DNA of 64,000 nucleotides from Paraburkholderia agricolaris (GTDB lineage: Bacteria > Pseudomonadota > Gammaproteobacteria > Burkholderiales > Burkholderiaceae): positions 3,348,001-3,412,000 of the forward strand of contig NZ_QPER01000002.1 in NCBI RefSeq assembly GCF_009455635.1. The letters run 5' to 3'. A model generated the notes under the pieces. That model was given only the letters and a program-made list of their open reading frames with translations, had not been told where the DNA came from and did not search any database. Made by a program: the position numbers and the translations under genes. Shown here one piece after another: positions 1 through 64,000 of this stretch. Numbering within the stretch: position 1 is the first letter of the stretch; the number at the start of each line of letters is the position of its first letter.

Positions 1-271
1 GCGGGGTAAGCTGGTCGTGTAGACTATGACGGTCGGGGCGCCAATCCGAGTTGCTACGCTCGAACATGCGGAGTGGTTCAGCAGCCAACAGGAACGCCTC
101 CAACTCTGCGCCCCGTGCCTGCGCAATTCCCGAGGCCGTGCAGATTGCTCTGAGGTTAGTAGCCCCCGAGATTCGTCCTTCAACTACGGCAGCGCACACG
201 GCCGCGGCCACCTCGCCGTGAGGCGCGAGAAGCTTGAATGCCTCTCTGACCTCAAACGGGATCGTTCGCAT
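1..271 (-). CDS. DrmC-like protein, N-terminal part only (cut by window edge)
   Basis: An open frame starts with ATG at 271 and runs off the window edge without a stop, giving 90 codons beginning MRTIPFEVREAF. It overlaps the end of the DUF1998 gene by 20 bp, which suggests translational coupling. The visible part is a helical, alanine-rich stretch followed by a turn (MFERSNSDWRPD); no catalytic motif is visible yet. In described DISARM loci the order drmA-drmB-drmC is conserved and drmC encodes a phospholipase D-like protein, so position makes DrmC the first guess. This is inference from context. The PLD HxK motifs would lie outside the window. Confidence 0.55.
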   Translation of the reverse strand, partial: MRTIPFEVREAFKLLAPHGEVAAAVCAAVVEGRISGATNLRAICTASGIAQARGAELEAFLLAAEPLRMFERSNSDWRPDRHSLHDQLTP

Positions 272-2474
272 TCGTTATCTCGAGGAATCCGGGGATGCGC
301 TTGTCCTCGTGCGTCAAGTCTTCGCGTGGCGCTGGTCCACCCTGAAGCACCGCTCTGGAGAGTAGGCGGTTCTGGGCCACGCAGGATGTCTCGGGCACCA
401 TGATGCAGTCAGGGCATGCGCCGCCGTTCAGATCGCAGAGGCTTCCAGAATTGCAACTATGCGTCGCCGGCCGTAGCAGGTGCGTCAAGAAGCGGTTGTT
501 CTCGTTTCGCCATAGAGATGACAAGTTGCCCAAGTCCATAGTGGTGCCGTTGCGGTAGACGACGAAGGCAAGGTCTGCCGGGAACAGGTATTCACCAAGC
601 GACCCGACGTCCAGACCCGAAAACTCGGCAATCGCTTTCATGAAGAGATGCGAGTAGGTGTGCAGCAGGGTGTAGACGTACCGATAGGTGGAGGCGTCCG
701 CACGCTGAAGCAGCGAGAAGTACCGACCGAATGGCTCGGCGCGTTCCAGCAGATTGCCTCCGAATCGAACCGGACTCTCCACGGACCAGCTCGGCAGATC
801 TCGGACGCCAACTGCACTCAGCCATGCGAACACCTTGGTCGGGTCAAGCTGGATGTAGAGGGCCTCGTTCGCTTGAGTGACGACGTAAATGGGGCGTCGT
901 CCGTTCTTGAGCGGCTCGAAGAGCCTCAGTCGGACCGGGATATTCTGGTTGCGCTTCTCCTCGAACGGGGCCGAGAAGACACGGGTGTAACCATGGGTAA
1001 AGCGGCACAGTTCAAAATCACGAATAAGGCCGAACTCAGCGAATCCAAGGCGCCGCATCAAGTCGGCTGTCTTTGCCTCTTGCTTCGCCTGTGCAGTTTC
1101 GTCCTGCGGTGCCAGGTCCTTGTCTAGGCGACGGAACCTAACGAATGGCGCTCGCTCGCCGCTCTGGCTGGTCTTTGAGAGCTTGCTACGTTTGAGCGCC
1201 TCATGCTCAACCGCCAGGCCGAACGGATCGTACCGGCTAGAGAACTCGGGGCGCCGGAGAATCTGTGCTTTTATGGACGCGGGGAGGTCCGCAGAAACGG
1301 GTATCAGAGGCGCTTCCGAGTAGAGCCAGCGATTCGTCAGTTTCTTCAGCTCAGCTTCAACTTCGGTAGCCAATCCGGCGTCTTTGAACTTCTGCGCCAT
1401 GGCAAGCATCTTTTGTTGCCTCTCGTAGGACTCCCATTCGGCGTCGTGGCCGCCATTGAGAAGCACCGCTTTCATCTCTTCAATGGTGGGCGCCGCTCCG
1501 GCAAAGCCAAATAGCCCCGCGATGAAGTTGCCTAGTTCCTTCTCTTGACCTTCTTCCAGGTATTTGAGCAATCCCTGATCCTTCTCTGAGAACATCACGA
1601 ACTGCTCGTGATGGGCATAGAAGGCAGACGAAGCCCGATACGACACAGGCTCCATACGTCGCTCGCCCACTCGTTTGCTACCTTTGTCCTGGAAGACCTC
1701 CGTAGTGAAGGGATCGTTTTGGAGCCAGGTACGCCGCCGATCATTGCACGTGGGATTTGCGCACTGAAAGTACCACTCGCCTATTCGAGGCGACTCTGTC
1801 TTTAGGAGGAACTTGTCACCGTGGCAAAGCGTGCAGACCTCACCAAAGAGCCGCATCTTCTTGTCGCGGCTTGACCACTCCCACATGCCGGGTGTCGCAG
1901 CCTGCCACTCACCAGACCAGTGAACGAAGACGACATCGAGTTGCCTCCACTGACACTTGCCTTTTCCCTTCGGGCTCTGGCACTTTGACGAACGGAAGAA
2001 GTCAGAGGCCTTGGCAGCATCGTGCGCAGAGTCAAACGCTTTGAAGAGACCGCAAGAGTTACAGACGAACGTTAGCGGAGCCGGCGCATACCCCATCTTG
2101 ACTGGATTCACAAACTCTAGGCCACTGCCAGACAGCGGGTGCACGACGGAGCCACGCAGCAGCATCTCATCAATGCACTGTCTCGGGTCAATTTCGCGCC
2201 CGCCTCCGTTCAGACTGTAGGCCCTTGTAAACCAACTCTGCCAGACTTCTCGCAGGCGGAGAACGATTTGCTCCTTTGTAGGTTCTTGGATCGCAGCTTG
2301 GTCAACGACATCGGACTGGTCAGGTACGGCGATGCATGAGCCCAGTCCACCCTCGAAAGTGAAGAATGCACCAGGGGCATAGGCCGCCGCAAGTTGGTTG
2401 CGAGACCGGCTCATGGTGGGCGAACTGAGGCTCTTCTCGTCATCATCGTTGCGCTGATAAGTTTTTTTCGCCAT
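252..2474 (-). CDS. drmB: DrmB-like DUF1998 protein of a DISARM-type operon
   Basis: A 740-aa protein. The C-terminal ~150 residues carry the DUF1998 signature: a HTYSHLFMKAIAEFSG helix, a Cys-rich segment (CNSGSLCDLNGGACPDC) and the ending MVPETSCVAQNRLL. The middle has further Cys pairs (CNSCG near residue 138, CQSPKGKGKC, LCHGD, CANPTC) suggesting zinc binding. DrmB is known as the partner of the DrmA helicase in DISARM, where the two form a DNA-binding complex that blocks incoming phage DNA. The ATG lies 1 bp after the helicase stop, so the two are co-translated. The downstream gene overlaps its end by 20 bp. Family assignment is strong; the symbol is by homology to the DISARM core. Confidence 0.82.
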   Translation of the reverse strand: MAKKTYQRNDDDEKSLSSPTMSRSRNQLAAAYAPGAFFTFEGGLGSCIAVPDQSDVVDQAAIQEPTKEQIVLRLREVWQSWFTRAYSLNGGGREIDPRQCIDEMLLRGSVVHPLSGSGLEFVNPVKMGYAPAPLTFVCNSCGLFKAFDSAHDAAKASDFFRSSKCQSPKGKGKCQWRQLDVVFVHWSGEWQAATPGMWEWSSRDKKMRLFGEVCTLCHGDKFLLKTESPRIGEWYFQCANPTCNDRRRTWLQNDPFTTEVFQDKGSKRVGERRMEPVSYRASSAFYAHHEQFVMFSEKDQGLLKYLEEGQEKELGNFIAGLFGFAGAAPTIEEMKAVLLNGGHDAEWESYERQQKMLAMAQKFKDAGLATEVEAELKKLTNRWLYSEAPLIPVSADLPASIKAQILRRPEFSSRYDPFGLAVEHEALKRSKLSKTSQSGERAPFVRFRRLDKDLAPQDETAQAKQEAKTADLMRRLGFAEFGLIRDFELCRFTHGYTRVFSAPFEEKRNQNIPVRLRLFEPLKNGRRPIYVVTQANEALYIQLDPTKVFAWLSAVGVRDLPSWSVESPVRFGGNLLERAEPFGRYFSLLQRADASTYRYVYTLLHTYSHLFMKAIAEFSGLDVGSLGEYLFPADLAFVVYRNGTTMDLGNLSSLWRNENNRFLTHLLRPATHSCNSGSLCDLNGGACPDCIMVPETSCVAQNRLLSRAVLQGGPAPREDLTHEDKRIPGFLEITNANDPV

Positions 2475-2475
2475 G

Positions 2476-5400
2476 TCAGGCCCCTGAGTCCGAGTTGTCG
2501 GCTACGCCGTCGCGAACGATGTCCATCACCTGCAGGATGTCGGCGCTGCTCTGCTTGTGTCCGAACGGGTCCCGATACGACATGTGTATGAGCCCTCCTT
2601 GGTCGACGTCACGTAGCGAGGTCATTGGCTTCTTCATGGGGTCGGACTGGCCGTCGAAGTAGTCGCGGAGAGGGCCGTCACCCCACATCTTGCTGGACGC
2701 CCAAGTGTCGAGAAACCAATGTGTCTTGGCGTCAATCATCTTTCGGTAATGGTCGGCTCCTTCAGGTGCAAAACCATCTTTCAAGCCAATTGCGAGTTCA
2801 ACGAATGCGTTGATTTCATTGATGAGCGCGCCTCCTCTGTCGCGGTACTCCCTGCGGATGTCCGGGATGTAGGAATACGCCACGGCATGATGCTTCTCGG
2901 TCTCGTCTAGGTCCATGACCTTACGGGTCGGCACGACGCCCGTGAGGAACGCTTGGAAGAGGCTAGGATAGACCCGCTCAACCGCACGCTCTGCCCATCG
3001 GTCGATTGCAGCGGGTGACAACATGCGCTCTAAGAAACGATGGAAGATGTCGAATATCTCGATGATGTGCCTGTCTCGGCGCCGCTGAGGTGTTGGCACG
3101 AGGATGACAAATCCGACGTGCGTGCGACCCACGCGTGACGAGGCCTGGATATACTCTGCGATGTCAGAGGGCATGCCGGCGAAGAACATCGAATTCAGCT
3201 CTTCAACGTCCACTCCGTGGGAGATGGCCGACGTCGCGATGACCGAGCGCAGGACCTTCGAAAGAGGCGTAAAGGGCTTGCCGGGTTCGTCGCGGGTTTG
3301 TGCTGACTGAACCACGGCTTGAATCTCCCCTTGCTCAACTGAACCAGTAATCAAACGCGTGTCCAAGCTCTCTAGGTCCACAAACGCGTTGATGTGCCGT
3401 TTACGGGTCTCCTCGGACTCCGCTGCCATGATTTGGTCGCCACCCTTCTTGTTGGTGACGTAAGTCAGGGCAATCCTGTGGAGGTCTATCGCTGTGGCGA
3501 GATCCGCCTCGCTAGCTGAAATCAATGCTTGACGGTGGATGTCGGAGAGGGGCCCAGCACCTACAAACTCCTCCAGCAAACCTCGCGACTTGGCAATGCG
3601 GGCGGCATCCTGGCTTATGAGGTCTTGGAACAGCCGAGAGATGCACAGATGGAAGTTCGAGAGGACTGCCACGCTGGTCGCGGTGTGAGGCTTGCCGTTC
3701 GTCATAAACGCGCAGTAAAGGCGTGCTTGCTCAGCGGCGAGTTCAATATCTTGCCATTCCTTTCGGGCGGCCTCGTCGGCAAGCCTTGGCTCCGCATAGA
3801 AGGACTCATAGAGGGTTGGACCGGGGTGCGGAAACTGCACCGCCGGGATTGCACGTTGATAGAGATGCTCGAGTTGTCGCTCCGGTTCTGACACCGTAGC
3901 CGAAGCCGCAATCACCTTGGCACGCCGCCGCTTCCCTTCGAGGTCACGGGCAACCACCGTGCCCAACGACTTCGACAGGTGCTCGAAAACAGCGTCAAGC
4001 GTGGACTCGAATAGTCCGGCGAATGCCCCGAGCGACTCGTCGAGCAAGTGCGCCTCGTCCTGGATGAGCAGGCTCGGGAACGGGTCATGGAAGAGTTTTT
4101 TTCCCTTCGGATATGCCGGAAAGAGTCCGTCCATACCCTTGACCGCCGGCCCATCCTTCATGTCTGGTGGTATGGGCACTACGAGGCGCCCCGTGGACTT
4201 GTCCAGCCAGGGGGCACAGCCGAACATGCCGTAGATGCGTCTGATGGTGTTCGGGGAGTGACCTATCAAGGCAAGCTTGTCGACCGTGCCTAGGAGCACG
4301 GAGGGCGCAAGATCATAGATGTCGGCATCGCAAATGAAGAAAGGCAACGGGGTCCAAGTATCAACATTGGAGCGGCACTTGATGTCCGTACACACGTGGG
4401 CGATGGTGCCCCCCAAGGCACTGAACAGCCGCAGCGCCGTCCCCGCTCCGCAGAACGGGCATTTGGGAATCTTGTTCCAAGCACGCCAGGCTGCCATGTA
4501 CCGCTGGTCGTCGTCCTGAAGCTTCTTCTCGGAGGACGGGTCCGCCGGCGCGTCGGCAATGTCGGGGATGCTTTTAACCCCAGGGGCTCGATGGTGGTTA
4601 GGTGAGCCAGTGCTACCTACCCAAAATCCGAGCGAAAACGGTTGGCCGCCGTAGCCGCGGTCTCGCCTGACGAGCTCAGCATGCGCCAGGACTCGGGAAC
4701 AGCGCTGCGCTTGCTGAATAGTCAGTAGACGCAGTGGATACCGCAGCATCGCAGTGACCCCAAAACCCTTGCCGCGTAGCCGGTCCAGCATCAAGTTGAA
4801 TAGCAGCAGGCCGAAGAACGCCTCTGACTTTCCGCCTCCCGTCGCGAAATAGAGCAGCGTGACACAATCGTCCCGGAGCTCCTGGTAGTGGTGTTTGAAT
4901 TCCGGGATGCGTGAGGCTAGCGTTGGCACGTTGGCTACGATGAATGCAAGCTGGAAAAGGCGCCAGGCGCTGTCGTCCCGTTTGAAGCGAACCTTCATAA
5001 AGCTAGCCATCGCTTCATTCATAGCGAGCCAGGCTTCAAAGACTGTTGCCTTCGGGTCGCCCTGAGGGCCACGCGCCTTCCAAGCCTGCTTCGACTCGCT
5101 GAGAATGTCGAGCCCTGCCTTGATAGCTAAGTACTCGCCAGTCCACTTTTGTTTGTCTCGCGCGAATGCATTCTCCTCACGTTCCCTACCTTCAACATCG
5201 TCAGCTCTCAACCCTTTCGAAGGGTCGATGTGCTTTGGTAAATCCGCAAGCCAAGCCTCCAACGCGGGCAGCAAGGGGAAAAGGCCATCGAGGCTGTTCG
5301 GCTCGCTTAGCGCTTGTATGCTGCTCACAACACCCTTGACCGCCGTCGGCACGATGCGTGGTTGAACGTAGCGCGGTATCCAAGTCGTCCGGAGTTCGAC

Positions 5401-6642
5401 GTGGTCCTCCCCCTGTGAAGAATTGACGCCACAATTGTGACCCATTGCTGCGTAGCTTAGGTACTGGTTATATCTGTACGATGGATCAATTCGTTCCAGA
5501 TGCAGTGGGCGGTGGAGCACAGTAGGTACTTGAGCTGTGATTGAGACTTGAAAGACGGCCTCGTCAGTCTCGTCCTTGTGCTGGTGAGGCGACGCACTCC
5601 GGTTCTCGAGTGCCAGGAGCAGGCTAGTCTTCGTGCTGTCGAGCCAATCATCTGCGATGTGTAAATTCCACTTAACGTCGATATTCGGCGATGCAATCAC
5701 CAGATTTGAATTCCTGACCTCTTCCAAATAATCCGACCACTTGCGGTACTTGCTCGCAGGAATTCGCAGACCTCGGCGATAGCCCCAGAGCTGCCCCCCG
5801 GTCTCCGGGTCGCTGCTTTCGCGCCATGCCTTGAGCGTGCCGTCGATCGCAGTTTTCACCTGGACCGCGTGTTCTCGAACGGCAGCCTGCATGTCGGCAT
5901 GAGACTTGCCCGTGTCCAGTAACAGCGAAGGCACTTCTATGTCCAACCGTAGCCACTTGTGAGGGACCGTCATGGGCTCAAAGTGCACGTCCTGAACAGG
6001 TGGGATAGCATCACCGGTTGTCGTGATGCCGGTAAGCGGAGAGGCTGCGGAGTCGCCGGATTCGCCATCTTCGACAGCCGGCTCCTCAAAATCGAGTGTT
6101 GTCAGGCTAGTTGGGATGCCCTTGGAGGCATACACTTCTGCAACGATACGCTCACGTATTTCCTTCCAGCCCGGGTGGCGCGCTCGTGACGTGAAGGCAC
6201 CCTTGACCTTCGCCCATTCTTCATCGAGGCGAGCGTCGCGTTCCGCCTTGACCTCACCCGCGACGGCACTCCGAAGCCGGAACGCGGCCGTGCAATTGGG
6301 CCGCTTGAGGTCATCTGCCGTCGGTAGGACTCGCACGTAGACGCTCAGCCGTGGCTGTGCCTGGATGACACCGGCGACGCCTCGTTCAATCTGAAGTTGG
6401 ACTCCGTGCGAGGAAATCCAAATAGGGGACGTCACCTCGTCATCACCACCAGGAGACTGCTGAGGCAATATGAACCCGGAGTTGAGCACGGTCCTGGGGC
6501 GAGCGCCGAAGAGGAACTTGCCGACTGACCCAGCACCCGAGACGTGCGCATAGACGAGATTGACTATTGAGTCGACCACCGCCTCCTTCATGGAAGTAGG
6601 CAGCGTGACAGGGTCAACGCGATTGACCTCACTTTTCGGCAT
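2476..6642 (-). CDS. drmA: DrmA-like SF2 helicase (DISARM core)
   Basis: A large helicase of about 1388 aa. Visible motifs are Walker A (ATGGGKSEAF), motif Ia/Ib (MLRYPLRLLTIQQAQR), a Cys4-type insert (CPFCG...CTDIKC), the DEAH box (LLIQDEAHLLD), motif III (ASATVSEPERQ), and in the second RecA domain VIATSAISHGVDVEEL with motif VI QASSRVGR. The SHGVD/AEYIQASSRVGR stretch is typical of DrmA-type DISARM helicases. The roughly 600-aa N-terminal part has no obvious catalytic motif. The frame is open to 6708, but ATG at 6642 has a clean GGAGG eight bases upstream, so I use it; this gives a 14-bp overlap with the upstream gene. It sits between the DrmE-like and DUF1998 genes. Confidence 0.85.
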   Translation of the reverse strand: MPKSEVNRVDPVTLPTSMKEAVVDSIVNLVYAHVSGAGSVGKFLFGARPRTVLNSGFILPQQSPGGDDEVTSPIWISSHGVQLQIERGVAGVIQAQPRLSVYVRVLPTADDLKRPNCTAAFRLRSAVAGEVKAERDARLDEEWAKVKGAFTSRARHPGWKEIRERIVAEVYASKGIPTSLTTLDFEEPAVEDGESGDSAASPLTGITTTGDAIPPVQDVHFEPMTVPHKWLRLDIEVPSLLLDTGKSHADMQAAVREHAVQVKTAIDGTLKAWRESSDPETGGQLWGYRRGLRIPASKYRKWSDYLEEVRNSNLVIASPNIDVKWNLHIADDWLDSTKTSLLLALENRSASPHQHKDETDEAVFQVSITAQVPTVLHRPLHLERIDPSYRYNQYLSYAAMGHNCGVNSSQGEDHVELRTTWIPRYVQPRIVPTAVKGVVSSIQALSEPNSLDGLFPLLPALEAWLADLPKHIDPSKGLRADDVEGREREENAFARDKQKWTGEYLAIKAGLDILSESKQAWKARGPQGDPKATVFEAWLAMNEAMASFMKVRFKRDDSAWRLFQLAFIVANVPTLASRIPEFKHHYQELRDDCVTLLYFATGGGKSEAFFGLLLFNLMLDRLRGKGFGVTAMLRYPLRLLTIQQAQRCSRVLAHAELVRRDRGYGGQPFSLGFWVGSTGSPNHHRAPGVKSIPDIADAPADPSSEKKLQDDDQRYMAAWRAWNKIPKCPFCGAGTALRLFSALGGTIAHVCTDIKCRSNVDTWTPLPFFICDADIYDLAPSVLLGTVDKLALIGHSPNTIRRIYGMFGCAPWLDKSTGRLVVPIPPDMKDGPAVKGMDGLFPAYPKGKKLFHDPFPSLLIQDEAHLLDESLGAFAGLFESTLDAVFEHLSKSLGTVVARDLEGKRRRAKVIAASATVSEPERQLEHLYQRAIPAVQFPHPGPTLYESFYAEPRLADEAARKEWQDIELAAEQARLYCAFMTNGKPHTATSVAVLSNFHLCISRLFQDLISQDAARIAKSRGLLEEFVGAGPLSDIHRQALISASEADLATAIDLHRIALTYVTNKKGGDQIMAAESEETRKRHINAFVDLESLDTRLITGSVEQGEIQAVVQSAQTRDEPGKPFTPLSKVLRSVIATSAISHGVDVEELNSMFFAGMPSDIAEYIQASSRVGRTHVGFVILVPTPQRRRDRHIIEIFDIFHRFLERMLSPAAIDRWAERAVERVYPSLFQAFLTGVVPTRKVMDLDETEKHHAVAYSYIPDIRREYRDRGGALINEINAFVELAIGLKDGFAPEGADHYRKMIDAKTHWFLDTWASSKMWGDGPLRDYFDGQSDPMKKPMTSLRDVDQGGLIHMSYRDPFGHKQSSADILQVMDIVRDGVADNSDSGA

Positions 6643-9427
6643 TTGCTTGCCCTCCGGCGGTAGGGACGACTTCCTCGACGGCTGCGAGGTTCTCTCTGGC
6701 CTTGTCAAATAACATCTTCATGGTCTGCCTCTTGACGCCCGAGTGCACCATCACTGACTCGGGTTGCAGCAGCATGTGGGTATATATGTCAGACACCTGC
6801 CGCCCGTCCAAGCGCCGTGCATTTCTGATTGGCATGATGACTCGCTGCCAATAGTAGGCCGCCTCAAGCTTGGACAGGCCGAGAGCTTCGGCAAAGGCTG
6901 CGAAATTGGCCTCTTTCATGGGAGCCTGCGGCTTGAGCTTGTCGAAGGACGTTCCTTCAGACTGACCGAGGTTTACCCACTGCCGAACGGCCTGCTCAGC
7001 GGGAAAGTCCTCTCTCCAACTGGGATGTGCCGTAAGGATTGCAGCTCGAAGTGAACGCACTTTGTCTGAGAGTGCACCGCTTGGCCACGTCTCGCTGAGC
7101 TTGGCAAGAACGTGCTTGTGATAATCCCGCAGTGCGCTCTCGAAAGTCTTGTCGTGCTCGATGGGGATGCCTGCATCCTCAAGGACTGCTTCAACCATTT
7201 CCCGCAGCTCTGCGGCCATGACAAAGAGCTGGTCGCCGGCCTGCAGCGACTTCACCTCACAACTGCGGAAGCCGCGCTCAGAGGCCTCCGCGCTGGACGG
7301 GTCATAAACGTATACACGATGGGTTGGACGCCGGTAGAGCAATGCGCCCGTATCCAACCTAATAATCCAGGCATCTGGGGCGTCGCTCGCTTCTACGTCT
7401 GTGACTTGGCTGTGGAGTTCAGTACGAAACGTCGGAAGGACCAAGTCACTTGTCGTCAGAATGCCGGAGTCCTCGGGAAGATGCGCAAGCTTGCGCAGGA
7501 TGGATTCCATCCTTGGCTTGTAAGCCTTGAAGTCGGGAAACCGCTCGTCCACAAGAGGCCGCAGAACCGCGCGCAGGTACTGTCCGCCTCTTTGGGTCAT
7601 CAGGAGCGCCGTATGGCCCGGGATGCGATTGTCGCTCATCAACACCCGCAAGCCCTCATCGTCGAGTCCCGCGAAGACGACTTGGGTGTGTTCCAAGTCG
7701 ATCAGGTTGTCCTCGAGCCGCGCAGAAGGGACCAGGCGGACTCGCTCCTTGAATTGGTCGAAGGTGACGCCATTTTCAAAGTCTTTGAATCCTTCAAGGA
7801 AGCGCTGAGCAAGCCGTCGGTAAAGCGCGCTTGTGAATACGACGAGCAGTCGCTGCTTCTTATGGCCGGCAATAGCGTAAACGTACTTGGCAAGCAGCAG
7901 AGCAAATGGGGTTGATGTCGAGTAGTTGTTGTACAGCTTTTCGCCGACCCGCATGCACTCACTAAGTGCCTCTCGGTTTCCTCCAGCGCCACCCGACCGT
8001 TCGAACTGCGCGAGTGCTGCGTACTGCGTCGACCAGCTGAAAGCTGCTCGTGTGCGCTCGGCGGTCTCTGCCGCCACTAGCCACTCCATAAGGGTGTCCA
8101 CGCCGCACGGCAGGGACGCAAGTTGAGTTAAATAGACTGCAGCATCAACCACCGGCTTGGCAGCCTCTCGACCACCTGGAGCGTCTGCCGCGATGCGATA
8201 CAGCTTGTTGATGACCTTGGCGGCCTCCGCGTCAACGATTTGAGTGTCTAGTTCACGAGGAACAGGAAGTGCAGGTTCTGACGCTCCAGGAGGGAGCAAG
8301 CCGTCATATCGAGTCGAGCTCGGAATTCCAACAATGTCGTAGCCAGTACCAGGCTGCCAGCGCGCCGAAGGTGGACGCTTTTCATTGAGGTCCCAGAGCT
8401 CTTTCTTGATCCGATAGGCGGCGTGTGGCTCGTCGGTGACCACGATAACACCAGGAGTCTGGTCACCGAAGATCCGTTCAAGCAGCACGCAGAACTTGGC
8501 TAGAAGGCCCTTCCAGCCTTTTGTCTTGAGGCGTATCTCGCGCGTGGCGTTCACGATGACAACTTCCGGGGCACCATTCTTCTTCAGAAGTTCAAGCGCA
8601 CGCATCCGTTCGATGTCGGAGACTCGACCGTCCAGCGCAAACAGCGCGTCCGGGGCCGTTGCTGGATTTCCAATCTCGGCACAGTTGTTCCGTAAGGCCT
8701 TCGCATGAGCTCGTCGCGAAAGCTTGGCGCCGATGTGCGACAAAAGTTGGTCCTCACAACTTTCCCACATTCGGAAGCCCGGAGTCGCGAGGAAGTGCGG
8801 AAGAATCTCTCCAACCGTTGGTTGAAGATTCAGCGTCTTGATTGAGTTGTTTGCGAGCGAAGTCAAGTACGCATCCTTCGCTGGGTACGTGCGTTTGACC
8901 TTCTCGTTCTTCGAGGTCTCCTCCAAGGAAATCGCGTGTCTGAGCACGGCGACGCGCTCCAAGTGCAAGTGATTGAGCGGGAAAAAAACATTGGTCTTGA
9001 CCGGAAAAGTCAACCCCCGGATTCCCTGCTTATCTCCTTCGGCCCAGCGCTCCAGCGTCGCCAGTGCATGCACCAGGACAAGAGTTCGTGGGCTAGCGGG
9101 CCACAACATTGCAATGTGGCGGCTGCGGTGCGCTGCTGCATGCAAGTACAGGTCAACCAGTTTCTTTAGCGCGGCAGCGGGCACGCTTGGAAGCTCCTCG
9201 TCCTCTCTAAAGAGGCCTACGCAAGCGCGCCCGAACCGGCTTTGCACTTGCAGGGTCTGTGGTTTGCTCACCGGCTTTGGCGCCGGCGCTATCGGCGTGG
9301 AGAATGTCGGGGACGCAGGTGCAGTCCGTGCTGGACGACTTATGAGCAAGCGTGCCTGGGCCGCCTTCTTCTCGATTGCTTTAGCTCGATCAGCCTGTCT
9401 GTCTGCAAGTGTTTTGAATTGCGCCAT
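6629..9427 (-). CDS. DrmE-like protein of unknown function in the DISARM-type operon
   Basis: A 932-aa protein with no standard catalytic motif I can name. It starts with a basic, coiled N-terminus (residues 1-60). Rossmann-like beta-alpha stretches follow (VIVVTDEPHAAYRIKKEL near 330; LLVVFTSALYRRLAQRFLEGF near 535; TQVVFAGLDDEGLRVL near 590). A beta-rich segment lies near 690-760 (WIIRLDTGALLYRRP, VYVYDPSSAEASERGF, LQAGDQLFVM). The beta-rich, GDxLFVM-like segment before a helical C-terminus is what I expect of DrmE, the class 2 DISARM protein of unknown role. It starts 33 bp after the methyltransferase and overlaps the helicase. The DrmE label is inference; profile comparison would decide. 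Confidence 0.55.
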   Translation of the reverse strand: MAQFKTLADRQADRAKAIEKKAAQARLLISRPARTAPASPTFSTPIAPAPKPVSKPQTLQVQSRFGRACVGLFREDEELPSVPAAALKKLVDLYLHAAAHRSRHIAMLWPASPRTLVLVHALATLERWAEGDKQGIRGLTFPVKTNVFFPLNHLHLERVAVLRHAISLEETSKNEKVKRTYPAKDAYLTSLANNSIKTLNLQPTVGEILPHFLATPGFRMWESCEDQLLSHIGAKLSRRAHAKALRNNCAEIGNPATAPDALFALDGRVSDIERMRALELLKKNGAPEVVIVNATREIRLKTKGWKGLLAKFCVLLERIFGDQTPGVIVVTDEPHAAYRIKKELWDLNEKRPPSARWQPGTGYDIVGIPSSTRYDGLLPPGASEPALPVPRELDTQIVDAEAAKVINKLYRIAADAPGGREAAKPVVDAAVYLTQLASLPCGVDTLMEWLVAAETAERTRAAFSWSTQYAALAQFERSGGAGGNREALSECMRVGEKLYNNYSTSTPFALLLAKYVYAIAGHKKQRLLVVFTSALYRRLAQRFLEGFKDFENGVTFDQFKERVRLVPSARLEDNLIDLEHTQVVFAGLDDEGLRVLMSDNRIPGHTALLMTQRGGQYLRAVLRPLVDERFPDFKAYKPRMESILRKLAHLPEDSGILTTSDLVLPTFRTELHSQVTDVEASDAPDAWIIRLDTGALLYRRPTHRVYVYDPSSAEASERGFRSCEVKSLQAGDQLFVMAAELREMVEAVLEDAGIPIEHDKTFESALRDYHKHVLAKLSETWPSGALSDKVRSLRAAILTAHPSWREDFPAEQAVRQWVNLGQSEGTSFDKLKPQAPMKEANFAAFAEALGLSKLEAAYYWQRVIMPIRNARRLDGRQVSDIYTHMLLQPESVMVHSGVKRQTMKMLFDKARENLAAVEEVVPTAGGQANAEK

Positions 9428-9460
9428 AGATCAAATCGAAATTCAGCCTCTGCACGGAAA

Positions 9461-11212
9461 TCAGGAGGTGGTTATACCGAATGCCCGCATGACAATGTCG
9501 TCAACGAGTCCGCCTTTACTTAACTCTTGCTTCAGCACTTCGGGGTCTGGCAGAACCAGTTGGTTCAACTCGAACGCCGAAACGTTGGTCGCACCGGATA
9601 TGCACCGAAAGTACCTGTCGACTGGTCGACTCCTCAGGAGCGCTGCTAGTTGCTTCGGCGTCACGGCAGGACGGTCAACATTCTGCTCAAGAATCACAAT
9701 ATGATTCTCGCCGACGAAGCCCCTGTACTTAGTCATTAACGTGACTGGCACAGGGGCTGCCACCAGCCGCAGTGGTTGATCGTTCGACGTAACCCGTTGC
9801 AGAACAACACTTGGGCGGGTGATGACGCCAGGTTGCCTTGTGCTTCCTAAGTCTACGAACGAATGCTTGTCCGGATTGCTCTCATCGGGCTGGAAATCCA
9901 CCCTCGCTCCGCGCTGAGTCAGGACGATGTCCTTCGACCAAATCAGCGGCAGTGCGCTTCGTGCCCTGGCCTTGTTTGCTTTTTTCTTTGAAGGATAAGA
10001 AGGTCGTTCGTCGCGGTTCCAGACGAAGAGTCCAATACGCACACGATAGCCATAGTCAGCGAGTCGGAACTTCAGACGGCTGGCCAGAGTCAAGAGTTGA
10101 ATATCTTCTGGGGCGCGCGGAATTGGCCAAGCTGCTCCAGAGTTCGGAAGCGCGCACTCCCCAACGCCCGTATAAATGCCTTCGCCCGATACAACGGAGA
10201 CCTTGACGTTGGTCGGGAGCGGATGCACCGCGGCATGCTTCCGCAGTATGCAGAGCGCTGTCTCTTGCTCCACGTCGATGAACACGCCAAGTCTGGAACT
10301 GACCATGCCGATGTGGGCAAGAAACGTATTCGCCATGAGGTACGTCCGCAGCTTGCGGAAATACTGTCCCGAAAGAAAACTGGTCGGGGTAACGAGCCCA
10401 ACCAGGCCACTGTCACCAGCAAGCTCAACGCACCGTGCGATGAAGAGTGCATAGATGTTTGGCTGCGCTTCAATGATGTGGTCAAATGACTCGCGCAGTG
10501 GCCCAAGCTCTTCGGCGGTCATTTTTCTGTACGGGGGGTTGCAAACCACAACCCGATGTGCCGCCGACGAGTCAATTGGGTCGAGAAGGGAATCACCCAC
10601 GCGCACGTTAAACCGTGGCTTGTACCCCCCCTCGCGAATCTCGGGATGCAGCGCCATCCGCAGGAAGTGTCTCGACAGACTGCATAGGGTCGGCTCAAGG
10701 TCGATGCCATTGAGGTGTTCTTCGATGTGGAGAAGCACCTGCCTAGTGGTCTTTCCCTGTGCAAGTAAAGCCTCTCGCATTCGGAGGGCAATGGGTGCCA
10801 GAAACGCGGCGCCGCCGCAGGCCGGATCAAAGAACGTATGGACCGCGAAGTCAGCCCCTTGCGTAGCAAGGTCATCGAGCAGGCCTCGAACGAGCGAGGG
10901 CGGCGTAAAGAACATCGCCAACTGCTTGCGCTGTTTTTCGTCAGCGAGCATGGCGTATGCGGAGCTCAGCCAATAGGTCGACTCCAAGAAATCTGCATCA
11001 CGCAAAAATTCGACGAAGCGAACCACTTGAGGCTCCTCACGTAGACTCTTCGACGATGGAAGTCCGTGTGAGCCCAAACCCGGATAGTCGTGGCTGCACC
11101 AAAGCGAAAGTACGGTGCCGACAAACTGATTAGACGGTATTTTCAACCTGAGCAGCAGCCTCCGCAGATCATTAATGCTGCGGAAGATGCTGAGTTTGGA
11201 CTTCGGCTTCAT
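9461..11212 (-). CDS. N6-adenine DNA methyltransferase (DISARM modification gene, DrmMI-type chemistry)
   Basis: A 583-aa protein with the SAM-binding motif FFDPACGGAAFL near residue 129 and the catalytic NPPY motif (VVCNPPYRKM) near 225, the signature of gamma-class N6-adenine methyltransferases of the Eco57I/type I M family. The C-terminal ~200 residues look like a target-recognition domain (GENHIVILEQ, YFRCISGATNVSAFELNQLVLPD). It is the first gene of the operon; start context is weak. In DISARM the methyltransferase marks host DNA as self. Class 2 loci, which carry DrmE, are described with a 5-cytosine methyltransferase (DrmMII); an N6-adenine enzyme next to a DrmE-like gene is unusual. 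It is well under the length I would expect for DrmMI. Confidence 0.85.
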   Translation of the reverse strand: MKPKSKLSIFRSINDLRRLLLRLKIPSNQFVGTVLSLWCSHDYPGLGSHGLPSSKSLREEPQVVRFVEFLRDADFLESTYWLSSAYAMLADEKQRKQLAMFFTPPSLVRGLLDDLATQGADFAVHTFFDPACGGAAFLAPIALRMREALLAQGKTTRQVLLHIEEHLNGIDLEPTLCSLSRHFLRMALHPEIREGGYKPRFNVRVGDSLLDPIDSSAAHRVVVCNPPYRKMTAEELGPLRESFDHIIEAQPNIYALFIARCVELAGDSGLVGLVTPTSFLSGQYFRKLRTYLMANTFLAHIGMVSSRLGVFIDVEQETALCILRKHAAVHPLPTNVKVSVVSGEGIYTGVGECALPNSGAAWPIPRAPEDIQLLTLASRLKFRLADYGYRVRIGLFVWNRDERPSYPSKKKANKARARSALPLIWSKDIVLTQRGARVDFQPDESNPDKHSFVDLGSTRQPGVITRPSVVLQRVTSNDQPLRLVAAPVPVTLMTKYRGFVGENHIVILEQNVDRPAVTPKQLAALLRSRPVDRYFRCISGATNVSAFELNQLVLPDPEVLKQELSKGGLVDDIVMRAFGITTS

Positions 11213-12705
11213 AGGTCTTAGGCGAGAGCTTTAGTCTGTCGTCTCGGACTCGGACCGAGCTTCTGAGTGTTACTGGTGTCGATATGCCCGATCGAGCAAC
11301 GCATATAATCAATGGCGTGCCGAGCTTTGGGAATTGCGATGGCACGACCGTAGCTCACGATTACGGTGCCGAACTCTCGGAGGCGCACGCTTGTCAGATA
11401 GACGCGGCTCAATCCTGCCCCCAGACCCATGACGTTCAACATAGCGGACTGACGAATCCATGTCGTCTGGGACAGCTCTTGGACGTTCGCGATCGCGCAA
11501 CACGGCGTGGGGTCTGCCGACACTCCTTGAGTATCACTAATGGGCTGCGCGCTATAGGCGGCAGTTGCCTTCGTTCTGCGGCTTTGCAATTGGTGGCCTC
11601 TCGAGCTAGCTTTTTAATATTCGCGCGCTATTCGCGTTTGTATCACCGAAGTTCAGTGCTTTTGGGCAGCATCGCGACAAATTCGTCGCGGTTGTGCGGC
11701 ACTATGGCACAGAGTTCCGTCCAACCCACTGACATCTTCTGAAATAGTTTGCACGGCCCACGTCACAACTCAGCGCTAGCATCGCGCATAAGAAGTCCGG
11801 ATTCGACGTTCTTGGTCGACGCCACCGTGACGAGCTGGTACCGACGCAAACATTACTACATTATTACAAATTCTTTTGCTTCCGATGACGCTGTCAGACT
11901 CCGTACCTAAACGGCCGCATTAAACCTACGAGCAGTCCTTCGTCTTGCCGCAGCCAAAGGACGCTTGACCAGGCACCGCCTTGCGCGTCAGGCATTCGCG
12001 AGCTGAACCTCGCAAGATTGCGATCAGCGTCACTCAATGCCGCCACTCGAACGAACCCCGCCTCGAGGGCAAATTTCAAGGTACGACGACCATCCACCGG
12101 GTCACGTTGGCCGGCAAGGGATCGCCCAATCAGACAGTCGTGGCGTCGCCGACTGAACGTTGTCGAACGGGCCGCCGCTACGGACCAGTCTTCGAGACGG
12201 CCGGAGGGCTATGTCCGCAATCACCCATCACGATAGCTCGACATACAGTCAAGCAAATGGCTGAAATGAAGCACGTCATGCCCACAGATCGGGCAATAAG
12301 GAAAATCTTTCAACACTATGATTTGCGTAGCCTCAAGGATCAAGAACAAATCATGCAAGCGTGTGCCGGCGTTACATTCATATTGTCGTTGATCGCACTT
12401 CTTTCTATTGGGGCGAATGCCGTCGCTCAATCGTCGCAGTGCTCTCCTCCGTAGGGTAACGTTGATACGGTGATTTGCAATCATGTCATCCTCCTCGACG
12501 AATATGAAAATATTCAGGCGGAGCAGTAGCGACTCTTCAATGCCGGGAGGCTGTCCTCTGTGAACCTTTCCTTTTGGCAGTAAAGCCTAAAAGCCTTTAA
12601 GTCGAACAGAGCCGCTGCGATGAACACCCTTCGATGCTCAAGCCATGCGTTTCGACTTTCGTGACGTCGATAAATTGACTTTTTTATGAAGCTTGTCGAC
12701 AGTGG
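11213..12705. other. 1.5 kb without a convincing gene, upstream of the DISARM-type operon
   Basis: No frame here shows coding-like composition together with a good start. The stretch near 11840-11880 is AT-rich (tacattattacaaattctt) and may hold the promoter of the methyltransferase operon, though it lies over 600 bp from the start. A plus-strand frame at 12257-12454 has one hydrophobic segment (GVTFILSLIALLSIGANAV) but no ribosome-binding site. The region may be eroded DNA from an older junction. Confidence 0.5.
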
Positions 12706-12954
12706 TCAGCCAACGATCTCGCAGATACCCCATGGCGTATCGAGAATCGCTCCGATTGCAAACCTCGCACCGTCGATTCGCTTCGCCAGAAAGACGACAC
12801 GGGCTGAGGCACCTTCGCGAGCAAACGGACCGATTGCAATCACCTCAAGCTCCGCGTCATGGCATACGATGCGCGAACCGACCCGCGTGCTCGTCCGTCT
12901 GCGCACCGTCGGTCCGGCAACCTTGTCTGGCGTGAACAGATCGTGCCCGTTCAT
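12706..12954 (-). CDS. Small conserved-looking hypothetical protein (82 aa)
   Basis: An 82-aa frame starting MNGHDLFTPDKVAGPT and ending DTPWGICEIVG. Codon use is GC-rich at third positions and the sequence has an alternating beta pattern (SRIVCHDAELEVIAIGPF, ARVVFLAKRIDGARFAIGAIL) that looks like a compact beta-rich domain, so I think it is real. Its ATG overlaps the stop of a tiny upstream frame (ATGA). I do not recognise the family. It points away from the ParB region and towards the DISARM operon. Confidence 0.5.
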   Translation of the reverse strand: MNGHDLFTPDKVAGPTVRRRTSTRVGSRIVCHDAELEVIAIGPFAREGASARVVFLAKRIDGARFAIGAILDTPWGICEIVG

Positions 12955-13034
12955 GACGCGTCCAGCGCAGATGACGCGACATCGACATTCGGTAGTTGTG
13001 CAAGCAGCGCGAGTGACCGCAGATACTCGTCCAT
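12951..13034 (-). CDS. Tiny upstream frame coupled to the 82-aa gene (27 aa)
   Basis: An ATG at 13034 opens a 27-codon frame (MDEYLRSLALLAQLPNVDVA...) whose stop overlaps the next start as ATGA, the classic layout for translational coupling. The predicted peptide is an amphipathic helix. It may be a real small gene, a leader, or the remnant of a longer gene; I cannot separate these. Confidence 0.3.
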   Translation of the reverse strand: MDEYLRSLALLAQLPNVDVASSALDAS

Positions 13035-13339
13035 CAGTCTCGACTCCATTCGACGATTTCCCGCATTTTATCGGTTGATCCGCTGAAAGGTTACCTACTC
13101 AAATGCACCTGCCGTGAGCAAACCCGGAGGCACCACGTTTCGGTGAGACGTGCATCCCCGCCGCCGTTCTGCCCTGTGACGCAGGAGTTGCGCAACCTGC
13201 CCCTGTGCCATCCGGACGCCTCCCGACGCTTACGCGCCGGGACCGGGCTTTCGCGCTGCGCATCGAGCCGCATCCCGCGTCTCGCCCCTTCGGGCGTCAA
13301 TCCCTGGCGCAGCAGATAACCCTTTCACAGTCTATCCAG

Positions 13340-13358
13340 GCGTGGCCGACGGCCACGC
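13340..13358. repeat. Short perfect hairpin ahead of the DUF932 gene
   Basis: GCGTGGCC, a 3-base loop, then GGCCACGC: an 8-bp perfect stem. It is one of several structures in the 600-bp non-coding stretch 13090-13683 that precedes the DUF932 and ParB-like genes. No T-run follows, so a simple terminator is unlikely. Confidence 0.6.
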
Positions 13359-13448
13359 AGCCGCGCCTACCGCGCGGCGTCCCTGTCCGGTCAACCCCGA
13401 GGCATGGCATGCACCCGGCTCCGAAGTTCCCGCCCAGACCCCGCGACC

Positions 13449-13543
13449 GTAGCCGATAGCGGGTGGGCATCAAGGGGCGAGGGACCGTGTTGCCCGCACC
13501 CCTCCCTCGCCTTTTTCCTTGACCCCCACCCGCTATCGGCTAC
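13449..13543. promoter_or_regulatory. Long inverted repeat upstream of DUF932 (possible single-strand promoter or origin structure)
   Basis: The arms GTAGCCGATAGCGGGTGGG (13449-13467) and its exact complement (13525-13543) are 19 bp, perfect, and separated by 57 bp. Towards the loop the pairing continues imperfectly (CAAGG...GCGAGGGA against the complement of TCCCTCGCC...CCTTG), so the fold could reach about 30 pairs with bulges. It ends 140 bp before the DUF932 start. Folded elements of this kind serve as Frpo-like single-strand promoters or priming sites in leading regions of conjugative plasmids; that role here is inference. Confidence 0.6.
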
Positions 13544-13683
13544 TTGAGTCGCACGGGCGGAAACCCGGGAGCCTGGCGGCAGCAAAGCCAACCCCGGGTT
13601 CCACCGGGAGGTGTCCAGCGCTAACAGCAAGACACATCCCGCCGCCCGGTTCAGGTCCTCAACCCTTTGCTCTGGAGACTGTC

Positions 13684-14517
13684 ATGCAACTCGCTTCCTC
13701 CTTCCGTTACGGCTCCCCGATGCTCCGCTCCGACTCGCCCCTGCCGGATGACCAGATCCGCCGCGTTGCCCCGTCCATCTTCGCGGACGACAAGCATGAA
13801 AGCCGCTCGGAGCGTTACACCTACATCCCGACCATCGACGTGCTGCGCGGTCTGCGCAATGAAGGTTTCCAGCCCTTCATGGTCTGCCAGACCCGCGTAC
13901 GCGATCAGGACAAGCGCGAATTCACCAAGCATCTGATCCGCATGCGCCCTGCAAGCGACATTACCGGCGAGGACGTCAACGAAATCATCCTCCTCAATTC
14001 GCACGACGGAAGCAGCGGATTCCAGCTACTCGGTGGCGTCTATCGCTTCGTCTGCCAGAACGGCATGGTTGCGGGCGAAACCGTGGGCGAGGTCCGCGTC
14101 CCTCACAGGGGCAACATCGTGCAGAACGTCATCAACGGCGCGTTCGACGTGCTCGACGGCTTTGATCTGATCCGCGAACAGAAGGACGGCATGCGCGCCG
14201 TCACGCTCACCCATGACGAACAGCACGCGTTCGCCCGCTCGGCCCTCGCCCTGCGGTACGACCCGACCGCTGCGGAAGCGCCCGCGCCGATCACTGAAAG
14301 TCAGCTTCTGAACGTGCGCCGCTTCGAAGACCGCCGTGATGACCTATGGACGGTTTTTAACCGCATTCAGGAGTCGTTGACCAAGGGCGGCCTGCACGGG
14401 CGCTCGCGTAGCGGACGCTCCATGTCCACCCGCCCCGTCACCGGCATCGACCAGAACGTGAAACTGAACCGCGCGCTGTGGATGCTCGCGGACGCGATGC
14501 GCCAGATGAAGGCATAA
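13684..14517 (+). CDS. DUF932 domain plasmid protein
   Basis: A 277-aa protein. The start is ATG at 13684 with GGAGA seven bases upstream; the frame is open further 5' but that extension runs through the inverted-repeat region and is not protein-like. Features of DUF932 are the N-terminal RYTYIPTIDVLRGLRNEGF segment, the central HDGSSGFQLLGGVYRFVCQNGMV motif and the C-terminal helices (NRIQESLTKGG). DUF932 proteins are widespread on plasmids and phages, usually next to ParB-like genes, with no settled biochemical role. The ParB-like gene follows after 131 bp on the same strand. Confidence 0.85.
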   Translation: MQLASSFRYGSPMLRSDSPLPDDQIRRVAPSIFADDKHESRSERYTYIPTIDVLRGLRNEGFQPFMVCQTRVRDQDKREFTKHLIRMRPASDITGEDVNEIILLNSHDGSSGFQLLGGVYRFVCQNGMVAGETVGEVRVPHRGNIVQNVINGAFDVLDGFDLIREQKDGMRAVTLTHDEQHAFARSALALRYDPTAAEAPAPITESQLLNVRRFEDRRDDLWTVFNRIQESLTKGGLHGRSRSGRSMSTRPVTGIDQNVKLNRALWMLADAMRQMKA

Positions 14518-14648
14518 GCACGGCACGGGCGGCGGCCCATTGCCGCCCAACTCCGGCTCATACCATCAGGAGTCCTATCCGGGTCAATCCTGATGGCAAG
14601 CCGCAGCACCGTGACCCGGAACCTTCCTTTCTCTATCTGGAGCAAATC

Positions 14649-16931
14649 ATGCAAGCCGAAGTCAACACGCAAATGAACGATATCGCAAACGCCGCCGAAG
14701 CCCATACCCTCACAGACGCGACGGCCAACGCTGAGCCGCTGCTCGAAACCAGTTTCGGCAACGAGCAGCCGGTCGTGTCCGTGCCGTATTCCGCCCTGCG
14801 GCGCTCGCCGCTCAATGCCCGTACCAAACCGCTATCTGGCATTGACTCGCTCGCCACGAACATCAGGGCAAAAGGGCTGTTGCAAAACTTGATTGTTCAC
14901 GAAATGAAGGGCTCGCGCGGCAAACATCGCAAGCTTGGCGTCTGTGCCGGTCAGCGCAGACAGGCCGCACTCGACCTGCTGTTCGAGCAGAAACACATCG
15001 CCGCCGATTATCCGGTGCCGGTGCGCATCGTCAGCGAGGGCGAAGCCCTTGCCATTTCGCTGATCGAGAACAGCGAACGCGAGGGACTTGATCCGTTCGA
15101 CGTGCTGCGCGCCTACCGGATGCTCGCTGAGGAAGGTCGCAGCATCGATTACGTGGCCGCGCTTTTCTCGGCCGCACCGATCACGATCAAACGACGCATG
15201 AAGCTCGCCAACGCCTCCCCAAAGCTGCTTGCCCTGCTGCGCGAGGACGCCATCACGCTCGACCAGCTTTCGGCGCTCGTGCTCACCGATGACCACGAAA
15301 CGCAGGAGCACATCTGGTTCGAAGCAAACGAGTGGCAACGTCAGCCCAACTATCTGCGGCAGTCGATCACGCGCACCGAGATTGACGCGAGACGCAGCCG
15401 TCTGGTGCGCTTTGTGGGGCTGGATGCCTATGAAGCAGCGGGCGGTTACGTGAGACGTGACCTCTTCAGCGACGACGAGAACGCGGGCTACATTGCCGAC
15501 CCCGAACTGCTGCAACGTCTCGCCGCCGCGAAGCTCGACGCCGCCGCCGAAGAAGTCCGCGTCGAAGGTTGGGGCTGGACCGAACAGCGCATCGAGCGCG
15601 ACGTGTTCGAACTGAACCGCTGCGGCAGGCTGCAACCGGTGCAGCACCCCTTCACCGACGACGAACAGCGGGAAATGGACGCGCTCACCGCGCAGCAGGA
15701 TGAACTGGCCGAAAAGTTCGAATCATTGTCTGAGGACGATGAAAACGCGTACGAGGAAACCGAACGGCTCGAAACCGAAATCGACAGGGTGAACGCGGCC
15801 ATTTTCGCGCTGGAAAGCCGCGCGGAAACATGGGACGTGCAGCAGATGGCCGAAGCGGGCGCATTTGTGATGGTCGGCCCGCAGGGCGAACTGATCATCG
15901 AGCGGGGTCTGGTGCGCCGTGAGAACAGCGCTGCACTGGATGCGGTGGGCGCGACCGTGACCGGCACGCCGGAAACTGAACGCGCATCCGGCGAGAAAGA
16001 GAAACCCGAAGCGACAGAGAAGCCCGTTCACAGCGCGAAGCTGTGCCAGCGCCTCACTGCGCACCGCGCCGCCGCTGTTCACGCGGAACTGATCGCGCAG
16101 CCAACCATCGCCCTCGCCGCCGTCCTGCAACGCCTGATTCCGGAAGTCTTTCCGGAACGGTACGGCGTCTCGTTCGTCTCACACGCGCTTAAACTGTCCT
16201 GCAACAGCAACCACGACAGTCTGCTCGGCGCGGCGGATGACCTAGCCACCAGCACCGCGTGGAACCTCATCGAGGCGCAGCGCGAGCGGTGGGGCCGAGA
16301 ACTCCCGGCGCGGCGTGCGGACCTGCTGCCGTGGCTGATCGAACAGGACCCCGGCACGACCCTGCTCGACCTGCTCGCCTTCTGCACCGGCGCGTTGCTT
16401 GACGGTATCGCGGGCGACGAAATGCCTCATTCCATCAATGCGCTCGCGAGTGCACTGAACCTCGATATGACGCGGTACTGGACGCCCACGCGCGCCTCGT
16501 ATTTCGATCACGTCAGCAAGGCGCGCATCACGGAGGTCGTCGCCAGCGCCGTGTCGCCGAAGGTGGCCGCCGACCTCGGCAAGATGAAGAAGGCCGACGC
16601 GGCAGCCGCCGCTGAACTGCGGCTCGTGAAAGCCTCATGGCTCCCGGAAATCCTCACCGATCGCGAAGTCCCGGCCACGCCTTCGTGGGAAAGCCACGAC
16701 GACGAGGATGAGGACGACAGCGACGATGCCAATACCGGGGACGGAGGGAACGACACGCCGGAAGCTGAGGACGGCGACACGGAACCGGATGCCGGGACCG
16801 GCACGGAACGCATCAACAACACACCTGCCGACGCGGAAGCCGCTCTCGGCGCCAGCAGTCCGCTGACGCCGTGGCCCTTCCCCACTGCGGATGGCATGAA
16901 CGGCACGCAATCTGGCCCGCGCGCGGCCTGA
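14649..16931 (+). CDS. Large ParB/RepB/Spo0J-domain plasmid protein
   Basis: A 760-aa protein from ATG 14649 (TGGAG six to eight bases upstream). The N-terminal ParB nuclease-like domain is seen as PLSGIDSLATNIRAKGLLQNLIVHE, GKHRKLGVCAGQRRQAAL (the GxRR box) and AISLIENSEREGLDPFDVLRAYRML, then a helix-turn-helix (IDYVAALFSAAPITIKRRMKLA). A coiled segment (ELAEKFESLSEDDENAYEETERLETEIDRVNAA) and a long helical C-terminal part follow, ending in an acidic tail (DDEDEDDSDDANTGDGG). It is about twice the length of a partition ParB. Such proteins occur with DUF932 on Burkholderia-type plasmids and may act in transfer or establishment rather than partition. No ParA lies directly beside it. Confidence 0.85.
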   Translation: MQAEVNTQMNDIANAAEAHTLTDATANAEPLLETSFGNEQPVVSVPYSALRRSPLNARTKPLSGIDSLATNIRAKGLLQNLIVHEMKGSRGKHRKLGVCAGQRRQAALDLLFEQKHIAADYPVPVRIVSEGEALAISLIENSEREGLDPFDVLRAYRMLAEEGRSIDYVAALFSAAPITIKRRMKLANASPKLLALLREDAITLDQLSALVLTDDHETQEHIWFEANEWQRQPNYLRQSITRTEIDARRSRLVRFVGLDAYEAAGGYVRRDLFSDDENAGYIADPELLQRLAAAKLDAAAEEVRVEGWGWTEQRIERDVFELNRCGRLQPVQHPFTDDEQREMDALTAQQDELAEKFESLSEDDENAYEETERLETEIDRVNAAIFALESRAETWDVQQMAEAGAFVMVGPQGELIIERGLVRRENSAALDAVGATVTGTPETERASGEKEKPEATEKPVHSAKLCQRLTAHRAAAVHAELIAQPTIALAAVLQRLIPEVFPERYGVSFVSHALKLSCNSNHDSLLGAADDLATSTAWNLIEAQRERWGRELPARRADLLPWLIEQDPGTTLLDLLAFCTGALLDGIAGDEMPHSINALASALNLDMTRYWTPTRASYFDHVSKARITEVVASAVSPKVAADLGKMKKADAAAAAELRLVKASWLPEILTDREVPATPSWESHDDEDEDDSDDANTGDGGNDTPEAEDGDTEPDAGTGTERINNTPADAEAALGASSPLTPWPFPTADGMNGTQSGPRAA

Positions 16932-17155
16932 CCGTGCTCGCCACCAATGCCGAAGGATCGTCCGACCTCTACCTGACGTTCGTCGAGGTGACCGACCTGC
17001 AATACAACGAGGGGCAGCACTACGACATGGCGCTCGCCCGCGCCGAAGATGAAGGCTACCGTCCACCGATGATTACCTTCGACCAGAACGACGCGGCAGC
17101 AGACATGCTCCGCCACGCCACCGCGTTCATGGAAGGCGAGACCGATGGAGCGTAG
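16871..17155 (+). CDS. Small hypothetical protein after the ParB-like gene
   Basis: The frame from ATG 16871 gives 94 aa but overlaps the ParB-like end by 61 bp; a GTG at 16934, three bases past the ParB stop, would give 74 aa and starts right at the protein-like part (VLATNAEGSSDLYLTFVEVTDLQYNEG). The rest (HYDMALARAEDEGYRPPMITFDQNDAAADML) looks like a genuine acidic plasmid protein. Start choice is open. It is followed at once by a perfect hairpin at 17157-17192 and overlaps the convergent TraM-like gene by 100 bp. Family unknown. Confidence 0.6.
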   Translation: MALPHCGWHERHAIWPARGLTVLATNAEGSSDLYLTFVEVTDLQYNEGQHYDMALARAEDEGYRPPMITFDQNDAAADMLRHATAFMEGETDGA

Positions 17156-17829
17156 GCTGTGCGGGCGGACGGTGAATCGTCCGCCCGCACAGAATGGCCG
17201 CTCGCCCACCAACCTGCCAGCCCTCCAAAGCCACCCGCCAGCATCATCACAACCAGCCCGCCGATTGCCAGCCCGTAACACACCCTCACGAACCGCCGTG
17301 CGGCAACCCGTTCATAAGACGCCACTGCTGCATCGAGCCGTTGCCGCTGATCGCGTGCCGCGACAGCCATCGCACCCACGAGCCGGTTGCCTGCTGCATG
17401 GGCAATCCGGTTCGCGGCCCGTTCCGACAGCAACGTCAACGCCTCGCTGTTCAGTTCCGCGAGCGCGGCCCGATAGCGCGTTTCGTGCTCGCTGATCATC
17501 TGCTCCGCCAGTTCAATCGTCGCCTTGCAGCGCGCGAGCGCGTCGCGATGCTGCGCCATCAGCGCATCCACCGCCGTGCCCGTCTCGGCCCGTACCGCAT
17601 CGAGACTCCCTGCGCCCGCCTGCCGGATGCGTTCCGGCATCGCCTCATAGAGCTGCCCGTAGTATTCGAGCATGACCAGCACAGACCACAGCGCATCGTT
17701 ATCGCGCAGGTTCAGTGCCCCCGACACCCGCCGCATCCGCAAGATACTGGCGTCGTCGGGTAATTCGCCCGTGACGTCGAGAAACAGGCGGGCAAGTTCA
17801 TCCGGCGGCCTGCCCCGCCTGTTACCCAT
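17056..17829 (-). CDS. TraM/StbC-like membrane protein of the transfer-initiation module
   Basis: A 257-aa protein. Residues 1-80 are mixed (GRPPDELARLFLDVTGELPDD), 85-180 form a long helical, probably coiled domain (AETGTAVDALMAQHRDALARCKATIELAEQMISEHETRY), and one glycine-rich membrane segment lies near 185-212 (VCYGLAIGGLVVMMLAGGFGGLAGWW). The last ~40 residues are encoded across the hairpin and the opposite gene and look non-native (serine-rich), so the original stop may have been lost. Third gene of a set with a ParA-like ATPase and a small DNA-binding protein, overlapping the ATPase gene by 8 bp. IncP TraM and R388 StbC hold the same place; assignment is by context and topology. Confidence 0.55.
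   Translation of the reverse strand: MGNRRGRPPDELARLFLDVTGELPDDASILRMRRVSGALNLRDNDALWSVLVMLEYYGQLYEAMPERIRQAGAGSLDAVRAETGTAVDALMAQHRDALARCKATIELAEQMISEHETRYRAALAELNSEALTLLSERAANRIAHAAGNRLVGAMAVAARDQRQRLDAAVASYERVAARRFVRVCYGLAIGGLVVMMLAGGFGGLAGWWASGHSVRADDSPSARTAYAPSVSPSMNAVAWRSMSAAASFWSKVIIGGR
17157..17192. terminator. Perfect 15-bp hairpin between convergent genes
   Basis: CTGTGCGGGCGGACG (17157-17171), a six-base loop, and the exact complement (17178-17192). The stem is very GC-rich and starts two bases after the stop of the plus-strand small gene. No U-tract follows on either side, so intrinsic termination is not certain, but location between converging genes fits a bidirectional terminator. 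It lies inside the reading frame of the minus-strand TraM-like gene. Confidence 0.65.
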
Positions 17830-18514
17830 CGACCGTCACCCTGTCAAACATCGTTCCGCACAGCGCGCGCCATCGCAGCAGCTCCGCCCGTTCGCCGATA
17901 TGCATCGTCTCCACAGCCTTGCGTATCGACAGACGCTGACCACGAAGTTCGTCGGCAACCCGATCCGCGAGTTCGGGAAAATCAAGCGACTTGCCCTTCT
18001 TCTCGATGATTTTGCGAAGCTCCGACGTCTGATACAGCGTGAACTTGTCCGGCGTGCCGAAGTACCCGTTGCGTACAACGTGTGATAGCGCATCGGGGAA
18101 GGTCCGGCTGAAACCATGCAGCAGTTCCAGACTGTCGCGCTGCCGGTTAATCACCCACAGGATGACTAGTCGGCGCTGAAGCTCGCCCAAGGTACCGGCC
18201 AGCATCGCACCAAATCGCGCAACACCCGTCTGATTACGCGCCGCCGTATTGACGATTACTGCCGCGTCCCGGTGTCCGTCGCAGAAATTGACGAGGCCAA
18301 TCCAGCCGTCTGCATCGTCCAGACTATAGGCCACGCAATGTATCTCGTCCTGAACCGCCTTCATGACGTCCGGATTTGAGGTATCGGTTTCCACCAGCGC
18401 GGCATGGATATCCTGACGCTGGAGATAATCGGCCAGCGCAAGCGATACAAAGCTCTTACCCACACCGCCCTTGCTGCCACCAACCAGATAAATGGGGGGA
18501 ATCGTCGTGTCCAT
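17822..18514 (-). CDS. ParA/MinD-type ATPase, TraL/StbB-like
   Basis: A 230-aa protein with the deviant Walker A motif GGSKGGVGKSFVSLALADYL at residues 12-31 and a following VETDTSNPDV segment, the usual place of the second ATPase motif. The middle holds a short beta strand before NTAARNQTG. This architecture is that of TraL (IncP) and StbB (R388), small ATPases encoded beside oriT that affect plasmid location and transfer. It starts 9 bp after the TraK-like gene and overlaps the TraM-like gene, so the three form an operon. A mobilisation or stability role is inferred from this order; ParA proper is less likely because no cognate ParB lies downstream. Confidence 0.72.
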   Translation of the reverse strand: MDTTIPPIYLVGGSKGGVGKSFVSLALADYLQRQDIHAALVETDTSNPDVMKAVQDEIHCVAYSLDDADGWIGLVNFCDGHRDAAVIVNTAARNQTGVARFGAMLAGTLGELQRRLVILWVINRQRDSLELLHGFSRTFPDALSHVVRNGYFGTPDKFTLYQTSELRKIIEKKGKSLDFPELADRVADELRGQRLSIRKAVETMHIGERAELLRWRALCGTMFDRVTVDG

Positions 18515-18523
18515 TTGAGCCCT

Positions 18524-18985
18524 CTACAAGTTTTCAACATCGGGCGTGATCTCGAACGAGAACGCGTCCCGAATCACCATTGACCCCTGCTGACTGACTG
18601 CCCTTCCCCCATCCTGCATTTTCCCGGCAGGCTTGCTGCCCACATCTGATAACCGTTCCTGACTACCCTTCTTCGCGCGCGTTGCCGTTGTCGTTCCCCG
18701 CACTGCGGTCGCTTCTGTCTGCACAGGTCGATTCTCTTTCGCCGCGCGCTGCATGGCGTATCTCAACGTGCTTGCGCTGATCTCGACGCCATCCTGGGCA
18801 AGCTGCTGCACGATTTCCTCCAGCGTGTACCCCTTTTTCTGGGCGCTGCTGATCTGGGCCTGCATCGACCTGATTGCATCCCGGACATTGACGCGATGCT
18901 CATGCGCAGGCTTTGCAGGCAGCGTATCGAGACGGCGCGAGGCAGCGTCCCATTGCGCCTGGGTAAAGCTCTTCACCATCGGCAT
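18524..18985 (-). CDS. TraK/StbA-like DNA-binding protein, probably at oriT
   Basis: A 153-aa protein, taking ATG 18985 (MPMVKSFTQAQWDAASRRL) which has GGAG seven bases upstream; the longer open frame above it is not protein-like. The first ~85 residues form helices ending in a helix-turn-helix-like unit (GYTLEEIVQQLAQDGVEISASTLRYAMQ); the rest is basic, low-complexity and probably disordered. IncP TraK and R388 StbA have the same small HTH plus tail layout, bind near oriT, and precede the ATPase gene. If this holds, oriT should lie just upstream, within 18986-19260. Confidence 0.6.
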   Translation of the reverse strand: MPMVKSFTQAQWDAASRRLDTLPAKPAHEHRVNVRDAIRSMQAQISSAQKKGYTLEEIVQQLAQDGVEISASTLRYAMQRAAKENRPVQTEATAVRGTTTATRAKKGSQERLSDVGSKPAGKMQDGGRAVSQQGSMVIRDAFSFEITPDVENL

Positions 18986-20320
18986 GATTCGCTCCGGTGT
19001 ACGGCCTGCATGCCATCTTGCAAACGATCCCCGGTGATCGTCAATACCCCGAATCGGGCCTGAAGCAAGGCGCGGGTACACGGCGGAATACAGAGGAACT
19101 GACCGGAACAGGAAATTTTTTTGCGTCGTTGTGCACGGGCAACGCGCAGGGATTCGCGCGAGAAGGCAAAACCGTCCAGGCCAACCCGTGGTAGCAATCA
19201 ATGGTACGCGTCGATACAGGTTTGACTGACAGGACATTGCTCACCGTAGGAAATCCCGGTCGCGCACGTTGCGCCGAGCAATCGCAGGATTCGATTTAAT
19301 CCGCTTCGCTATACAGGTCTTTCCTGCGCTGCTCGTCAACACCCGGCATCTTCAAGTTGCAGAAGGGGCTGCCTTCTCGCGTAGGAATCCAACAGGTCAT
19401 TTGAACTTTGCTGCGCGAAGCACTGAGCCCTGCGTTCTCCATATTGCGCCAGCACCTACGATTTCTTTCGCCAACCTCGTCAGTCAATTTGCGCGAGTAG
19501 AGAATCTACCCGTACGATGCCACGCGCCTTCCCTCGCGAGTCGCTCAATTTGTTGTGTGCTCTAGATGGTTTTTCTGCGGCAGAAGATCGCTCTTCTTGC
19601 GCTAGACAATCGTTCTTCTTGCGCGGCAGCGGCTACCCCGCTCACGGGATCCGCGGACGACAACATGAACAACGGAAAAGCAAGGGATGGCAGGATAGGC
19701 TACCGCCGGTTTTTGGCACCATGTACGACACACTATCCAGTAGATAAGCATGGTCGCGGCCTCAGTAAACCTGCGCTTGTTAAGAAGCAAGCGCTCTCGC
19801 GTCGACCAGTATCCTGCTGCCCATTTCGGGAATCTGCTTGATCAGCTCAGCGCGAACGTCGAAAACTGTATTCGTAGCCGCCGAAATAGCTTGCCTTCTG
19901 CAGCGGCGTTAAGAGTCTGAACGCGCGCTACTTCAGCCGGTCGGCAACGATGTCGCGCCAAGGGGCTACTTGCAAAAACCAGCGAGCTGTCAGAGGCGTC
20001 GTCGCGATCGGCGGCCCGGCCATTGCGATCATTGTTAGCTCGTCGTGAAGCGGTCGCCGTACCGAAAAGCGCCCCTCTCGCTGCGTCGGTCGGGCCTCAA
20101 AGAACTGCAAAGAACGATAGGACCGCAAGCCCGACAATCGCCAGCCGATGCGTTCGCGACACATAGTTTCCGTGTCAGCGGTTTCCTTCAACGTGTGCTT
20201 TCGCCGTCCCGACCTGCAGATTCACTTGCCCCGAGCGCCGCGGTGGCACCGGGGAGTGGGCACTATCCCGCAATTTTGGGATTTTGCATAAAAGAAATGA
20301 TCAACATTTGAACTGGAGTA
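18986..20320. other. 1.3 kb with no supported gene; possible oriT at its left end
   Basis: The first ~270 bp upstream of the TraK-like gene is the expected place for an oriT, but I could not identify a known nic sequence. From about 19260 to 20320 no frame has convincing start, composition or motif. The right part precedes an ISNCY end and may be scarred DNA. Confidence 0.45.
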
Positions 20321-20326
20321 GCTTTA

Positions 20327-20365
20327 TAGAAATGTCGTGTTCTAGCCATTTAGAAATGTCGTGTT
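20327..20365 (+). repeat. Direct repeat at the left end of the ISNCY remnant
   Basis: TAGAAATGTCGTGTT occurs at 20327-20341 and again at 20351-20365, 24 bp apart. Repeated subterminal motifs ahead of a transposase gene are typical transposase binding sites, so this probably marks the IS left end. Confidence 0.6.
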
Positions 20366-20403
20366 TTGGCCTCGGTATGCTTGCCGGTTCCCTGCGGGAC
20401 TAT

Positions 20404-20732
20404 GGAGCCGGCCATGCATGCAGCTGCACTGGTGACATTGAACATGCGCGAACTCGACCGTCTGAAGGTCATCCAGGCCATTGTCGACATGGGCCTCAAG
20501 CCTGGTCGCGCGGCCGAACGCTTGGGCTTGACCGTACGTCAGGTTGAGCGCCTGGTGATCCGCTATCAGGAATCCGATGCGGCGGGACTGGCCTCGCGCA
20601 GACGTGGCCGTTCCGGCAACCGGAAGCTGGACGAAGGACTGGCTCAGCAGGCGCTGGCGATCATTCGTGAACGCTACGCCGATTTTGGACCGACGCTGGC
20701 CTGCGAGAAGCTTTGGGAATGCCACGGCATCC
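20404..20732 (+). pseudogene. ISNCY/IS1202-group transposase, N-terminal remnant
   Basis: From ATG 20404 the product has the helix-turn-helix start MRELDRLKVIQAIVDMGLKPGRAAERLGLTVRQVERLV..., then GLASRRRGRSGNRKL and YADFGPTLACEKLWECHGI, which are characteristic of ISNCY-type transposases. Similarity stops at CHGI (about 20732); the frame continues into unrelated residues and the DDE core is missing. The copy is a relic of about 110 codons from a protein normally over 400 aa. Confidence 0.75.
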
Positions 20733-21106
20733 GGACGGCAGGCCATCGCCCCGGCCCTCTGCAGACCGGGTTTGACGTTTGTGGGGTTACGGTTTCGTGC
20801 AAGACGGTTAGTTGCATTGATGGAATTGAGAAAGACGTGTAACGGTGAGCTCTTCCGGGAGGCACTCACTGGTTGATGTTCGTTTGCATGACTCAAGGAA
20901 CCGGCGAATAAGGACAGAAAGATACGTTCGCGGTGTGGCAGAATTCCCCCCAACCATGCGGCCGCCGCAGCACGCCCGCCCCGGCCGGCAGCCGACAGTG
21001 AACTCTGATGGATGACCGAACCGACCGTCGACACACCGATCCGCGATGCCATTTCGAGCACGAGATGTTCGGAGCAGGAAACACCGACTCCGGGTATCTG
21101 CTTTGA

Positions 21107-21775
21107 AGGTATCCGTCACAGTGGGCGGCGATCGAATCCATCGCCCCCAAGATCGGCTGCACGAGCCAGACGCTGCTGGGATGGGTCAAGCGAGAGGAAG
21201 TCGATAGCGGTGAGCGTGAAGGCGTGAGCACGGCGGAACGCGAACGTCTTAAGGCGCTGGAGCGCGAAGTCAAGGAACTACGCCGCGCCAACGAGATTCT
21301 GAAACTGGCGAGTGCGTTTTTCGCCCAGGCGGAGCTCGACCGCCGCCTGAAGTCCTGAAGGCCTTCATCGATCAGCATCGCGACACCTTCGGGGTCGAGC
21401 CGATCTGCAAGGTCTTGCGGATTGCCCCGTCGGGCTACCGGCGCCATGCTGCACAGCTTCGCGATCCGTCGCGCCGCTGCGCTCGTGCGATACGCGATGA
21501 ACGCCTGCGGCCGGAGATCCAGCGTGTCTGGCAAGCCAACATGCGGGTCTACGGAGCGGATAAAGTCTGGAAGCAGATGAACCGGGAGCGTATCGCGGTG
21601 GCTCGCTGCACTGTCGAACGGCTGATGAAGCAACTGGGTTTGCGTGGCGTGATGCGAGGCAAACGTGTTCGCACGACCATTGCCGATGTGGTGGCCGCGC
21701 GCCCGCTGGATCGGGTCAACCGGCAGTTCAGGGCAGACCGGCCAAACCAGCTCTGGGTGTCGGATTTCACGTACG
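21107..21775 (+). pseudogene. IS3-family orfA-orfB transposase remnant, split by a group II intron
   Basis: OrfA survives from [17 protein letters not shown] to its stop at 21358 (leucine-zipper-like [26 protein letters not shown]); an in-frame TGA at 21104 and altered sequence cut it off from its N-terminus. OrfB follows in the -1 frame from about 21352 ([22 protein letters not shown]) and runs to WVSDFTY at 21775, the first aspartate region of the DDE domain, where the group II intron begins. The overlap of orfA and orfB fits programmed -1 frameshifting of IS3. The remaining orfB exon is not found after the intron, so the element is dead. Confidence 0.8.
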
Positions 21776-22438
21776 GTACGCCCAGCCAGCGTAGCCCGCC
21801 CGCATGGGGGTGAAGCTGCTTGAGCATGTCTGGAATGCAGTACCCGGAGAAGTTGACGTTGCAGTTCCGGGGCATGCCCTTTCTCTGCTGCGAGAGGAAG
21901 TGAGCCGAAGCGGCGGTGACTTGCCGACACTGGCAAGGTGACGTAGTCCGTGGGAAACGGGGCTTGCGGCGAAGCGGTTACGCCAAGATGAGCCTCCAGG
22001 CTGAGCATGGGACGGTTGAGGAACACGAACCTGTTAAACCGCATCTGAGGGTTGAAGTGTCACCCCTGCCCACACCGCTTTATGGGCAGGACGCGAGCTG
22101 TTGCCGGTTACACGTATGGCCCGGCAGCACGATTGCTGACTGGATATGTAGCCCGTCTGCAAGGAATCACGGGGAGCGCGCAGCTAGACCGTGGTGTTCG
22201 CGACGACTTGCGGCAAGCAAGGATAAAGACTGCGACAGGCAACCTCGCTCATGCGTTGAGTCCAGCATGTGAACTGGGGAAGGTCTGCACGGATGCCAAG
22301 GGAGTGAGCCCCCGATGACGTGCAGGCTGGCGGAGCCTCCGTAGTAGTCCGAGGTCGGGAAAGCCGGCTACATGGCGAAGGGAGGCAGTTGAAGTGGTTT
22401 GCTTGGTTGATTAGCTGACCATAGTGAGGTGAAGACCT
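21776..22438 (+). ncRNA. Group II intron, 5' ribozyme domains (intron truncated)
   Basis: Coding similarity to IS3 orfB stops at 21775, and the sequence continues GTACGCCCAGCC..., resembling the GUGYG-type 5' end of bacterial group II introns. About 660 bp of structured non-coding DNA precedes the intron-encoded protein, which fits domains I to IV. The 5' boundary is set by the break in the transposase frame. Domains V and VI are missing at this site because the intron is cut inside its protein gene. Confidence 0.65.
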
Positions 22439-23096
22439 TTGATAATCAGTGAAATGCAAAGCAAACTGGCGATATGGTCGACGGAGAACAAAGAACGCAA
22501 GTTTGATCGACTCCTGAGACTGATTGCTGACAGGGATTGGCTGAGCGAAGCGGCTCGCATTACGCTGGCATCCAGCGGAGCCCGCACACCAGGAGTGGAC
22601 GGTGTTGACAGGCGCATGATGGAGGCGAATCTCCAGCATGAACTGGCGACGATACGCGACGAACTGTTGGCGGGCTCGTATAGTCCGCTGCCCGCGCGAC
22701 GCGTGTATATACCCAAAGCGAATGGCAAGCTCAGGCCTCTCGGCATTCCGAGCCTGCGGGATCGGATCGTGCAACGGGCCATGCTGATGGCGATGGAGCC
22801 TATATGGGAGAGCGATTTCCATCCGGCTTCGTATGGCTTCAGACCGGCTCGTAGTGTTCATCACGCGATTCGCACGGTGAAGCTTCAGCTACAAGACGGT
22901 GGCGAACACAGTGTCTCAGGTCGCTGGGTTATCGAGGGCGACCTCGCCAGTTACTTCGACACCGTTCATCATCGTCTTCTTCTGAAGGGAATCCGCAAGC
23001 GGATTGCCGATCAGCGCTTCCTTGCCCTGCTGTGGAAGTTCATCAAGGCCGGGTGCGTCGATCGCGATCTATTCCGTGCCGCGAGTGAAGGCGTTC
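22439..23096 (+). pseudogene. Group II intron reverse transcriptase/maturase, N-terminal part
   Basis: The frame starts at TTG 22439 (GAGGTG upstream) or ATG 22454. Conserved reverse transcriptase blocks are visible: TPGVDGVDRRMM, YIPKANGKLRPLGIPSLRDRIVQRAMLMAMEPIWE, FHPASYGFRPARSVHHAI and VIEGDLASYFDTVHH (first catalytic aspartate). Similarity ends at FRAASEGV, before the usual PQGG and the YADD active site. The sequence then continues as a minus-strand IS66 remnant. About 220 of ~450-500 residues remain. Confidence 0.85.
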
Positions 23097-23355
23097 TCAG
23101 CAGCCAGATCCGCATCGATCGCCTCGTCGAGCAGGCTCATCTGTTCAGGTATCAAGTTGTTCGCTGCGCTTGCCGAACTGCAGGCACTTGAGCTGAGCAC
23201 CGACAGTTCGTGCGTCAGCGGGTCAATACGCGTTTGCCGATACTGCACTTCTCGCCAGCCTCACGGTCCTGCTCGGTGACCTGCACGATCAGTTGCGCGG
23301 CCAACGCGCGCAGCTGTCCCCGGCTCAGTGCATCGAGATCTGTGGGCAGGTCCAT
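23097..23355 (-). pseudogene. IS66-family TnpC, N-terminal remnant
   Basis: On the minus strand from ATG 23355: MDLPTDLDALSRGQLRALAAQL, then, across frame changes, DPLTHELSVL and PEQMSLLDEAIDADLAA, which are the leading residues of IS66 TnpC. It is interrupted by frameshifts and cut at about 23097 where the group II intron gene fragment abuts. No catalytic part remains. Confidence 0.7.
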
Positions 23356-23418
23356 GCAGTTCAGTCTGCCAGAACCCGCGCCTCCACGGTGTCACAACCG
23401 TTTACGTCCCGGCTCGTC

Positions 23419-23762
23419 TCATATCACCGTGATCGCATGATCGGGCGTCAGCGTTCGCCACGGCAAACCAGTGACCAGCGCGCGAAGCTGCTCCGCCTTG
23501 AGCGAAACCGCGACCGCATGCTCGCCATCCGTCCAGATGAATCGCCCCTTGTTCAAGCGCCGCATGGCCAGCCAGATCCCCAATCCATCGTGGACCAGTA
23601 CCGTCATGCGAGTCGAATGCCGATTGGCAAACAGATATGCGTGATGCGGTCAAGCCGCACCGAACACCTTCACTACCCGTGCCAGGAGAGTTCAGCGCCG
23701 GCACGCATATCGACCGGCTCAGTCGCCAGCCAGATCGCGTCGACGCGGATCAACGCAGCCAT
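23419..23762 (-). pseudogene. IS66-family TnpB, frameshifted
   Basis: Begins at ATG 23762 with LIRVDAIWLATEPVDMRAG, shifts to LARVVKVFGAA, then shifts again to PHHAYLFANRHSTRMTVLVHDGLGIWLAMRRLNKGRFIW. These are consecutive pieces of the IS66 Orf2 protein (about 115 aa), so at least two indels have broken the gene. It overlaps the tnpA stop by 13 bp, the normal IS66 arrangement. Confidence 0.75.
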
Positions 23763-24106
23763 CCCTGTAGCCACGCTGCACAATCACTTGCCGCTGACAA
23801 CGGCCAGCGTACTGTCACAGTTGCTGCGCCCCGCAACACCTCAATCTGGATATCGCCTGTGCCGGCTGGGACCGCGGATGCTTCGAGCTGCAACGGCACA
23901 AACTCTGCGGACGGCGCGCTCATCGATTTGCAGGCCATTTCGGCTGCATCCCGCTCTTCCTGCGCTGCCACCCAGCTTCGCAACATATTGGCATTCAGGC
24001 GGTGGCGCAGCGCGACCGCCGTAATCGATACGTTCTGCTGCATCGCCGCCCGGATCGCCTGTTCCTTGAACTCTTTGCTATGCCGCCGCCGACGAATCGG
24101 TGGCAC
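23750..24106 (-). CDS. tnpA: IS66-family TnpA (OrfA) helix-turn-helix protein
   Basis: An intact 118-aa frame: RRRRHSKEFKEQAIRAAMQQNVSITAVALRHRLNANMLRSWV is the typical IS66 OrfA helix-turn-helix, followed by a spacer and the C-terminal IQIEVLRGAATVTVRWPLS with AAWLQGWLR. In IS66 this small accessory protein is needed for transposition together with TnpB and TnpC, both broken here, so it is an orphan. It is followed by the tnpB relic. Confidence 0.8.
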   Translation of the reverse strand: MPPIRRRRHSKEFKEQAIRAAMQQNVSITAVALRHRLNANMLRSWVAAQEERDAAEMACKSMSAPSAEFVPLQLEASAVPAGTGDIQIEVLRGAATVTVRWPLSAASDCAAWLQGWLR

Positions 24107-24173
24107 AGCCTTCGGAATGGCATTGTCAACTTATCGAGACTGGGTCACAAAAAAGCGGCAGGAAGCGCATGCC

Positions 24174-24353
24174 TCAGAATGAGTAGAACGGATTTCGGGC
24201 GAGTTCGGTGAATTCAAGCCAGGCACCGAACCGTGCCGCGAGTTGCTTGCGATAAAGTGAAGCTCGCAGCAGATGGCGCTTGAGCGCGAAATGTGGCCGG
24301 ATCGGACCGAAGCACGAGAGGAATTTCTGTGTGCGTTTGGGATAGCGAAAGCC
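24174..24353 (-). pseudogene. IS6-family transposase, C-terminal remnant
   Basis: About 59 codons on the minus strand, GFRYPKRTQKFLSCFGPIRPHFALKRH... to NPFYSF and stop. The segment matches the tail of the IS6-type transposases found at 53.8 and 57.2 kb in this window (AQAFLSCFGPIRQHFALPRH). The DDE core is absent. It sits 60 bp from the end of the TPR gene and marks the left edge of the catabolic region. Confidence 0.7.
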
Positions 24354-24413
24354 GAAAGCTATCGCCTGAAATTGTGCCAGCCCGATTCTCGCCTTGTCGC
24401 CAGTTAAATAGAG

Positions 24414-25598
24414 CTAGCTGGCAGCGATCAGTAACCACAGGCGTGCAAGGTCCGCCGAACCATCGTCGCCCCTGACCGCACGAAACGCCTGAACTGCCCT
24501 AGCCTTCTGCCCGGCGATGAAATACGCTTCACCAAGACGCAGTTGCGCCTGATCCGGGTGCGTCATGCCGCCTTTCGCAATCAGCGCTTCCATCGTCGCC
24601 AGACCCTGCTGCGCCTGCCCCGCGAACACCTGATTGAAGGCCGCGTCGAACGCTGGAATCGGCACACCGTTACTGTCGACCGTGCTCTGCGCACGCTTTG
24701 CCGCCAGTGCCTGCAGGCGCTTCTCGCGATCCGCCCCGGCGTCGTGACCGAGCACGCCAGAGGAAAAGCCCTGATCGATCACCTGTCGGCCTTCTATCGG
24801 CGTGCCCGCAATGATCGCCAGTTGCGTCATCTGCATATAGTCGTCAGCCGTCGACAGCGCACCGGTAGCACGGCGCAGGCGATAGGTGTCGATATCCAGA
24901 CTGGACGAGTAACCCGCCTTGCCCCGGATCGCTGCGAGCAGATTGTCCCAGTACGCCTGCTTCGGGTGAAACGCCACCAGCTTCTCCAGCGCACTACGAT
25001 AGGTGCCCGGATCGTTGGCGCGTTGCGCACACGTGCCCAGCAACTGCAGCTGCGACTCATCCGGCACACGGCCGGCACGCGCTTGGGCATCCACCGTGGG
25101 TTTGAGCAGACTCACCACGCTGGCACAGTCATTCGACAGGTAGTAAGACTGGATCAGCAGTATCCGCATGTCCAGGTTGGTGCCCCCGGCCTTGATGTAG
25201 CGCTGTGCCGTCCTGATTGTCAGCGGGTAATTCTTCACCTGGAAGTAGATCCCCGCGAGCGCGGCGGCAGTGCGTTGCTCGTCAGCGCCCGTCAGCCGGC
25301 CGGAGGCCAGCAGGGTTTCGTACGCCTGCGCGGCAAGCGCATTATCCCCTGCGGCGGCCGCCGCGGCGCCGCGCATCTCTTCGACCATATAGCTTTCATA
25401 TGGTGTCTTGTTCGGCACGGCCGTCGCCTGGGCGATCTTCGCCAGCGCGTCCTGATATTTGTGCGCCCGGTAAGCATCCTGCGCCACGTTCAGCGGCCGG
25501 GCGATTTCCGGGCGCAGCGTGTCGACAGCATCTGACGCGCCGGGCAGCACGGCGAGCGCGAGCAGCAGCACAATGCGCCTGAATCGTTGATGGATCAT
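24414..25598 (-). CDS. Exported TPR-repeat protein, last gene of the TonB operon
   Basis: A 394-aa protein from ATG 25598 (GGGAG five bases upstream; the frame opens at a GTG 12 bp earlier). It starts with a signal peptide (RIVLLLALAVLPGASDA) and is helical throughout, with TPR-like pairs such as AQDAYRAHKYQDALAKIAQA, ALAAQAYETLLASGRL and QLRLGEAYFIAGQKARAVQAFRAV. Such periplasmic TPR proteins occur with dedicated TonB-ExbB-ExbD sets in Burkholderiales, where they probably help the receptor-TonB contact. It starts 16 bp after the second exbD, so it belongs to the same transcript. Confidence 0.8.
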   Translation of the reverse strand: MIHQRFRRIVLLLALAVLPGASDAVDTLRPEIARPLNVAQDAYRAHKYQDALAKIAQATAVPNKTPYESYMVEEMRGAAAAAAGDNALAAQAYETLLASGRLTGADEQRTAAALAGIYFQVKNYPLTIRTAQRYIKAGGTNLDMRILLIQSYYLSNDCASVVSLLKPTVDAQARAGRVPDESQLQLLGTCAQRANDPGTYRSALEKLVAFHPKQAYWDNLLAAIRGKAGYSSSLDIDTYRLRRATGALSTADDYMQMTQLAIIAGTPIEGRQVIDQGFSSGVLGHDAGADREKRLQALAAKRAQSTVDSNGVPIPAFDAAFNQVFAGQAQQGLATMEALIAKGGMTHPDQAQLRLGEAYFIAGQKARAVQAFRAVRGDDGSADLARLWLLIAAS

Positions 25599-25614
25599 GA
25601 GCACTCCCACTTCC

Positions 25615-26043
25615 CTATTGCATGTACTGCTCGTTGCCGATCAGTCCAATCTTCGTCGCGCCGATGCGTTGCGCCGAAGCCAGCACGGCGGCAACATCCT
25701 TATACGGCACCAACTTGTTCGGCAGCAGATGAATCTCCGCCTGCACGGGCTCGCCCGCCACCTGCCGCAGATGCGATTCGAGCGCCGCGCGGTCGGGTAA
25801 CACCTGGCCATTCCACATCATCGTGCCGTCGAAGTCGATATCGATCTGCACGACTTCCGGCTGGACCGCCTGAGGCGGCGGGTTGCCCACCGGCAGATTC
25901 ATCTTGATGGCGTGCGTCTGGATCGGAATCGTGATGATCAGCATGATCAGCAACACCAGCATCACGTCGATCAGAGGCGTGGTGTTGATGTCCACCATCA
26001 CGTCTGGTTCGCTGCCACCGCCCGAAGCTACGTTCATTCCCAT
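25615..26043 (-). CDS. exbD: ExbD/TolR biopolymer transport protein (second copy)
   Basis: A 142-aa ExbD: short cytoplasmic N-terminus, the single membrane helix with the proton-channel aspartate (INTTPLIDVMLVLLIMLIITIPI), and a periplasmic C-terminal domain (VVQIDIDFDGTMMWNGQVL). It works with ExbB to harvest the proton gradient for TonB. It follows the first exbD by 58 bp. Two different exbD genes in a row are common in Burkholderiales and Xanthomonadales TonB systems; the copies here are clearly different in sequence. Confidence 0.93.
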   Translation of the reverse strand: MGMNVASGGGSEPDVMVDINTTPLIDVMLVLLIMLIITIPIQTHAIKMNLPVGNPPPQAVQPEVVQIDIDFDGTMMWNGQVLPDRAALESHLRQVAGEPVQAEIHLLPNKLVPYKDVAAVLASAQRIGATKIGLIGNEQYMQ

Positions 26044-26101
26044 TATCGTCTCCTGTCGACCGGAGTTAGCGCTTTAGCGCTTACTCCGATCCCATGCAAA
26101 G

Positions 26102-26524
26102 CTAGCCTCCGCGCGGCGGCGGTTCCGTAATGAACGACACCTTCGCGATACCTGCCCGCTCGCACGCCGTAATCACCCGACCGATAAACTCATAACGCGT
26201 GTTCTGGTCACCGCGCACGTCGACTTCAGGTTGCGGCGTCATCACCGACAAGGCCTTGAGTTCCGTCAGCAGCGTCGCTGCATCCACGTGCTTCTCGTTC
26301 CAGAAGAAGTCGCCTTCGCGATTCACCGCGATCACGATGCTTTTGGGCGTGGTCTGCAACGGTTGGATCGTCTCATTCGGCAACTTCACCGGCACCGTGT
26401 GCGTAACAACCGGAATCGTGATCAGGAAGATTATCAGCAGCACCAGCATCACATCGACCAGCGGCGTGGTGTTGATGGCGGAGATGACTTCGTCGTCCCC
26501 ATCCTGCCCAACGCTCATGGCCAT
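26102..26524 (-). CDS. exbD: ExbD/TolR biopolymer transport protein (first copy)
   Basis: A 140-aa ExbD with membrane segment AINTTPLVDVMLVLLIIFLITIPVV (the conserved Asp lies in PLVDVML) and a periplasmic domain ending TEPPPRGG. The start at 26524 lies 3 bp after the exbB stop, so the genes are co-translated; a second ATG two codons later (MSVGQ) is possible. Inner-membrane motor component for TonB. Confidence 0.93.
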   Translation of the reverse strand: MAMSVGQDGDDEVISAINTTPLVDVMLVLLIIFLITIPVVTHTVPVKLPNETIQPLQTTPKSIVIAVNREGDFFWNEKHVDAATLLTELKALSVMTPQPEVDVRGDQNTRYEFIGRVITACERAGIAKVSFITEPPPRGG

Positions 26525-26527
26525 GGC

Positions 26528-27445
26528 TTACCCCGCCCGCTCGACCAGCGTCGCCGTCTGACCGGCCATGCCGCGCTTCGAGCGACGGCCGCCAGCCAGC
26601 AGCACCGTGTGCAGTTGTGCACCGAAGCCGCGCACCCGTTCCATCACCGACTTGTTGCGGCGAACCAGGAAGTTGTAGCCGAGCACCGCCGGAACTGCCA
26701 CGGCCAGACCGATTGCCGTCATGATCAGCGCTTCACCGACCGGGCCTGCGACCTTGTCGATCGATGCCTGGCCGGCGATACCAATGGCCGTTAGTGCGTG
26801 ATAGATACCCCACACCGTACCAAACAGACCAACGAACGGCGCCGTGGAGCCAACCGTACCCAGGAAGGCCAGGCCGTCCTGCAGACGGTTCGACACATTG
26901 GTGATGGCGCGCTCGACCGACACGTCGATCCAGGTGTTGCGATCGACCGCTTCGAGCAGGGCTTCATCGTGGTGCTCGCCGGCTTCGATTGCCGTTTCGG
27001 CGATAAAGCGGAACGGCGACGACTCGTCCAGCAGCTTCGCGCCTTCTGCGAGCGACGGCGCGCTCCACAGCTGTTCGTCAGCACTCTTCGCACGGCGGTT
27101 CGCACGATACTGTTCGAAGAACTTGGTGATCATGATGTACCAGCTGCCCATCGACATGATCACCAGCAGGATCAGCACGAAACGGGCAACAAAGTCACCA
27201 CCTTTCCACAGCGCACCGAGACCATACGGGTTGCTGACCATTTCAGATGTCGCAGGTGCCGGTGGCGGCACGGCCTGATCCGCAGGTGCTGCTGCAGGTG
27301 CTGCCGTCGGCGCCGTGGCGGCCGATACGGCTACGGTTACCCCACTAGCCTGCGCGCAGGCAGTTTGCGGTGCAACGAGGGTCGTCGCCGTGGCTACGGC
27401 GAACACCATGCTGGCCGACAGCGCGGCGAGAGAATGCGTCTTCAT
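26528..27445 (-). CDS. exbB: ExbB/MotA/TolQ family proton channel protein
   Basis: A 305-aa protein from ATG 27445 (TGGAG six bases upstream). A signal-like N-terminus (THSLAALSASMVFAVATATTL) and an alanine/proline spacer precede the core, which has three membrane helices: FVARFVLILLVIMSMGSWYIM, LAFLGTVGSTAPFVGLFGTVWGIYHAL and the ALIMTAIGLAVAVPAVLGYNF helix. The GTVGSTAPFVGLFGTV motif is diagnostic. Forms the ExbB-ExbD motor driving TonB. Second gene of the tonB-exbB-exbD-exbD-TPR run, 75 bp after tonB. Confidence 0.93.
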   Translation of the reverse strand: MKTHSLAALSASMVFAVATATTLVAPQTACAQASGVTVAVSAATAPTAAPAAAPADQAVPPPAPATSEMVSNPYGLGALWKGGDFVARFVLILLVIMSMGSWYIMITKFFEQYRANRRAKSADEQLWSAPSLAEGAKLLDESSPFRFIAETAIEAGEHHDEALLEAVDRNTWIDVSVERAITNVSNRLQDGLAFLGTVGSTAPFVGLFGTVWGIYHALTAIGIAGQASIDKVAGPVGEALIMTAIGLAVAVPAVLGYNFLVRRNKSVMERVRGFGAQLHTVLLAGGRRSKRGMAGQTATLVERAG

Positions 27446-27520
27446 GTCTGCTCCAGTCCATCCATTGAACTTGTACAACGTGACTAATAAATCGCTACCT
27501 GTACCGCTCGGTTCGTGGGT

Positions 27521-28207
27521 TCAGTTCAGGTTAAACGTGAACGGGACCTGGACACGCACAGGTTGGCCTTGGGAAACGCAACTAAACTGTTTTACCGCGT
27601 TGAACGCCGCGCGATCCAGTGATGAATCCTCGGATGACTTCGCGACGTGTTCATTCGTAATATGGCCCTGCGGATCGACTACGAATTCAATGAGCGCATT
27701 GCCCGTGACGTTGTTTTCCCGTGCCTCTCTCGGATAGACCACAGATGAGCGGACCTGATCGGAGTTCGGGCAAACCACGCCCACTTCAGTGCTCGGCGCC
27801 TTGGTCGGCGTCGGCGCTGCGGGAGGTGCCGGCGGCGGTGCAGGCTGGGCCACGACCGGGGCGGTCTGGTGCATGATCGTTGCCTGAGGCGGAGCCTGCA
27901 CCGGCACTTCCGGCGGCGGCACGAACGGCGGCGGAGGCGGTGCGAACTTCGGCGGCGGCAACTGCACGGTCGGCAACGGCAACGGTGGTGGGGGTTTCAC
28001 CTGCTCAATGATCTTTGTTTCGATCGGGTGTTGAATGACCTCCACCACCTTGGTGGCAAGACCATTGAGCAAGGCATAGATCAGCACCACATGCAGAAGA
28101 AGAACGGCGACAATACCGCCAAAGCGGCGTACAGGGTTCTGCTGCTTTTTCCCGAACTCGCGCGGGCCTCTCGCGTCATTTGACCGAAACACTCCATCGG
28201 TTAACAT
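27521..28207 (-). CDS. tonB: TonB energy-transducing protein
   Basis: A 228-aa TonB taking ATG 28207 (AAGGA eight bases upstream; ATG 28216 is too close to it). One N-terminal membrane anchor (GGIVAVLLLHVVLIYALLNGL), a long proline-rich spacer (PPPPLPLP...PPPKFAPPPPPFVPPP) spanning the periplasm, and a C-terminal TonB domain (YPREARENNVTGNALIEFVVDPQGHI) ending in VPFTFNLN. It links the ExbB-ExbD motor to outer-membrane receptors. It lies 45 bp after the M81 hydrolase and downstream of the receptor, so it is probably dedicated to that receptor. Confidence 0.93.
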   Translation of the reverse strand: MLTDGVFRSNDARGPREFGKKQQNPVRRFGGIVAVLLLHVVLIYALLNGLATKVVEVIQHPIETKIIEQVKPPPPLPLPTVQLPPPKFAPPPPPFVPPPEVPVQAPPQATIMHQTAPVVAQPAPPPAPPAAPTPTKAPSTEVGVVCPNSDQVRSSVVYPREARENNVTGNALIEFVVDPQGHITNEHVAKSSEDSSLDRAAFNAVKQFSCVSQGQPVRVQVPFTFNLN

Positions 28208-28252
28208 ATTAGTCATCCTTAAAACCTACGGAACATTTGATCTTGCATGCGG

Positions 28253-29728
28253 TTAAGCATGGCTTATGTCCTGAAACGGATTGTCGACACGCGGCCAGAA
28301 GTTGGGCGGGCGAACGCGGTACGGGATATTGACGAAATCCGCTGTTAGAGCACCCGGCGCCGATACATAAAGCACTTCTTCCGCAATCGGCGCAAATTCC
28401 GCGTGGAAATGTTGTGTGGACTTGACCACGACGATGCGTTTTCCCGCAAGATCGATTCCGAGACCGGTAAAAGCACTTGGCGAAAACGTTTGTTCTCGCA
28501 GCGTCATCAATACGATATCGACATCGTCGTCCGTCGACACCCACGCCGCCGATCCCAGCCGGGAAATCGTGCCGCCCATGGTTTGACGGTGGTCGTCCGC
28601 AAGCGCGCGTACGGTTACCTTCAAATCCAGCGGCGTACCGGAACTCACCCCGGATTTGCCACCGATCCGAAGCGTTAGCCGCGTGCCAACCCCCGCTTCC
28701 TTGCAAGCCTGCACTGCGCCAATGTCGTAAATGCAGCCAAGCGCCACATTGGAGATGCCACGCTCGACGATCCGCGACAAAATGAAAGTACTGTCGCATG
28801 GCGCCCCACCGCCCGGATTGTCTGCAACGTCGGCAAGCACCACGAGTCCGCCGTCGACCGCCAGCGCACGATCGAGCGCCGCGTCGATCAGCAATGCTGT
28901 CGGCCGGGCCGCTTCACGCATGTCCCACAGCTCGCTAGCCAGTTGCGCGGCGATACGCTGAGCTTTAACTTCGTCGTTGTCCGTAATCACCCAGATCCTC
29001 GCACCCGTTTCGGCTACGTCGCCCCATGGAAACCCATGACCAAACGATACCGACAACACACCGTCTTTCCCTTCCAGTGACTGCATGCGCTTGACGAATC
29101 CGATCATCGGTTCGCGGGTGGTATGCCATATTCCCACCATACGGCAATCGTGCATCGCGGTCACGGGACGGATACGACCTTCCGCAGTCGCCACAGTCAG
29201 CGCGTAAACCTCCCGCAGGCGATCGATCGCGTCCGTGTGAGGATATTCCTTGAAACAGACAATGACGTCCGCATTGCGCTTCATCTGCTCGGTGAAGTGG
29301 CAATGCAGATCGAGCTCCACACCAATGGGCACAGTCTCGCCAACAATTCTTCTAATTTCCTCAATCAGCTCTCCTTCACAATCGTCGCATCGCTCCGCGA
29401 CCATTGCGCCATGCAGTATCAGGACCACGGCACCGACCGGAAGCGCTGCGCGTAGGTCCGCGAGAATTTCGTCGCGAAAACCTTCGTACACCGCCTGCAC
29501 CGTTCGGCCCGATGGTTGCGCCATGGCCGACAGACTTTCCACCACTTCATGGCCTTGTGCGACGGCGAGCCGGTGCAACTCCACCGCTCCGTCTCCAAGC
29601 GGGCCGTCAGGATCGACCTTGCTGGCATCTCCGTGAAAGATGCCAAACGAGGCATAGCCGCCAAACCCGGTCGGGCTCGGCGCAAACGTATTCGTTTCGG
29701 TGACCAGTGTTGCCGTAAAAATCTTCAC
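28253..29728 (-). CDS. M81-family metallohydrolase (microcystinase C/MlrC-like)
   Basis: A 491-aa protein with a GTG start at 29728 (AGGAG six bases upstream). The N-terminal MlrC-type domain shows VTETNTFAPSPT, LILHGAMVAERCDDCEGELIEEI and the metal-binding ELDLHCHFTEQM, KEYPHTDAIDR region; the C-terminal MlrC_C domain shows VVLADVADNPGGGAPCDSTFILSRI. M81 enzymes are zinc-dependent; MlrC cleaves linear microcystin products at the Adda residue, others act on different amides or peptides. The gene sits between the TonB-dependent receptor and tonB in one run, so it probably acts on a compound brought in by that receptor. No signal peptide, so cytoplasmic. Substrate unknown. Confidence 0.85.
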   Translation of the reverse strand: MKIFTATLVTETNTFAPSPTGFGGYASFGIFHGDASKVDPDGPLGDGAVELHRLAVAQGHEVVESLSAMAQPSGRTVQAVYEGFRDEILADLRAALPVGAVVLILHGAMVAERCDDCEGELIEEIRRIVGETVPIGVELDLHCHFTEQMKRNADVIVCFKEYPHTDAIDRLREVYALTVATAEGRIRPVTAMHDCRMVGIWHTTREPMIGFVKRMQSLEGKDGVLSVSFGHGFPWGDVAETGARIWVITDNDEVKAQRIAAQLASELWDMREAARPTALLIDAALDRALAVDGGLVVLADVADNPGGGAPCDSTFILSRIVERGISNVALGCIYDIGAVQACKEAGVGTRLTLRIGGKSGVSSGTPLDLKVTVRALADDHRQTMGGTISRLGSAAWVSTDDDVDIVLMTLREQTFSPSAFTGLGIDLAGKRIVVVKSTQHFHAEFAPIAEEVLYVSAPGALTADFVNIPYRVRPPNFWPRVDNPFQDISHA

Positions 29729-29917
29729 TACATGCTCCTGATTTGCATTGCGTCAATTCGTACGAAGTGCAGACCCCAGACGCAGTGGGTTCACCAGAGG
29801 TCTTGCAACGAACAGGCTTCGCGCTGATTATTGGTAACCTGCCGCGCTGCGCGATGCCGATCATCAGGCTAAGCGGATCGCGCAGATGGCACAGTGGCCA
29901 CGTCCTCCAGCACTCAG

Positions 29918-32272
29918 TTAGAACGGCACATCGACTTGCATGCCGACTGTCAACGGCTGAATGAACGAGACCTCGGTAGGGCCGCCGAGCGGGACTAACA
30001 TATTGCTCGCGCTTTGCATGCCACGCCTGTTGAACAGATTGTGAACAAAGAGGGATACGTTCGCCACGCGCAGGTCGATACCCGCACGCAGGTCTGTCGC
30101 GAAGTACCCCGGCAGCCTGAAGTTCGGCGTAGACACGCTACCGCCATAGCCTGAATTTCGCGGTCCGACGTAGGTCTCGGTTGCCCCCGCGTATGCTCGA
30201 TACGAGCCGACGTTGAAGAGGTAGTCGAGATTCGCAGTAGCCGAGAACGGTGCCGTATTCGGCAGGCGGTCGCCGGACATCGCCCCGATGCCGGGCACGT
30301 TTTCGGTCAGCCGTGCATCGGTATAGGTAAGACCGGTGCTCAGTCGCCAATGGGGAGTTGGGTTCAGAGAGCCAAAGAACTCAACACCCCTCGACCGAGC
30401 GGTGCCTCCGTTGGATATGAGACCAAGGCCGTCAATCTGAGTCAGTAGTTGAACGTCTTTCCACTGGATATCGAATAAGGACAGTGACACTGAGGCGTGC
30501 TTCTCAAGGAAGTCAGCCTTATAACCCACTTCATAGCTAGTGAGCGTGTCGGGATCGAATTTTGACTGTGTCATTTTCCCGGTGGCAGAATCAAGCACGC
30601 TGATTTCCGGGCCGCCAGGGCGGTAGCCGGTGGCAACGCGCGCATAGACACTGCTGTTGCCGGTCAGCAGATAATTTAGCGTGAAGAGATAGGTCTTGCT
30701 CGTATCATTGGACTGGGCCGTTTTGTTGGTTGCTCCTCCGGAAAGTGCACCCGTCACATCCTGGCTATAGGTCTGATTGTTGTGAGCGATTCGCAAACCT
30801 GCGGTTGCGGCGAGGCGGCTTGTGACGTGATAGGTCAGATCGCCATAGGCTGCATATTCCTGGTAGGTCGAGGGAAGCTGTGCATTGAGCAGAATGAGAG
30901 AAGCGCCAGGTCCCGAGGCAGTAGCGAATTGATTGTTAGTAGTCCGTTCCTGTGTATAAAAAAGTCCAGCAATCCACTCGATCTGGCGATTGGCGGCAGA
31001 GGTCAGGCGCAATTCCTGCGTAAATTTATCCGTGGAAAGGGCCTGCTGATAGCCGGCCGACGTAAAGGTCGATGGGCCAAACTGGGCGTTCAGCGCAGGG
31101 ACATAGCCTAGTGAATAATCGGCCATCAGAGAGGTGCGTATGGTCTGATAGGCCGAGATCGCGTTCAGGCGTGCCCATCCGAAATCATATTCAATGTTCG
31201 CCGAGTACAGTTCGATCAGCTGGTCATACGGTTCGTTGAGCTGGCGCCCCTGCGTAAGGTCACCGTAGAGGGGTTGTCGGGTCGTGAAGTTGTAGTCGAC
31301 CTGCCCCGTGCCATCACTCTTGATCTGCTGCGTGGTCGCCGTCAGACGTATCGTCAGGTCCTTGGTCGGCGTTACGATCAAGGATGCCCGGCCACCGCGC
31401 GTGGTAGCGCCGTCAACCCCGTTCTCCGGATCGTTGCCAACTCGATTGACGTATCCGCCGTTCTGCTGATTGAAAGCGCTCACTCGAAAGGCGGCGACGC
31501 CCTCCTTGATCGGCACATTCACCACCGCGTCTTGTGTGTGATTGAGGCCGCCATGCTCGGTGCCGGAGAAGACGACCCCCGCATGTCCAAATAGCCCACC
31601 CTGGGTGTCCGGCTCATTGGTGATGTATTTCATCAGGCCACCCATTGCACCCGCGCCATACAGCGTGCCCTGTGGCCCCCGTAACAACTCAATGTGGTTC
31701 AGGTCCAGCAGGCCCATGTCCAGGGCGTAGTTTGCACCGCCCCCATAGTTCGTACTGGAACCAAACGGCACGTCGTCCACATAGACGCCGACTGTCGGTC
31801 CGATGTCCAGGTTGCCAGTTGTGACCCCGCGGATGCTGATCTGGTCACTACCGGCACCGGCGGCTCCTGTGACGAGCGACACGCCGGGCTCCTCTTTCAG
31901 GTAGTCACGCACCGACTGATTTCCCTTGCGTTGCAGCTCCTGCGCGCTGATTGCATTTACCTGCATCGGCACTTCACGCGCCGGCTCTCGCCGCCGGTTC
32001 GCAGTGATTTCCACCGTGTTCAGTGTGGTGGTATCCGAAACCGCTTTGCTCCTGCCGCCAACCTTCGTTGTGGCGGGAACGGGCATGTCGGCAGCGCTCG
32101 CCGCAACTGGCGGGGTGGCGGGTTCCGTTTGCGCGTGCGCGCACGGCACCGTGAGTCCAAACGCGGACCCGACGATCAGCGATACATAGCGCCCGCTCGC
32201 CGGCCGCACCATATCGGCACCGTTGCGATGCATTCCCCGACGGGAACTCCTCCAATTGCTCTTGACACCCAC
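29918..32272 (-). CDS. TonB-dependent outer-membrane receptor
   Basis: About 784 aa. I favour GTG 32272, which has a perfect AAAGGAGG seven bases upstream; the open frame begins at 32308. A signal region ends VPCAHA-Q. The TonB box is around LNTVEITANRR, then the plug domain (REPAREVPMQVNAISAQEL, YVDDVPFG, RGPQGTLYGAGAMGGLMKYIT) and a beta-barrel with a C-terminal phenylalanine (MQVDVPF). The plug with MQVNAISAQEL and GTLYGAGAMGG resembles receptors of the Sphingomonad/Burkholderia type for organic substrates rather than classic siderophore receptors. It is first in a seven-gene minus-strand run with the M81 hydrolase and the TonB motor. A 19-bp repeated motif lies 236 bp upstream. Confidence 0.9.
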   Translation of the reverse strand: MGVKSNWRSSRRGMHRNGADMVRPASGRYVSLIVGSAFGLTVPCAHAQTEPATPPVAASAADMPVPATTKVGGRSKAVSDTTTLNTVEITANRRREPAREVPMQVNAISAQELQRKGNQSVRDYLKEEPGVSLVTGAAGAGSDQISIRGVTTGNLDIGPTVGVYVDDVPFGSSTNYGGGANYALDMGLLDLNHIELLRGPQGTLYGAGAMGGLMKYITNEPDTQGGLFGHAGVVFSGTEHGGLNHTQDAVVNVPIKEGVAAFRVSAFNQQNGGYVNRVGNDPENGVDGATTRGGRASLIVTPTKDLTIRLTATTQQIKSDGTGQVDYNFTTRQPLYGDLTQGRQLNEPYDQLIELYSANIEYDFGWARLNAISAYQTIRTSLMADYSLGYVPALNAQFGPSTFTSAGYQQALSTDKFTQELRLTSAANRQIEWIAGLFYTQERTTNNQFATASGPGASLILLNAQLPSTYQEYAAYGDLTYHVTSRLAATAGLRIAHNNQTYSQDVTGALSGGATNKTAQSNDTSKTYLFTLNYLLTGNSSVYARVATGYRPGGPEISVLDSATGKMTQSKFDPDTLTSYEVGYKADFLEKHASVSLSLFDIQWKDVQLLTQIDGLGLISNGGTARSRGVEFFGSLNPTPHWRLSTGLTYTDARLTENVPGIGAMSGDRLPNTAPFSATANLDYLFNVGSYRAYAGATETYVGPRNSGYGGSVSTPNFRLPGYFATDLRAGIDLRVANVSLFVHNLFNRRGMQSASNMLVPLGGPTEVSFIQPLTVGMQVDVPF

Positions 32273-32507
32273 GATAGGGCCTCCTTTTTTTCTTGCGTTG
32301 TGGGACACATCGCTCGACTGGCTAATGTAGTTGTGCTAAATCCGAGTGGTTGACTTCCCTCTTCCCCTGTCACTTTCCTCTTCTCAGAGCGCGCTCATCT
32401 GTCGAACTGCCAGCGGGCCTTTCCGTGGAAACTCCAGTCGATTTCCTTGCTCTTCGCTGCGCTTCTGTAAGGCGCAGTGATACAAGCTTCGCATCAACAA
32501 AATAAAA

Positions 32508-32526
32508 AAGCAAGTTGACTTTATTG
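32508..32526 (+). promoter_or_regulatory. Copy 1 of a 19-bp motif in the receptor/tetR divergent region
   Basis: AAGCAAGTTGACTTTATTG. The same motif occurs at 36541 and 36628 with 16 of 19 positions shared. AAG and CTT form a loose inverted repeat with flanking A/T-rich arms (AATAAA...TTTATT here). Location between a divergent receptor gene and a TetR gene fits an operator for that regulator; it also contains a -35-like TTGACT. Confidence 0.6.
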
Positions 32527-32863
32527 CAATTAAAGAGGAACATCGGGAAAATAATGAGGCGTACTTGGGGAAGTTTTGCCGATCATCGTTGGAAAACGGG
32601 GGAGATGGCCGTCAGGCATCGGGAAGTGCACTGTCGTGACGGATAGCTGCGGCACGAGTACAACCACACCGCCGCCGTGAGGCATGATCGGGCAGACGAA
32701 AGCCGTCCGCGTATGGTCCGGCGTACGTTTTTGATACAGTTGCAATTTAGCGGAGCGCCACCGTTGGCCGCTACCTCCGGCGAGGCCTGACGCAGAGCGA
32801 ACGCTGCAATCTCAGACGGAAATCCATAGTGAAATCATCATCGAATCGATTAGATCCGTGCCC

Positions 32864-33532
32864 ATGTCCGACACTCTCGACGTAACCACGAAGCAAACGA
32901 AGCATCGCCGCAGCCAGGCTGATCGCAGCGCGGAGAGTCGCGCCAGGATTATTGCGGCCGCCCGCGATGTCTTGTGCGCGCAGGGTTACTCGGGCGCCAC
33001 GATGTATACGATCCGCGACGCCGCGGGAATGAGTCTCGGGGCCATTCAGCATCAGTTTCCTACCAAGGCGAATGTCATGGCGGCCCTTACGGCTGAGATA
33101 TCTGCCTCTGTAGCCAGGACGTTCGCCGAAGCCATCCGACGAGGAAGAACGCCAAAGGAATCGATGGAAAATCTGCTCGACGCCAATTTCGATAGGCTCA
33201 ACCGTCCAGAGATGGCCGCCTTGCTAGAAATTAGCCTGGCCCGACGGAACGACCCCGAACTGGACCGGGAAGTGACACCGAGCGTGCGGCGTTTTGACCG
33301 ACGCGTGCGCTCGTGGATATATCGAATTCTCCGTGCGGCCGGGGTAGATTTCGACGAGACCCAGCAGCAATGCCTCCAGATGCTCAATAATTCCATGACG
33401 CGCGGACTGACGGTGGAGTTCATTCAGAATCCCGACAATCCTGTGATCGAGCGTTGTGTGCGAATCTGGAAAGCACAAATACTGGACATGTGTTTCGGCG
33501 GCACGGATCGCCTGGACGAAAAGTTGTCCTAA
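32864..33532 (+). CDS. TetR-family regulator, probable controller of the uptake/catabolic regulon
   Basis: About 222 aa from ATG 32864 (a GTG two codons earlier is also possible; neither has a clear ribosome-binding site). The N-terminal helix-turn-helix is typical of TetR: RIIAAARDVLCAQGYSGATMYTIRDAAGMSLGAIQHQFPTKANVM. The helical C-terminal domain (MLNNSMTRGLTVEF, IWKAQILDM) should bind a small ligand. It is divergent from the TonB-dependent receptor, with a shared motif between them. The same motif lies in the amidase/transporter divergent region 4 kb away, so this is the best candidate regulator of both. Confidence 0.85.
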   Translation: MSDTLDVTTKQTKHRRSQADRSAESRARIIAAARDVLCAQGYSGATMYTIRDAAGMSLGAIQHQFPTKANVMAALTAEISASVARTFAEAIRRGRTPKESMENLLDANFDRLNRPEMAALLEISLARRNDPELDREVTPSVRRFDRRVRSWIYRILRAAGVDFDETQQQCLQMLNNSMTRGLTVEFIQNPDNPVIERCVRIWKAQILDMCFGGTDRLDEKLS

Positions 33533-33818
33533 GGGACCGTCATCGCGTTGTCGTGGGAAGCCACGACAGCCAACGTTTGCCGAAAAGGATCTCGCTGCGG
33601 TACACCGATTCCCTTCGGCGCCCATTGCGGAGCGAGCCGACCGACCATTTGCTGCTATCACATCGCCCCACGCCCTTTCGCTGTCGATCGGGTTTGCTCT
33701 CGCGGAGACATCAAGGGAACGGTAGGTCATCGTCCCTACTCCACGGTCGAGACCTGAATGTTCAAGAGCATCGCTGCAGGCTCGCCCGCAACGATGTCCG
33801 AGGCATCCCTTCTCTGCC

Positions 33819-34718
33819 TCAATCCCTTGGGGCCCCGGCAACTTGCGAAGCCGGCGCGCCTTGTGATGGCACAAGGAAACGTAGCGCCCGTGTGACGGCC
33901 ACGCCGAGCACCGATGTGTGCGTTTCGTCGTCGAACAGCGCGAGTTCAGTCGATACGCCATGCGCGGCGAGTGCTGCGCGCATTCGATAGGCATTACTGA
34001 TGATCGAGGCGGCGGCGAGCGCCTCGCCCGGCTCCTCCTCCCGCGCACCAGCCGACAGGAACACGGCTGTGCCGGTTGGGATGGCGCCGGCCGGCAAAGC
34101 GCGCACCACGTCGACCATGTGTTCATCGCCCGGTGCCGGCGGGAAATCGACCAGTGCCGGGCTTAGCATAGCGTAGCCCTGGAAGGCGTCCGGGCGTTGC
34201 GTCAGTACATGCGCGGCGAAATGGCCGCCGGCCGACATTCCGAACAGTATGCGCCGCGCGCCCGCCGTCTCGGGCAGCCGACGATTGACCTCCGGTACGA
34301 CCACATCGAGCAGTGCCGTCAGAAAAGTATCCGCGCCGCCCAGTTCGAGCGCCCCGAAACCTGGAATGTCCAGCGAGCGCCGCGGTCCTCGATAGAAATC
34401 GAGGCCGCGCCGACGCCCAACGAACGCATAGTCGCCGCGCTCCTCCGCGTAGCCGATACCGACGACCACCGCCGGACCGAGCTCGCCCGCATAACACCCC
34501 ATGCGCGCCGCTTCGACGACGGTGCCGAAGCTGTAGTCAGCGTCGGTCACGTAGATTACCGAAGCCGCACCAACAGTCGCACCCATCGCGTGAGTTGACG
34601 GCCGCGCGATCGAGATGCGCAAACTGGCCCCCAGACCGTCCGGCGCGACGACGAAGCTCTCGACTCCGGGAATGGCGGATATAGGGGTATCGGACATGTA
34701 AACGTTGTTATTGCTCAT
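33819..34718 (-). CDS. Alpha/beta hydrolase, esterase D/IroE-like
   Basis: A 299-aa protein with GGAG nine bases before the ATG. The serine-nucleophile elbow is ILFGMSAGGHFAAHVL near residue 167, the acid region is near ELALFDDETH, and the histidine is in DDETHTSVLG. The GxSxGG elbow with HFAAHVLTQRPDAFQGYAMLSPAL is characteristic of the Fes/IroE/esterase D-like group (ferric-siderophore or aryl esterases). It follows the amidase by 213 bp on the same strand and probably shares its transcript. No signal peptide. Substrate could be an ester in the imported compound; a siderophore role is possible but no siderophore genes are near. Confidence 0.8.
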   Translation of the reverse strand: MSNNNVYMSDTPISAIPGVESFVVAPDGLGASLRISIARPSTHAMGATVGAASVIYVTDADYSFGTVVEAARMGCYAGELGPAVVVGIGYAEERGDYAFVGRRRGLDFYRGPRRSLDIPGFGALELGGADTFLTALLDVVVPEVNRRLPETAGARRILFGMSAGGHFAAHVLTQRPDAFQGYAMLSPALVDFPPAPGDEHMVDVVRALPAGAIPTGTAVFLSAGAREEEPGEALAAASIISNAYRMRAALAAHGVSTELALFDDETHTSVLGVAVTRALRFLVPSQGAPASQVAGAPRD

Positions 34719-34931
34719 CTGCGCTTTCTCCGTTACTTAGCATACGCGTGCCATATGAGAGCACTCCTATTACGCTAATTCTGAGTTCGGACGCCGTGAA
34801 AGTGTCACGGAAGGGTTGCGATGATGACTCAGTCGCTTATCCCCGAGAGGGCCTTTAATGGTTTCGGAACAAGGTTGGAAACAGGCAACCGGAATTCTAG
34901 CTCGGGTTGATCAGATGTTCCTCGGTGGAAC

Positions 34932-36353
34932 TCAGTCGTCGCCGACCCAGATCGGCGGCGTGTGCCGCCACCACTCCGTGGCGCCTTCGAGCTGATAGGC
35001 AAGCGCGAGCAGAACGGCCTCGCCGCCCGGGTGGGTGGCGAACTGGATACCGACCGGCAACCCGTTATCGCTGAAGCCCATGGGAAGGCTGATGGAGGGT
35101 GTACCGGCGAAATTGTCGATCCAGCAATAGCCGGCATAGTCGACAAGGTGTTCTCTCTGGTCGAGCCACGCCAAGTCGGGGCCCATGACTCCGATACGGA
35201 CGATCTCGGTGCTGAATGTCGGTGTCATCCAGACGTCGACTTCGTTCAGCCGCTCGAGATAGCTCCCCACCGCGCCCTCCATCCACCGCCACGCCGAGGC
35301 GAAGCGCTCGTCGTCAATCCGCTTGCCGACATCCACCAGGGTCGCCGAGCGATGTTCAAGATCAGTCGGTGCAATGTGGATGCCGATTTGCTCTGAAAGC
35401 GCGCCCAGCCGGCGGACAAACGAACCCTCGGTGATATCGAGCAGCATCTCGATCGCGGTGGGACCGTCGAACGGCAGACGGCCATCCGTGACGCAATGGC
35501 CGAGGCGCCCAAGCAGATCGATCGTGCCCGCGAAGACTCGCCCGACGCTGGCGTCCGGCGCTTCGCCAGTACGCATGACTGTGCTGTAGGCCTGAATGCG
35601 AAGCGTGCGGTCGATCGGCGCTGTGACGAGCGAAACGGGCGCGAAGGCGGCGCCCGGGGCGCGTATCTGGGTTGCTTCCAGCCAAGCGGCCGTATCGCGT
35701 ACAGTGCGGCTGACGCAACCATTCACGGCCAGGTCGGAAATGGCGCGCATCTCCTCATCGCCGAAATTGCGCCCACGGGACGGCTTCAGGCCGACTAGTC
35801 CGCACGGCGCGGCGCCGTGACGGATCGAGCCCAAGCCGTCACTCGCATGTGCGATCGGCGTCACACCTGCGGCCACCGCAGCCGATGCGCCGCCCGATGA
35901 GCCGCCGGGCGCGTGATCGAGGCTCCATGGATTGCGCGTCACTCCGACAAGCGGCGATTCGGTCACCACATTGAGTCCCAGTTCGGGCATCGTCGAGCGG
36001 GCGATTGAAATCAGCCCCGCATTGGCGATCGCCCGAGTGTAGGGAGCATCCTCGGTCGGAATGTAATGCCGTAGCGCAGCCGCGCCCCAGCTTGATGGCA
36101 GCCCTTTTTCGTTGATCATGTCCTTGATCAGCGTCGGAATCCCGGCGAGTGGCCCCGGGTGTGGCTCGAGCGCCTGTTTGCGCGCGCGCTCGAAAGCTGG
36201 CCAGGCCATGAAGTTGAGTTGGGAATTGACGACCGTGGCGCGCTCAATGGCGCGGTCCACGAGTGCCTCAGGGGTGGTGACACCTTTGGCGAGCGCTTCA
36301 CGCATGCTCGTTGCATCGGCAGGCATTCCTTCAGTTGCTAGGGTCATCCTCAT
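34932..36353 (-). CDS. Amidase signature (AS) family hydrolase
   Basis: About 473 aa from ATG 36353 (GAGG just upstream); the frame opens at a GTG at 36461, and ATG 36401, 36347 and 36326 are alternatives. The Ser-cisSer-Lys triad is visible: lysine in IPTLIKDMINEKG, cis-serine in PGGSSGGASAAVAAG, nucleophilic serine in SDGLGSIRHG. The usual GGSIRxPA is GLGSIRHGA here. AS enzymes cleave amides, peptides' C-terminal amides or carbamates. Divergent from the MFS transporter with two copies of the 19-bp motif between them. Together with the M81 hydrolase and serine hydrolase it suggests breakdown of an amide-containing substrate. Confidence 0.88.
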   Translation of the reverse strand: MRMTLATEGMPADATSMREALAKGVTTPEALVDRAIERATVVNSQLNFMAWPAFERARKQALEPHPGPLAGIPTLIKDMINEKGLPSSWGAAALRHYIPTEDAPYTRAIANAGLISIARSTMPELGLNVVTESPLVGVTRNPWSLDHAPGGSSGGASAAVAAGVTPIAHASDGLGSIRHGAAPCGLVGLKPSRGRNFGDEEMRAISDLAVNGCVSRTVRDTAAWLEATQIRAPGAAFAPVSLVTAPIDRTLRIQAYSTVMRTGEAPDASVGRVFAGTIDLLGRLGHCVTDGRLPFDGPTAIEMLLDITEGSFVRRLGALSEQIGIHIAPTDLEHRSATLVDVGKRIDDERFASAWRWMEGAVGSYLERLNEVDVWMTPTFSTEIVRIGVMGPDLAWLDQREHLVDYAGYCWIDNFAGTPSISLPMGFSDNGLPVGIQFATHPGGEAVLLALAYQLEGATEWWRHTPPIWVGDD

Positions 36354-36540
36354 GAGCCTCGTCTGGAGAGTGGATGCTTTGTTGCTCGGGTCCTTAGCCA
36401 TTTTTTTTGACCGGCCCCGGTCGTTCGTTGGCCTCCGGAGCCATCGACTAAGCTTTGCCACGGTGTTGCCGCCCGGGCCCCGTCACTAATATTCCGGATG
36501 GCACTTCGGGCAACTGAACCGTGGCCGCCGCGAAATATAC

Positions 36541-36559
36541 AAGTAAGTTGACTTTATTG
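36541..36559 (+). promoter_or_regulatory. Copy 2 of the 19-bp motif, amidase/MFS divergent region
   Basis: AAGTAAGTTGACTTTATTG; differs from copy 1 at one position. It lies about 190 bp before the amidase start I prefer and 80 bp after the open frame's outermost codon. Confidence 0.6.
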
Positions 36560-36627
36560 TCAAATAGAAGAGTCATGACACCGCTCTATTTGTTGTGGCG
36601 AAAGAAGTCCCTCATCTTACGATATAA

Positions 36628-36646
36628 AAGCAGGTTGACTTTATTA
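36628..36646 (+). promoter_or_regulatory. Copy 3 of the 19-bp motif, just upstream of the MFS gene
   Basis: AAGCAGGTTGACTTTATTA, 61 bp before the MFS start. Its surroundings form the clearest dyad of the three (ATATAAAAG on the left, CTTTATTATAT on the right). Position relative to the gene fits either an operator or a -35 region. Confidence 0.6.
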
Positions 36647-36707
36647 TATGTTAGATGGAAAATAGAAAACATAGAACATCCATCCGCATACCTCCAAGAG
36701 AGGCGAC

Positions 36708-38078
36708 ATGTCATCTCCTTTGAATACCCGCAGCGGTATCGGTCCCCTGCGTCTTTGTGGGTTTGGCGCGGGGAACTTCGGCAACTTGCTCGCCGCGATC
36801 CCCGCTTCCATGCTGCTGCTGTATTTCCTCACTGAATTCATCCACCTCGAGCCGTGGATGGCGGGGTTGGTACTGGCGCTGCCCAAGCTATGGGACGTGT
36901 TGGTCGACATGCCGATCGGACGCTATTCGGATCAGCTCGCCCTGCGCGCGCACGGCCGCATGCGCGTCGGTATGTGGAGCGCGCTAGCGCTCGCCGTGCT
37001 TCTACCCCTGACCTTCTTTCATCCCGCGCTCACCTCGAAGCCACTGCTTGCCGCGTTCTACGTGGCAATCCAGATCCTGCAGGCCACCGCCTATACCGTT
37101 TTCGGGGTCACTTATCTGGCGCTCACCGGTGATCTCGTGGCAGATGAGGTCCAGCGTAACAGGCTGCTCACCTCATCCATGCTCGGCGGCAACCTCGCGA
37201 CGATTGCCCTAATCGTTTGCGTGCCATTCATGATCAGAATTGGTGGCGGCGGAGAACAGGGCTACTTCAATATGACCGTCATGGTCGCGCTGGTCATGAC
37301 CTTTATGTTCGCCTGTTTTTACGGTGCCGTTCGCGGTGTCCCCGCACACCCCACCGCGTTATCAGAAACCCGCGCGGAAATGTCGTTGCGTGAAGGCGTC
37401 GGCGCAATCTTGCGCAACCGGACCTTCGTTGCAATCGTTGTCGTGGTCATCGGGATTGGCACAGCCAGTGGCTGCCTGAGTGCACTGCTTGCCTATGAAA
37501 ACCGGTATCTGCTTGGACGCCCTCCCGAGGCCCTGTTCCTGCTCATAGGGCCGATATTCGTCGGCGGCCTGGCGGGTCTGCCGCTTGCCGCTCCCCTATT
37601 ACGCCGCTTCGGTAACATCAGCACGCTGAGTTTCGGCCTCCTTGCGCTCGCGTCGGTGTTCGTCTTTTACTGGTCCGGCCTCCTTTACGCGTCGATACCC
37701 ATGATCGTTGGCTGTGGAGCACTGTTCGGTGTGTTCAATTCGGTCATCTCTGTAGCCCTGCCTGCCGCCGCGCTCGATACGGCCAAATCGTTTCAGGGCG
37801 GTCCCTCTGTCGGCCTGTATCTCGGCATGTTCCTGTCGGCGCAGAAACTTGGCATGTCGCTCGGAGGCGTGTTCTCAGGCGGCCTGTTATCGCTCATCGG
37901 CTATCACCCGGATGCTCCGGCCGATCCCGCGCTACGGCAAGGCATCGCCCTGGCAGGCCTGGTCGGCCCTCTGACGCCCCTACTCATCGCTTGTCTTGCC
38001 ATGCTGTTACACGGGGCCTATGCACCCCGCAAGCAAGCAACCGCCGCTCAGGCGGAGCCCCACGTCAAGATCATGTAA
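36708..38078 (+). CDS. MFS transporter of the GPH-like (MFS_2) type
   Basis: A 456-aa membrane protein with 12 predicted helices; AGAGG nine bases before the ATG. Early helix MLLLYFLTEFIHLEPWMAGLVLALPKLWDVLVDMPIGRYSD carries the PxxWDVxxDxxxGxxSD motif found in GPH-type (MelB-like) symporters. The second half opens at AEMSLREGVGAILRNRTF. Such carriers move sugars, glycosides or peptide-like compounds with protons or cations. First gene of the plus-strand part of the cluster, followed after about 100 bp by the serine hydrolase. Mlr gene clusters also pair M81 and serine hydrolases with an MFS carrier (MlrD); this is a parallel, not proof. Confidence 0.85.
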   Translation: MSSPLNTRSGIGPLRLCGFGAGNFGNLLAAIPASMLLLYFLTEFIHLEPWMAGLVLALPKLWDVLVDMPIGRYSDQLALRAHGRMRVGMWSALALAVLLPLTFFHPALTSKPLLAAFYVAIQILQATAYTVFGVTYLALTGDLVADEVQRNRLLTSSMLGGNLATIALIVCVPFMIRIGGGGEQGYFNMTVMVALVMTFMFACFYGAVRGVPAHPTALSETRAEMSLREGVGAILRNRTFVAIVVVVIGIGTASGCLSALLAYENRYLLGRPPEALFLLIGPIFVGGLAGLPLAAPLLRRFGNISTLSFGLLALASVFVFYWSGLLYASIPMIVGCGALFGVFNSVISVALPAAALDTAKSFQGGPSVGLYLGMFLSAQKLGMSLGGVFSGGLLSLIGYHPDAPADPALRQGIALAGLVGPLTPLLIACLAMLLHGAYAPRKQATAAQAEPHVKIM

Positions 38079-38177
38079 ACACCCCGGACTGCCACAACCA
38101 GCGAGCTGGGGGGTGAAGAGGCAGATATAGGTTTTCAACAGAATGGCGGTGCGTTCAGTTTCCGGTGGAGACGAGTA

Positions 38178-39194
38178 ATGGCGGTTTCAGAACTAGTCAG
38201 TGCATTCGACGAATTATTTTTGCCCTTCAATCGCAGCGATGCGCCCGGTCTGACGGTTGGCATTGCCCAGCACGGTAAGCTGTTGTACCGGCGGGGCTTC
38301 GGGCTCGCGAGTCTGGAGCACGCGGAAGCAAATATGCCGACCACCCGATTTCGAATCGGCTCGACCAGCAAGCACTTCACCAGCCTGCTGGCCCTGCTGC
38401 TGGCCGAGGACGGCAAACTCGATCTTGACGCTCCGACTCGCCGCTATATTCCCGAACTCACCGGACCCAGCGGTGAGCCTACGCTCAGGCAACTCCTCCA
38501 GCACCGTGGCGGCTCGCGTTGCCATGTCGATGTCGGCTTCCTCGCTCACGGTCTCGCTATAGCATCCAGGGGAAACGCGCTGGCCATGCAGGTGCGCCAG
38601 ACGAGCCGCAACTTCGCACCAGGTCGGGCGATGATATACAACAACAGCGGCTATCACCTGGTGTCGATCGCCATCGAACGGGCAAACCGCGCGCCGTTTG
38701 AAGAGCAGTTAAAGCAGCGGCTATTCGGTCCTGTTGGCATGGTCGACACCGCGCCCATTCCGAGCGACAGCATCATCGTGCCGGGCACGATCCTCGGTGA
38801 AATCGCGATCGGGCTGGACGAAGCTGTGCAGGGTAAGGGATTAACGGTCAGGTTCGGCGGCCAATCGACGGTCTACGGCAAGGTGTCGAAGGATACTGCC
38901 GACGTTGAGGTCTTCGCGACTGCATCCGCCGGCCAGTACTACAGTGGCGATGCAGAGTGCACGGCCGTAATCATAAAGGACGGCAAAAATCTCATGCTCC
39001 GATGCGACGACCCATATGGGCAGATCGAGAGTGAGCTGATTTGCCTAGGTGAGACAGTTGCGCGTGGCGCATACCCTCTGTGGGGCGGTTATACCTCGTT
39101 GAGTTTTTCCGGGCAGGACGGGCAAATAACTGAGTTCCAGCTCAACTCGATGCGCACACGAGGTCTCACGTTCAAGCGCAAGCTGGCTAGCTGA
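38178..39194 (+). CDS. Beta-lactamase/D-aminopeptidase-type serine hydrolase with internal deletion
   Basis: A 338-aa protein; GGAG eight bases before ATG. The S12-type active site is present: STSK (RIGSTSKHFTSLLALLL) with serine near residue 60, and the YxN motif YNNSGYH near 155. The third motif (HxG/KTG) is not seen. The part after residue 200 (LTVRFGGQSTVYG, then QYYSGDAECTAVIIKDG...LMLRCDD) looks like the C-terminal beta domain of D-aminopeptidases joined too early, so about 150-180 residues seem missing from a family usually near 500 aa. The frame is intact, so it may be a shortened but folded protein or a dead enzyme. MlrB of microcystin clusters belongs to the same superfamily. Confidence 0.75.
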   Translation: MAVSELVSAFDELFLPFNRSDAPGLTVGIAQHGKLLYRRGFGLASLEHAEANMPTTRFRIGSTSKHFTSLLALLLAEDGKLDLDAPTRRYIPELTGPSGEPTLRQLLQHRGGSRCHVDVGFLAHGLAIASRGNALAMQVRQTSRNFAPGRAMIYNNSGYHLVSIAIERANRAPFEEQLKQRLFGPVGMVDTAPIPSDSIIVPGTILGEIAIGLDEAVQGKGLTVRFGGQSTVYGKVSKDTADVEVFATASAGQYYSGDAECTAVIIKDGKNLMLRCDDPYGQIESELICLGETVARGAYPLWGGYTSLSFSGQDGQITEFQLNSMRTRGLTFKRKLAS

Positions 39195-39399
39195 GCGTCC
39201 GGTCATTTCTCAATCGGCATGCATGAATTTACATGCGCCAACGGAGGAACGCATATCGGCCACAGCAATCGCCGGTAAGTCAATCGAGGCGCGAAAGCCA
39301 GCAATCTGTGCGCATCATCTATTACTGCGCTGAGGCACCGGGAAAACCGATGTATGCCGCACAGGCATGAATCGGAATCGACAACATTAGGAGAGACGT

Positions 39400-41031
39400 T
39401 TGGACGCAAGACTCTGGGCACCCAGCTATGGTGACATTCCGCTGGAGATCGATGCCGACGCGCATCGCTCTGTCACGCACATGCTCGAACATGCCATGCG
39501 CACGTTCGCAGATCGGCCGGCCTTCCGCTCCTTCGGTCAAACGTTGACCTATGCGGATATCGATCGCCTGTCGCGCGACTTCGCGGCATATCTGCAGCAG
39601 ACGCTTGGGATTGCGAAAGGTGACCGGGTCGCCGTGATGAGCCCGAATCTACTCGCGTTTCCGATTGCCTTTCTCGGCATCATCCGCGCGGGCGCGGTAC
39701 AGGTGAGCGTCAATCCCTTCTATACGCCGCGCGAACTGGAGCATCAGCTCAGAGACTCGAACGTAGGTGTCATCCTCGCGTACAGCGGAAGCACGGGCGT
39801 TGTGGCCGAGGTCGCGCAGAAAGTCGCGCTCACGCACGTCATCACGATCTGCCCTGGCGATGGTACCTCGGTCGATCTGCCCGCAGCCCCAATCGATCCA
39901 CGGCTGCACGCCACCGTTTCTTTTCGCGAAGCACTCGCCATGGGTGCCAAGCTGCAGTTCGAGCAGGTCGACCTGACAGGAGATGATCTGCTGCTCCTGC
40001 AATACACAGGGGGAACGACCGGGCTATCCAAGGGGGCAGCGCTCACCCATCGCAATCTGGTGGCGAATACCGAGCAGTTCAAGGCATTCACACCGACCGC
40101 CACTCGCCCCGGGCAGGAAGTGATCGTCACGGCATTACCGCTCTATCACATCTTCGCGCTGATGGTGAATTTCATCACCTATTTCTCGATCGGCGCGGAC
40201 AACTGGCTGGTTACCGATCCGCGCGATACGGATGCGCTCATCGATATCCTGCGCGCATCGAAGCCGACCAGCTTCATGGGTGTCAATACGCTGTACACAG
40301 CACTTGCGACTCACCCCGGCCTTAAGGACGTGGATTTCTCCAATCTGCGTCTCGCTGGCGGTGGCGGCGCTGCGATCATCCCGGCGACATCGACCCGCTG
40401 GCAGCAGGTCACAGGCACCTTCATTCGTGAGGGCTACGGATTGTCAGAGACTGGCCCAGTCCTGACGTTCAATCCGCACTATATCGAGACGTTCAACGGG
40501 ACCGCGGGCCTGCCACTGCCTTCCACCGATATCCAGTTGCTGACCGCCGACGGCCAACGGGCGGCGCAGGGCCAATCGGGGGAAATCTGCGCGAAGGGGC
40601 CACAGATAATGCGCGGCTACTGGAATCAGCCGGAGGCGAACCACGCGGCCTTTACTGCCGACGGCTATTTTCTCACTGGAGACATCGGCGTCTTCGACGA
40701 AAAGGGATTCCTCAGGATCGTCGACCGCGTTAAGGACATGATCATCGTCTCCGGATTCAACGTCTATCCGAACGAGGTCGAGGCCGTAGCAGCCGCCTGT
40801 GCAGGCGTGGCTGAATGTGCATGCATCGGCGAGCCGGATGAGAAAACGGGAGAAGCGGTACGACTCTTTGTCGTCCGAGTCCCCAGTTCTGCCCTGACGG
40901 AGAATCAGATCGTCGAACACTGCCGGCATGGGCTCGCCGCTTACAAGGTACCGAGGACCGTCACGTTCGTCGAGACACTTCCGAAATCGACGGTGGGCAA
41001 GATGCTGCGTCGCGAGCTCCGGCATAGGTAG
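39400..41031 (+). CDS. Long-chain/aryl acyl-CoA ligase (AMP-forming)
   Basis: A 543-aa AMP-binding enzyme. The start is TTG at 39400, preceded by TAGGAGAGACG, a near-perfect ribosome-binding site; no ATG nearby fits as well. Motifs: P-loop LQYTGGTTGLSKGAALTH (YTGGTTGxxK), YGLSETGPV (A5), YFLTGDIG (A7), RVKDMIIVSGFNVYPNEVE (A8) and the catalytic lysine in PKSTVGKMLRREL. It would activate a carboxylic acid to the acyl-CoA used by the thiolase-to-dehydrogenase genes downstream. Position after the hydrolases suggests it activates the acid they release. Exact chain length or ring substrate cannot be told. Confidence 0.92.
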   Translation: MDARLWAPSYGDIPLEIDADAHRSVTHMLEHAMRTFADRPAFRSFGQTLTYADIDRLSRDFAAYLQQTLGIAKGDRVAVMSPNLLAFPIAFLGIIRAGAVQVSVNPFYTPRELEHQLRDSNVGVILAYSGSTGVVAEVAQKVALTHVITICPGDGTSVDLPAAPIDPRLHATVSFREALAMGAKLQFEQVDLTGDDLLLLQYTGGTTGLSKGAALTHRNLVANTEQFKAFTPTATRPGQEVIVTALPLYHIFALMVNFITYFSIGADNWLVTDPRDTDALIDILRASKPTSFMGVNTLYTALATHPGLKDVDFSNLRLAGGGGAAIIPATSTRWQQVTGTFIREGYGLSETGPVLTFNPHYIETFNGTAGLPLPSTDIQLLTADGQRAAQGQSGEICAKGPQIMRGYWNQPEANHAAFTADGYFLTGDIGVFDEKGFLRIVDRVKDMIIVSGFNVYPNEVEAVAAACAGVAECACIGEPDEKTGEAVRLFVVRVPSSALTENQIVEHCRHGLAAYKVPRTVTFVETLPKSTVGKMLRRELRHR

Positions 41032-41120
41032 GTCGCGCAGGGTCTGGTTTCACCAGAAGGGGTAAATACGTACGCACCAGCTTTGCCCGCATACAGTCTC
41101 GATTTCATTAACCGAAGCCA

Positions 41121-42170
41121 ATGCATCGTATGCTTCCACAACCTATTACCGTTTCCGCCGCATTTGTGCGGGGCATGCTCTCGGGCATGAAGGTACTGCG
41201 CATACCCTGCGATGACTGGTTGTGGCGAGTGGGGATACCCCCCGAGCTCCTGAATCAGAAAGGTGCACGCGTGACAGCGGAGCAGTACGTCATGCTTTTT
41301 CAGCGCGTAGCGGAAGACCGAAACGACGACGGACTTGGGTTCTTCTCCCGTCAATTACCTAACGGGAGTATTGCGTTGTTGCTGCGCAGCATTCTTACGT
41401 CGCCGACGCTAGAAGTCGCGATGCGACGACTGTGTCGCGGATTCGAAGTACTGCAGCAGGACATTCGAATGCGCGTTGTCAGGGATGGGAGTCTCACTGG
41501 CATATGCATTGACGTGCCACCCGAGTTCTATCCTGACCGCCTCTTCTTGCCAGAGTATCTGACTCGAGCGCTTTTTCGCCTGTTTGACTGGTTAAAAGGC
41601 AGACGACTCACGATCGTGCGGTTTGATTTCGCCCACCCGTTTCCAGACCACGGCGGCGAATACATCAAGCTATTTCCCGGTGAAATACGCTTCAATCAGC
41701 ACGTTACTGCGATGTGGATGAATTCCCTCGATCTTCTCACTCCGATATATCGCGACGATGCGGCAACGAGCCGCTTTCTTGAGGGGTTTTACCGATACAT
41801 CGTGATACCGAAACGTAGCGACTACCTCGTGGAAGAACAGGTCCGTGACCACCTCCTGCGTACAAATCCGCTATGGCCAGATCTGCGGCGAACGGCCGAC
41901 GCGCTGAAAAGGCCGGCAAGCACGCTTCAGAGGCAGCTGGCCGACGAAGGCACGTCATTCCGGACGGTCAAAGACACACTGCGGCGCGATCTTGCCATAA
42001 TACGGCTGGTTTCTCCGACCGTTCCAATGTCGAAGATAGCAAACGAATTGGGGTTTTCAGATAGCGCTGTTTTTCAGCGAGCCTTCAAGGGATGGACGGG
42101 AATCGCGCCCGGAACCTATTGGAAAAATAGGCTGCAGTCCGCTATTCCGACGGTCCAGCCAGACGATTGA
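41121..42170 (+). CDS. AraC-family regulator (OruR/ArgR-like)
   Basis: A 349-aa protein with an N-terminal arabinose_bd-type domain (PCDDWLWRVGIPPELLNQKGARVTAEQYVMLF, common in the OruR subgroup) and a C-terminal AraC double helix-turn-helix (DLRRTADALKRPASTLQRQLADEGTSFRTVKDTLRRDLAIIRL and SKIANELGFSDSAVFQRAFKGWTGIAPG). It lies between the CoA ligase and the beta-oxidation set, same strand, and is probably the activator of the latter. A 610-bp gap follows before the thiolase gene. Confidence 0.9.
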   Translation: MHRMLPQPITVSAAFVRGMLSGMKVLRIPCDDWLWRVGIPPELLNQKGARVTAEQYVMLFQRVAEDRNDDGLGFFSRQLPNGSIALLLRSILTSPTLEVAMRRLCRGFEVLQQDIRMRVVRDGSLTGICIDVPPEFYPDRLFLPEYLTRALFRLFDWLKGRRLTIVRFDFAHPFPDHGGEYIKLFPGEIRFNQHVTAMWMNSLDLLTPIYRDDAATSRFLEGFYRYIVIPKRSDYLVEEQVRDHLLRTNPLWPDLRRTADALKRPASTLQRQLADEGTSFRTVKDTLRRDLAIIRLVSPTVPMSKIANELGFSDSAVFQRAFKGWTGIAPGTYWKNRLQSAIPTVQPDD

Positions 42171-42173
42171 AAG

Positions 42174-42783
42174 GCGCGTTGCCATCGACGCACGAAGGGC
42201 GCATACCCGCAGGCCTTCTGGCAGACTCCCGCTACCGGTGTCCGCCTATGCGAATCTTGCTTCAATACCGCAGGGTGCGTCTCCTTAGGCGCCTGCCACG
42301 GACCAATGGTCTGTTCAAGACCGCTCTTTCGCTATCCAGCTTTCGGAGCTCACTCCACGGCCCAGTCCGATGAGACTGATCGTCCGCGTCGAGGGCCATC
42401 GAGCACCGACTTCAACCACTTTCCAACCTATGACCGCCGAGGCTCGGTTTGTACGCTCCAGCGTTCTTCCATGGGGGTTTGTGAATCTAGGTCTTTTGCA
42501 ATTCGATTGATCCGACTTGCAATTGCCCCCGGACTGGGGGCTTCTACGATACGTATTTCAAACATACAGGGACGCAGCGCTCGCGCGCAATCGTTGTGCG
42601 CAGGCCAGCCGCATTAGTTAAGAGTGGACACCGTTTCCCACACTGCAGAATGTTGATTACCAGGTATAAATCCCCAAGTGGTGTCGAACTTCGCAACATC
42701 TCGCCCCTCTCCGGCACTAGGGAAAAGCCCTGGTGGAAGACGCGGTGAGAACCTTGATCACTAATTGATAATTAAGAGGTGCT
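42174..42783. other. 610 bp without a gene, upstream of the beta-oxidation operon
   Basis: No coding frame is supported. The last ~50 bp before the thiolase start are A/T-rich (CACTAATTGATAATTAAGAGG) and end in a good ribosome-binding site, so a promoter controlled by the AraC protein is likely here. I could not pick out an AraC half-site pair. Confidence 0.45.
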
Positions 42784-43974
42784 ATGACTTCGTCTGTGGT
42801 TGTTGCCGGTGTCGGCATGATCCCTTTCACAAAACCCGGAGCCAATGAGCCATATCCGGCGATGGTGGCAACAGCGGTCCTCGCCGCACTGGCCGACGCC
42901 GGAATCGACTATACCAAGGTGCAGCAAGCCTACGCAGGTTATGTGTACGGCGATTCGACTGCCGGCCAACGCGCACTGTATGAGGTCGGTATGACCGGAA
43001 TCCCGGTTGTCAACGTTAACAACAATTGCTCGACCGGCTCGACTGCCCTGTACCTTGCGCGTCAAGCAGTGGCGAGCGGGACGATTGAGTGTGCGCTCGC
43101 ATTCGGTTTCGAACAGATGACGCCCGGCGCACTGGGCGTGAAGTTTGCCGATCGTCCTAGCCCCTTCGAGCGTTTCGATGCTTTGACAGCCGAACTCGTC
43201 GACATCGCCGATATACCATTCGCGCTGCGCTACTTTGGTGGCGCGGGTCTCGCTCACATGAAGGAATTCGGCACAAAAGTCGAAACGTTCGCAAAGATTC
43301 GTGCGAAGGCAAGTCGTCACGCAGCCAGAAATCCAATGGCCGTTTTCCGGCAGGTATTGACCGAGGAAGAGGTGATGGACTCGCCGATGATCTGGCCTGG
43401 CGTGATGACGCGGTTGATGGCCTGTCCGCCGACATGTGGCGCGGCTGCAGCGATCGTGGTGTCGGAGGCATTCGCGAAGAAGCATGGTCTCGATGCATCA
43501 GTGCGAATCCGGGCCCAGAGCATGACAACCGACACGCCAGTTGCCTTTGACGCGCGGGACATGCGCGAAGTGGTGGGTTTCAGCATGACGCGCAATGCGG
43601 CCCAACAGGTGTATGAAGCAGCAGGCATCGGTCCCGAGGATCTCAGCGTGGTTGAACTGCATGACTGCTTTGCTCACAACGAACTGATTACCTATGAAGG
43701 ACTCGGTCTTTGCCCGTTGGGCGGTGCAGAGAAGTTCGTAGTCGACGGGAACAACACATATGGCGGCAAAGTCGTCACCAATCCGTCTGGCGGCCTGCTC
43801 TCAAAGGGACATCCCTTGGGCGCCACAGGATTGGCGCAATGCGCTGAACTGGTCGCCCAACTGCGTGGTCGTGCTGAAGCACGGCAGGTCGAAGGCGCGC
43901 GACTGGCGCTGCAGCACAACCTCGGCCTCGGCGGCGCTTGTGTCGTTACCCTGTACGAACGGGTCACAGCATGA
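42784..43974 (+). CDS. SCP2-type thiolase (beta-ketothiolase)
   Basis: A 396-aa thiolase of the SCP-x/lipid-transfer type, AGAGG before ATG. The acylated cysteine is in NVNNNCSTGSTALYLA near residue 86, the VELHDCFAHNE motif (His/Asp/Cys) is near 293, and the C-terminal GGLLSKGHPLGATGLAQ holds the second histidine. Members cleave the beta-keto thioester of branched or ring-bearing side chains, as in sterol side-chain degradation. It overlaps the next gene by ATGA. First gene of a compact five-gene operon: thiolase, MaoC-N, MaoC, SDR, acyl-CoA dehydrogenase. Confidence 0.9.
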   Translation: MTSSVVVAGVGMIPFTKPGANEPYPAMVATAVLAALADAGIDYTKVQQAYAGYVYGDSTAGQRALYEVGMTGIPVVNVNNNCSTGSTALYLARQAVASGTIECALAFGFEQMTPGALGVKFADRPSPFERFDALTAELVDIADIPFALRYFGGAGLAHMKEFGTKVETFAKIRAKASRHAARNPMAVFRQVLTEEEVMDSPMIWPGVMTRLMACPPTCGAAAAIVVSEAFAKKHGLDASVRIRAQSMTTDTPVAFDARDMREVVGFSMTRNAAQQVYEAAGIGPEDLSVVELHDCFAHNELITYEGLGLCPLGGAEKFVVDGNNTYGGKVVTNPSGGLLSKGHPLGATGLAQCAELVAQLRGRAEARQVEGARLALQHNLGLGGACVVTLYERVTA

Positions 43975-44411
43975 TCGACAAAAAATGGATCGGCTACGAG
44001 ATCGGCAGTTCCACATTCCACATCGAAGCGGGGCGGCTGAAATTCTTTGCGAAATCAATAGGCGAGACCAATCCTATCTACACCGACGAAACCGTGGCCC
44101 GCGCTGCGGGTTATACCGATATTCCGGCCCCGCCCACATTCCTGTTTGCTGCAGAACTCGATTCTGGCGCCACGTTCCATCTTTTTGATCTGATGGGGGT
44201 GCCGCTCGAACGACTGCTGCACGGCGAGCAAAATTTCGAGTTTTTTGGGCCAGTCGTCGCCAGCGACACGGTAACGGTCACGTCTCAGATCAAGGACATC
44301 TACGAAAAGAAGGGAGGCGCGCTCGAATTCATCGAAGTCGCATCAAATGTTGTCAGCGATCGCGGCGACCTCGTGGCCCGGATGCGCTCGGTGACCATCA
44401 TCCGCAACTGA
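43971..44411 (+). CDS. MaoC-type hydratase subunit, likely non-catalytic partner
   Basis: A 146-aa hot-dog protein from ATG 43971, overlapping the thiolase stop (ATGA). It matches the MaoC_dehydrat_N type (FAKSIGETNPIYTDETVARAAGYTDIPAPPTFLFA). The place of the catalytic D-x4-H in active MaoC proteins reads GETNPIY, lacking the histidine, so it is probably the structural subunit of a two-gene hydratase. The active partner is the next gene, 12 bp away. Such pairs are known from steroid degradation (ChsH1-ChsH2). Confidence 0.82.
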   Translation: MIDKKWIGYEIGSSTFHIEAGRLKFFAKSIGETNPIYTDETVARAAGYTDIPAPPTFLFAAELDSGATFHLFDLMGVPLERLLHGEQNFEFFGPVVASDTVTVTSQIKDIYEKKGGALEFIEVASNVVSDRGDLVARMRSVTIIRN

Positions 44412-44423
44412 GAGATTACCGAT

Positions 44424-44843
44424 ATGACTACGCTGAATTTTGATACTGTTCAGCTCGGCGACGAACTGCCCGTGTTGCAGTTGCCTCCCCTGGATCGACG
44501 TACGCTCGCTCTTTTCGCCGGTGCATCAGGAGATCACAACCCCATCCACATCGACCTTGACTTCGCGCGACGGGCCGGCATGCCGGACGTTTTCGCACAT
44601 GGCATGCTAGGTATGGCCTGGCTCGGCAAGCTGCTGACCGATTGGACGCCGCAAATGCAATTGCGCCGCTTCGACGTAAGGTTTCAAGGCATTACGCACA
44701 TCGGCAACGTCATCCAATGCAGCGGCCGGGTCGTCGAGAAACTGGATGTCAACGGTGAGCGCCGTGTGCGTGTCGAAGTGCAAAGCGTGAACCAGTTTGG
44801 CCAATTAAAACTCGCTGGGGAAGCGCTGGTAGCGCTCCCTTAA
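44424..44843 (+). CDS. MaoC-type enoyl-CoA hydratase subunit, catalytic
   Basis: A 139-aa MaoC hot-dog protein with the intact active site ASGDHNPIHIDLDFARRAGMPDVFAHGMLGMAW (catalytic aspartate and histidine spaced D-x4-H). It hydrates the enoyl-CoA made by the acyl-CoA dehydrogenase. Two single-domain MaoC genes in tandem replace the usual 300-aa double hot-dog protein. Confidence 0.88.
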   Translation: MTTLNFDTVQLGDELPVLQLPPLDRRTLALFAGASGDHNPIHIDLDFARRAGMPDVFAHGMLGMAWLGKLLTDWTPQMQLRRFDVRFQGITHIGNVIQCSGRVVEKLDVNGERRVRVEVQSVNQFGQLKLAGEALVALP

Positions 44844-44866
44844 ATATATTTAGGATTATTTATTTT

Positions 44867-45697
44867 ATGACTCAGAAACTCGACGGAAAAGTTGCACTGA
44901 TAACCGGATCAGGTCGAGGCATCGGTCGATCGATTGCGCTAAAACTTGCCAGTGAAGGCGCACGTATTGTTGTCAACGATCTTGACGATGAACCGGCACG
45001 GGAAGTTGTGCAGGTGATCCGTGATGCCGGTGGTCAGGCTGTGGCTTGCATCGGCAGCGTCGCCGCGCCGGATTTTGCCGAGCGTTTTGTCGGTACAGCG
45101 CTCAGCAACTATAAGGGGTTGGATATCATCGTCAATAACGCCGGATACACCTGGGACAACGTCATCCAGAAGATGACTGACGAACAGTGGTACGCGATGA
45201 TCGACTGCCATATGACAGCGCCATTCCGGATTCTGCGCGCAGCGCAACCGGTGATCCGGGCACTCAACAAATCAGAAACCGAAGCGGGTACATCCGTGGT
45301 GCGCAAGGTAGTAAACATCTCGTCAGTCGCGGGCCTGTTCGGCAACGCGGGGCAGATGAATTACGCGGCCGCCAAAGCCGGCATTGTCGGCATGACGCAG
45401 ACGCTCGCAAAGGAATGGGGCCGCATAAAGGTGACTGTTAATTGCGTCGCGTACGGGATGATCAACACGCGCCTTACTACCGTGGCAGGCAGTGGCGCTA
45501 CAGCAAACATCGATGGACGGGAAATTAAGGTCGGAGTGAACCCGGATCTACTGGCTATGCTGGAAAAAGGTATCCCCTTAGGCCGTGCCGGAACACCGGA
45601 GGAAGCAGCGGGCGCGGTATACGTGCTCTGTGTTCCGGAGTCGGACTATGTAAGTGGCCAGACGCTAATGTGTAGCGGCGGCCTCACAGGGATCTAG
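44867..45697 (+). CDS. Short-chain dehydrogenase (3-hydroxyacyl-CoA dehydrogenase type)
   Basis: A 276-aa SDR. The cofactor motif is ITGSGRGIGRSIA (residues 13-25), the acidic residue VVNDLDD fits NAD(H), then NNAG, the catalytic serine in VNISSVAG and YxxxK as MNYAAAKAG. In this operon it would oxidise the 3-hydroxyacyl-CoA formed by the MaoC pair. Preceded by an A/T-rich ribosome-binding region (TTAGGATT). The insert ALNKSETEAGTSVVRKVV before the active serine is common in this subgroup. Confidence 0.88.
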   Translation: MTQKLDGKVALITGSGRGIGRSIALKLASEGARIVVNDLDDEPAREVVQVIRDAGGQAVACIGSVAAPDFAERFVGTALSNYKGLDIIVNNAGYTWDNVIQKMTDEQWYAMIDCHMTAPFRILRAAQPVIRALNKSETEAGTSVVRKVVNISSVAGLFGNAGQMNYAAAKAGIVGMTQTLAKEWGRIKVTVNCVAYGMINTRLTTVAGSGATANIDGREIKVGVNPDLLAMLEKGIPLGRAGTPEEAAGAVYVLCVPESDYVSGQTLMCSGGLTGI

Positions 45698-45700
45698 ACC

Positions 45701-46852
45701 ATGTTGCCGCCACTGTACCGCCATCGATGGATGGACGACGAGATTGACGCTTTCCGGGAGCAAGCTCGCCGCTACATCGCTGGCGAACTGGTCCCTCATC
45801 TTGAATGCTGGCGCCGTCAGGGATACATTCCACGCGAGGTGTGGAGGCCGTTCGGGGAAATGGGCTTTCTGCTGCCGGAACTGGACGAGAAGTATGGAGG
45901 TGCCGGCGCCACGCTGGCCTATCAGCTCGTCGTTCAGGACGAATTGGCCAAGGCAGAGATTCCCGCAAACAGTGCTGTGCACTCGATCGCCGCGCACTAC
46001 ATCATCGACTACGGCACTGAAGCGCAGAAACAGCGATGGTTACCGAAGCTTGCCAGCGGTGAAATGCTGGCGGGCATCGCGTTAACTGAGCCCGGTTGCG
46101 GCTCGGATCTTAAGGCCCTGCGAACGCGGGCGCGGCGTGAAGGTGATGAGTATCTGATTGACGGTGCCAAAACCTTCATCACCAACGGATTTACGGCGAA
46201 TCTGCTTGTGGTAGCGGTCCGTACCAGCGACGCAGGCAGTCGCGGCGTCTCGCTAGTCGTGCTGGAAACGGAGAACCTGACGGGATTCCACGTTGGACGT
46301 CGGCTGAAGAAGCTGGGACAACATGCCTCCGATACCGTGGAGCTGTCCTTCGAAAACGTGCGTATCCCGGTTGATCATCTTCTGGGCGGAGCCGAAGGTG
46401 GTGGCTTCGCCCAGTTGATGAGCCAACTTCCGTATGAGCGTCTGCTACTCGCCGTGTCCGCCGCCGCCGTGATCGAGTACGCGTTAGAGCTCACGCTTGA
46501 ATATACTCAGCAGCGCAACGCGTTCGGACAACCCTTGTATGGATTCCAGAACACGCGTTTCAAGCTTGCGGAGTGCGCTACGCTCGCGCATGTCGTACGC
46601 ACCTTCGTCAACGACTGCATCCAACGCCTGCTCGACGGCACACTCGACGATACGGCGGCATACATGGCCAAATGGTGGTGCACCGAACAACAGTGCAAGG
46701 TGACCGACGAATGTCTGCAGTTATTCGGAGGATACGGCTATATGGTCGAGTACCCTATCGCAAGACTTTACGCTGACTCCAGAGTCCAGCGTATTTACGG
46801 CGGGGCGAATGAGATCGTGAAAGAACTCATTGCGCGCGGATTATCACCATGA
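45701..46852 (+). CDS. Acyl-CoA dehydrogenase, long-chain (LCAD-like) active site
   Basis: A 383-aa FAD enzyme, start 3 bp after the SDR stop. FAD-binding IALTEPGCGSDLKAL near 125 and TFITNGFTANLLVVAV are present. The usual YEGTxEI has glycine in place of the catalytic glutamate (RIYGGANEIVKELIAR), as in LCAD; the base is probably the glutamate of LPYERLLLA near residue 247, the LCAD position. It forms the first double bond in the pathway. Last gene of the beta-oxidation operon. Confidence 0.9.
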   Translation: MLPPLYRHRWMDDEIDAFREQARRYIAGELVPHLECWRRQGYIPREVWRPFGEMGFLLPELDEKYGGAGATLAYQLVVQDELAKAEIPANSAVHSIAAHYIIDYGTEAQKQRWLPKLASGEMLAGIALTEPGCGSDLKALRTRARREGDEYLIDGAKTFITNGFTANLLVVAVRTSDAGSRGVSLVVLETENLTGFHVGRRLKKLGQHASDTVELSFENVRIPVDHLLGGAEGGGFAQLMSQLPYERLLLAVSAAAVIEYALELTLEYTQQRNAFGQPLYGFQNTRFKLAECATLAHVVRTFVNDCIQRLLDGTLDDTAAYMAKWWCTEQQCKVTDECLQLFGGYGYMVEYPIARLYADSRVQRIYGGANEIVKELIARGLSP

Positions 46853-47050
46853 AACCACCGTAAATCCTATTCGCATTGCCAAGTTCCGACAGGAGCCGTT
46901 CGACTGCACGGAAACAGGCCCCAGCGGCTCCTTCGGCCGAATCGTTGTGCTGGCCGACCGCAATAATTTGGTTGATCGATTCCGGCATGGTCCTATGCGA
47001 TCAATCGCCCCGTATCCCGCTGCGGTTAGTTTGTGCAAACGCAGATGCTG

Positions 47051-47603
47051 TTATTGAGGTCCAGTTTTGAGCGTTGACTCGGACCAAGCGAACGCCGCCG
47101 TCATCTGCTCGGCCTCTTCCGTCGGCGACCGGCCGAACACGCGCTTGAATTCTCGACTGAATTGCGACGGGCATTCATAGCCGACCGTTGCCGAGGCAGC
47201 GGCTGCCGTCAGCCCGTGCGGATCATCAGCAGGCGCGCCTGGTGCAGCCGCGTCGACTTAAGATATTGAATCGGCGTCGTGTGGGTCACAGCTTTGAAAT
47301 GGCGGTGAAATGTCGGGACACTCATGCCGCTTTCGCTGCACAAGGTATCCACGTCGATACGCTTGTCGTAATCGGTGTGGATGCGGCGGAGCGCCCGCGC
47401 GATCTGGGAGAAATGACCGGTGGCCGTGAGCGACGCACGCATTGCATCGCCTTGCTCGCCGGTAAGCACCAGGAAGAATATTTCGCGCACCACCAACGGC
47501 GCGGCGATCCGGGCCTCCAACGGAGAGCCAAGCGCCTCTAAAAGACGAAGCATGGTCTTCGACAGCCGATCGTTTAGTTGGGTGGAATAGATTCCTCGTG
47601 GAG
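47051..47603 (-). pseudogene. AraC-family regulator, truncated and frameshifted
   Basis: The minus strand encodes an AraC C-terminal part: LLEALGSPLEARIAAPLVVREIFFLVLTGEQG, then the first helix-turn-helix RIDVDTLCSESGMSVPTFHRHFKAVTHTTPIQYL. After LLMIRTG a stop occurs at once, but the next frame continues [34 protein letters not shown] to the stop at 47051. One missing base (AAC-GGG-CTG to AC-GGG-CTG) explains it. The N-terminus is gone, replaced at about 47604 by the dnaE2 fragment running the other way. Two events, an indel and a junction, killed this copy. Confidence 0.85.
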
Positions 47604-49498
47604 TCTCGGGTGGCTTTCCACGTCATCTGTCGCAGCACACAGGCGGCTTCGTGATCGCGCGCGGCAAGTTGTCCCGTCTCGTGCCGGTTGAGAATGCGTC
47701 AATGCCGGGTCGCACCGTGATCCAGTGGGACAAGGACGATCTGGAAGCGCTCGGCCTGCTGAAGATCGATGTCCTCGCACTTGGCATGCTGTCGGCGATC
47801 CGCCGCGCCCTCGAGCTCGTAGCGCAGCAGCGCGGCGAGCCGTTCGAAATGCAGGACATCCCGCCCGAGGACGGAGCGACTTACGACATGATCTGCGCGG
47901 CCGACACGGTTGGCGTATTCCAGATCGAGTCGCGTGCCCAGATGAGCATGCTGCCGCGATTGAAACCGCGCGAGTTTTACGATCTCGTGATCGAAGTCGC
48001 GATCGTGCGGCCGGGCCCGGTTCAGGGCGGCATGGTGCATCCGTATCTGCGGCGGCGTCAGGGCATCGAGCCCGTCTCCTACCCGAGCCCCGAAGTCGAG
48101 CAGGCACTGAAACGCACGCTCGGCGTGCCGATCTTTCAGGAGCAGGTTATGCAGGTTGCGATGCTCGCGGCAGGTTTCAGCGCCGGCGAAGCTGATCAGC
48201 TGCGCCGCGCTGTGGCGGCATGGAAGCGCAAGGGTGGCCTGCAGCACTATCATGACCGGATCGTCGAAGGCATGCGTCAGCGCGGCTACGACCGTGAATT
48301 CGCCGAGTCCATCTTTGCCCAGATCCAGGGCTTCGGCGAGTACGGCTTTCCCGAAAGTCACGCGGCAAGCTTCGCCCTTCTCGTCTACGCAAGCTGCTGG
48401 CTCAAGCGCCATGAACCCGCAGCGTTCCTCTGCGCGATGCTGAACAGCCAGCCGATGGGCTTTTACTCGCCTTCGCAGCTTGTACAGGACGCGATGTGAA
48501 CGGCGGTCGAAATCCGACACTAAACGGCGGCGCGTGTTTTTTGAGCACGCTTGTTGCTTAGCGCTGTTTGGCGGCAAGCCTCGTAGCGGGGTCAAGGGCA
48601 AGCGGAGCTTGGCGAAGCGAACCCTTGACGTCGCGAAGGGGCGATATGCTGGGACATGGGAGCGGATTTTCGCCGCCGTTTAGTGTCGCTTTTACGCCGC
48701 CGACAACACGCGAAGCGCCACGGCGTTGGCGTGCTGCCGGTTGACGTGGCCATCAGCGGTTGGGATCCGGCCATGGAAGGCGATAACAGTATGGCGCCCG
48801 TGCGGCTCGGCATGTCCGTTGTTCGCGGCATGCGCGAGGAAACTGCCAGGCGCATTGAGGCGGCACGCGCAGTCAGGCCGTTTCGCTACGTCGCCGATCT
48901 TGCCAACCGCGCGCAACTCGACCGCCACGACCTGCAGGTGCTGGCGGCAGCGAACGCGCTCAAGCCGCTTTCCGGGGACCGCAGGCAGGCACTGTGGGCG
49001 GCAGTCGCCGCGGTGCCCGACAAGGATCTGTTGCGCGCAACGACACGCGAGGAAGAGGCGCCGGCACTCACGGCTCCGACGGAAGGACAGGACCTGATAG
49101 CGGACTACCGCTCGACTGGGCTCACTCTCGGCCGTCATCCGCTTGCACTGCTGCGCGAAAAGCTGCTGTCCATGCGGCTGATGCCCGCCGAAGCGCTGAT
49201 GCGCTACCGCAGTGGACAGCTCGCGCGGGGATGCGGGATTGTGACCGTGCGGCAGCGCCCCGGCACCGCGAACGGCGTGGTGTTCATGACGCTTGAGGAC
49301 GAGACGGGGTCGGTCAACGTCATCGTCTGGCAGTCGGTGCTCGAGCGGCAACGGCGCGAGGCGCTCGGAGCATCGCTGCTCGCTGTGTATGGCGTGTGGC
49401 AGCGCGAAGGCGACGTGACGCACCTTGTCGCACAACGGCTCGTCGACGTGTCGCATCTCCTTGGCGAACTGCCGACGGCGAGCCGCAATTTTCACTGA
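47604..49498 (+). pseudogene. dnaE2: dnaE2 (error-prone DNA polymerase), 5'-truncated and split by a miniature element
   Basis: Similarity starts abruptly at [21 protein letters not shown] (about 47604) and runs through [45 protein letters not shown] to QLVQDA at 48494. A 214-bp insert follows, then KRHGVGVLPVDVAISGWDPAM to the natural C-terminus with the OB-fold (GVVFMTLEDETGSVNVIVW). Roughly the C-terminal 560 of ~1050 residues remain, so the polymerase core is lost. Removing the insert with one copy of its 5-bp duplication restores the frame exactly. DnaE2 normally works with ImuA-ImuB in SOS mutagenesis; neither is present. Confidence 0.9.
48495..48708. mobile_element. 214-bp miniature inverted-repeat element (MITE) in dnaE2
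   Basis: The ends are 38-bp imperfect terminal inverted repeats (48495-48532 and 48671-48708), 30 of 38 identical, with the inner 18 bp perfect (CGACACTAAACGGCGGCG). They start TGT and end ACA. A perfect 5-bp target duplication CGCGA flanks it (48490-48494 and 48709-48713). Inside is another 8-bp dyad, GTCAAGGG (48591) with CCCTTGAC (48622). It has no coding capacity. TGT/ACA ends with 5-bp duplications are seen in Tn7/Tn5053- and some IS21-like elements, but the parent cannot be named here. Confidence 0.92.
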
Positions 49499-49517
49499 AA
49501 CAACGAGGAAAGACACG

Positions 49518-49817
49518 ATGGCGAACTACAACGTCCTGTTTGACGCGTAGGCGGCCGCTGAGGAAGTCATACCGCGCGTTGTCGAGCGTCATCGCTCGAA
49601 GGGCATTCTGACGTGGAAGCTGCTTCATCAGATGGAAGAGGAAGTGCTGGCCGAGGTAACGGCTGGTGGCAGGTTCAGCGACCGATTGCTGCAGATGATC
49701 TGCGCGCCGGCGGTGCTGGAATATCCGAATGACGATCGGCCTGCGTCGTTCGAGGGGCATGACTTCGTCCCGATCGTGTTCGGCGCACTGGAACGTGCAT
49801 GGCGGCAGGTTCACTAG
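49518..49817 (+). pseudogene. Small hypothetical gene with an in-frame stop
   Basis: ATG 49518 has GAGGAAAG upstream and reads MANYNVLFDA, then a TAG at 49548-49550, then a clearly coding stretch to 49817 (EEVIPRVVERHRSKGILTWKLLHQMEEEVLAEVTAGGRFSDRLLQMI...VFGALERAWRQVH). It follows dnaE2 by 19 bp. Either a one-base nonsense mutation or readthrough; a downstream start near 49635 (MEEEVL) is possible but has no good ribosome-binding site. Family unknown. Confidence 0.6.
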
Positions 49818-49976
49818 GGCGATCTTCCGGCGACTGCCAGGAGCCTGCGGGAATCCGTCTTGCTGCGGCACACATGCCATCGCCGGGAGGACGTCGTGTG
49901 CTATGGAGAACCAGACAGGCTGCTTGAACTTGTGATGGGCGCGCTCACAGCGATGAAAAGTTTTCGCATGTTCTTG

Positions 49977-50183
49977 CTATTCCAGCTCGATAACGCCCGA
50001 CTTCCAGTGCTCGTGCTTGCCGAGCTGCGTCTGCTCCGCCGCGTCCGCGACCCGCAACAAAGCGTTCGCCAGCGCCCGGAGATTCGCAGGATAAATGTCT
50101 TGCCCGTTCCCCGTAGCAGAGTCGAGCGTGACGAGCGGCGCACCGTGCCGGTCCTTGCATAGCCTGTATACGAGTTGCTTCAT
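49977..50183 (-). CDS. Small hypothetical protein (68 aa)
   Basis: ATG at 50183 with AAGGAAA ten bases upstream. Sequence MKQLVYRLCKDRHGAPLVTLDS... to HWKSGVIELE has a beta start and a helical middle (NLRALANALLRVADAAEQTQ). It looks like a genuine small plasmid-encoded protein of the kind often seen in Burkholderia; family not recognised. It ends facing the dnaE2 remnant, about 160 bp away. Confidence 0.6.
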   Translation of the reverse strand: MKQLVYRLCKDRHGAPLVTLDSATGNGQDIYPANLRALANALLRVADAAEQTQLGKHEHWKSGVIELE

Positions 50184-50222
50184 GCGGGATTTTCCTTGTG
50201 CGGCCGGAACCGCTTTTTCGAT

Positions 50223-50295
50223 TCAATACTCGTGCTTCCTGAGCAAGCGTTCAGCCTGGTCGAAGTCTCCGAAGATCGGCGGGTCGATGCGATCC
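50223..50295 (-). pseudogene. Short relic of a small gene
   Basis: A coding-like tail on the minus strand, EDRIDPPIFGDFDQAERLLRKHEY and stop at 50223, with stops just before it. It directly precedes the 68-aa gene and may be the end of a lost neighbour. The rest of 50296-50496 holds nothing I can support. Confidence 0.3.
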
Positions 50296-50496
50296 TCAAT
50301 CGCTCACGCGAGCGATCAACGTGTGCCTTGGTCGCCACGCGCTTCTAGAACGCTGTGTCGGCACGCAGCGACTCGAGACGGTCCTCGCGACGACGCATCC
50401 GCACCAAAAATGACTATGCACGCGGGTTCGCTGCGATTGCCAATAATACGGCCGCGGCAACTGTGCTCGCCACTGCATCATAATATTAGCCGCGAG

Positions 50497-51420
50497 CTAC
50501 TGACGCCCGGCGCCGGATGAACCTGTGGCAGGCCTGTCAAAGATCTGCAGGAAACCGCTCCGGATCTGCACAGCCTTTGTCCTGAGCAGGTGCTCGAAAG
50601 CGCGCTCGCGCAACTTCTGCGACTGCTCTACGAAGGCCAGCGCAGCAGACATCTCATGGGCAGCGTTTTGCGGGGTTACGCGCGTACAGCACGCCCGCTC
50701 GCGGAACTTCTTCAGCAGGCCATGATTCGGAGCGTCTGGCTGCTCATTCTCGGGTGAAGCGAGGGTTTTCACTGTCCCGTCGGACATTGGCACAAGAGGG
50801 AACAGCACACAGCCTTGAGGTTTGGCGGTCCATCGGTGCTCGCTAGCGTCGACGGCAACTTCCTCGAGAAAACACGTGCGGCGTTCCGTAAGGAAAACGC
50901 AGCCGCCTACTTCCTCGGCCTGCCGGTCGAACTGGAGCGTCGTGTGATAGAGCGGCTGGCCCGTGGCCACCGACCAGCGCGTGCTCTGCGGCTTCTTGCC
51001 AAGAAACTCGCTCGTCGCCGCATTCCTGAAGAAGTGAAAGCGCGAAACGCCGTCACAGGTGACAAGCGCCGGCGTCACGACCAGTTTTTCTTCGTCAACT
51101 CCCGCCAGCACGAACCTCATGGCGAAATGGTTCGCGAACCGGTCGAAGTGACGATCGGCGAACTGATGGATCGCCGCGACATCTCTCGCCTCGAGGAACA
51201 CTGCGTCGTCGCAACACGTTCCCCAGCAGGACGGCGGGCAAGCGAAGCCACTGACAGCCGGCGCGTCAGCTGCGGCGATGGGGATGATCTGGCGGGCGCC
51301 AGTTTCAGGCACCGTAGCAACAGGATTGCGCTCGATGCCTGCTTTCGCGGCGGCGGCCTTGGGGCGCATAAAGCCAATCAGCTTCCGCCAAAAGTTGTTC
51401 GGCGACGTTACGTTACTCAT
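50497..51420 (-). CDS. Cysteine-rich hypothetical protein (possible metal or Fe-S binding)
   Basis: A 307-aa protein with a Cys-dense block CPPSCWGTCCDDAVFLEARDV near residue 61, then CDGVSRF, and later GGCVFLTERRTCFLEEVAVDASEHRWTAKPQGCVLFPL. The pattern CxxxCxxxCC, then CxFL...C..., then KPxxCxxFP is like the YkgJ/DUF3109-type metal-chelating cluster proteins. The C-terminal part is helical. No signal peptide. I assign it as a likely zinc- or iron-binding protein of unknown role; it stands alone. Confidence 0.55.
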   Translation of the reverse strand: MSNVTSPNNFWRKLIGFMRPKAAAAKAGIERNPVATVPETGARQIIPIAAADAPAVSGFACPPSCWGTCCDDAVFLEARDVAAIHQFADRHFDRFANHFAMRFVLAGVDEEKLVVTPALVTCDGVSRFHFFRNAATSEFLGKKPQSTRWSVATGQPLYHTTLQFDRQAEEVGGCVFLTERRTCFLEEVAVDASEHRWTAKPQGCVLFPLVPMSDGTVKTLASPENEQPDAPNHGLLKKFRERACCTRVTPQNAAHEMSAALAFVEQSQKLRERAFEHLLRTKAVQIRSGFLQIFDRPATGSSGAGRQ

Positions 51421-51678
51421 CTCTTCTCAGCGAAAGGGTACTGTACCGAGGGGCTCGGAGGGAGAAGTGTCTGCGCTAGCGCGACCAAAGGAAATTCTTC
51501 CATAGCTTACGTTTCCGTCTACGCGTTACCACCGAAGCTGTGCGCCCAGCGTAAAAATGGCACCGAGTACCCGACAAAAATCGGCGAGGTGCAGCGCGAC
51601 CATCAACCTTCCGCACACAGCCACTCCTCCGCTGTTTGCCTGCTCACCACAGGCGATGCGCGCGCTTTGCCTATCTCA

Positions 51679-51924
51679 TTACGCAGGGTAATCAGGCGGC
51701 ACGAAGATGCCCGCAGACGCCGAACACTGAACAAACAAAGACGGGTCCAAGTCCGCTCCCCGCGCGATCTCACCGGGCACGGCGTGAAAAGCGTCCGCGA
51801 TTGCATAAATGCGTTTGACTTCTTCGTCGGCGACATTTGACCTCATCATCGTGGCCGCCAGCTGGCGAATCTCGATCAGCGCGCGATGCGTTGCCATCAG
51901 TTCTGTCTGCTGCTTTTTATTCAT
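51679..51924 (-). CDS. Small hypothetical protein (81 aa)
   Basis: ATG 51924 has GGAG eight bases upstream (ttGGAGaaaatccgATG), which sets the start despite an open frame above it. Product MNKKQQTELMATHRALIEIRQL... is helical with NVADEEVKRIYAIADAFHAVPGEI and ends FVPPDYPA. Composition is coding-like. The fold and function are unknown; neighbours are relics. Confidence 0.65.
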   Translation of the reverse strand: MNKKQQTELMATHRALIEIRQLAATMMRSNVADEEVKRIYAIADAFHAVPGEIARGADLDPSLFVQCSASAGIFVPPDYPA

Positions 51925-52147
51925 CGGATTTTCTCCAATTTTCTCGCCTTCCACATGCGGTGACCGCGCCGAACGGAACCCACGCAGCGCATGAGTTACA
52001 TCGCGGATAGAGTTCACGGTATGGCCTTGCGATCTACGCGTGCGCTTTTCCGATTCAACGAAGGCGACGCGCCCGATCCACAATAGACGCCGCGAGTTCG
52101 GCGGCAACGGCGGTCCGAGTGGCTTGCTGCACCCCGTGACCGTCTTA

Positions 52148-52556
52148 TCTTGCGGGGCGAGTATCTCCCCAAGTGCCCGACGATCTTCGTGGCCACGACT
52201 GCATTCGCCAACGGTTACCGAGCGACAAGCGCTATCGTTGGGAGTTCCGTAAGCACGGGCAGGAAATCGTGCTCGACGTTCCCGGCGCACTCACGCTGGA
52301 TCGCATCGGACTCATGGTTGAGGCCGCGTCCGATGGGTTGGGCTTTGCATACGTACCGGAGTCCGCGGCCCGCGAATGGCTGGATGATGGTCAAATGCAA
52401 ATGGTGCTGGAAGACTGGTGCCCGTTCATCCCAGGACTGTGCCTGTACTATCCAGGGCATCGCCACGTACCCGCTGGCCTGCGGGCGTTCATAGATGTGC
52501 TCAAGGAAACCGAGGAGTCCCGCTCGGGAGTGTCCGTTGTCGAGGAGGCCGACTGA
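52148..52556 (+). pseudogene. LysR-family regulator, C-terminal remnant
   Basis: GEYLPK near 52155 and then, one frame over, VPDDLRGHDCIRQRLPSDKRYRWEFRKHGQEI...LTLDRIGLMVEAASDGLGFAYVPESAAREWL...VLEDWCPFIPGLCLYYPGHRHVPAGLRAFIDVLKE: the second half of a LysR substrate-binding domain. The helix-turn-helix half is missing and a frameshift lies near 52165. It ends just before an IS6 left end at 52604. Confidence 0.8.
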
Positions 52557-52603
52557 CCGCTGCGGGTCGAGGTTGTGTGGAAACGCGTAGCACAGATTCG
52601 AAG

Positions 52604-53369
52604 GGTTCTGTTGCAATAGCGGAGGCGGGTATGCTGCGGGACCTTACAGAATGATGTGAACGACAATGAAAGCGCTGAGTCCGGCGGTAGCCAAAGTGCT
52701 GAAACGGTTGCACTATCCGTTCGAGACAATGTTGGTGTGCGTGCGTTGGTACGTGGCCTACCCGCTGAGCTTGCGCAATCTCGAGGGAGATGATGTCCGA
52801 ACGCTGGATCGCGGTCGATCATTCGGCCGTGCACCGGTGGGCCATCAAGCTTCTGCCGGTGCTTGAAAAAGCGTTCCGCCGCTGCAAACGCCCGGTCGGC
52901 GAGAGCTGGCGGATGGACGAAACCTATGTGAAGGTCCGGGGTTACATGGAAGTATATCTACCTCGCCGTCGACAAGGGCGGCAACACGGTTGACTTCCTG
53001 CTGCGCGCCAAGCGGGACAAGGAGGCGGCCCGACGGTACTTCGAGAAGGCCATCGACCAGAATGGCGTGCCCGAAACGGTAACCATCGTCAAGAGTGGTG
53101 CCAATCTGTCCGGGCTGCGCGCCGTGAACGCCGAGCGTGAGACGCCCATCAAGATCCGCCAGGCCAAGTATCTCAACAATATCGTGGAACAAAACCATCG
53201 GGCGATCAAGCGCCGTACCCGACCCATCTTGGGATTCAAGGAATTTCATTGTGCTCGCATCTTGTTGAGCGGCATTAAACTCATGCATATGATCGCCAAG
53301 GGGCAGATGGAAGACGCAGGCAAACTCAAGCCATCGGCCGCCCGGCAGTTCTACTCGCTGGCGATGTAA
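52604..53369 (+). pseudogene. IS6-family transposase copy, frameshifted, catalytic residue lost
   Basis: The left inverted repeat GGTTCTGTTGCAATA starts at 52604. The transposase begins at ATG 52666 (MKALSPAVAKVLKRLHYPFE) and continues in three frames: SERWIAVDHSAVHRWAIKLLPVLEKAF, GESWRMDETYVKVRG, KGGNTVDFLLRAKRDKEAARRYFEKA, KYLNNIVEQNHRAIKRRTRPILGFK. Besides the frameshifts, the second catalytic aspartate reads TIVKSGAN instead of the usual TIDKSGAN. Clearly dead. Confidence 0.85.
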
Positions 53370-53423
53370 GCAATCCTCGTCATATCGCTATCGTTCGCCC
53401 AAATCGCCTTACCGCGACAGAAC

Positions 53424-53880
53424 CTGTTCGTGACGCTACGCAGCGAGCCGTATCTGTTGTGGCGAGCCGTCGATGAGCATGCTCCCGAACTGGACGTGCT
53501 GGTGCAAAAGCGGCGCGACAAGGCAGCGGCAAAGTGCTTCTTTCTCAGGGTGCTGCGTTCAAACCTGGTGCCCCGCAAGATCGTCACCGACCGGCTGCGC
53601 AGCTATGCGGCGGCGAAGGCTGACATTCCCTAGCTCGTGCATGTGAAGCACATCTTCGTCAAAGCGGCTGCACGCATGAACAACCGTGCCGAGAACAGCC
53701 ACCAGCCGACCCGCAGGCGGGAGCGCCAGATGTGCGGATTTCGCGAAGCGCGTCGCACGCAGGCGTTTCTCTCATGCTTCGGCCCGATCCGGCAGCACTT
53801 CGCGTTGCCCAGACACCACATGAACGCGGCATGTCATCGTACCGCGCTCCAGAAACGTTTCGCGACGTGGCATGGCTGGA
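53424..53880 (+). pseudogene. IS6-family transposase copy of a second type, nonsense mutation
   Basis: Begins without its N-terminus at LFVTLRSEPYLLWRAVDEHAPELDVLVQKRRDK, reads IVTDRLRSYAAAKADIP, meets TAG at 53631, then continues HVKHIFVKAAARMNNRAENSHQPTRRRERQM and AFLSCFGPIRQHFALPRH. Same transposase type as the copies at 56.6 and 57.2 kb. N-terminal helix-turn-helix part absent. Confidence 0.8.
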
Positions 53881-54006
53881 CTGTCACTGCAGCCGGCGCC
53901 AAGGATAACCACTCGTATGCCACAAAGACCGACTGCATCGGCCAACCTGACAGAGCCGTACAGTCATATGAGAGCTGTCATCTCACCGATAGGCATGCGT
54001 ACTTCT

Positions 54007-54633
54007 TCATTGGCTTTCGATTCGCGTGCTTGATCGGGTGGACTGACGGACAACAATACCCTCAACAACACGCCGCAACCGGGAGCCGATGTGACCAATC
54101 GACATGTTCTGCGCGGCGATCTGCGCACCTTCTAAAACAAACATGATTTCGCTCGCAGTGTCCTCGGGCGCCACGAGGCCTGCGGCCTTGCTCAAGCCTA
54201 CGAGGCGTTTCCACTGGCGCGCTTTGTGTTCCTCGATCAGGCGACGCGCAGGATGATCCCGATTCGGCAGCTCCGCTATTGAGTTAATGAAAGGACAGCC
54301 GCGGTGCGACCACGCGGCCACCTGCACGGCGACTAAATCCGCCCAGCCGAGAATTTGCGCACGAGGATTGTCGGTATGGGCGGACTCGATGGCGTCAAAT
54401 GCCGCCCAGTATTCGCCTGTCACTTGGCGTAGCCACTCCACCACGAGAGCGTCTTTGGATTGGTAGTGTCGATACAGGGCCATCTTCGTGGTGCCCGCAT
54501 GAGCAGCGATCGCTTCGACGCCGGTCGCTCGGATGCCTCCGTTGTAAAACAGATCCGCTGCTGCAGCTAACACACGCTCGCGCGGCGGGAGCGGACGCCC
54601 TGCATTCGCCTGAAGAGTCTGAAGTTTTTTCAC
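54007..54633 (-). CDS. TetR-family regulator, divergent from the second amidase
   Basis: A 208-aa protein. Helix-turn-helix: RERVLAAAADLFYNGGIRATGVEAIAAHAGTTKMALYRHYQSKDALVVEWL, followed by a TetR_C ligand domain (GCPFINSIAELPNRDHPARRLIEEHKARQWKRL). It is divergent from the amidase gene, and three GGTATCAT repeats fill the space between, so self- and amidase repression is likely. A good -10 (TATAAT) for this gene lies inside the repeats, at 54664-54669 on the minus strand. Confidence 0.9.
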   Translation of the reverse strand: MKKLQTLQANAGRPLPPRERVLAAAADLFYNGGIRATGVEAIAAHAGTTKMALYRHYQSKDALVVEWLRQVTGEYWAAFDAIESAHTDNPRAQILGWADLVAVQVAAWSHRGCPFINSIAELPNRDHPARRLIEEHKARQWKRLVGLSKAAGLVAPEDTASEIMFVLEGAQIAAQNMSIGHIGSRLRRVVEGIVVRQSTRSSTRIESQ

Positions 54634-54654
54634 GATGCCTTGACAGTGAGACCA

Positions 54655-54698
54655 AACGGTATCATTATACCGCTATCGATGATACCGTTCGGTATCAT
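54655..54698. promoter_or_regulatory. TetR operator: inverted repeats AACGGTATCAT/ATGATACCGTT
   Basis: AACGGTATCAT at 54655-54665 and its exact complement at 54679-54689 form an 11-bp perfect dyad with a 13-bp gap; a third GGTATCAT is at 54691-54698. The TATAAT at 54664-54669 (minus) overlaps it, so bound TetR would block its own promoter and that of the amidase. Confidence 0.8.
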
Positions 54699-54744
54699 GT
54701 AAGTGGTTGTCGTCAACCCCCATCGCGAGCGGAGAACCATCAGA

Positions 54745-56214
54745 ATGAAACTGTCCGAGTATGCAAGCTACGACGCCGTGGGCCTCGGTGAACTGGTCGC
54801 GCGCGGCGACGTCAGCGCGCGAGAACTCGCCGATACGGCTCTTCGGGCGTGTGAGCGGCTTAACCCGCGCGTCAACGCGCTGATCGAAAGCTGGCAGCCT
54901 GAACTGGAAAACGTTGCGGCTGCATTGAAGGGCAACTCTCCTCTCGCTGGCGTACCGTTCCTGATCAAGGATGTCGGAGTGACGATGGCCGGCAGGAAGC
55001 TGGAGTTCGGTAGCCGTTTGTCGCAAGGTTTTACGCCCGCAGCCGACTCGATCCTGATGCAGCGGTTTCGCTCCGCAGGACTTGTCACTCTCGGACGCAC
55101 GACAACGCCAGAGTTCGCGTGGAGCGGGACGACGGAGTCGGTGCTGTGTGGTGCGACCCGCAATCCGTGGAATATTGCGCACGGAGCGGGCGGGTCAAGT
55201 GGAGGCGCAGCGGCAGCGGTTGCGGCGGGCGTTGTGCCGCTGGCTCATGCTACAGATGCAGCTGGCTCAATAAGAATCCCAGCATCCGCGTCCGGCGTCT
55301 TTGGCCTAAAGCCGACGCGCGGCCGAGTTTCGAACGGGCCCGCGCTTGATGAGGCAATCAACGGCTTAGCGGCGCAGTTAGGCGTCAGTCGCTCGGTGCG
55401 TGACAGCGCCGCGCTTCTCGACGCGGTCCACGGCGCGTCACTAGGAGAGCCTTTCTCCATTGCGCCACCGTCCGGGCGCTATCTTGATCAGGTCAATATG
55501 GCACCTGGAAAGTTGCGAATCGGTATGATGTCGCAGGCTTGGGGTGGGCAGCGCACGAGCGACGGCATACTTCAAAGCTTGACCGCAACTGCTCGACTTT
55601 GCTGCACGCTAGGCCACGAAGTTGAAGAAGCAAACATCTCCTTGGGTATGAGCTGGGAGGCCTTCGTGCATGCAAGTTCTGTACTTTGGTCTGTGAACAT
55701 CGCAGCTTGGATTGAAGACATGGCTGCAGTGACGGGGCGCAATATTGACTTGACGACCCTAGAACCGCAAACGCTAGCGGTTCACAGAACTGGTCTAGGC
55801 GTAACTGGCGCCGAACTCATTCGCGCGCTTGATGTGCGTAACGCCGTAACTCGCAGCGTCGCAGAATTTTTCTCCCACTATGATCTGCTGCTGACGCCAA
55901 GCTTGCCCGATGTTGCACCAGTCATCGGGACGTATGGGCTAGCCGCTGAAGGTTTTGACGGCCATGATTGGACCAACTGCGTGTTTAATCGATCGCCGTT
56001 TACACCGGTTTTTAATGCTGCTGGGATGCCTGCCATGTCGGTCCCGCTTTACAACGAACCTAACAGTAATTTGCCGGTTGGAATGCAGTTCGTGGCGCCA
56101 GCAGGCAGGGAAGATCTGCTTTTCCGGATTGCGGGTCAGTTGGAACGAGAATTGCCGTGGGCAAAACGCACCCCGAAAGAGTGGGCGGGCTCTCTGCGAG
56201 ATATAAACAATTGA
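54745..56214 (+). CDS. Amidase signature (AS) family hydrolase, second copy
   Basis: A 489-aa protein from ATG 54745 (GGAG 10 bases upstream; the frame opens at 54703). The triad: lysine in [13 protein letters not shown], cis-serine in [17 protein letters not shown], nucleophile in [15 protein letters not shown]. The usual GGSIR motif is AAGSIR here. [13 protein letters not shown] and [15 protein letters not shown] fit the family. Different from the amidase at 34.9 kb. Regulated by the divergent TetR; it stands alone, flanked by IS6 relics, so it may have arrived as a small unit. Confidence 0.92.
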
Positions 56215-56364
56215 AGCGCGGCGAAACTTGACGAGGCGCGCGATGCGCCTCATGCATTCGCGAGCTTATAAGCATCTGACAACCGCACATCAAAGGCCGC
56301 GCCAAACGGTTGTGGTGCAAACTCGGTAGGCGGGCGAGAAATTGCCCATGTTTCGCATACCTCA

Positions 56365-56589
56365 TCAAGCTGAAAGAACCGCCATCCAGATCGAAGGCGA
56401 AGTGGTATCTTTGAGGTGCATGCTGGTGAGATCGAACTGGCCTTTGCGAATGCGATGGATCAGCTCGATGCCGGAGAGGATAATGGCGGCGCTGCGGAAC
56501 CGCTTGAACCCGAGCATGACGTTCACCCGCGATTTGATGTGGCGGTGATCCTGCTCAATCAGATTGTTCAGGTACTTCGAGGATCGCAA
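56365..56589 (-). pseudogene. IS6-family transposase, C-terminal remnant
   Basis: The minus strand reads KYLNNLIEQDHRHIKSRVNVMLGFKRFRSAAIILSGIELIHRI, containing the DDE glutamate region (LIEQDHR) and the tail of an IS6 transposase of the IS26/IS240 kind. The first two aspartates are missing. Confidence 0.8.
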
Positions 56590-56605
56590 TTTCGTTCGTG
56601 GGGGT

Positions 56606-56767
56606 ATGTTCGTGACGCTGCGCGGTGAGCCTTATCTGTTGTGGCGCGCGGTCGACGAGCATGGTGCTGAACTGGACGTGCTGGTGCAAAAGCGGCGCGA
56701 CAAAACCGCGGCCAAGCGCTTCTTCGGGCGGGTGCTGCGATCAAACCCGGTGCCGCGCAAAATCGTT
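56606..56767 (+). pseudogene. IS6-family (second type) transposase fragment
   Basis: MFVTLRGEPYLLWRAVDEHGAELDVLVQKRRDKTAAKRFFGRVLRSNPVPRKIV, cut exactly where another IS6 left end (GGTTGTGTCGCAATA) starts at 56768. Same type as the 57.2-kb copy. Confidence 0.75.
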
Positions 56768-57060
56768 GGTTGTGTCGCAATAAGCATGCGCTATGATGTT
56801 CGGGACAACCTGAAGGCCTGAGAGTTTGATGAAATTGCTGAATCCAGCCGTCGCCCGCGTGCTCAAACGCCTGCACTATCCCCTTGATGTCATGTTGATG
56901 TGCGTGCGCTGGTACGTGGCGTACGGGCTGAGTGTGCGAAATCTGGAAGAGATGATGACCGAGCGTGGCATCCAGGTCGATCATTCGACCGTGCATCGTT
57001 GGGCCATCAAACTGCTTCCGGTGCTGGAGAAGGCGTTCCGGCATCACAAGCGCCCTGTTG
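56768..57060 (+). pseudogene. IS6-family left end with transposase N-terminus
   Basis: The terminal repeat GGTTGTGTCGCAATA begins at 56768; the gene starts at ATG 56829 (MKLLNPAVARVLKRLHYPLDVMLMCVRWYVAYGLSVRNLEEMMTERGIQVDHSTVHRWAIKLLPVLEKAFRHHKRPVG). It stops matching at KRPVG, before the catalytic domain. Inserted in the previous fragment. Confidence 0.8.
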
Positions 57061-57118
57061 GGCGTTGTCAAGTTGGCGGCTGTAGGCCAACTGCGCAGCA
57101 CAATAGTAGTTATCCTTA

Positions 57119-57611
57119 TCAGATAACTTTCTCGATTGCGGCTGAGACACTCCAACTATGCCATGTGCCGAGGCGTTCTTTTAGTATGGCGCGATGACGT
57201 GCGGCGTTCATCTGATGTCTGGGAAGCGCGAAGTGCTGACGGATCGGGCCGAAGCATGAGAGAAACGCCTGCGTGCGACGCGCGTCGCGAAAGCCGTACA
57301 TCTGGCGTTCCCGCCTACGGGTTGGCTGGTGACTGTTCTCAGCGCGGTTGTTTACGCGTGCGACCGCTTTGACGAAAACGTGCTTTACCTGAGCGAGCTC
57401 AGGAATATCAGCCTTCGCCGCCGGATAACTGCGTAGTTGGTCGGTAACGATTTTGCGCGGCACCGGGTTTGAACGCAGCACCCGCCGAAAGAAGCGCTTT
57501 GCCGCGGCCTTGTCGCGACGCTTTTGCACCAGCACATCGAGTTCGGCGCCGTGCTCGTCGACCGCCCGCCACAACAGGTACGGCTCACCGCGCAGCGTCA
57601 CGAACAGGTAA
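57119..57611 (-). pseudogene. IS6-family (second type) transposase interrupted by a group II intron
   Basis: A 163-codon frame from the intron junction: LFVTLRGEPYLLWRAVDEHGAELDVL, KIVTDQLRSYPAAKADIPEL, RVNNRAENSHQPTRRRERQM, SCFGPIRQHFALPRHQMNAARHRA. All three catalytic acidic residues are visible (AVDEHG, VTDQLR, RAENSH). The 5' exon is missing beyond the intron end at 57612, so the protein is incomplete. Confidence 0.8.
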
Positions 57612-57684
57612 GTAGGCCCGGGGGATTTCACCCCCGAGCCTCTCGCAGAACCGTGCGTAAACCTCTCGATTTACACGGCTCCCG
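57612..57684 (-). ncRNA. Group II intron domains V-VI and 3' splice site
   Basis: On the minus strand a 34-nt domain V (57648-57681) begins GAGCCGTGTAAATC and ends CGCACGGTTC, with the AGC-type base and the expected GAAA-like loop region (GAGAGG here). It is followed by a domain VI hairpin (CTCGGGGG...CCCCCGG) and the 3' end CCTAC at 57612. The IS6 exon starts directly after. The 5' half of this intron is missing. Confidence 0.8.
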
Positions 57685-58072
57685 TTATCCAACCTTTACT
57701 CCCAGAAACAGCCAGTATACAAACTGTCGCGGGTACGCCTTCCTCATCTTGTGCAACCACTCGTCGCTACGCCGTTTATGCCGTCGTAGTGTCTTGTACT
57801 TGCACCTGGCCCAGCGTGCCAGCTTGCGGTCAAGATACCGACCGAGCCCCTGCATGGCCGTCCGATAGAAAGCCCCGTAATAGTTCCACCAGCCACGTAT
57901 CGTGGGATTGCATTGATCGGCCAGTTCGACCAGTGACCTGAACGTCTGACGAGGTAGCCGCCACCCCCGCACTGCCTGTCTCATCCGTTTCAGGGCATCA
58001 CGACTTACGCCGGGCAGAAAGCTCGTTGAGAGCTGCCCAGACCTGGTTATCACCCTTCGCGGACGAAACAGG
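57685..58072 (-). pseudogene. Group II intron maturase, C-terminal part, cut by the TniABQ transposon
   Basis: The minus strand encodes LFRPRRVITRSGQLSTSFLPGVSRDALKRMRQAV, then the maturase (GIIM) domain QCNPTIRGWWNYYGAFYRTAMQGLGRYLDRKLARWARCKYKTLRRHKRR, and ends at 57685 just before domain V. Upstream of 58073 it is replaced by the transposon end. The remaining N-terminal half is not present beyond the transposon's other end. Confidence 0.88.
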
Positions 58073-58140
58073 TGTTGGCGTTCACAATTGATGCTAGCCG
58101 TGTTCACAGGAGCGCTAGCAAGTTCAGTAACGCCGCTAGC
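58073..58140. repeat. Transposon left end: three GCTAGC repeats at exact 21-bp spacing
   Basis: GCTAGC at 58093, 58114 and 58135, each 21 bp apart, with TGTGAAC-type sequence between (about two helical turns). These are likely TniA binding sites, as in Tn7/Tn5053 ends. Confidence 0.85.
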
Positions 58141-58696
58141 GTAGCCGTCTGCTTCGTGGAAACCGGGGGGTTCGATAGCGCGATATTGCCCGAAGCGCTG
58201 CGCCGAAGTTGGCAGCTTTTCGAAAAACCGATGCGGGGACCGTTTCCAGCAGACTATGGTGCGTTCCGCAATATTCAGCTGCCGGATCGAGCCATTCCCT
58301 CTTCCACCGCGGTGCCGAAACGTCGACTTCGTTGACCACGAGGCATCTGAAGCAATATACAAGGTTACGCTGGTCGACCATCCATTCAGGCGGCGTCTGG
58401 ATTGCTGCCAATCTCCCGTCGCTCACACGGGCCAACTTCGAGAGTCGATCTAGCGGCGATGCGGCGACTGGAGGAAACAATATCCACCCCGCTTTGCCAA
58501 GGTTCGGCAGGTCCAGCCCTGTGCTTGTCTCCCAAAGCATGCCCACGCTGATCTGGTAACGCGTCGCGACTCGACCCAGCCAGCTGCCAAACGCCTCTTC
58601 GAAAAACGGCCGAGGAGCAACTGGCCATGGCGTGACAGGATCACGCATGTTCGCGAGCGACCCGTTCGAGGTGTGAGATACCGATGAACTCGTCAC
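58136..58696 (-). CDS. tniQ: Short TniQ-family targeting protein
   Basis: A 186-aa protein (GTG at 58696 overlapping the tniB stop as GTGA; ATG 58648 is an alternative, giving 170 aa). TniQ features: PRPFFEEAFGSWLGRVATRYQIS, and the zinc-finger-like YCFRCLVVNEVD...WLDPAAEYCGTHHSLLE (CxxC...CxxH). Typical Tn5053 TniQ is about 400 aa; only the N-terminal TniQ domain is present here, as in type V-K CAST TniQ (about 167 aa). The stop lies in the terminal repeats, so the protein is not obviously truncated by a later event. It should link TniB/TnsC to the target site. Confidence 0.82.
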   Translation of the reverse strand: MTSSSVSHTSNGSLANMRDPVTPWPVAPRPFFEEAFGSWLGRVATRYQISVGMLWETSTGLDLPNLGKAGWILFPPVAASPLDRLSKLARVSDGRLAAIQTPPEWMVDQRNLVYCFRCLVVNEVDVSAPRWKREWLDPAAEYCGTHHSLLETVPASVFRKAANFGAALRAISRYRTPRFPRSRRLR

Positions 58697-59511
58697 CGTT
58701 TTCTGATCGACAGTTCGGCTGCGTCGTTCAGGATCGTCGAAATGGCGCCCGTCAGACCACCGCTCAATTCCAGCACGTACTGGACGATCTCGCGTCGTGA
58801 GAGATCCGATGGTTTCCTGAGCGGCAGAACCTTTTCGAACGCGGCGAGAAGTCGACGGAGGTTATCGCTTTCCCTCCACCGGGGTATCTCGAACGGCCTG
58901 TAACGGCTCACCATCTGCGGATCGGTTTGAAGCGCGAGCACTGCGTCGCGGGTGCCCACAAGGACCATGCTGATCTTCAGGTCATTTGCGAGGTATTTCA
59001 GCAGATTCAGAGAAGCACGCTGCTCGCGATACGTTCCCGCGAGCAGGTGATGGACCTCGTCCACGATCAGCATCTGCGGCGACATTGTTTTCAGGATGTC
59101 CCGCGCCAGCCGTTCGAGAGAAGCCAAACCAGCGGCAGCGTTATGGGGAGCACCGAGCTCAAATAGCAACCCAGAATAAAACCTATGCTGATCCGGAGTC
59201 GGAGGCATCTGGACGGTAACAACGGGACACCGCTCTACACCTCGTCTCTCATCAAATTCGTTGGGATGGGCGCGCCTGAACTTCGCAGTAATCTTGGTTT
59301 TCCCAATGTTCGAATCGCCGTGGAGTAAAAGGCATGGCATCCGGTCGCGTGGAGGTGTTTCATAGAGCCTTTGAAGCACCTGTAATGCTTCCGTCGCTCG
59401 TGGATAATCGATCCAGCGATCACGAAGGAGACTTTTTACACGCTCTTCGTTTCCCAACTGCGCCTGCTCTCTGGCAGCTGGAAGTAAGTGCGCCAGCTCA
59501 TCGTGCTTCAT
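58693..59511 (-). CDS. tniB: TniB/TnsC-type AAA+ ATPase transposition regulator
   Basis: A 272-aa AAA+ protein: Walker A LLHGDSNIGKTKITAKF near residue 62, Walker B MLIVDEVHHLLAG near 137, and sensor VLVGTRDAVLAL. These match TniB and TnsC, the ATPases that pass target information from TniQ to the transposase. Size (272 aa) is close to both Tn5053 TniB (302) and CAST TnsC (276). It starts 9 bp after tniA and overlaps tniQ. Confidence 0.92.
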   Translation of the reverse strand: MKHDELAHLLPAAREQAQLGNEERVKSLLRDRWIDYPRATEALQVLQRLYETPPRDRMPCLLLHGDSNIGKTKITAKFRRAHPNEFDERRGVERCPVVTVQMPPTPDQHRFYSGLLFELGAPHNAAAGLASLERLARDILKTMSPQMLIVDEVHHLLAGTYREQRASLNLLKYLANDLKISMVLVGTRDAVLALQTDPQMVSRYRPFEIPRWRESDNLRRLLAAFEKVLPLRKPSDLSRREIVQYVLELSGGLTGAISTILNDAAELSIRKR

Positions 59512-59520
59512 GTTGGCTCC

Positions 59521-61140
59521 CTACCACTGTTCGACATCGTACGCCGTCACAGGCGAGTCATAGTTCACCTGTTCCGCGTCCCGTTGTTCGAGTTGCTGCT
59601 GGGTGCCTTGACGGTCGAGCATCCCTACAGAAGGAATGCTTTGTAGTCTCGAACGCCGACGCCTCCGTGTGGCACGCGTCGCATTCACGATCACGCTTCG
59701 CTGCTGCATGACCGTCTCAAAAATTTCCCTTTCCGAGATCGTTCGCTGTCCTCTCGCCCTGATCGCTTTCAAGGCTGCCCGCTGTTCGAAGAGCGAGATG
59801 GGAGGCCGTCGCAAGTCCGCGTAGCGCACCTCTATGTAGCTCTTCTTTCCCGCACTTACGAATACCCGCGACAGGTCTTCGGGATGGTAACGAACAGTCA
59901 CAGCTCGGCGTGTCTCCCGCCACGCGGCGAACAACGGATGCCAGTACCGGATCCGAAATAAGTTGAGGCCGTCCGCCTGAATTGTTCGTAGCTCGACTGG
60001 CAGAAACCTTATCAAAAATTGAAGTTCTGCATCCGGTGCATTCGGCAGATATCGGGCCTCGGCCGAACTGGAAAGCTCGCGCCACTTTTCGGCAGGAGGA
60101 AGCTCAGACAAGCCGCGATGAGGGCTTTGGTGATATCGTCTTCCGATTTCGATCGTCATCCATTGTTCGAAGTCCCTTAATGTCAGGCTGGCGGTTTTCT
60201 CCGCTTGGCGAGCCTTGTGTCCTTTTGCGGACGATCCCGTCGCCCCTGGCAACCCACGCACGCGCTCCATCAACGTCCGGTTCAACCGTTCAATATGGCC
60301 ACCAAAATGAGGCTTACCGACTGGACGATACATGAGGTCAATGCCATATTCACGGCACCCGCTGCGGAGCGCCCTGCTCTTGAACTCAGCTGCGTTATCG
60401 AGATGCAGGACACGCGGAATGCCTCGCATGGGCCAGTCTGCTTCTACGCCTATCTTGGCAAGCCATGACGCTTTCGGCAACGCCACCCGCGTGAGAAGCA
60501 AGCCAACCGTGGCCGCACCGGGCCGCTCCATTCCTAAGTAGAAACCCAGCACGCACCTCGACGCAACGTCAAGTGCGAGGGACAGCCAAGGTCGGCCAAT
60601 GACCTGCCCGTCCAACTCGCTCACCAGCAGTATGTCGGCTTGCGTATGATCGATCTGGACGATGTCAAGCGGATACCGGACCCCGAACGTACCGGGTGCA
60701 ACCATCGATTCGGGAAGTGCAGCTCGTGCCAATGCGTCCTGCTGGCGATATGCTGTCCATCGGCGAGCCACCGTAGACCGACTGGGAGAATCCAGGCCCA
60801 CAACCGCACATCGACGTTTTATTTCAAGCACCAGATCGGTTGCTGGATGGGCTAGTTGCCGTTGCGCGGGTAACCACTCATGCACGACATCGTCGATGAC
60901 AGTCTCAACCGCGGCATCCAGTCGGCCGCCTGGTATGCGACCGCAAGGCGACGGCTGCAAAGTGCTCGTCACAGGATTCGCGAGAAAGCGGCGACGCAAG
61001 CGATAGACAGTCGCCCAGTGAACGTTGAGCAATTGCGCCGCTCGTTTCGCCTGCTCCCGGGAAAGCACGCCGTTTCCAAGCGGTCTAAGCACTGACGCTA
61101 TCTTCGCTGCCCGAGCTTCAGTCTCTTCTGAGGAAGCCAT
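59521..61140 (-). CDS. tniA: TniA/TnsB-type DDE transposase
   Basis: A 539-aa protein from ATG 61140 (GGGGG seven bases upstream; the frame opens at 61227). An N-terminal helix-turn-helix (LSREQAKRAAQLLNVHWATVYRLRRRF) is followed by the rve/DDE core: aspartate in DIVQIDHTQADILL, aspartate in RVLHLDNAAEFKS, glutamate in GHIERLNRTLMERV. The C-terminus (VFVSAGKKSYIEVRYADLRRPPISLFEQRAALKAI) is the Mu-transposase C domain. It catalyses strand transfer together with TniB and TniQ. No TnsA, so replicative transposition is expected. Confidence 0.93.
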   Translation of the reverse strand: MASSEETEARAAKIASVLRPLGNGVLSREQAKRAAQLLNVHWATVYRLRRRFLANPVTSTLQPSPCGRIPGGRLDAAVETVIDDVVHEWLPAQRQLAHPATDLVLEIKRRCAVVGLDSPSRSTVARRWTAYRQQDALARAALPESMVAPGTFGVRYPLDIVQIDHTQADILLVSELDGQVIGRPWLSLALDVASRCVLGFYLGMERPGAATVGLLLTRVALPKASWLAKIGVEADWPMRGIPRVLHLDNAAEFKSRALRSGCREYGIDLMYRPVGKPHFGGHIERLNRTLMERVRGLPGATGSSAKGHKARQAEKTASLTLRDFEQWMTIEIGRRYHQSPHRGLSELPPAEKWRELSSSAEARYLPNAPDAELQFLIRFLPVELRTIQADGLNLFRIRYWHPLFAAWRETRRAVTVRYHPEDLSRVFVSAGKKSYIEVRYADLRRPPISLFEQRAALKAIRARGQRTISEREIFETVMQQRSVIVNATRATRRRRRSRLQSIPSVGMLDRQGTQQQLEQRDAEQVNYDSPVTAYDVEQW

Positions 61141-61168
61141 GTCTACCCCCAATAGGTAGGAAGGACGC

Positions 61169-61361
61169 GCTAGCCGCATTAAAGAACATGAAATCGACGC
61201 TAGCAACGTTAGTGGACAACGTGTCACTCAGTCGTTGTATCGCTACAACAACGCAAAATCGTTGGATTTTCCACTTTTCGGTCGGTATGTATGACGTTTT
61301 TCGACAAATTCGGCGCTAGCAGTTTCGTTGACACGGCTAGCGGCAATTGTGAGCACCAACA
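61169..61361. repeat. Transposon right end: four GCTAGC repeats
   Basis: GCTAGC at 61169, 61199, 61315 and 61336; the outer two are 21 bp apart as in the left end, the inner two sit just upstream of tniA and may also affect its expression. Asymmetric end spacing like this is typical of Tn7-like elements. Confidence 0.8.
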
Positions 61362-62103
61362 GCCGGTGCACCGCGCAGGCACGCCAGGGGCGATCCGGCG
61401 ACGTCATCCGGTTCCTGTAAGGGCCGGTGTCGGCAAATGAAGGGGGAGATAGCCCGGATTATCTACCCCTCTCAGTTCACTGCCGGCTGTGAGAACGGCT
61501 GCGCGTCATTCATTCCGGCGCTTTCCGGTCGTTTCAATGCTGATAAGTCGTAGTATCAGCATTGCGTTTAATGCTGTATCTGCGCGGCAATAACCCGCGT
61601 CGCAGTGAAGCCGCAACCTACAAACGAGATGCAGCCCCATACAACGAGCGGTGTTAGACGGCCGGACCAGACTCCCATCTAAAATGCCCTTAATGCCTTG
61701 CAATACGGCAATGCCGCGAGTCTGTATTTTGCGGCCGTGGGCCCAAGCGCGATTCAAATAGTCTCTGCGCGGATCTGCCCTCCTCACGACATCCCTGGAG
61801 CGGCCTCAGTGCGAGCGACCATGTCTGATAGACCGCGACGGTACGCCTCGACCAATCTCGGCGCCTTAGGGCGCTGTGTCGTCAGCAGCAGTGCAAGACA
61901 CAAAGATGATTTGCGCGGTCATTTCGAGCAGCAGATTAATCAAAACTCGCCTTACTGCTCGATATGCGTGTCTTCCCGTGCTCCGGATTTTCGATAGGAT
62001 GTTCAGTACGGATCGCCACCAGCGCCGACCACTCTACTAAGACGATCCCCATCGCCGACGGTGGTAATCGCGAAGAGGCCGCCAGCAAATGTACCGCCGT
62101 TCC
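61362..62103. other. 740 bp with no supported gene; one perfect dyad
   Basis: No frame has a convincing start or motif. A perfect dyad AATGCTGATA (61536-61545), 8-bp gap, TATCAGCATT (61554-61563) is the only clear structure; it could be an operator, recombination site or terminator. The right part leads into the XRE gene's end. Confidence 0.5.
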
Positions 62104-62451
62104 TCAGCGTCGGGCAAATCTCGCAGTCAACCGCTCGACGATCTCTACGATCATCTCCCGATCCTTGCTGGAAACCCCAGTAAGTACGCGTGCAAGGTGC
62201 TTAGCCTGATCGCTCGGGCGACTACTTGCTTCGGTCAGCAGGTCAGCAATATCGCAGTCAAAGACGTCGGCCAGTTGCATCAGCCGCGCAACATTGGGCA
62301 TGACGAGTCCTCGCTCGATGCGCGACACCGCCTCATTACCTATTCCCAGTTGTTCAGCAACCTGCTCCTGCGTCAGATCCGCCGCAATGCGGTTTCTCGC
62401 TATCGCCCGTCCCACCATCCCTGCCAATCGGCTCAGGTCCGCACTCGTCAT
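62104..62451 (-). CDS. XRE-family transcriptional regulator
   Basis: A 115-aa protein with a classic Cro/C1 helix-turn-helix: IARNRIAADLTQEQVAEQLGIGNEAVSRIERGLVMPNVARLMQLADVFDCDIADLL. The C-terminus (SSKDREMIVEIVERLTARFARR) is helical and probably a dimerisation region. Its promoter region (62452-62670) holds AGTTGAT-type repeats (near 62513 and 62532) that may be its own operator. It lies outside the TniABQ transposon. Common on plasmids and ICEs as a control gene for transfer or excision. Confidence 0.88.
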   Translation of the reverse strand: MTSADLSRLAGMVGRAIARNRIAADLTQEQVAEQLGIGNEAVSRIERGLVMPNVARLMQLADVFDCDIADLLTEASSRPSDQAKHLARVLTGVSSKDREMIVEIVERLTARFARR

Positions 62452-62670
62452 ACCCCCTCCCTGTCACCCCGAATGGTTGATGACCAACTCATTGACATGA
62501 AGGGCTTTTTCAGTTGATATTCACCTTATAAAGTTGATTTCATCTGAACTTTTTCACCAACTGACGAGTTTCGTTCTCTACCGAGCGGGCCAGCGAGCGA
62601 TGTGATCCGAGCGGGTTCGCGAACTTACGAGTCGTCTGGACGAGACTTGGCCTGATCTAGGACAATTGCA

Positions 62671-63156
62671 ATGACATCAGTGCACGCGTTCGCGAACCTG
62701 AGCAAGCAGGAATACGACGGCCTGGCCGCTCTCAATGAACAGATCGAACGGGCAGAACAATGGATATATCGACGTAGTCGTGACATGGTGACGGCATACA
62801 GTCTTGCTGCCGCGCAATCACGCCGTAACAACAACGGGAAACTGGATGAAGATGTGAGTCTGATCGGTACTGTGTTGTTTCTGATACGGGATGACCATCC
62901 CGCCTTTCTTCCGGAGCACGATAATATCCTCGCGCGAATTGATATCCCTATCCTGCCCGCGACCAGTGTCGAAAAAAACTCAAGCCATCCAGCCCCGCGT
63001 ACTGGGTCCGACCTCGCTCAACGCCACAGCGACTGGAACGCACTCCTGCTGCACCTGTACGAACGGGTTCTGCAACGGGATACAGCCAAACTGTTGAGCA
63101 TCGGAGCACTGTGCATCGACGTGGCGCTCATCGAACAACAATTACGCTCCTGGTGA
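62671..63156 (+). CDS. Hypothetical plasmid protein (161 aa)
   Basis: ATG 62671 with AGGAC nine bases upstream. Largely helical (LSKQEYDGLAALNEQIERAEQWIYRRSRDMVTAYSL; LLLHLYERVLQRDTAKLLSIGALCIDVALIEQQL) with a polar middle. No membrane segment or catalytic motif. It is transcribed away from the XRE gene. Function unknown. Confidence 0.65.
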   Translation: MTSVHAFANLSKQEYDGLAALNEQIERAEQWIYRRSRDMVTAYSLAAAQSRRNNNGKLDEDVSLIGTVLFLIRDDHPAFLPEHDNILARIDIPILPATSVEKNSSHPAPRTGSDLAQRHSDWNALLLHLYERVLQRDTAKLLSIGALCIDVALIEQQLRSW

Positions 63157-63357
63157 ACGTTATCTCTGCGTAAAAATGCGGTGAGTGATGTAGTGATGTA
63201 CCGGTCCGCCAACCGACGGTGCCGTCCTTGATCGCGCTGCCAAGGACTCGTTGCATTCGCCGGATGACCGACTATATTTTTGTAAAAGAAATTAAACTGG
63301 TTTTGTCCGCTGATCCGACATCTACACCACACATCTCGCATCGAAGGAGAACGGAGC

Positions 63358-63786
63358 ATGAGCATCCTGAACCTCGCTATCAACTTAGCGATCCTGTGCG
63401 GGGTTGCCAGGGGAATCCAGTTATTCAGTCGCCATTGTCGGCACCGGTTTGGTCGCAGCTTCTTCACGGCGCGCGGTTTCTGGCTGTCGGCAATCGCTAT
63501 CAATTTCCTCTGGTGGGGATACTATTTCTGGACGACCGCTCAGTTGCGCCACGCGCCGCCATCTGGTGGACTTCTCCTCATGGCAATGGGCATTGGTGCT
63601 GCTGCCTGGCTGATATACGAGAATGTTCGGGATACCGACCTCCTGCATGGCATCGGCGGATCGTCTCTGCAGCTCGTGCTGTTTTCCCCGGTAGCCGTCT
63701 ACGGTTTTCCGCTTCTCTTGATCGCGATGCTCTTCCTGCTCTTTGCGTCATACAAGGGCGCGCCCGCATGGTTTGTCGATCCATAA
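63358..63786 (+). CDS. Small integral membrane protein (142 aa)
   Basis: GAAGGAGAACGGAGC before ATG is a strong ribosome-binding site. Four hydrophobic segments: SILNLAINLAILCGVARGI, FWLSAIAINFLWWGYYFW, GGLLLMAMGIGAAAWLIYE and LVLFSPVAVYGFPLLLIAMLFLLFA. Looks like a plasmid-encoded membrane protein of the transfer or exclusion kind, but I do not recognise the family. Preceded by a 200-bp gap that holds nothing else. Confidence 0.75.
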   Translation: MSILNLAINLAILCGVARGIQLFSRHCRHRFGRSFFTARGFWLSAIAINFLWWGYYFWTTAQLRHAPPSGGLLLMAMGIGAAAWLIYENVRDTDLLHGIGGSSLQLVLFSPVAVYGFPLLLIAMLFLLFASYKGAPAWFVDP

Positions 63787-63796
63787 CGACATCGAC

Positions 63797-63991
63797 ATGA
63801 AGACATCGGGCGTCACGCCATACGCCCGATCAACGCCCCAGGATTCTGATCTCCCGGTCTCCGGTTGCTACCGACACGGCCCGATCCCCCGTGTCAGCGA
63901 TCGATATACAGACCTGGATCGTTCGGCCGATTGTCCCGCTTTGGTGGCGTGCGTTCCAGTTGCGGCGGGCCTTTCTGCTGAAGACTATTAG
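63797..63991 (+). CDS. Possible small protein after the membrane gene (64 aa)
   Basis: ATG 63797 lies 11 bp after the previous stop and opens 64 codons, MKTSGVTPYARSTPQDSDLP... ending LSAEDY. Proline- and polar-rich, no motif. It might be coupled to the membrane protein; composition is not decisive. Confidence 0.3.
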   Translation: MKTSGVTPYARSTPQDSDLPVSGCYRHGPIPRVSDRYTDLDRSADCPALVACVPVAAGLSAEDY

Positions 63992-64000
63992 CGGCCGTTG

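Follow-up and report, generated by a model that had tools for sequence, protein, structure and literature searches.

Gene content and setting of the operon

The window analysed here, a stretch of 64,000 nucleotides from the 8.72-Mb, two-contig genome of Paraburkholderia agricolaris (G000:C2:3348001-3412000), opens within an operon of five minus-strand genes, listed below from its 5' end; L002 is the stretch of the same genome that reaches past base 1 of the window.

9461..11212, minus strand: N6-adenine-type (gamma, Eco57I-like) DNA methyltransferase, 583 aa (Pfam, PADLOC, PDB match, motifs)
6629..9427, minus strand: DrmE-like protein, 932 aa; predicted SF2-helicase fold, apparently degenerate, at about residues 60-660 and a DrmE_C-like C-terminal region at about 680-890
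2476..6642, minus strand: DrmA, YprA-family SF2 helicase (profiles, 7s9v match, motifs; probable start ATG 6642)
252..2474, minus strand: DrmB, DUF1998-type partner of DrmA, 740 aa (PADLOC, NCBIfam, 7s9v_B, C-terminal cysteines)
1..271, minus strand: DrmC (PLD-like nuclease), first 90 codons (PADLOC, NCBIfam, Pfam); whole gene at L002:17405-18271, minus strand

The frames lie where a preliminary description of this DNA had placed them (9461-11212, 6629-9427, 2476-6708 with 1410 aa, 252-2474 and an open frame at 2-271) and are as tightly joined as it held, with gaps of at most 33 bp: counted from ATG 6642 of DrmA, the spacings are +33, -14, +1 and -20 bp. Such spacings suggest one transcription unit; a promoter and terminator scan 5' of the operon gave a result no better than shuffles. 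Chance is excluded as the source of the layout because the order DrmE-like gene, DrmA, DrmB was found again in 16 other loci (L004, L005, L013-L018, L048, L019, L020 and L023-L027). The open DrmA frame extends to a TTG at 6708, which gives an 80-bp overlap with the 932-aa gene. The ATG at 6642 is preceded by GGAGGG, DrmA of L004, L005 and L048 aligns from its codon and that of L014 and L018 from 4-5 codons earlier, and this ATG is the likely start.

The DISARM core drmA-drmB-drmC was recognized correctly. Profile searches with the operon proteins matched all three in PADLOC (DrmA 1.8e-80, DrmB 1.4e-15, DrmC 6.6e-12) and in NCBIfam (DISARM_DrmAS 9.4e-101, DrmB_fam 2.9e-14, DISARM_DrmC_I 1.1e-14, all three below the curated cut-offs), and the solved DISARM DrmAB, 7s9v, is the sole PDB sequence matched at 1e-3 by DrmA (1.7e-45) and by DrmB (7s9v_B, 1.5e-4). 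DrmA carries GGGKS and DEAH together with the two helicase motifs reported earlier, SHGVD at 1160 and SSRVGR at 1187 (numbered on the translation of 2476-6699). The 740-aa protein had been called a DUF1998 protein; Pfam gave no DUF1998 match, and what stands is its identity as DrmB, to which the DrmB profiles match, with cysteines near the C-terminus at residues 674-698. The preliminary description had named beforehand, as grounds for abandoning it, an edge frame that was not a PLD-domain protein. The DrmC gene runs 596 bp past base 1 of the window, and the completed frame encodes 288 aa, with a PLD HxK motif and a Pfam PLDc_2 match (5.7e-11).

The methyltransferase has the expected NPPY at residue 225 and motif I, DPACGG, at 129; it matches N6_Mtase (1.2e-12) and Eco57I (5e-12) in Pfam and MTase_II (PDLC03338; 3.2e-161, 536 bits) in PADLOC, and its sole PDB match is M.BseCI (7qw5, 1.7e-4). 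It is indeed shorter than the usual DrmMI: the enzyme in the class 1 locus of Paracoccus pMARC5, as annotated by RefSeq, has 1387 aa, and this one has 583 aa. The 1387-aa DrmMI-type enzyme of L041 had no tblastn match in the window or L002, and DrmMI is not among the 25 of 35 PADLOC families listed for the window. PDLC03338 is labelled merely as a Type II methyltransferase, and its members may belong to the DISARM composition described here.

Past the window edge, L002 encodes a reverse transcriptase, a serine recombinase and two HTH proteins, and the frame at L002:5574-6305 was recognized by eye as transposase-like; DUF932, ParB-like and ParA-like genes lie 5' of the operon (window:13519-18514). 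Given these neighbours on both sides, the operon may reside within mobile, integrative or plasmid-derived DNA. Elsewhere in the window, at 57119-57683, the frame of an IS240-type transposase and a group II intron match (Rfam RF00029, 51.5 bits) share a strand and overlap, and an ALIL pseudoknot is found at 21313-21429.

Kinship and predicted fold of the 932-aa protein

Searches with the 932-aa protein found no match among the profiles of PADLOC (to E 10), Pfam and NCBIfam (to E 1) and nothing usable among PDB sequences, and the DrmE HMMs of PADLOC, NCBIfam and Pfam matched none of the eight members of its family that were tested. The family is large: a second protein search, made with a 41-row alignment, found 201 proteins belonging to it, and the 120 of them that were listed held no bridge to DrmE. 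Among viral contigs, none of 47 pattern matches for relatives was confirmed, and tblastn returned no phage record. A 1792-aa fusion protein of the locus L022, tried as the first route to DrmE, gave no plasmid relatives; these were obtained by a DrmA search of plasmids.

The name DrmE-like nevertheless holds at the level of profile-profile alignment, where the match lies well above shuffles and control families. Compared with 19 proteins from the DrmE slot, the family gave an hhalign value of 97.68% (score 115.6, 442 columns, colinear), and with 15 DrmE relatives 94.1% (score 74.4), against at most 1.2% for shuffles and at most 0.71% for seven control families, three of which are single proteins. 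Run without context pseudocounts, the true pairs scored 89.9 (slot proteins) and 51.5 (relatives), as compared to 21.6 and 28.4 for the best of 100 column shuffles, and four leave-one-out runs aligned 356 to 653 columns, at 97%. The signal is mostly C-terminal: by region, the values were 96.8% for the C-terminal part, 66.9% for the second RecA-like half taken together with the insert and 2.0% for the first, and the bulk falls within the DrmE_C region. It also depends on diverse alignment rows, since the 41-row alignment (A1) matched 12 DrmE relatives at 1.4% and a 24-row alignment (A2) at 59.2%. Among seven slot proteins compared singly, those of L035 and L031 reached 28.1% and 14.1% and the rest less than 5%, with the best stretch C-terminal in six of the seven; the slot protein of L038 scored below its own shuffles. 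The slot protein of L. plantarum, the only one of the added proteins to have a 5mC methyltransferase next to it, gave 0.92% when used alone, with a score of 25.1 and a shuffle maximum of 23.9. Taken together, these comparisons point to the 932-aa protein being related to DrmE, as a distant and very divergent homolog.

Structure prediction, which the preliminary description had proposed for this comparison, places the same elements in the same order in the models of the 932-aa protein and of DrmE, with SF2 cores matched, and both models match SF2 helicases of the Hef/XPF/RIG-I kind. A match of the 932-aa protein to an unrelated family, the other outcome on which the earlier proposal would have fallen, did not occur, an SF2 fold being found for DrmE too. 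The model of the 932-aa protein has two RecA-like domains in Hef/XPF/RIG-I order, and its listed fold matches consist of helicases and further ATPases of SF1/SF2. Model quality is poor for DrmE (pLDDT 59.3, pTM 0.35), below that for the 932-aa protein. TM-scores to PDB helicases are low (0.10-0.39 among the matches listed) because the lobes do not align in a single superposition, and many SF2 chains share the same Z. The Walker A signature GK[ST] is missing from residues 61-330 in all 150 members searched, and in 24 of 24 aligned rows WPxxx takes its place at the P-loop. Judged from the model and the lost loop, the 932-aa protein is apparently an ATPase-dead, degenerate SF2 helicase. The helicase part of XPF is likewise inactive. 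With XPF, Hef, FANCM and RIG-I the protein shares two RecA-like domains with a helical insert, a likeness of fold only; its C-terminal domain and its context differ from theirs, and it has no PDB sequence match.

Recurrence of the gene combination and likely exchange of its methyltransferase

The gene combination recurs as a lineage in other Pseudomonadota. The DrmE-like gene is followed by DrmA and then DrmB in all 17 loci, counting the window; L023-L027 were chosen by DrmA and the remaining loci by the 932-aa protein. An N6 methyltransferase stands directly upstream in 15 of the 17 and downstream in L024, and none was found in L020; that of L027 was assigned by its RefSeq label and NPPY, and the member of the 932-aa family in L025 by slot, alignment and tree. 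Motif IV reads NPPY in 12 and NPPF in four of 16 methyltransferases from loci of this composition. DrmC was found in 12 of the 17 loci, its PLD pattern matching in all 12; in the frames scanned behind DrmB in L015-L018 and L026 the pattern had no match. Repeats were left out of these counts, namely L044 and L049 (as L005), L042, L045 and L046 (window, L013 and L014) and L043 (within L048), as were H10, whose match values equal those of H9, and L047, a 20-bit match over 92 positions. The composition was seen in Beta- and Alphaproteobacteria, and in Gammaproteobacteria by protein names alone. It is infrequent: including the genome studied, matches came from 3 of 398 genomes in the phylum and 6 of 299 in the family (both with A1) and from 6 of 399 in the order (with A2; one of the six a 20-bit match), and from none of 289 in the class of G289, in a search run without a positive control. 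In Sinorhizobium americanum plasmid A (L026:13244-19051), DrmB is broken by IS66-type insertions.

The tree of the methyltransferase disagrees with those of its neighbours. In L014 and L018, identity to the window is 26-27% for the 932-aa protein, 43-44% for DrmA and 42% for DrmB, and 55-56% for the methyltransferase (59-61% in its catalytic and 54-55% in its C-terminal part); in L004 the relation is reversed, with 54%, 61% and 64% for the three proteins against 38% for the methyltransferase. In whole-tree AU tests on ten loci (L016 and the Alphaproteobacteria left out), the methyltransferase data reject the trees of the 932-aa family, DrmA and DrmB (p <=3.3e-6), and the methyltransferase tree is rejected by the data of those three genes (3.4e-6, 0.0115 and 0.0059); in the SH test, the DrmA data stop short of rejecting it (0.0504). 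The DrmA tree is accepted by the 932-aa data (0.13) and the DrmB data (0.30), whereas the DrmA data reject the DrmB tree (6e-8) and that of the 932-aa family (0.0015), and the DrmB tree is also rejected by the 932-aa data (0.0099). Because DrmA and the 932-aa family also reject trees of their own partners, shallow conflict is general, and the methyltransferase is set apart solely by the deep place of L014 and L018, which DrmA rejects (p 1.3e-5); single-clade tests on the methyltransferase were not significant (p 0.09 and 0.06). Exchange of the methyltransferase between loci, as these trees suggest, is likely, not proven.

In a DrmA tree of 28 rows (L016, L017 and L048 left out), a branch with support 100 sets the 14 rows of this composition apart. 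A second branch, also with support 100, joins to them the DrmE-slot loci L028, L031 and L036-L038 together with L030 and L039, two loci with 5mC enzymes nearby; on its other side lie class 1 (L032, L041) and L022, L029, L033, L034 and L040. DrmA of this composition adjoins haloarchaeal DrmE loci, away from class 1. The DrmE-carrying loci are not one group, since L022, L029 and L040 fall on the class 1 side; long branches are flagged by the tool in this tree.

In the DISARM locus of a Rubrobacter tropicus plasmid (L031:3436-7916) the slot protein has a weak DrmE_C match (2.3e-4, below cut-off) and a 645-aa DUF1156-like methyltransferase lies upstream, perhaps another mixed composition. The 1792-aa protein of the class 2-like locus L022 (L022:5613-10991) opens with an intact P-loop (GPSGTGKS) and carries a DrmE-family domain (NF038316) at residues 1545-1770, possibly a fusion of DrmE to an active ATPase. 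Halobacterium salinarum pNRC200 (L035:7953-10460) has a DrmE family gene between ISH elements, with DrmA and DrmB not annotated in the 18-kb stretch shown. A Tsukamurella tyrosinosolvens plasmid (L034:4114-20067) has a large composite locus in which a 5mC methyltransferase, a UvrD helicase, a DrmA-like helicase, a DUF1998 protein, a DEAD helicase and a restriction M subunit follow in one run.

A probable third DISARM composition and its proposed working

We took class definitions from the accessible portions of two papers. By a figure legend on PADLOC (PMC9252829), type I requires DrmA, DrmB, DrmC, DrmD and DrmMI and forbids drmE, and type II requires DrmA, DrmB, DrmC, DrmE and DrmMII; Bravo et al. 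(PMC9142583) describe DISARM as having DrmMI, DrmMII or both and defer the roles of DrmD and DrmE to later work. The layout lies outside both classes, as the preliminary description had argued, fitting neither PADLOC rule as given in that portion of the text. A DrmD query (E 0.01) and two 5mC enzymes had no tblastn match in the window or L002; in the whole genome, DrmD gave none (no positive control) and the 5mC search a single match, of 73 residues and on the other contig. We read the operon as a third DISARM composition, in which an N6-adenine-type methyltransferase and a DrmE-like protein accompany DrmA, DrmB and DrmC.

We consider it probable that the operon is an intact anti-phage system of the DISARM family, of this third composition, and that it works along the following lines, in which we infer the defence itself, m6A as the product, the part of a platform and the sequence of steps. 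The methyltransferase would put an m6A mark on host DNA. DrmA-DrmB would act as the ATP-driven helicase and load onto phage DNA, either as it enters or while it replicates, in the way solved for class 1 DrmAB, which the accessible text of PMC9142583 presents as motor and sensor. The DrmE-like protein, with its SF2 fold and lost ATP-binding loop, could by analogy with XPF serve as a DNA- or partner-binding platform that (i) helps DrmAB engage DNA and (ii) couples DrmAB to the m6A mark. DrmC would cut, as an optional nuclease that was not found in some loci and is reported as non-essential in the same portion of PMC9142583.

The 932-aa protein could instead be a separate pseudo-helicase, independently recruited into the DrmE/DrmD slot and sharing with DrmE_C only a small domain. 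The C-terminal concentration of the hhalign signal, with 2.0% in the first RecA-like half, and the silence of the DrmE HMMs speak for such a recruit; its occupation of the same slot directly before DrmA, its similar length, the common order of predicted elements, the long leave-one-out alignments and the proximity of its DrmA to that of haloarchaeal DrmE loci speak for descent, and we hold independent recruitment to be unlikely. The separation of the DrmE-carrying loci in the DrmA tree moved our estimate minutely toward it and, by as little, away from the DISARM system proposed above.

Two further readings seem to us very improbable, to a similar degree. The PADLOC label MTase_II would suit an ordinary Type II restriction-modification pair, with the 932-aa protein as endonuclease, beside a solitary drmABC set; the conserved gene order makes this unlikely, as the gaps are short and the methyltransferase and 932-aa genes stand together in 15 of 17 loci, and the fold matches listed for the 932-aa protein are to helicases and other SF1/SF2 ATPases, with no nuclease found by PADLOC, Pfam or NCBIfam. 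The operon could also be a copy that has decayed or fallen silent and gives this genome no defence, as might be expected with a transposase-like frame, a serine recombinase and a reverse transcriptase adjoining it and a related copy interrupted by IS66; but the five frames are all open, and the methyltransferase, DrmA and DrmC have the catalytic motifs that were tested.

If the operon is such a DISARM system, the two-class picture is incomplete, with a lineage that combines DrmE-like and adenine-marking parts and is neither type I nor type II by the PADLOC rules. The literature searched gives no function for DrmE, and the predicted fold, likewise not found there, offers a concrete idea of what DrmE-type proteins are. 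We tentatively extend it to a broader proposal, which we hold possible though rather doubtful: DrmE and its 932-aa relative would both be ATPase-dead SF2 helicases of the Hef/XPF/RIG-I kind, and DISARM of every class would be a two-helicase sensor in which an active DrmA-DrmB motor works with a second SF2 partner that reads DNA structure, the SNF2-like DrmD in class 1 and a pseudo-helicase in class 2 and the third composition, with the methyltransferase as an exchangeable self-marking module. The conflict between the methyltransferase tree and the others suggests that a new self mark could be taken up while the effector stays, which bears on how DISARM discriminates self from non-self.

The composition is not described in the literature searched, taken without supplementary files and figures, and DISARM-like Pseudomonas operons of PMC10270631, as far as its accessible text goes, may include it. 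From ARMADA (Bell et al. 2025, PMC12458937), with which it shares a YprA-family helicase and a DNA methyltransferase, the operon differs in that, by the accessible part of that account, ARMADA has a BrxHII/RapA-like helicase, a PglX-like methyltransferase and a YprA helicase fused to DUF1998 along with a Vsr-type nuclease, whereas here DrmA, DrmB and the PLD protein are separate and the 932-aa protein matches no helicase profile. With class 1 the operon has in common DrmA, DrmB, DrmC and an adenine-type methyltransferase; class 1 differs by its SNF2-like DrmD, of which no match was found here, and its much longer methyltransferase, annotated by RefSeq in the Paracoccus pMARC5 locus beside a DrmD of 1022 aa. 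Class 2 shares with it DrmA, DrmB, DrmC, a methyltransferase in first place and, by profile-profile alignment, a DrmE-related protein directly upstream of DrmA, but the DrmE relative here is too distant for the DrmE HMMs tried, DrmA forms its own clade, and where the class 2 enzyme, DrmMII, is a 5mC methyltransferase, that of the third composition is of the N6-adenine type with NPPY.
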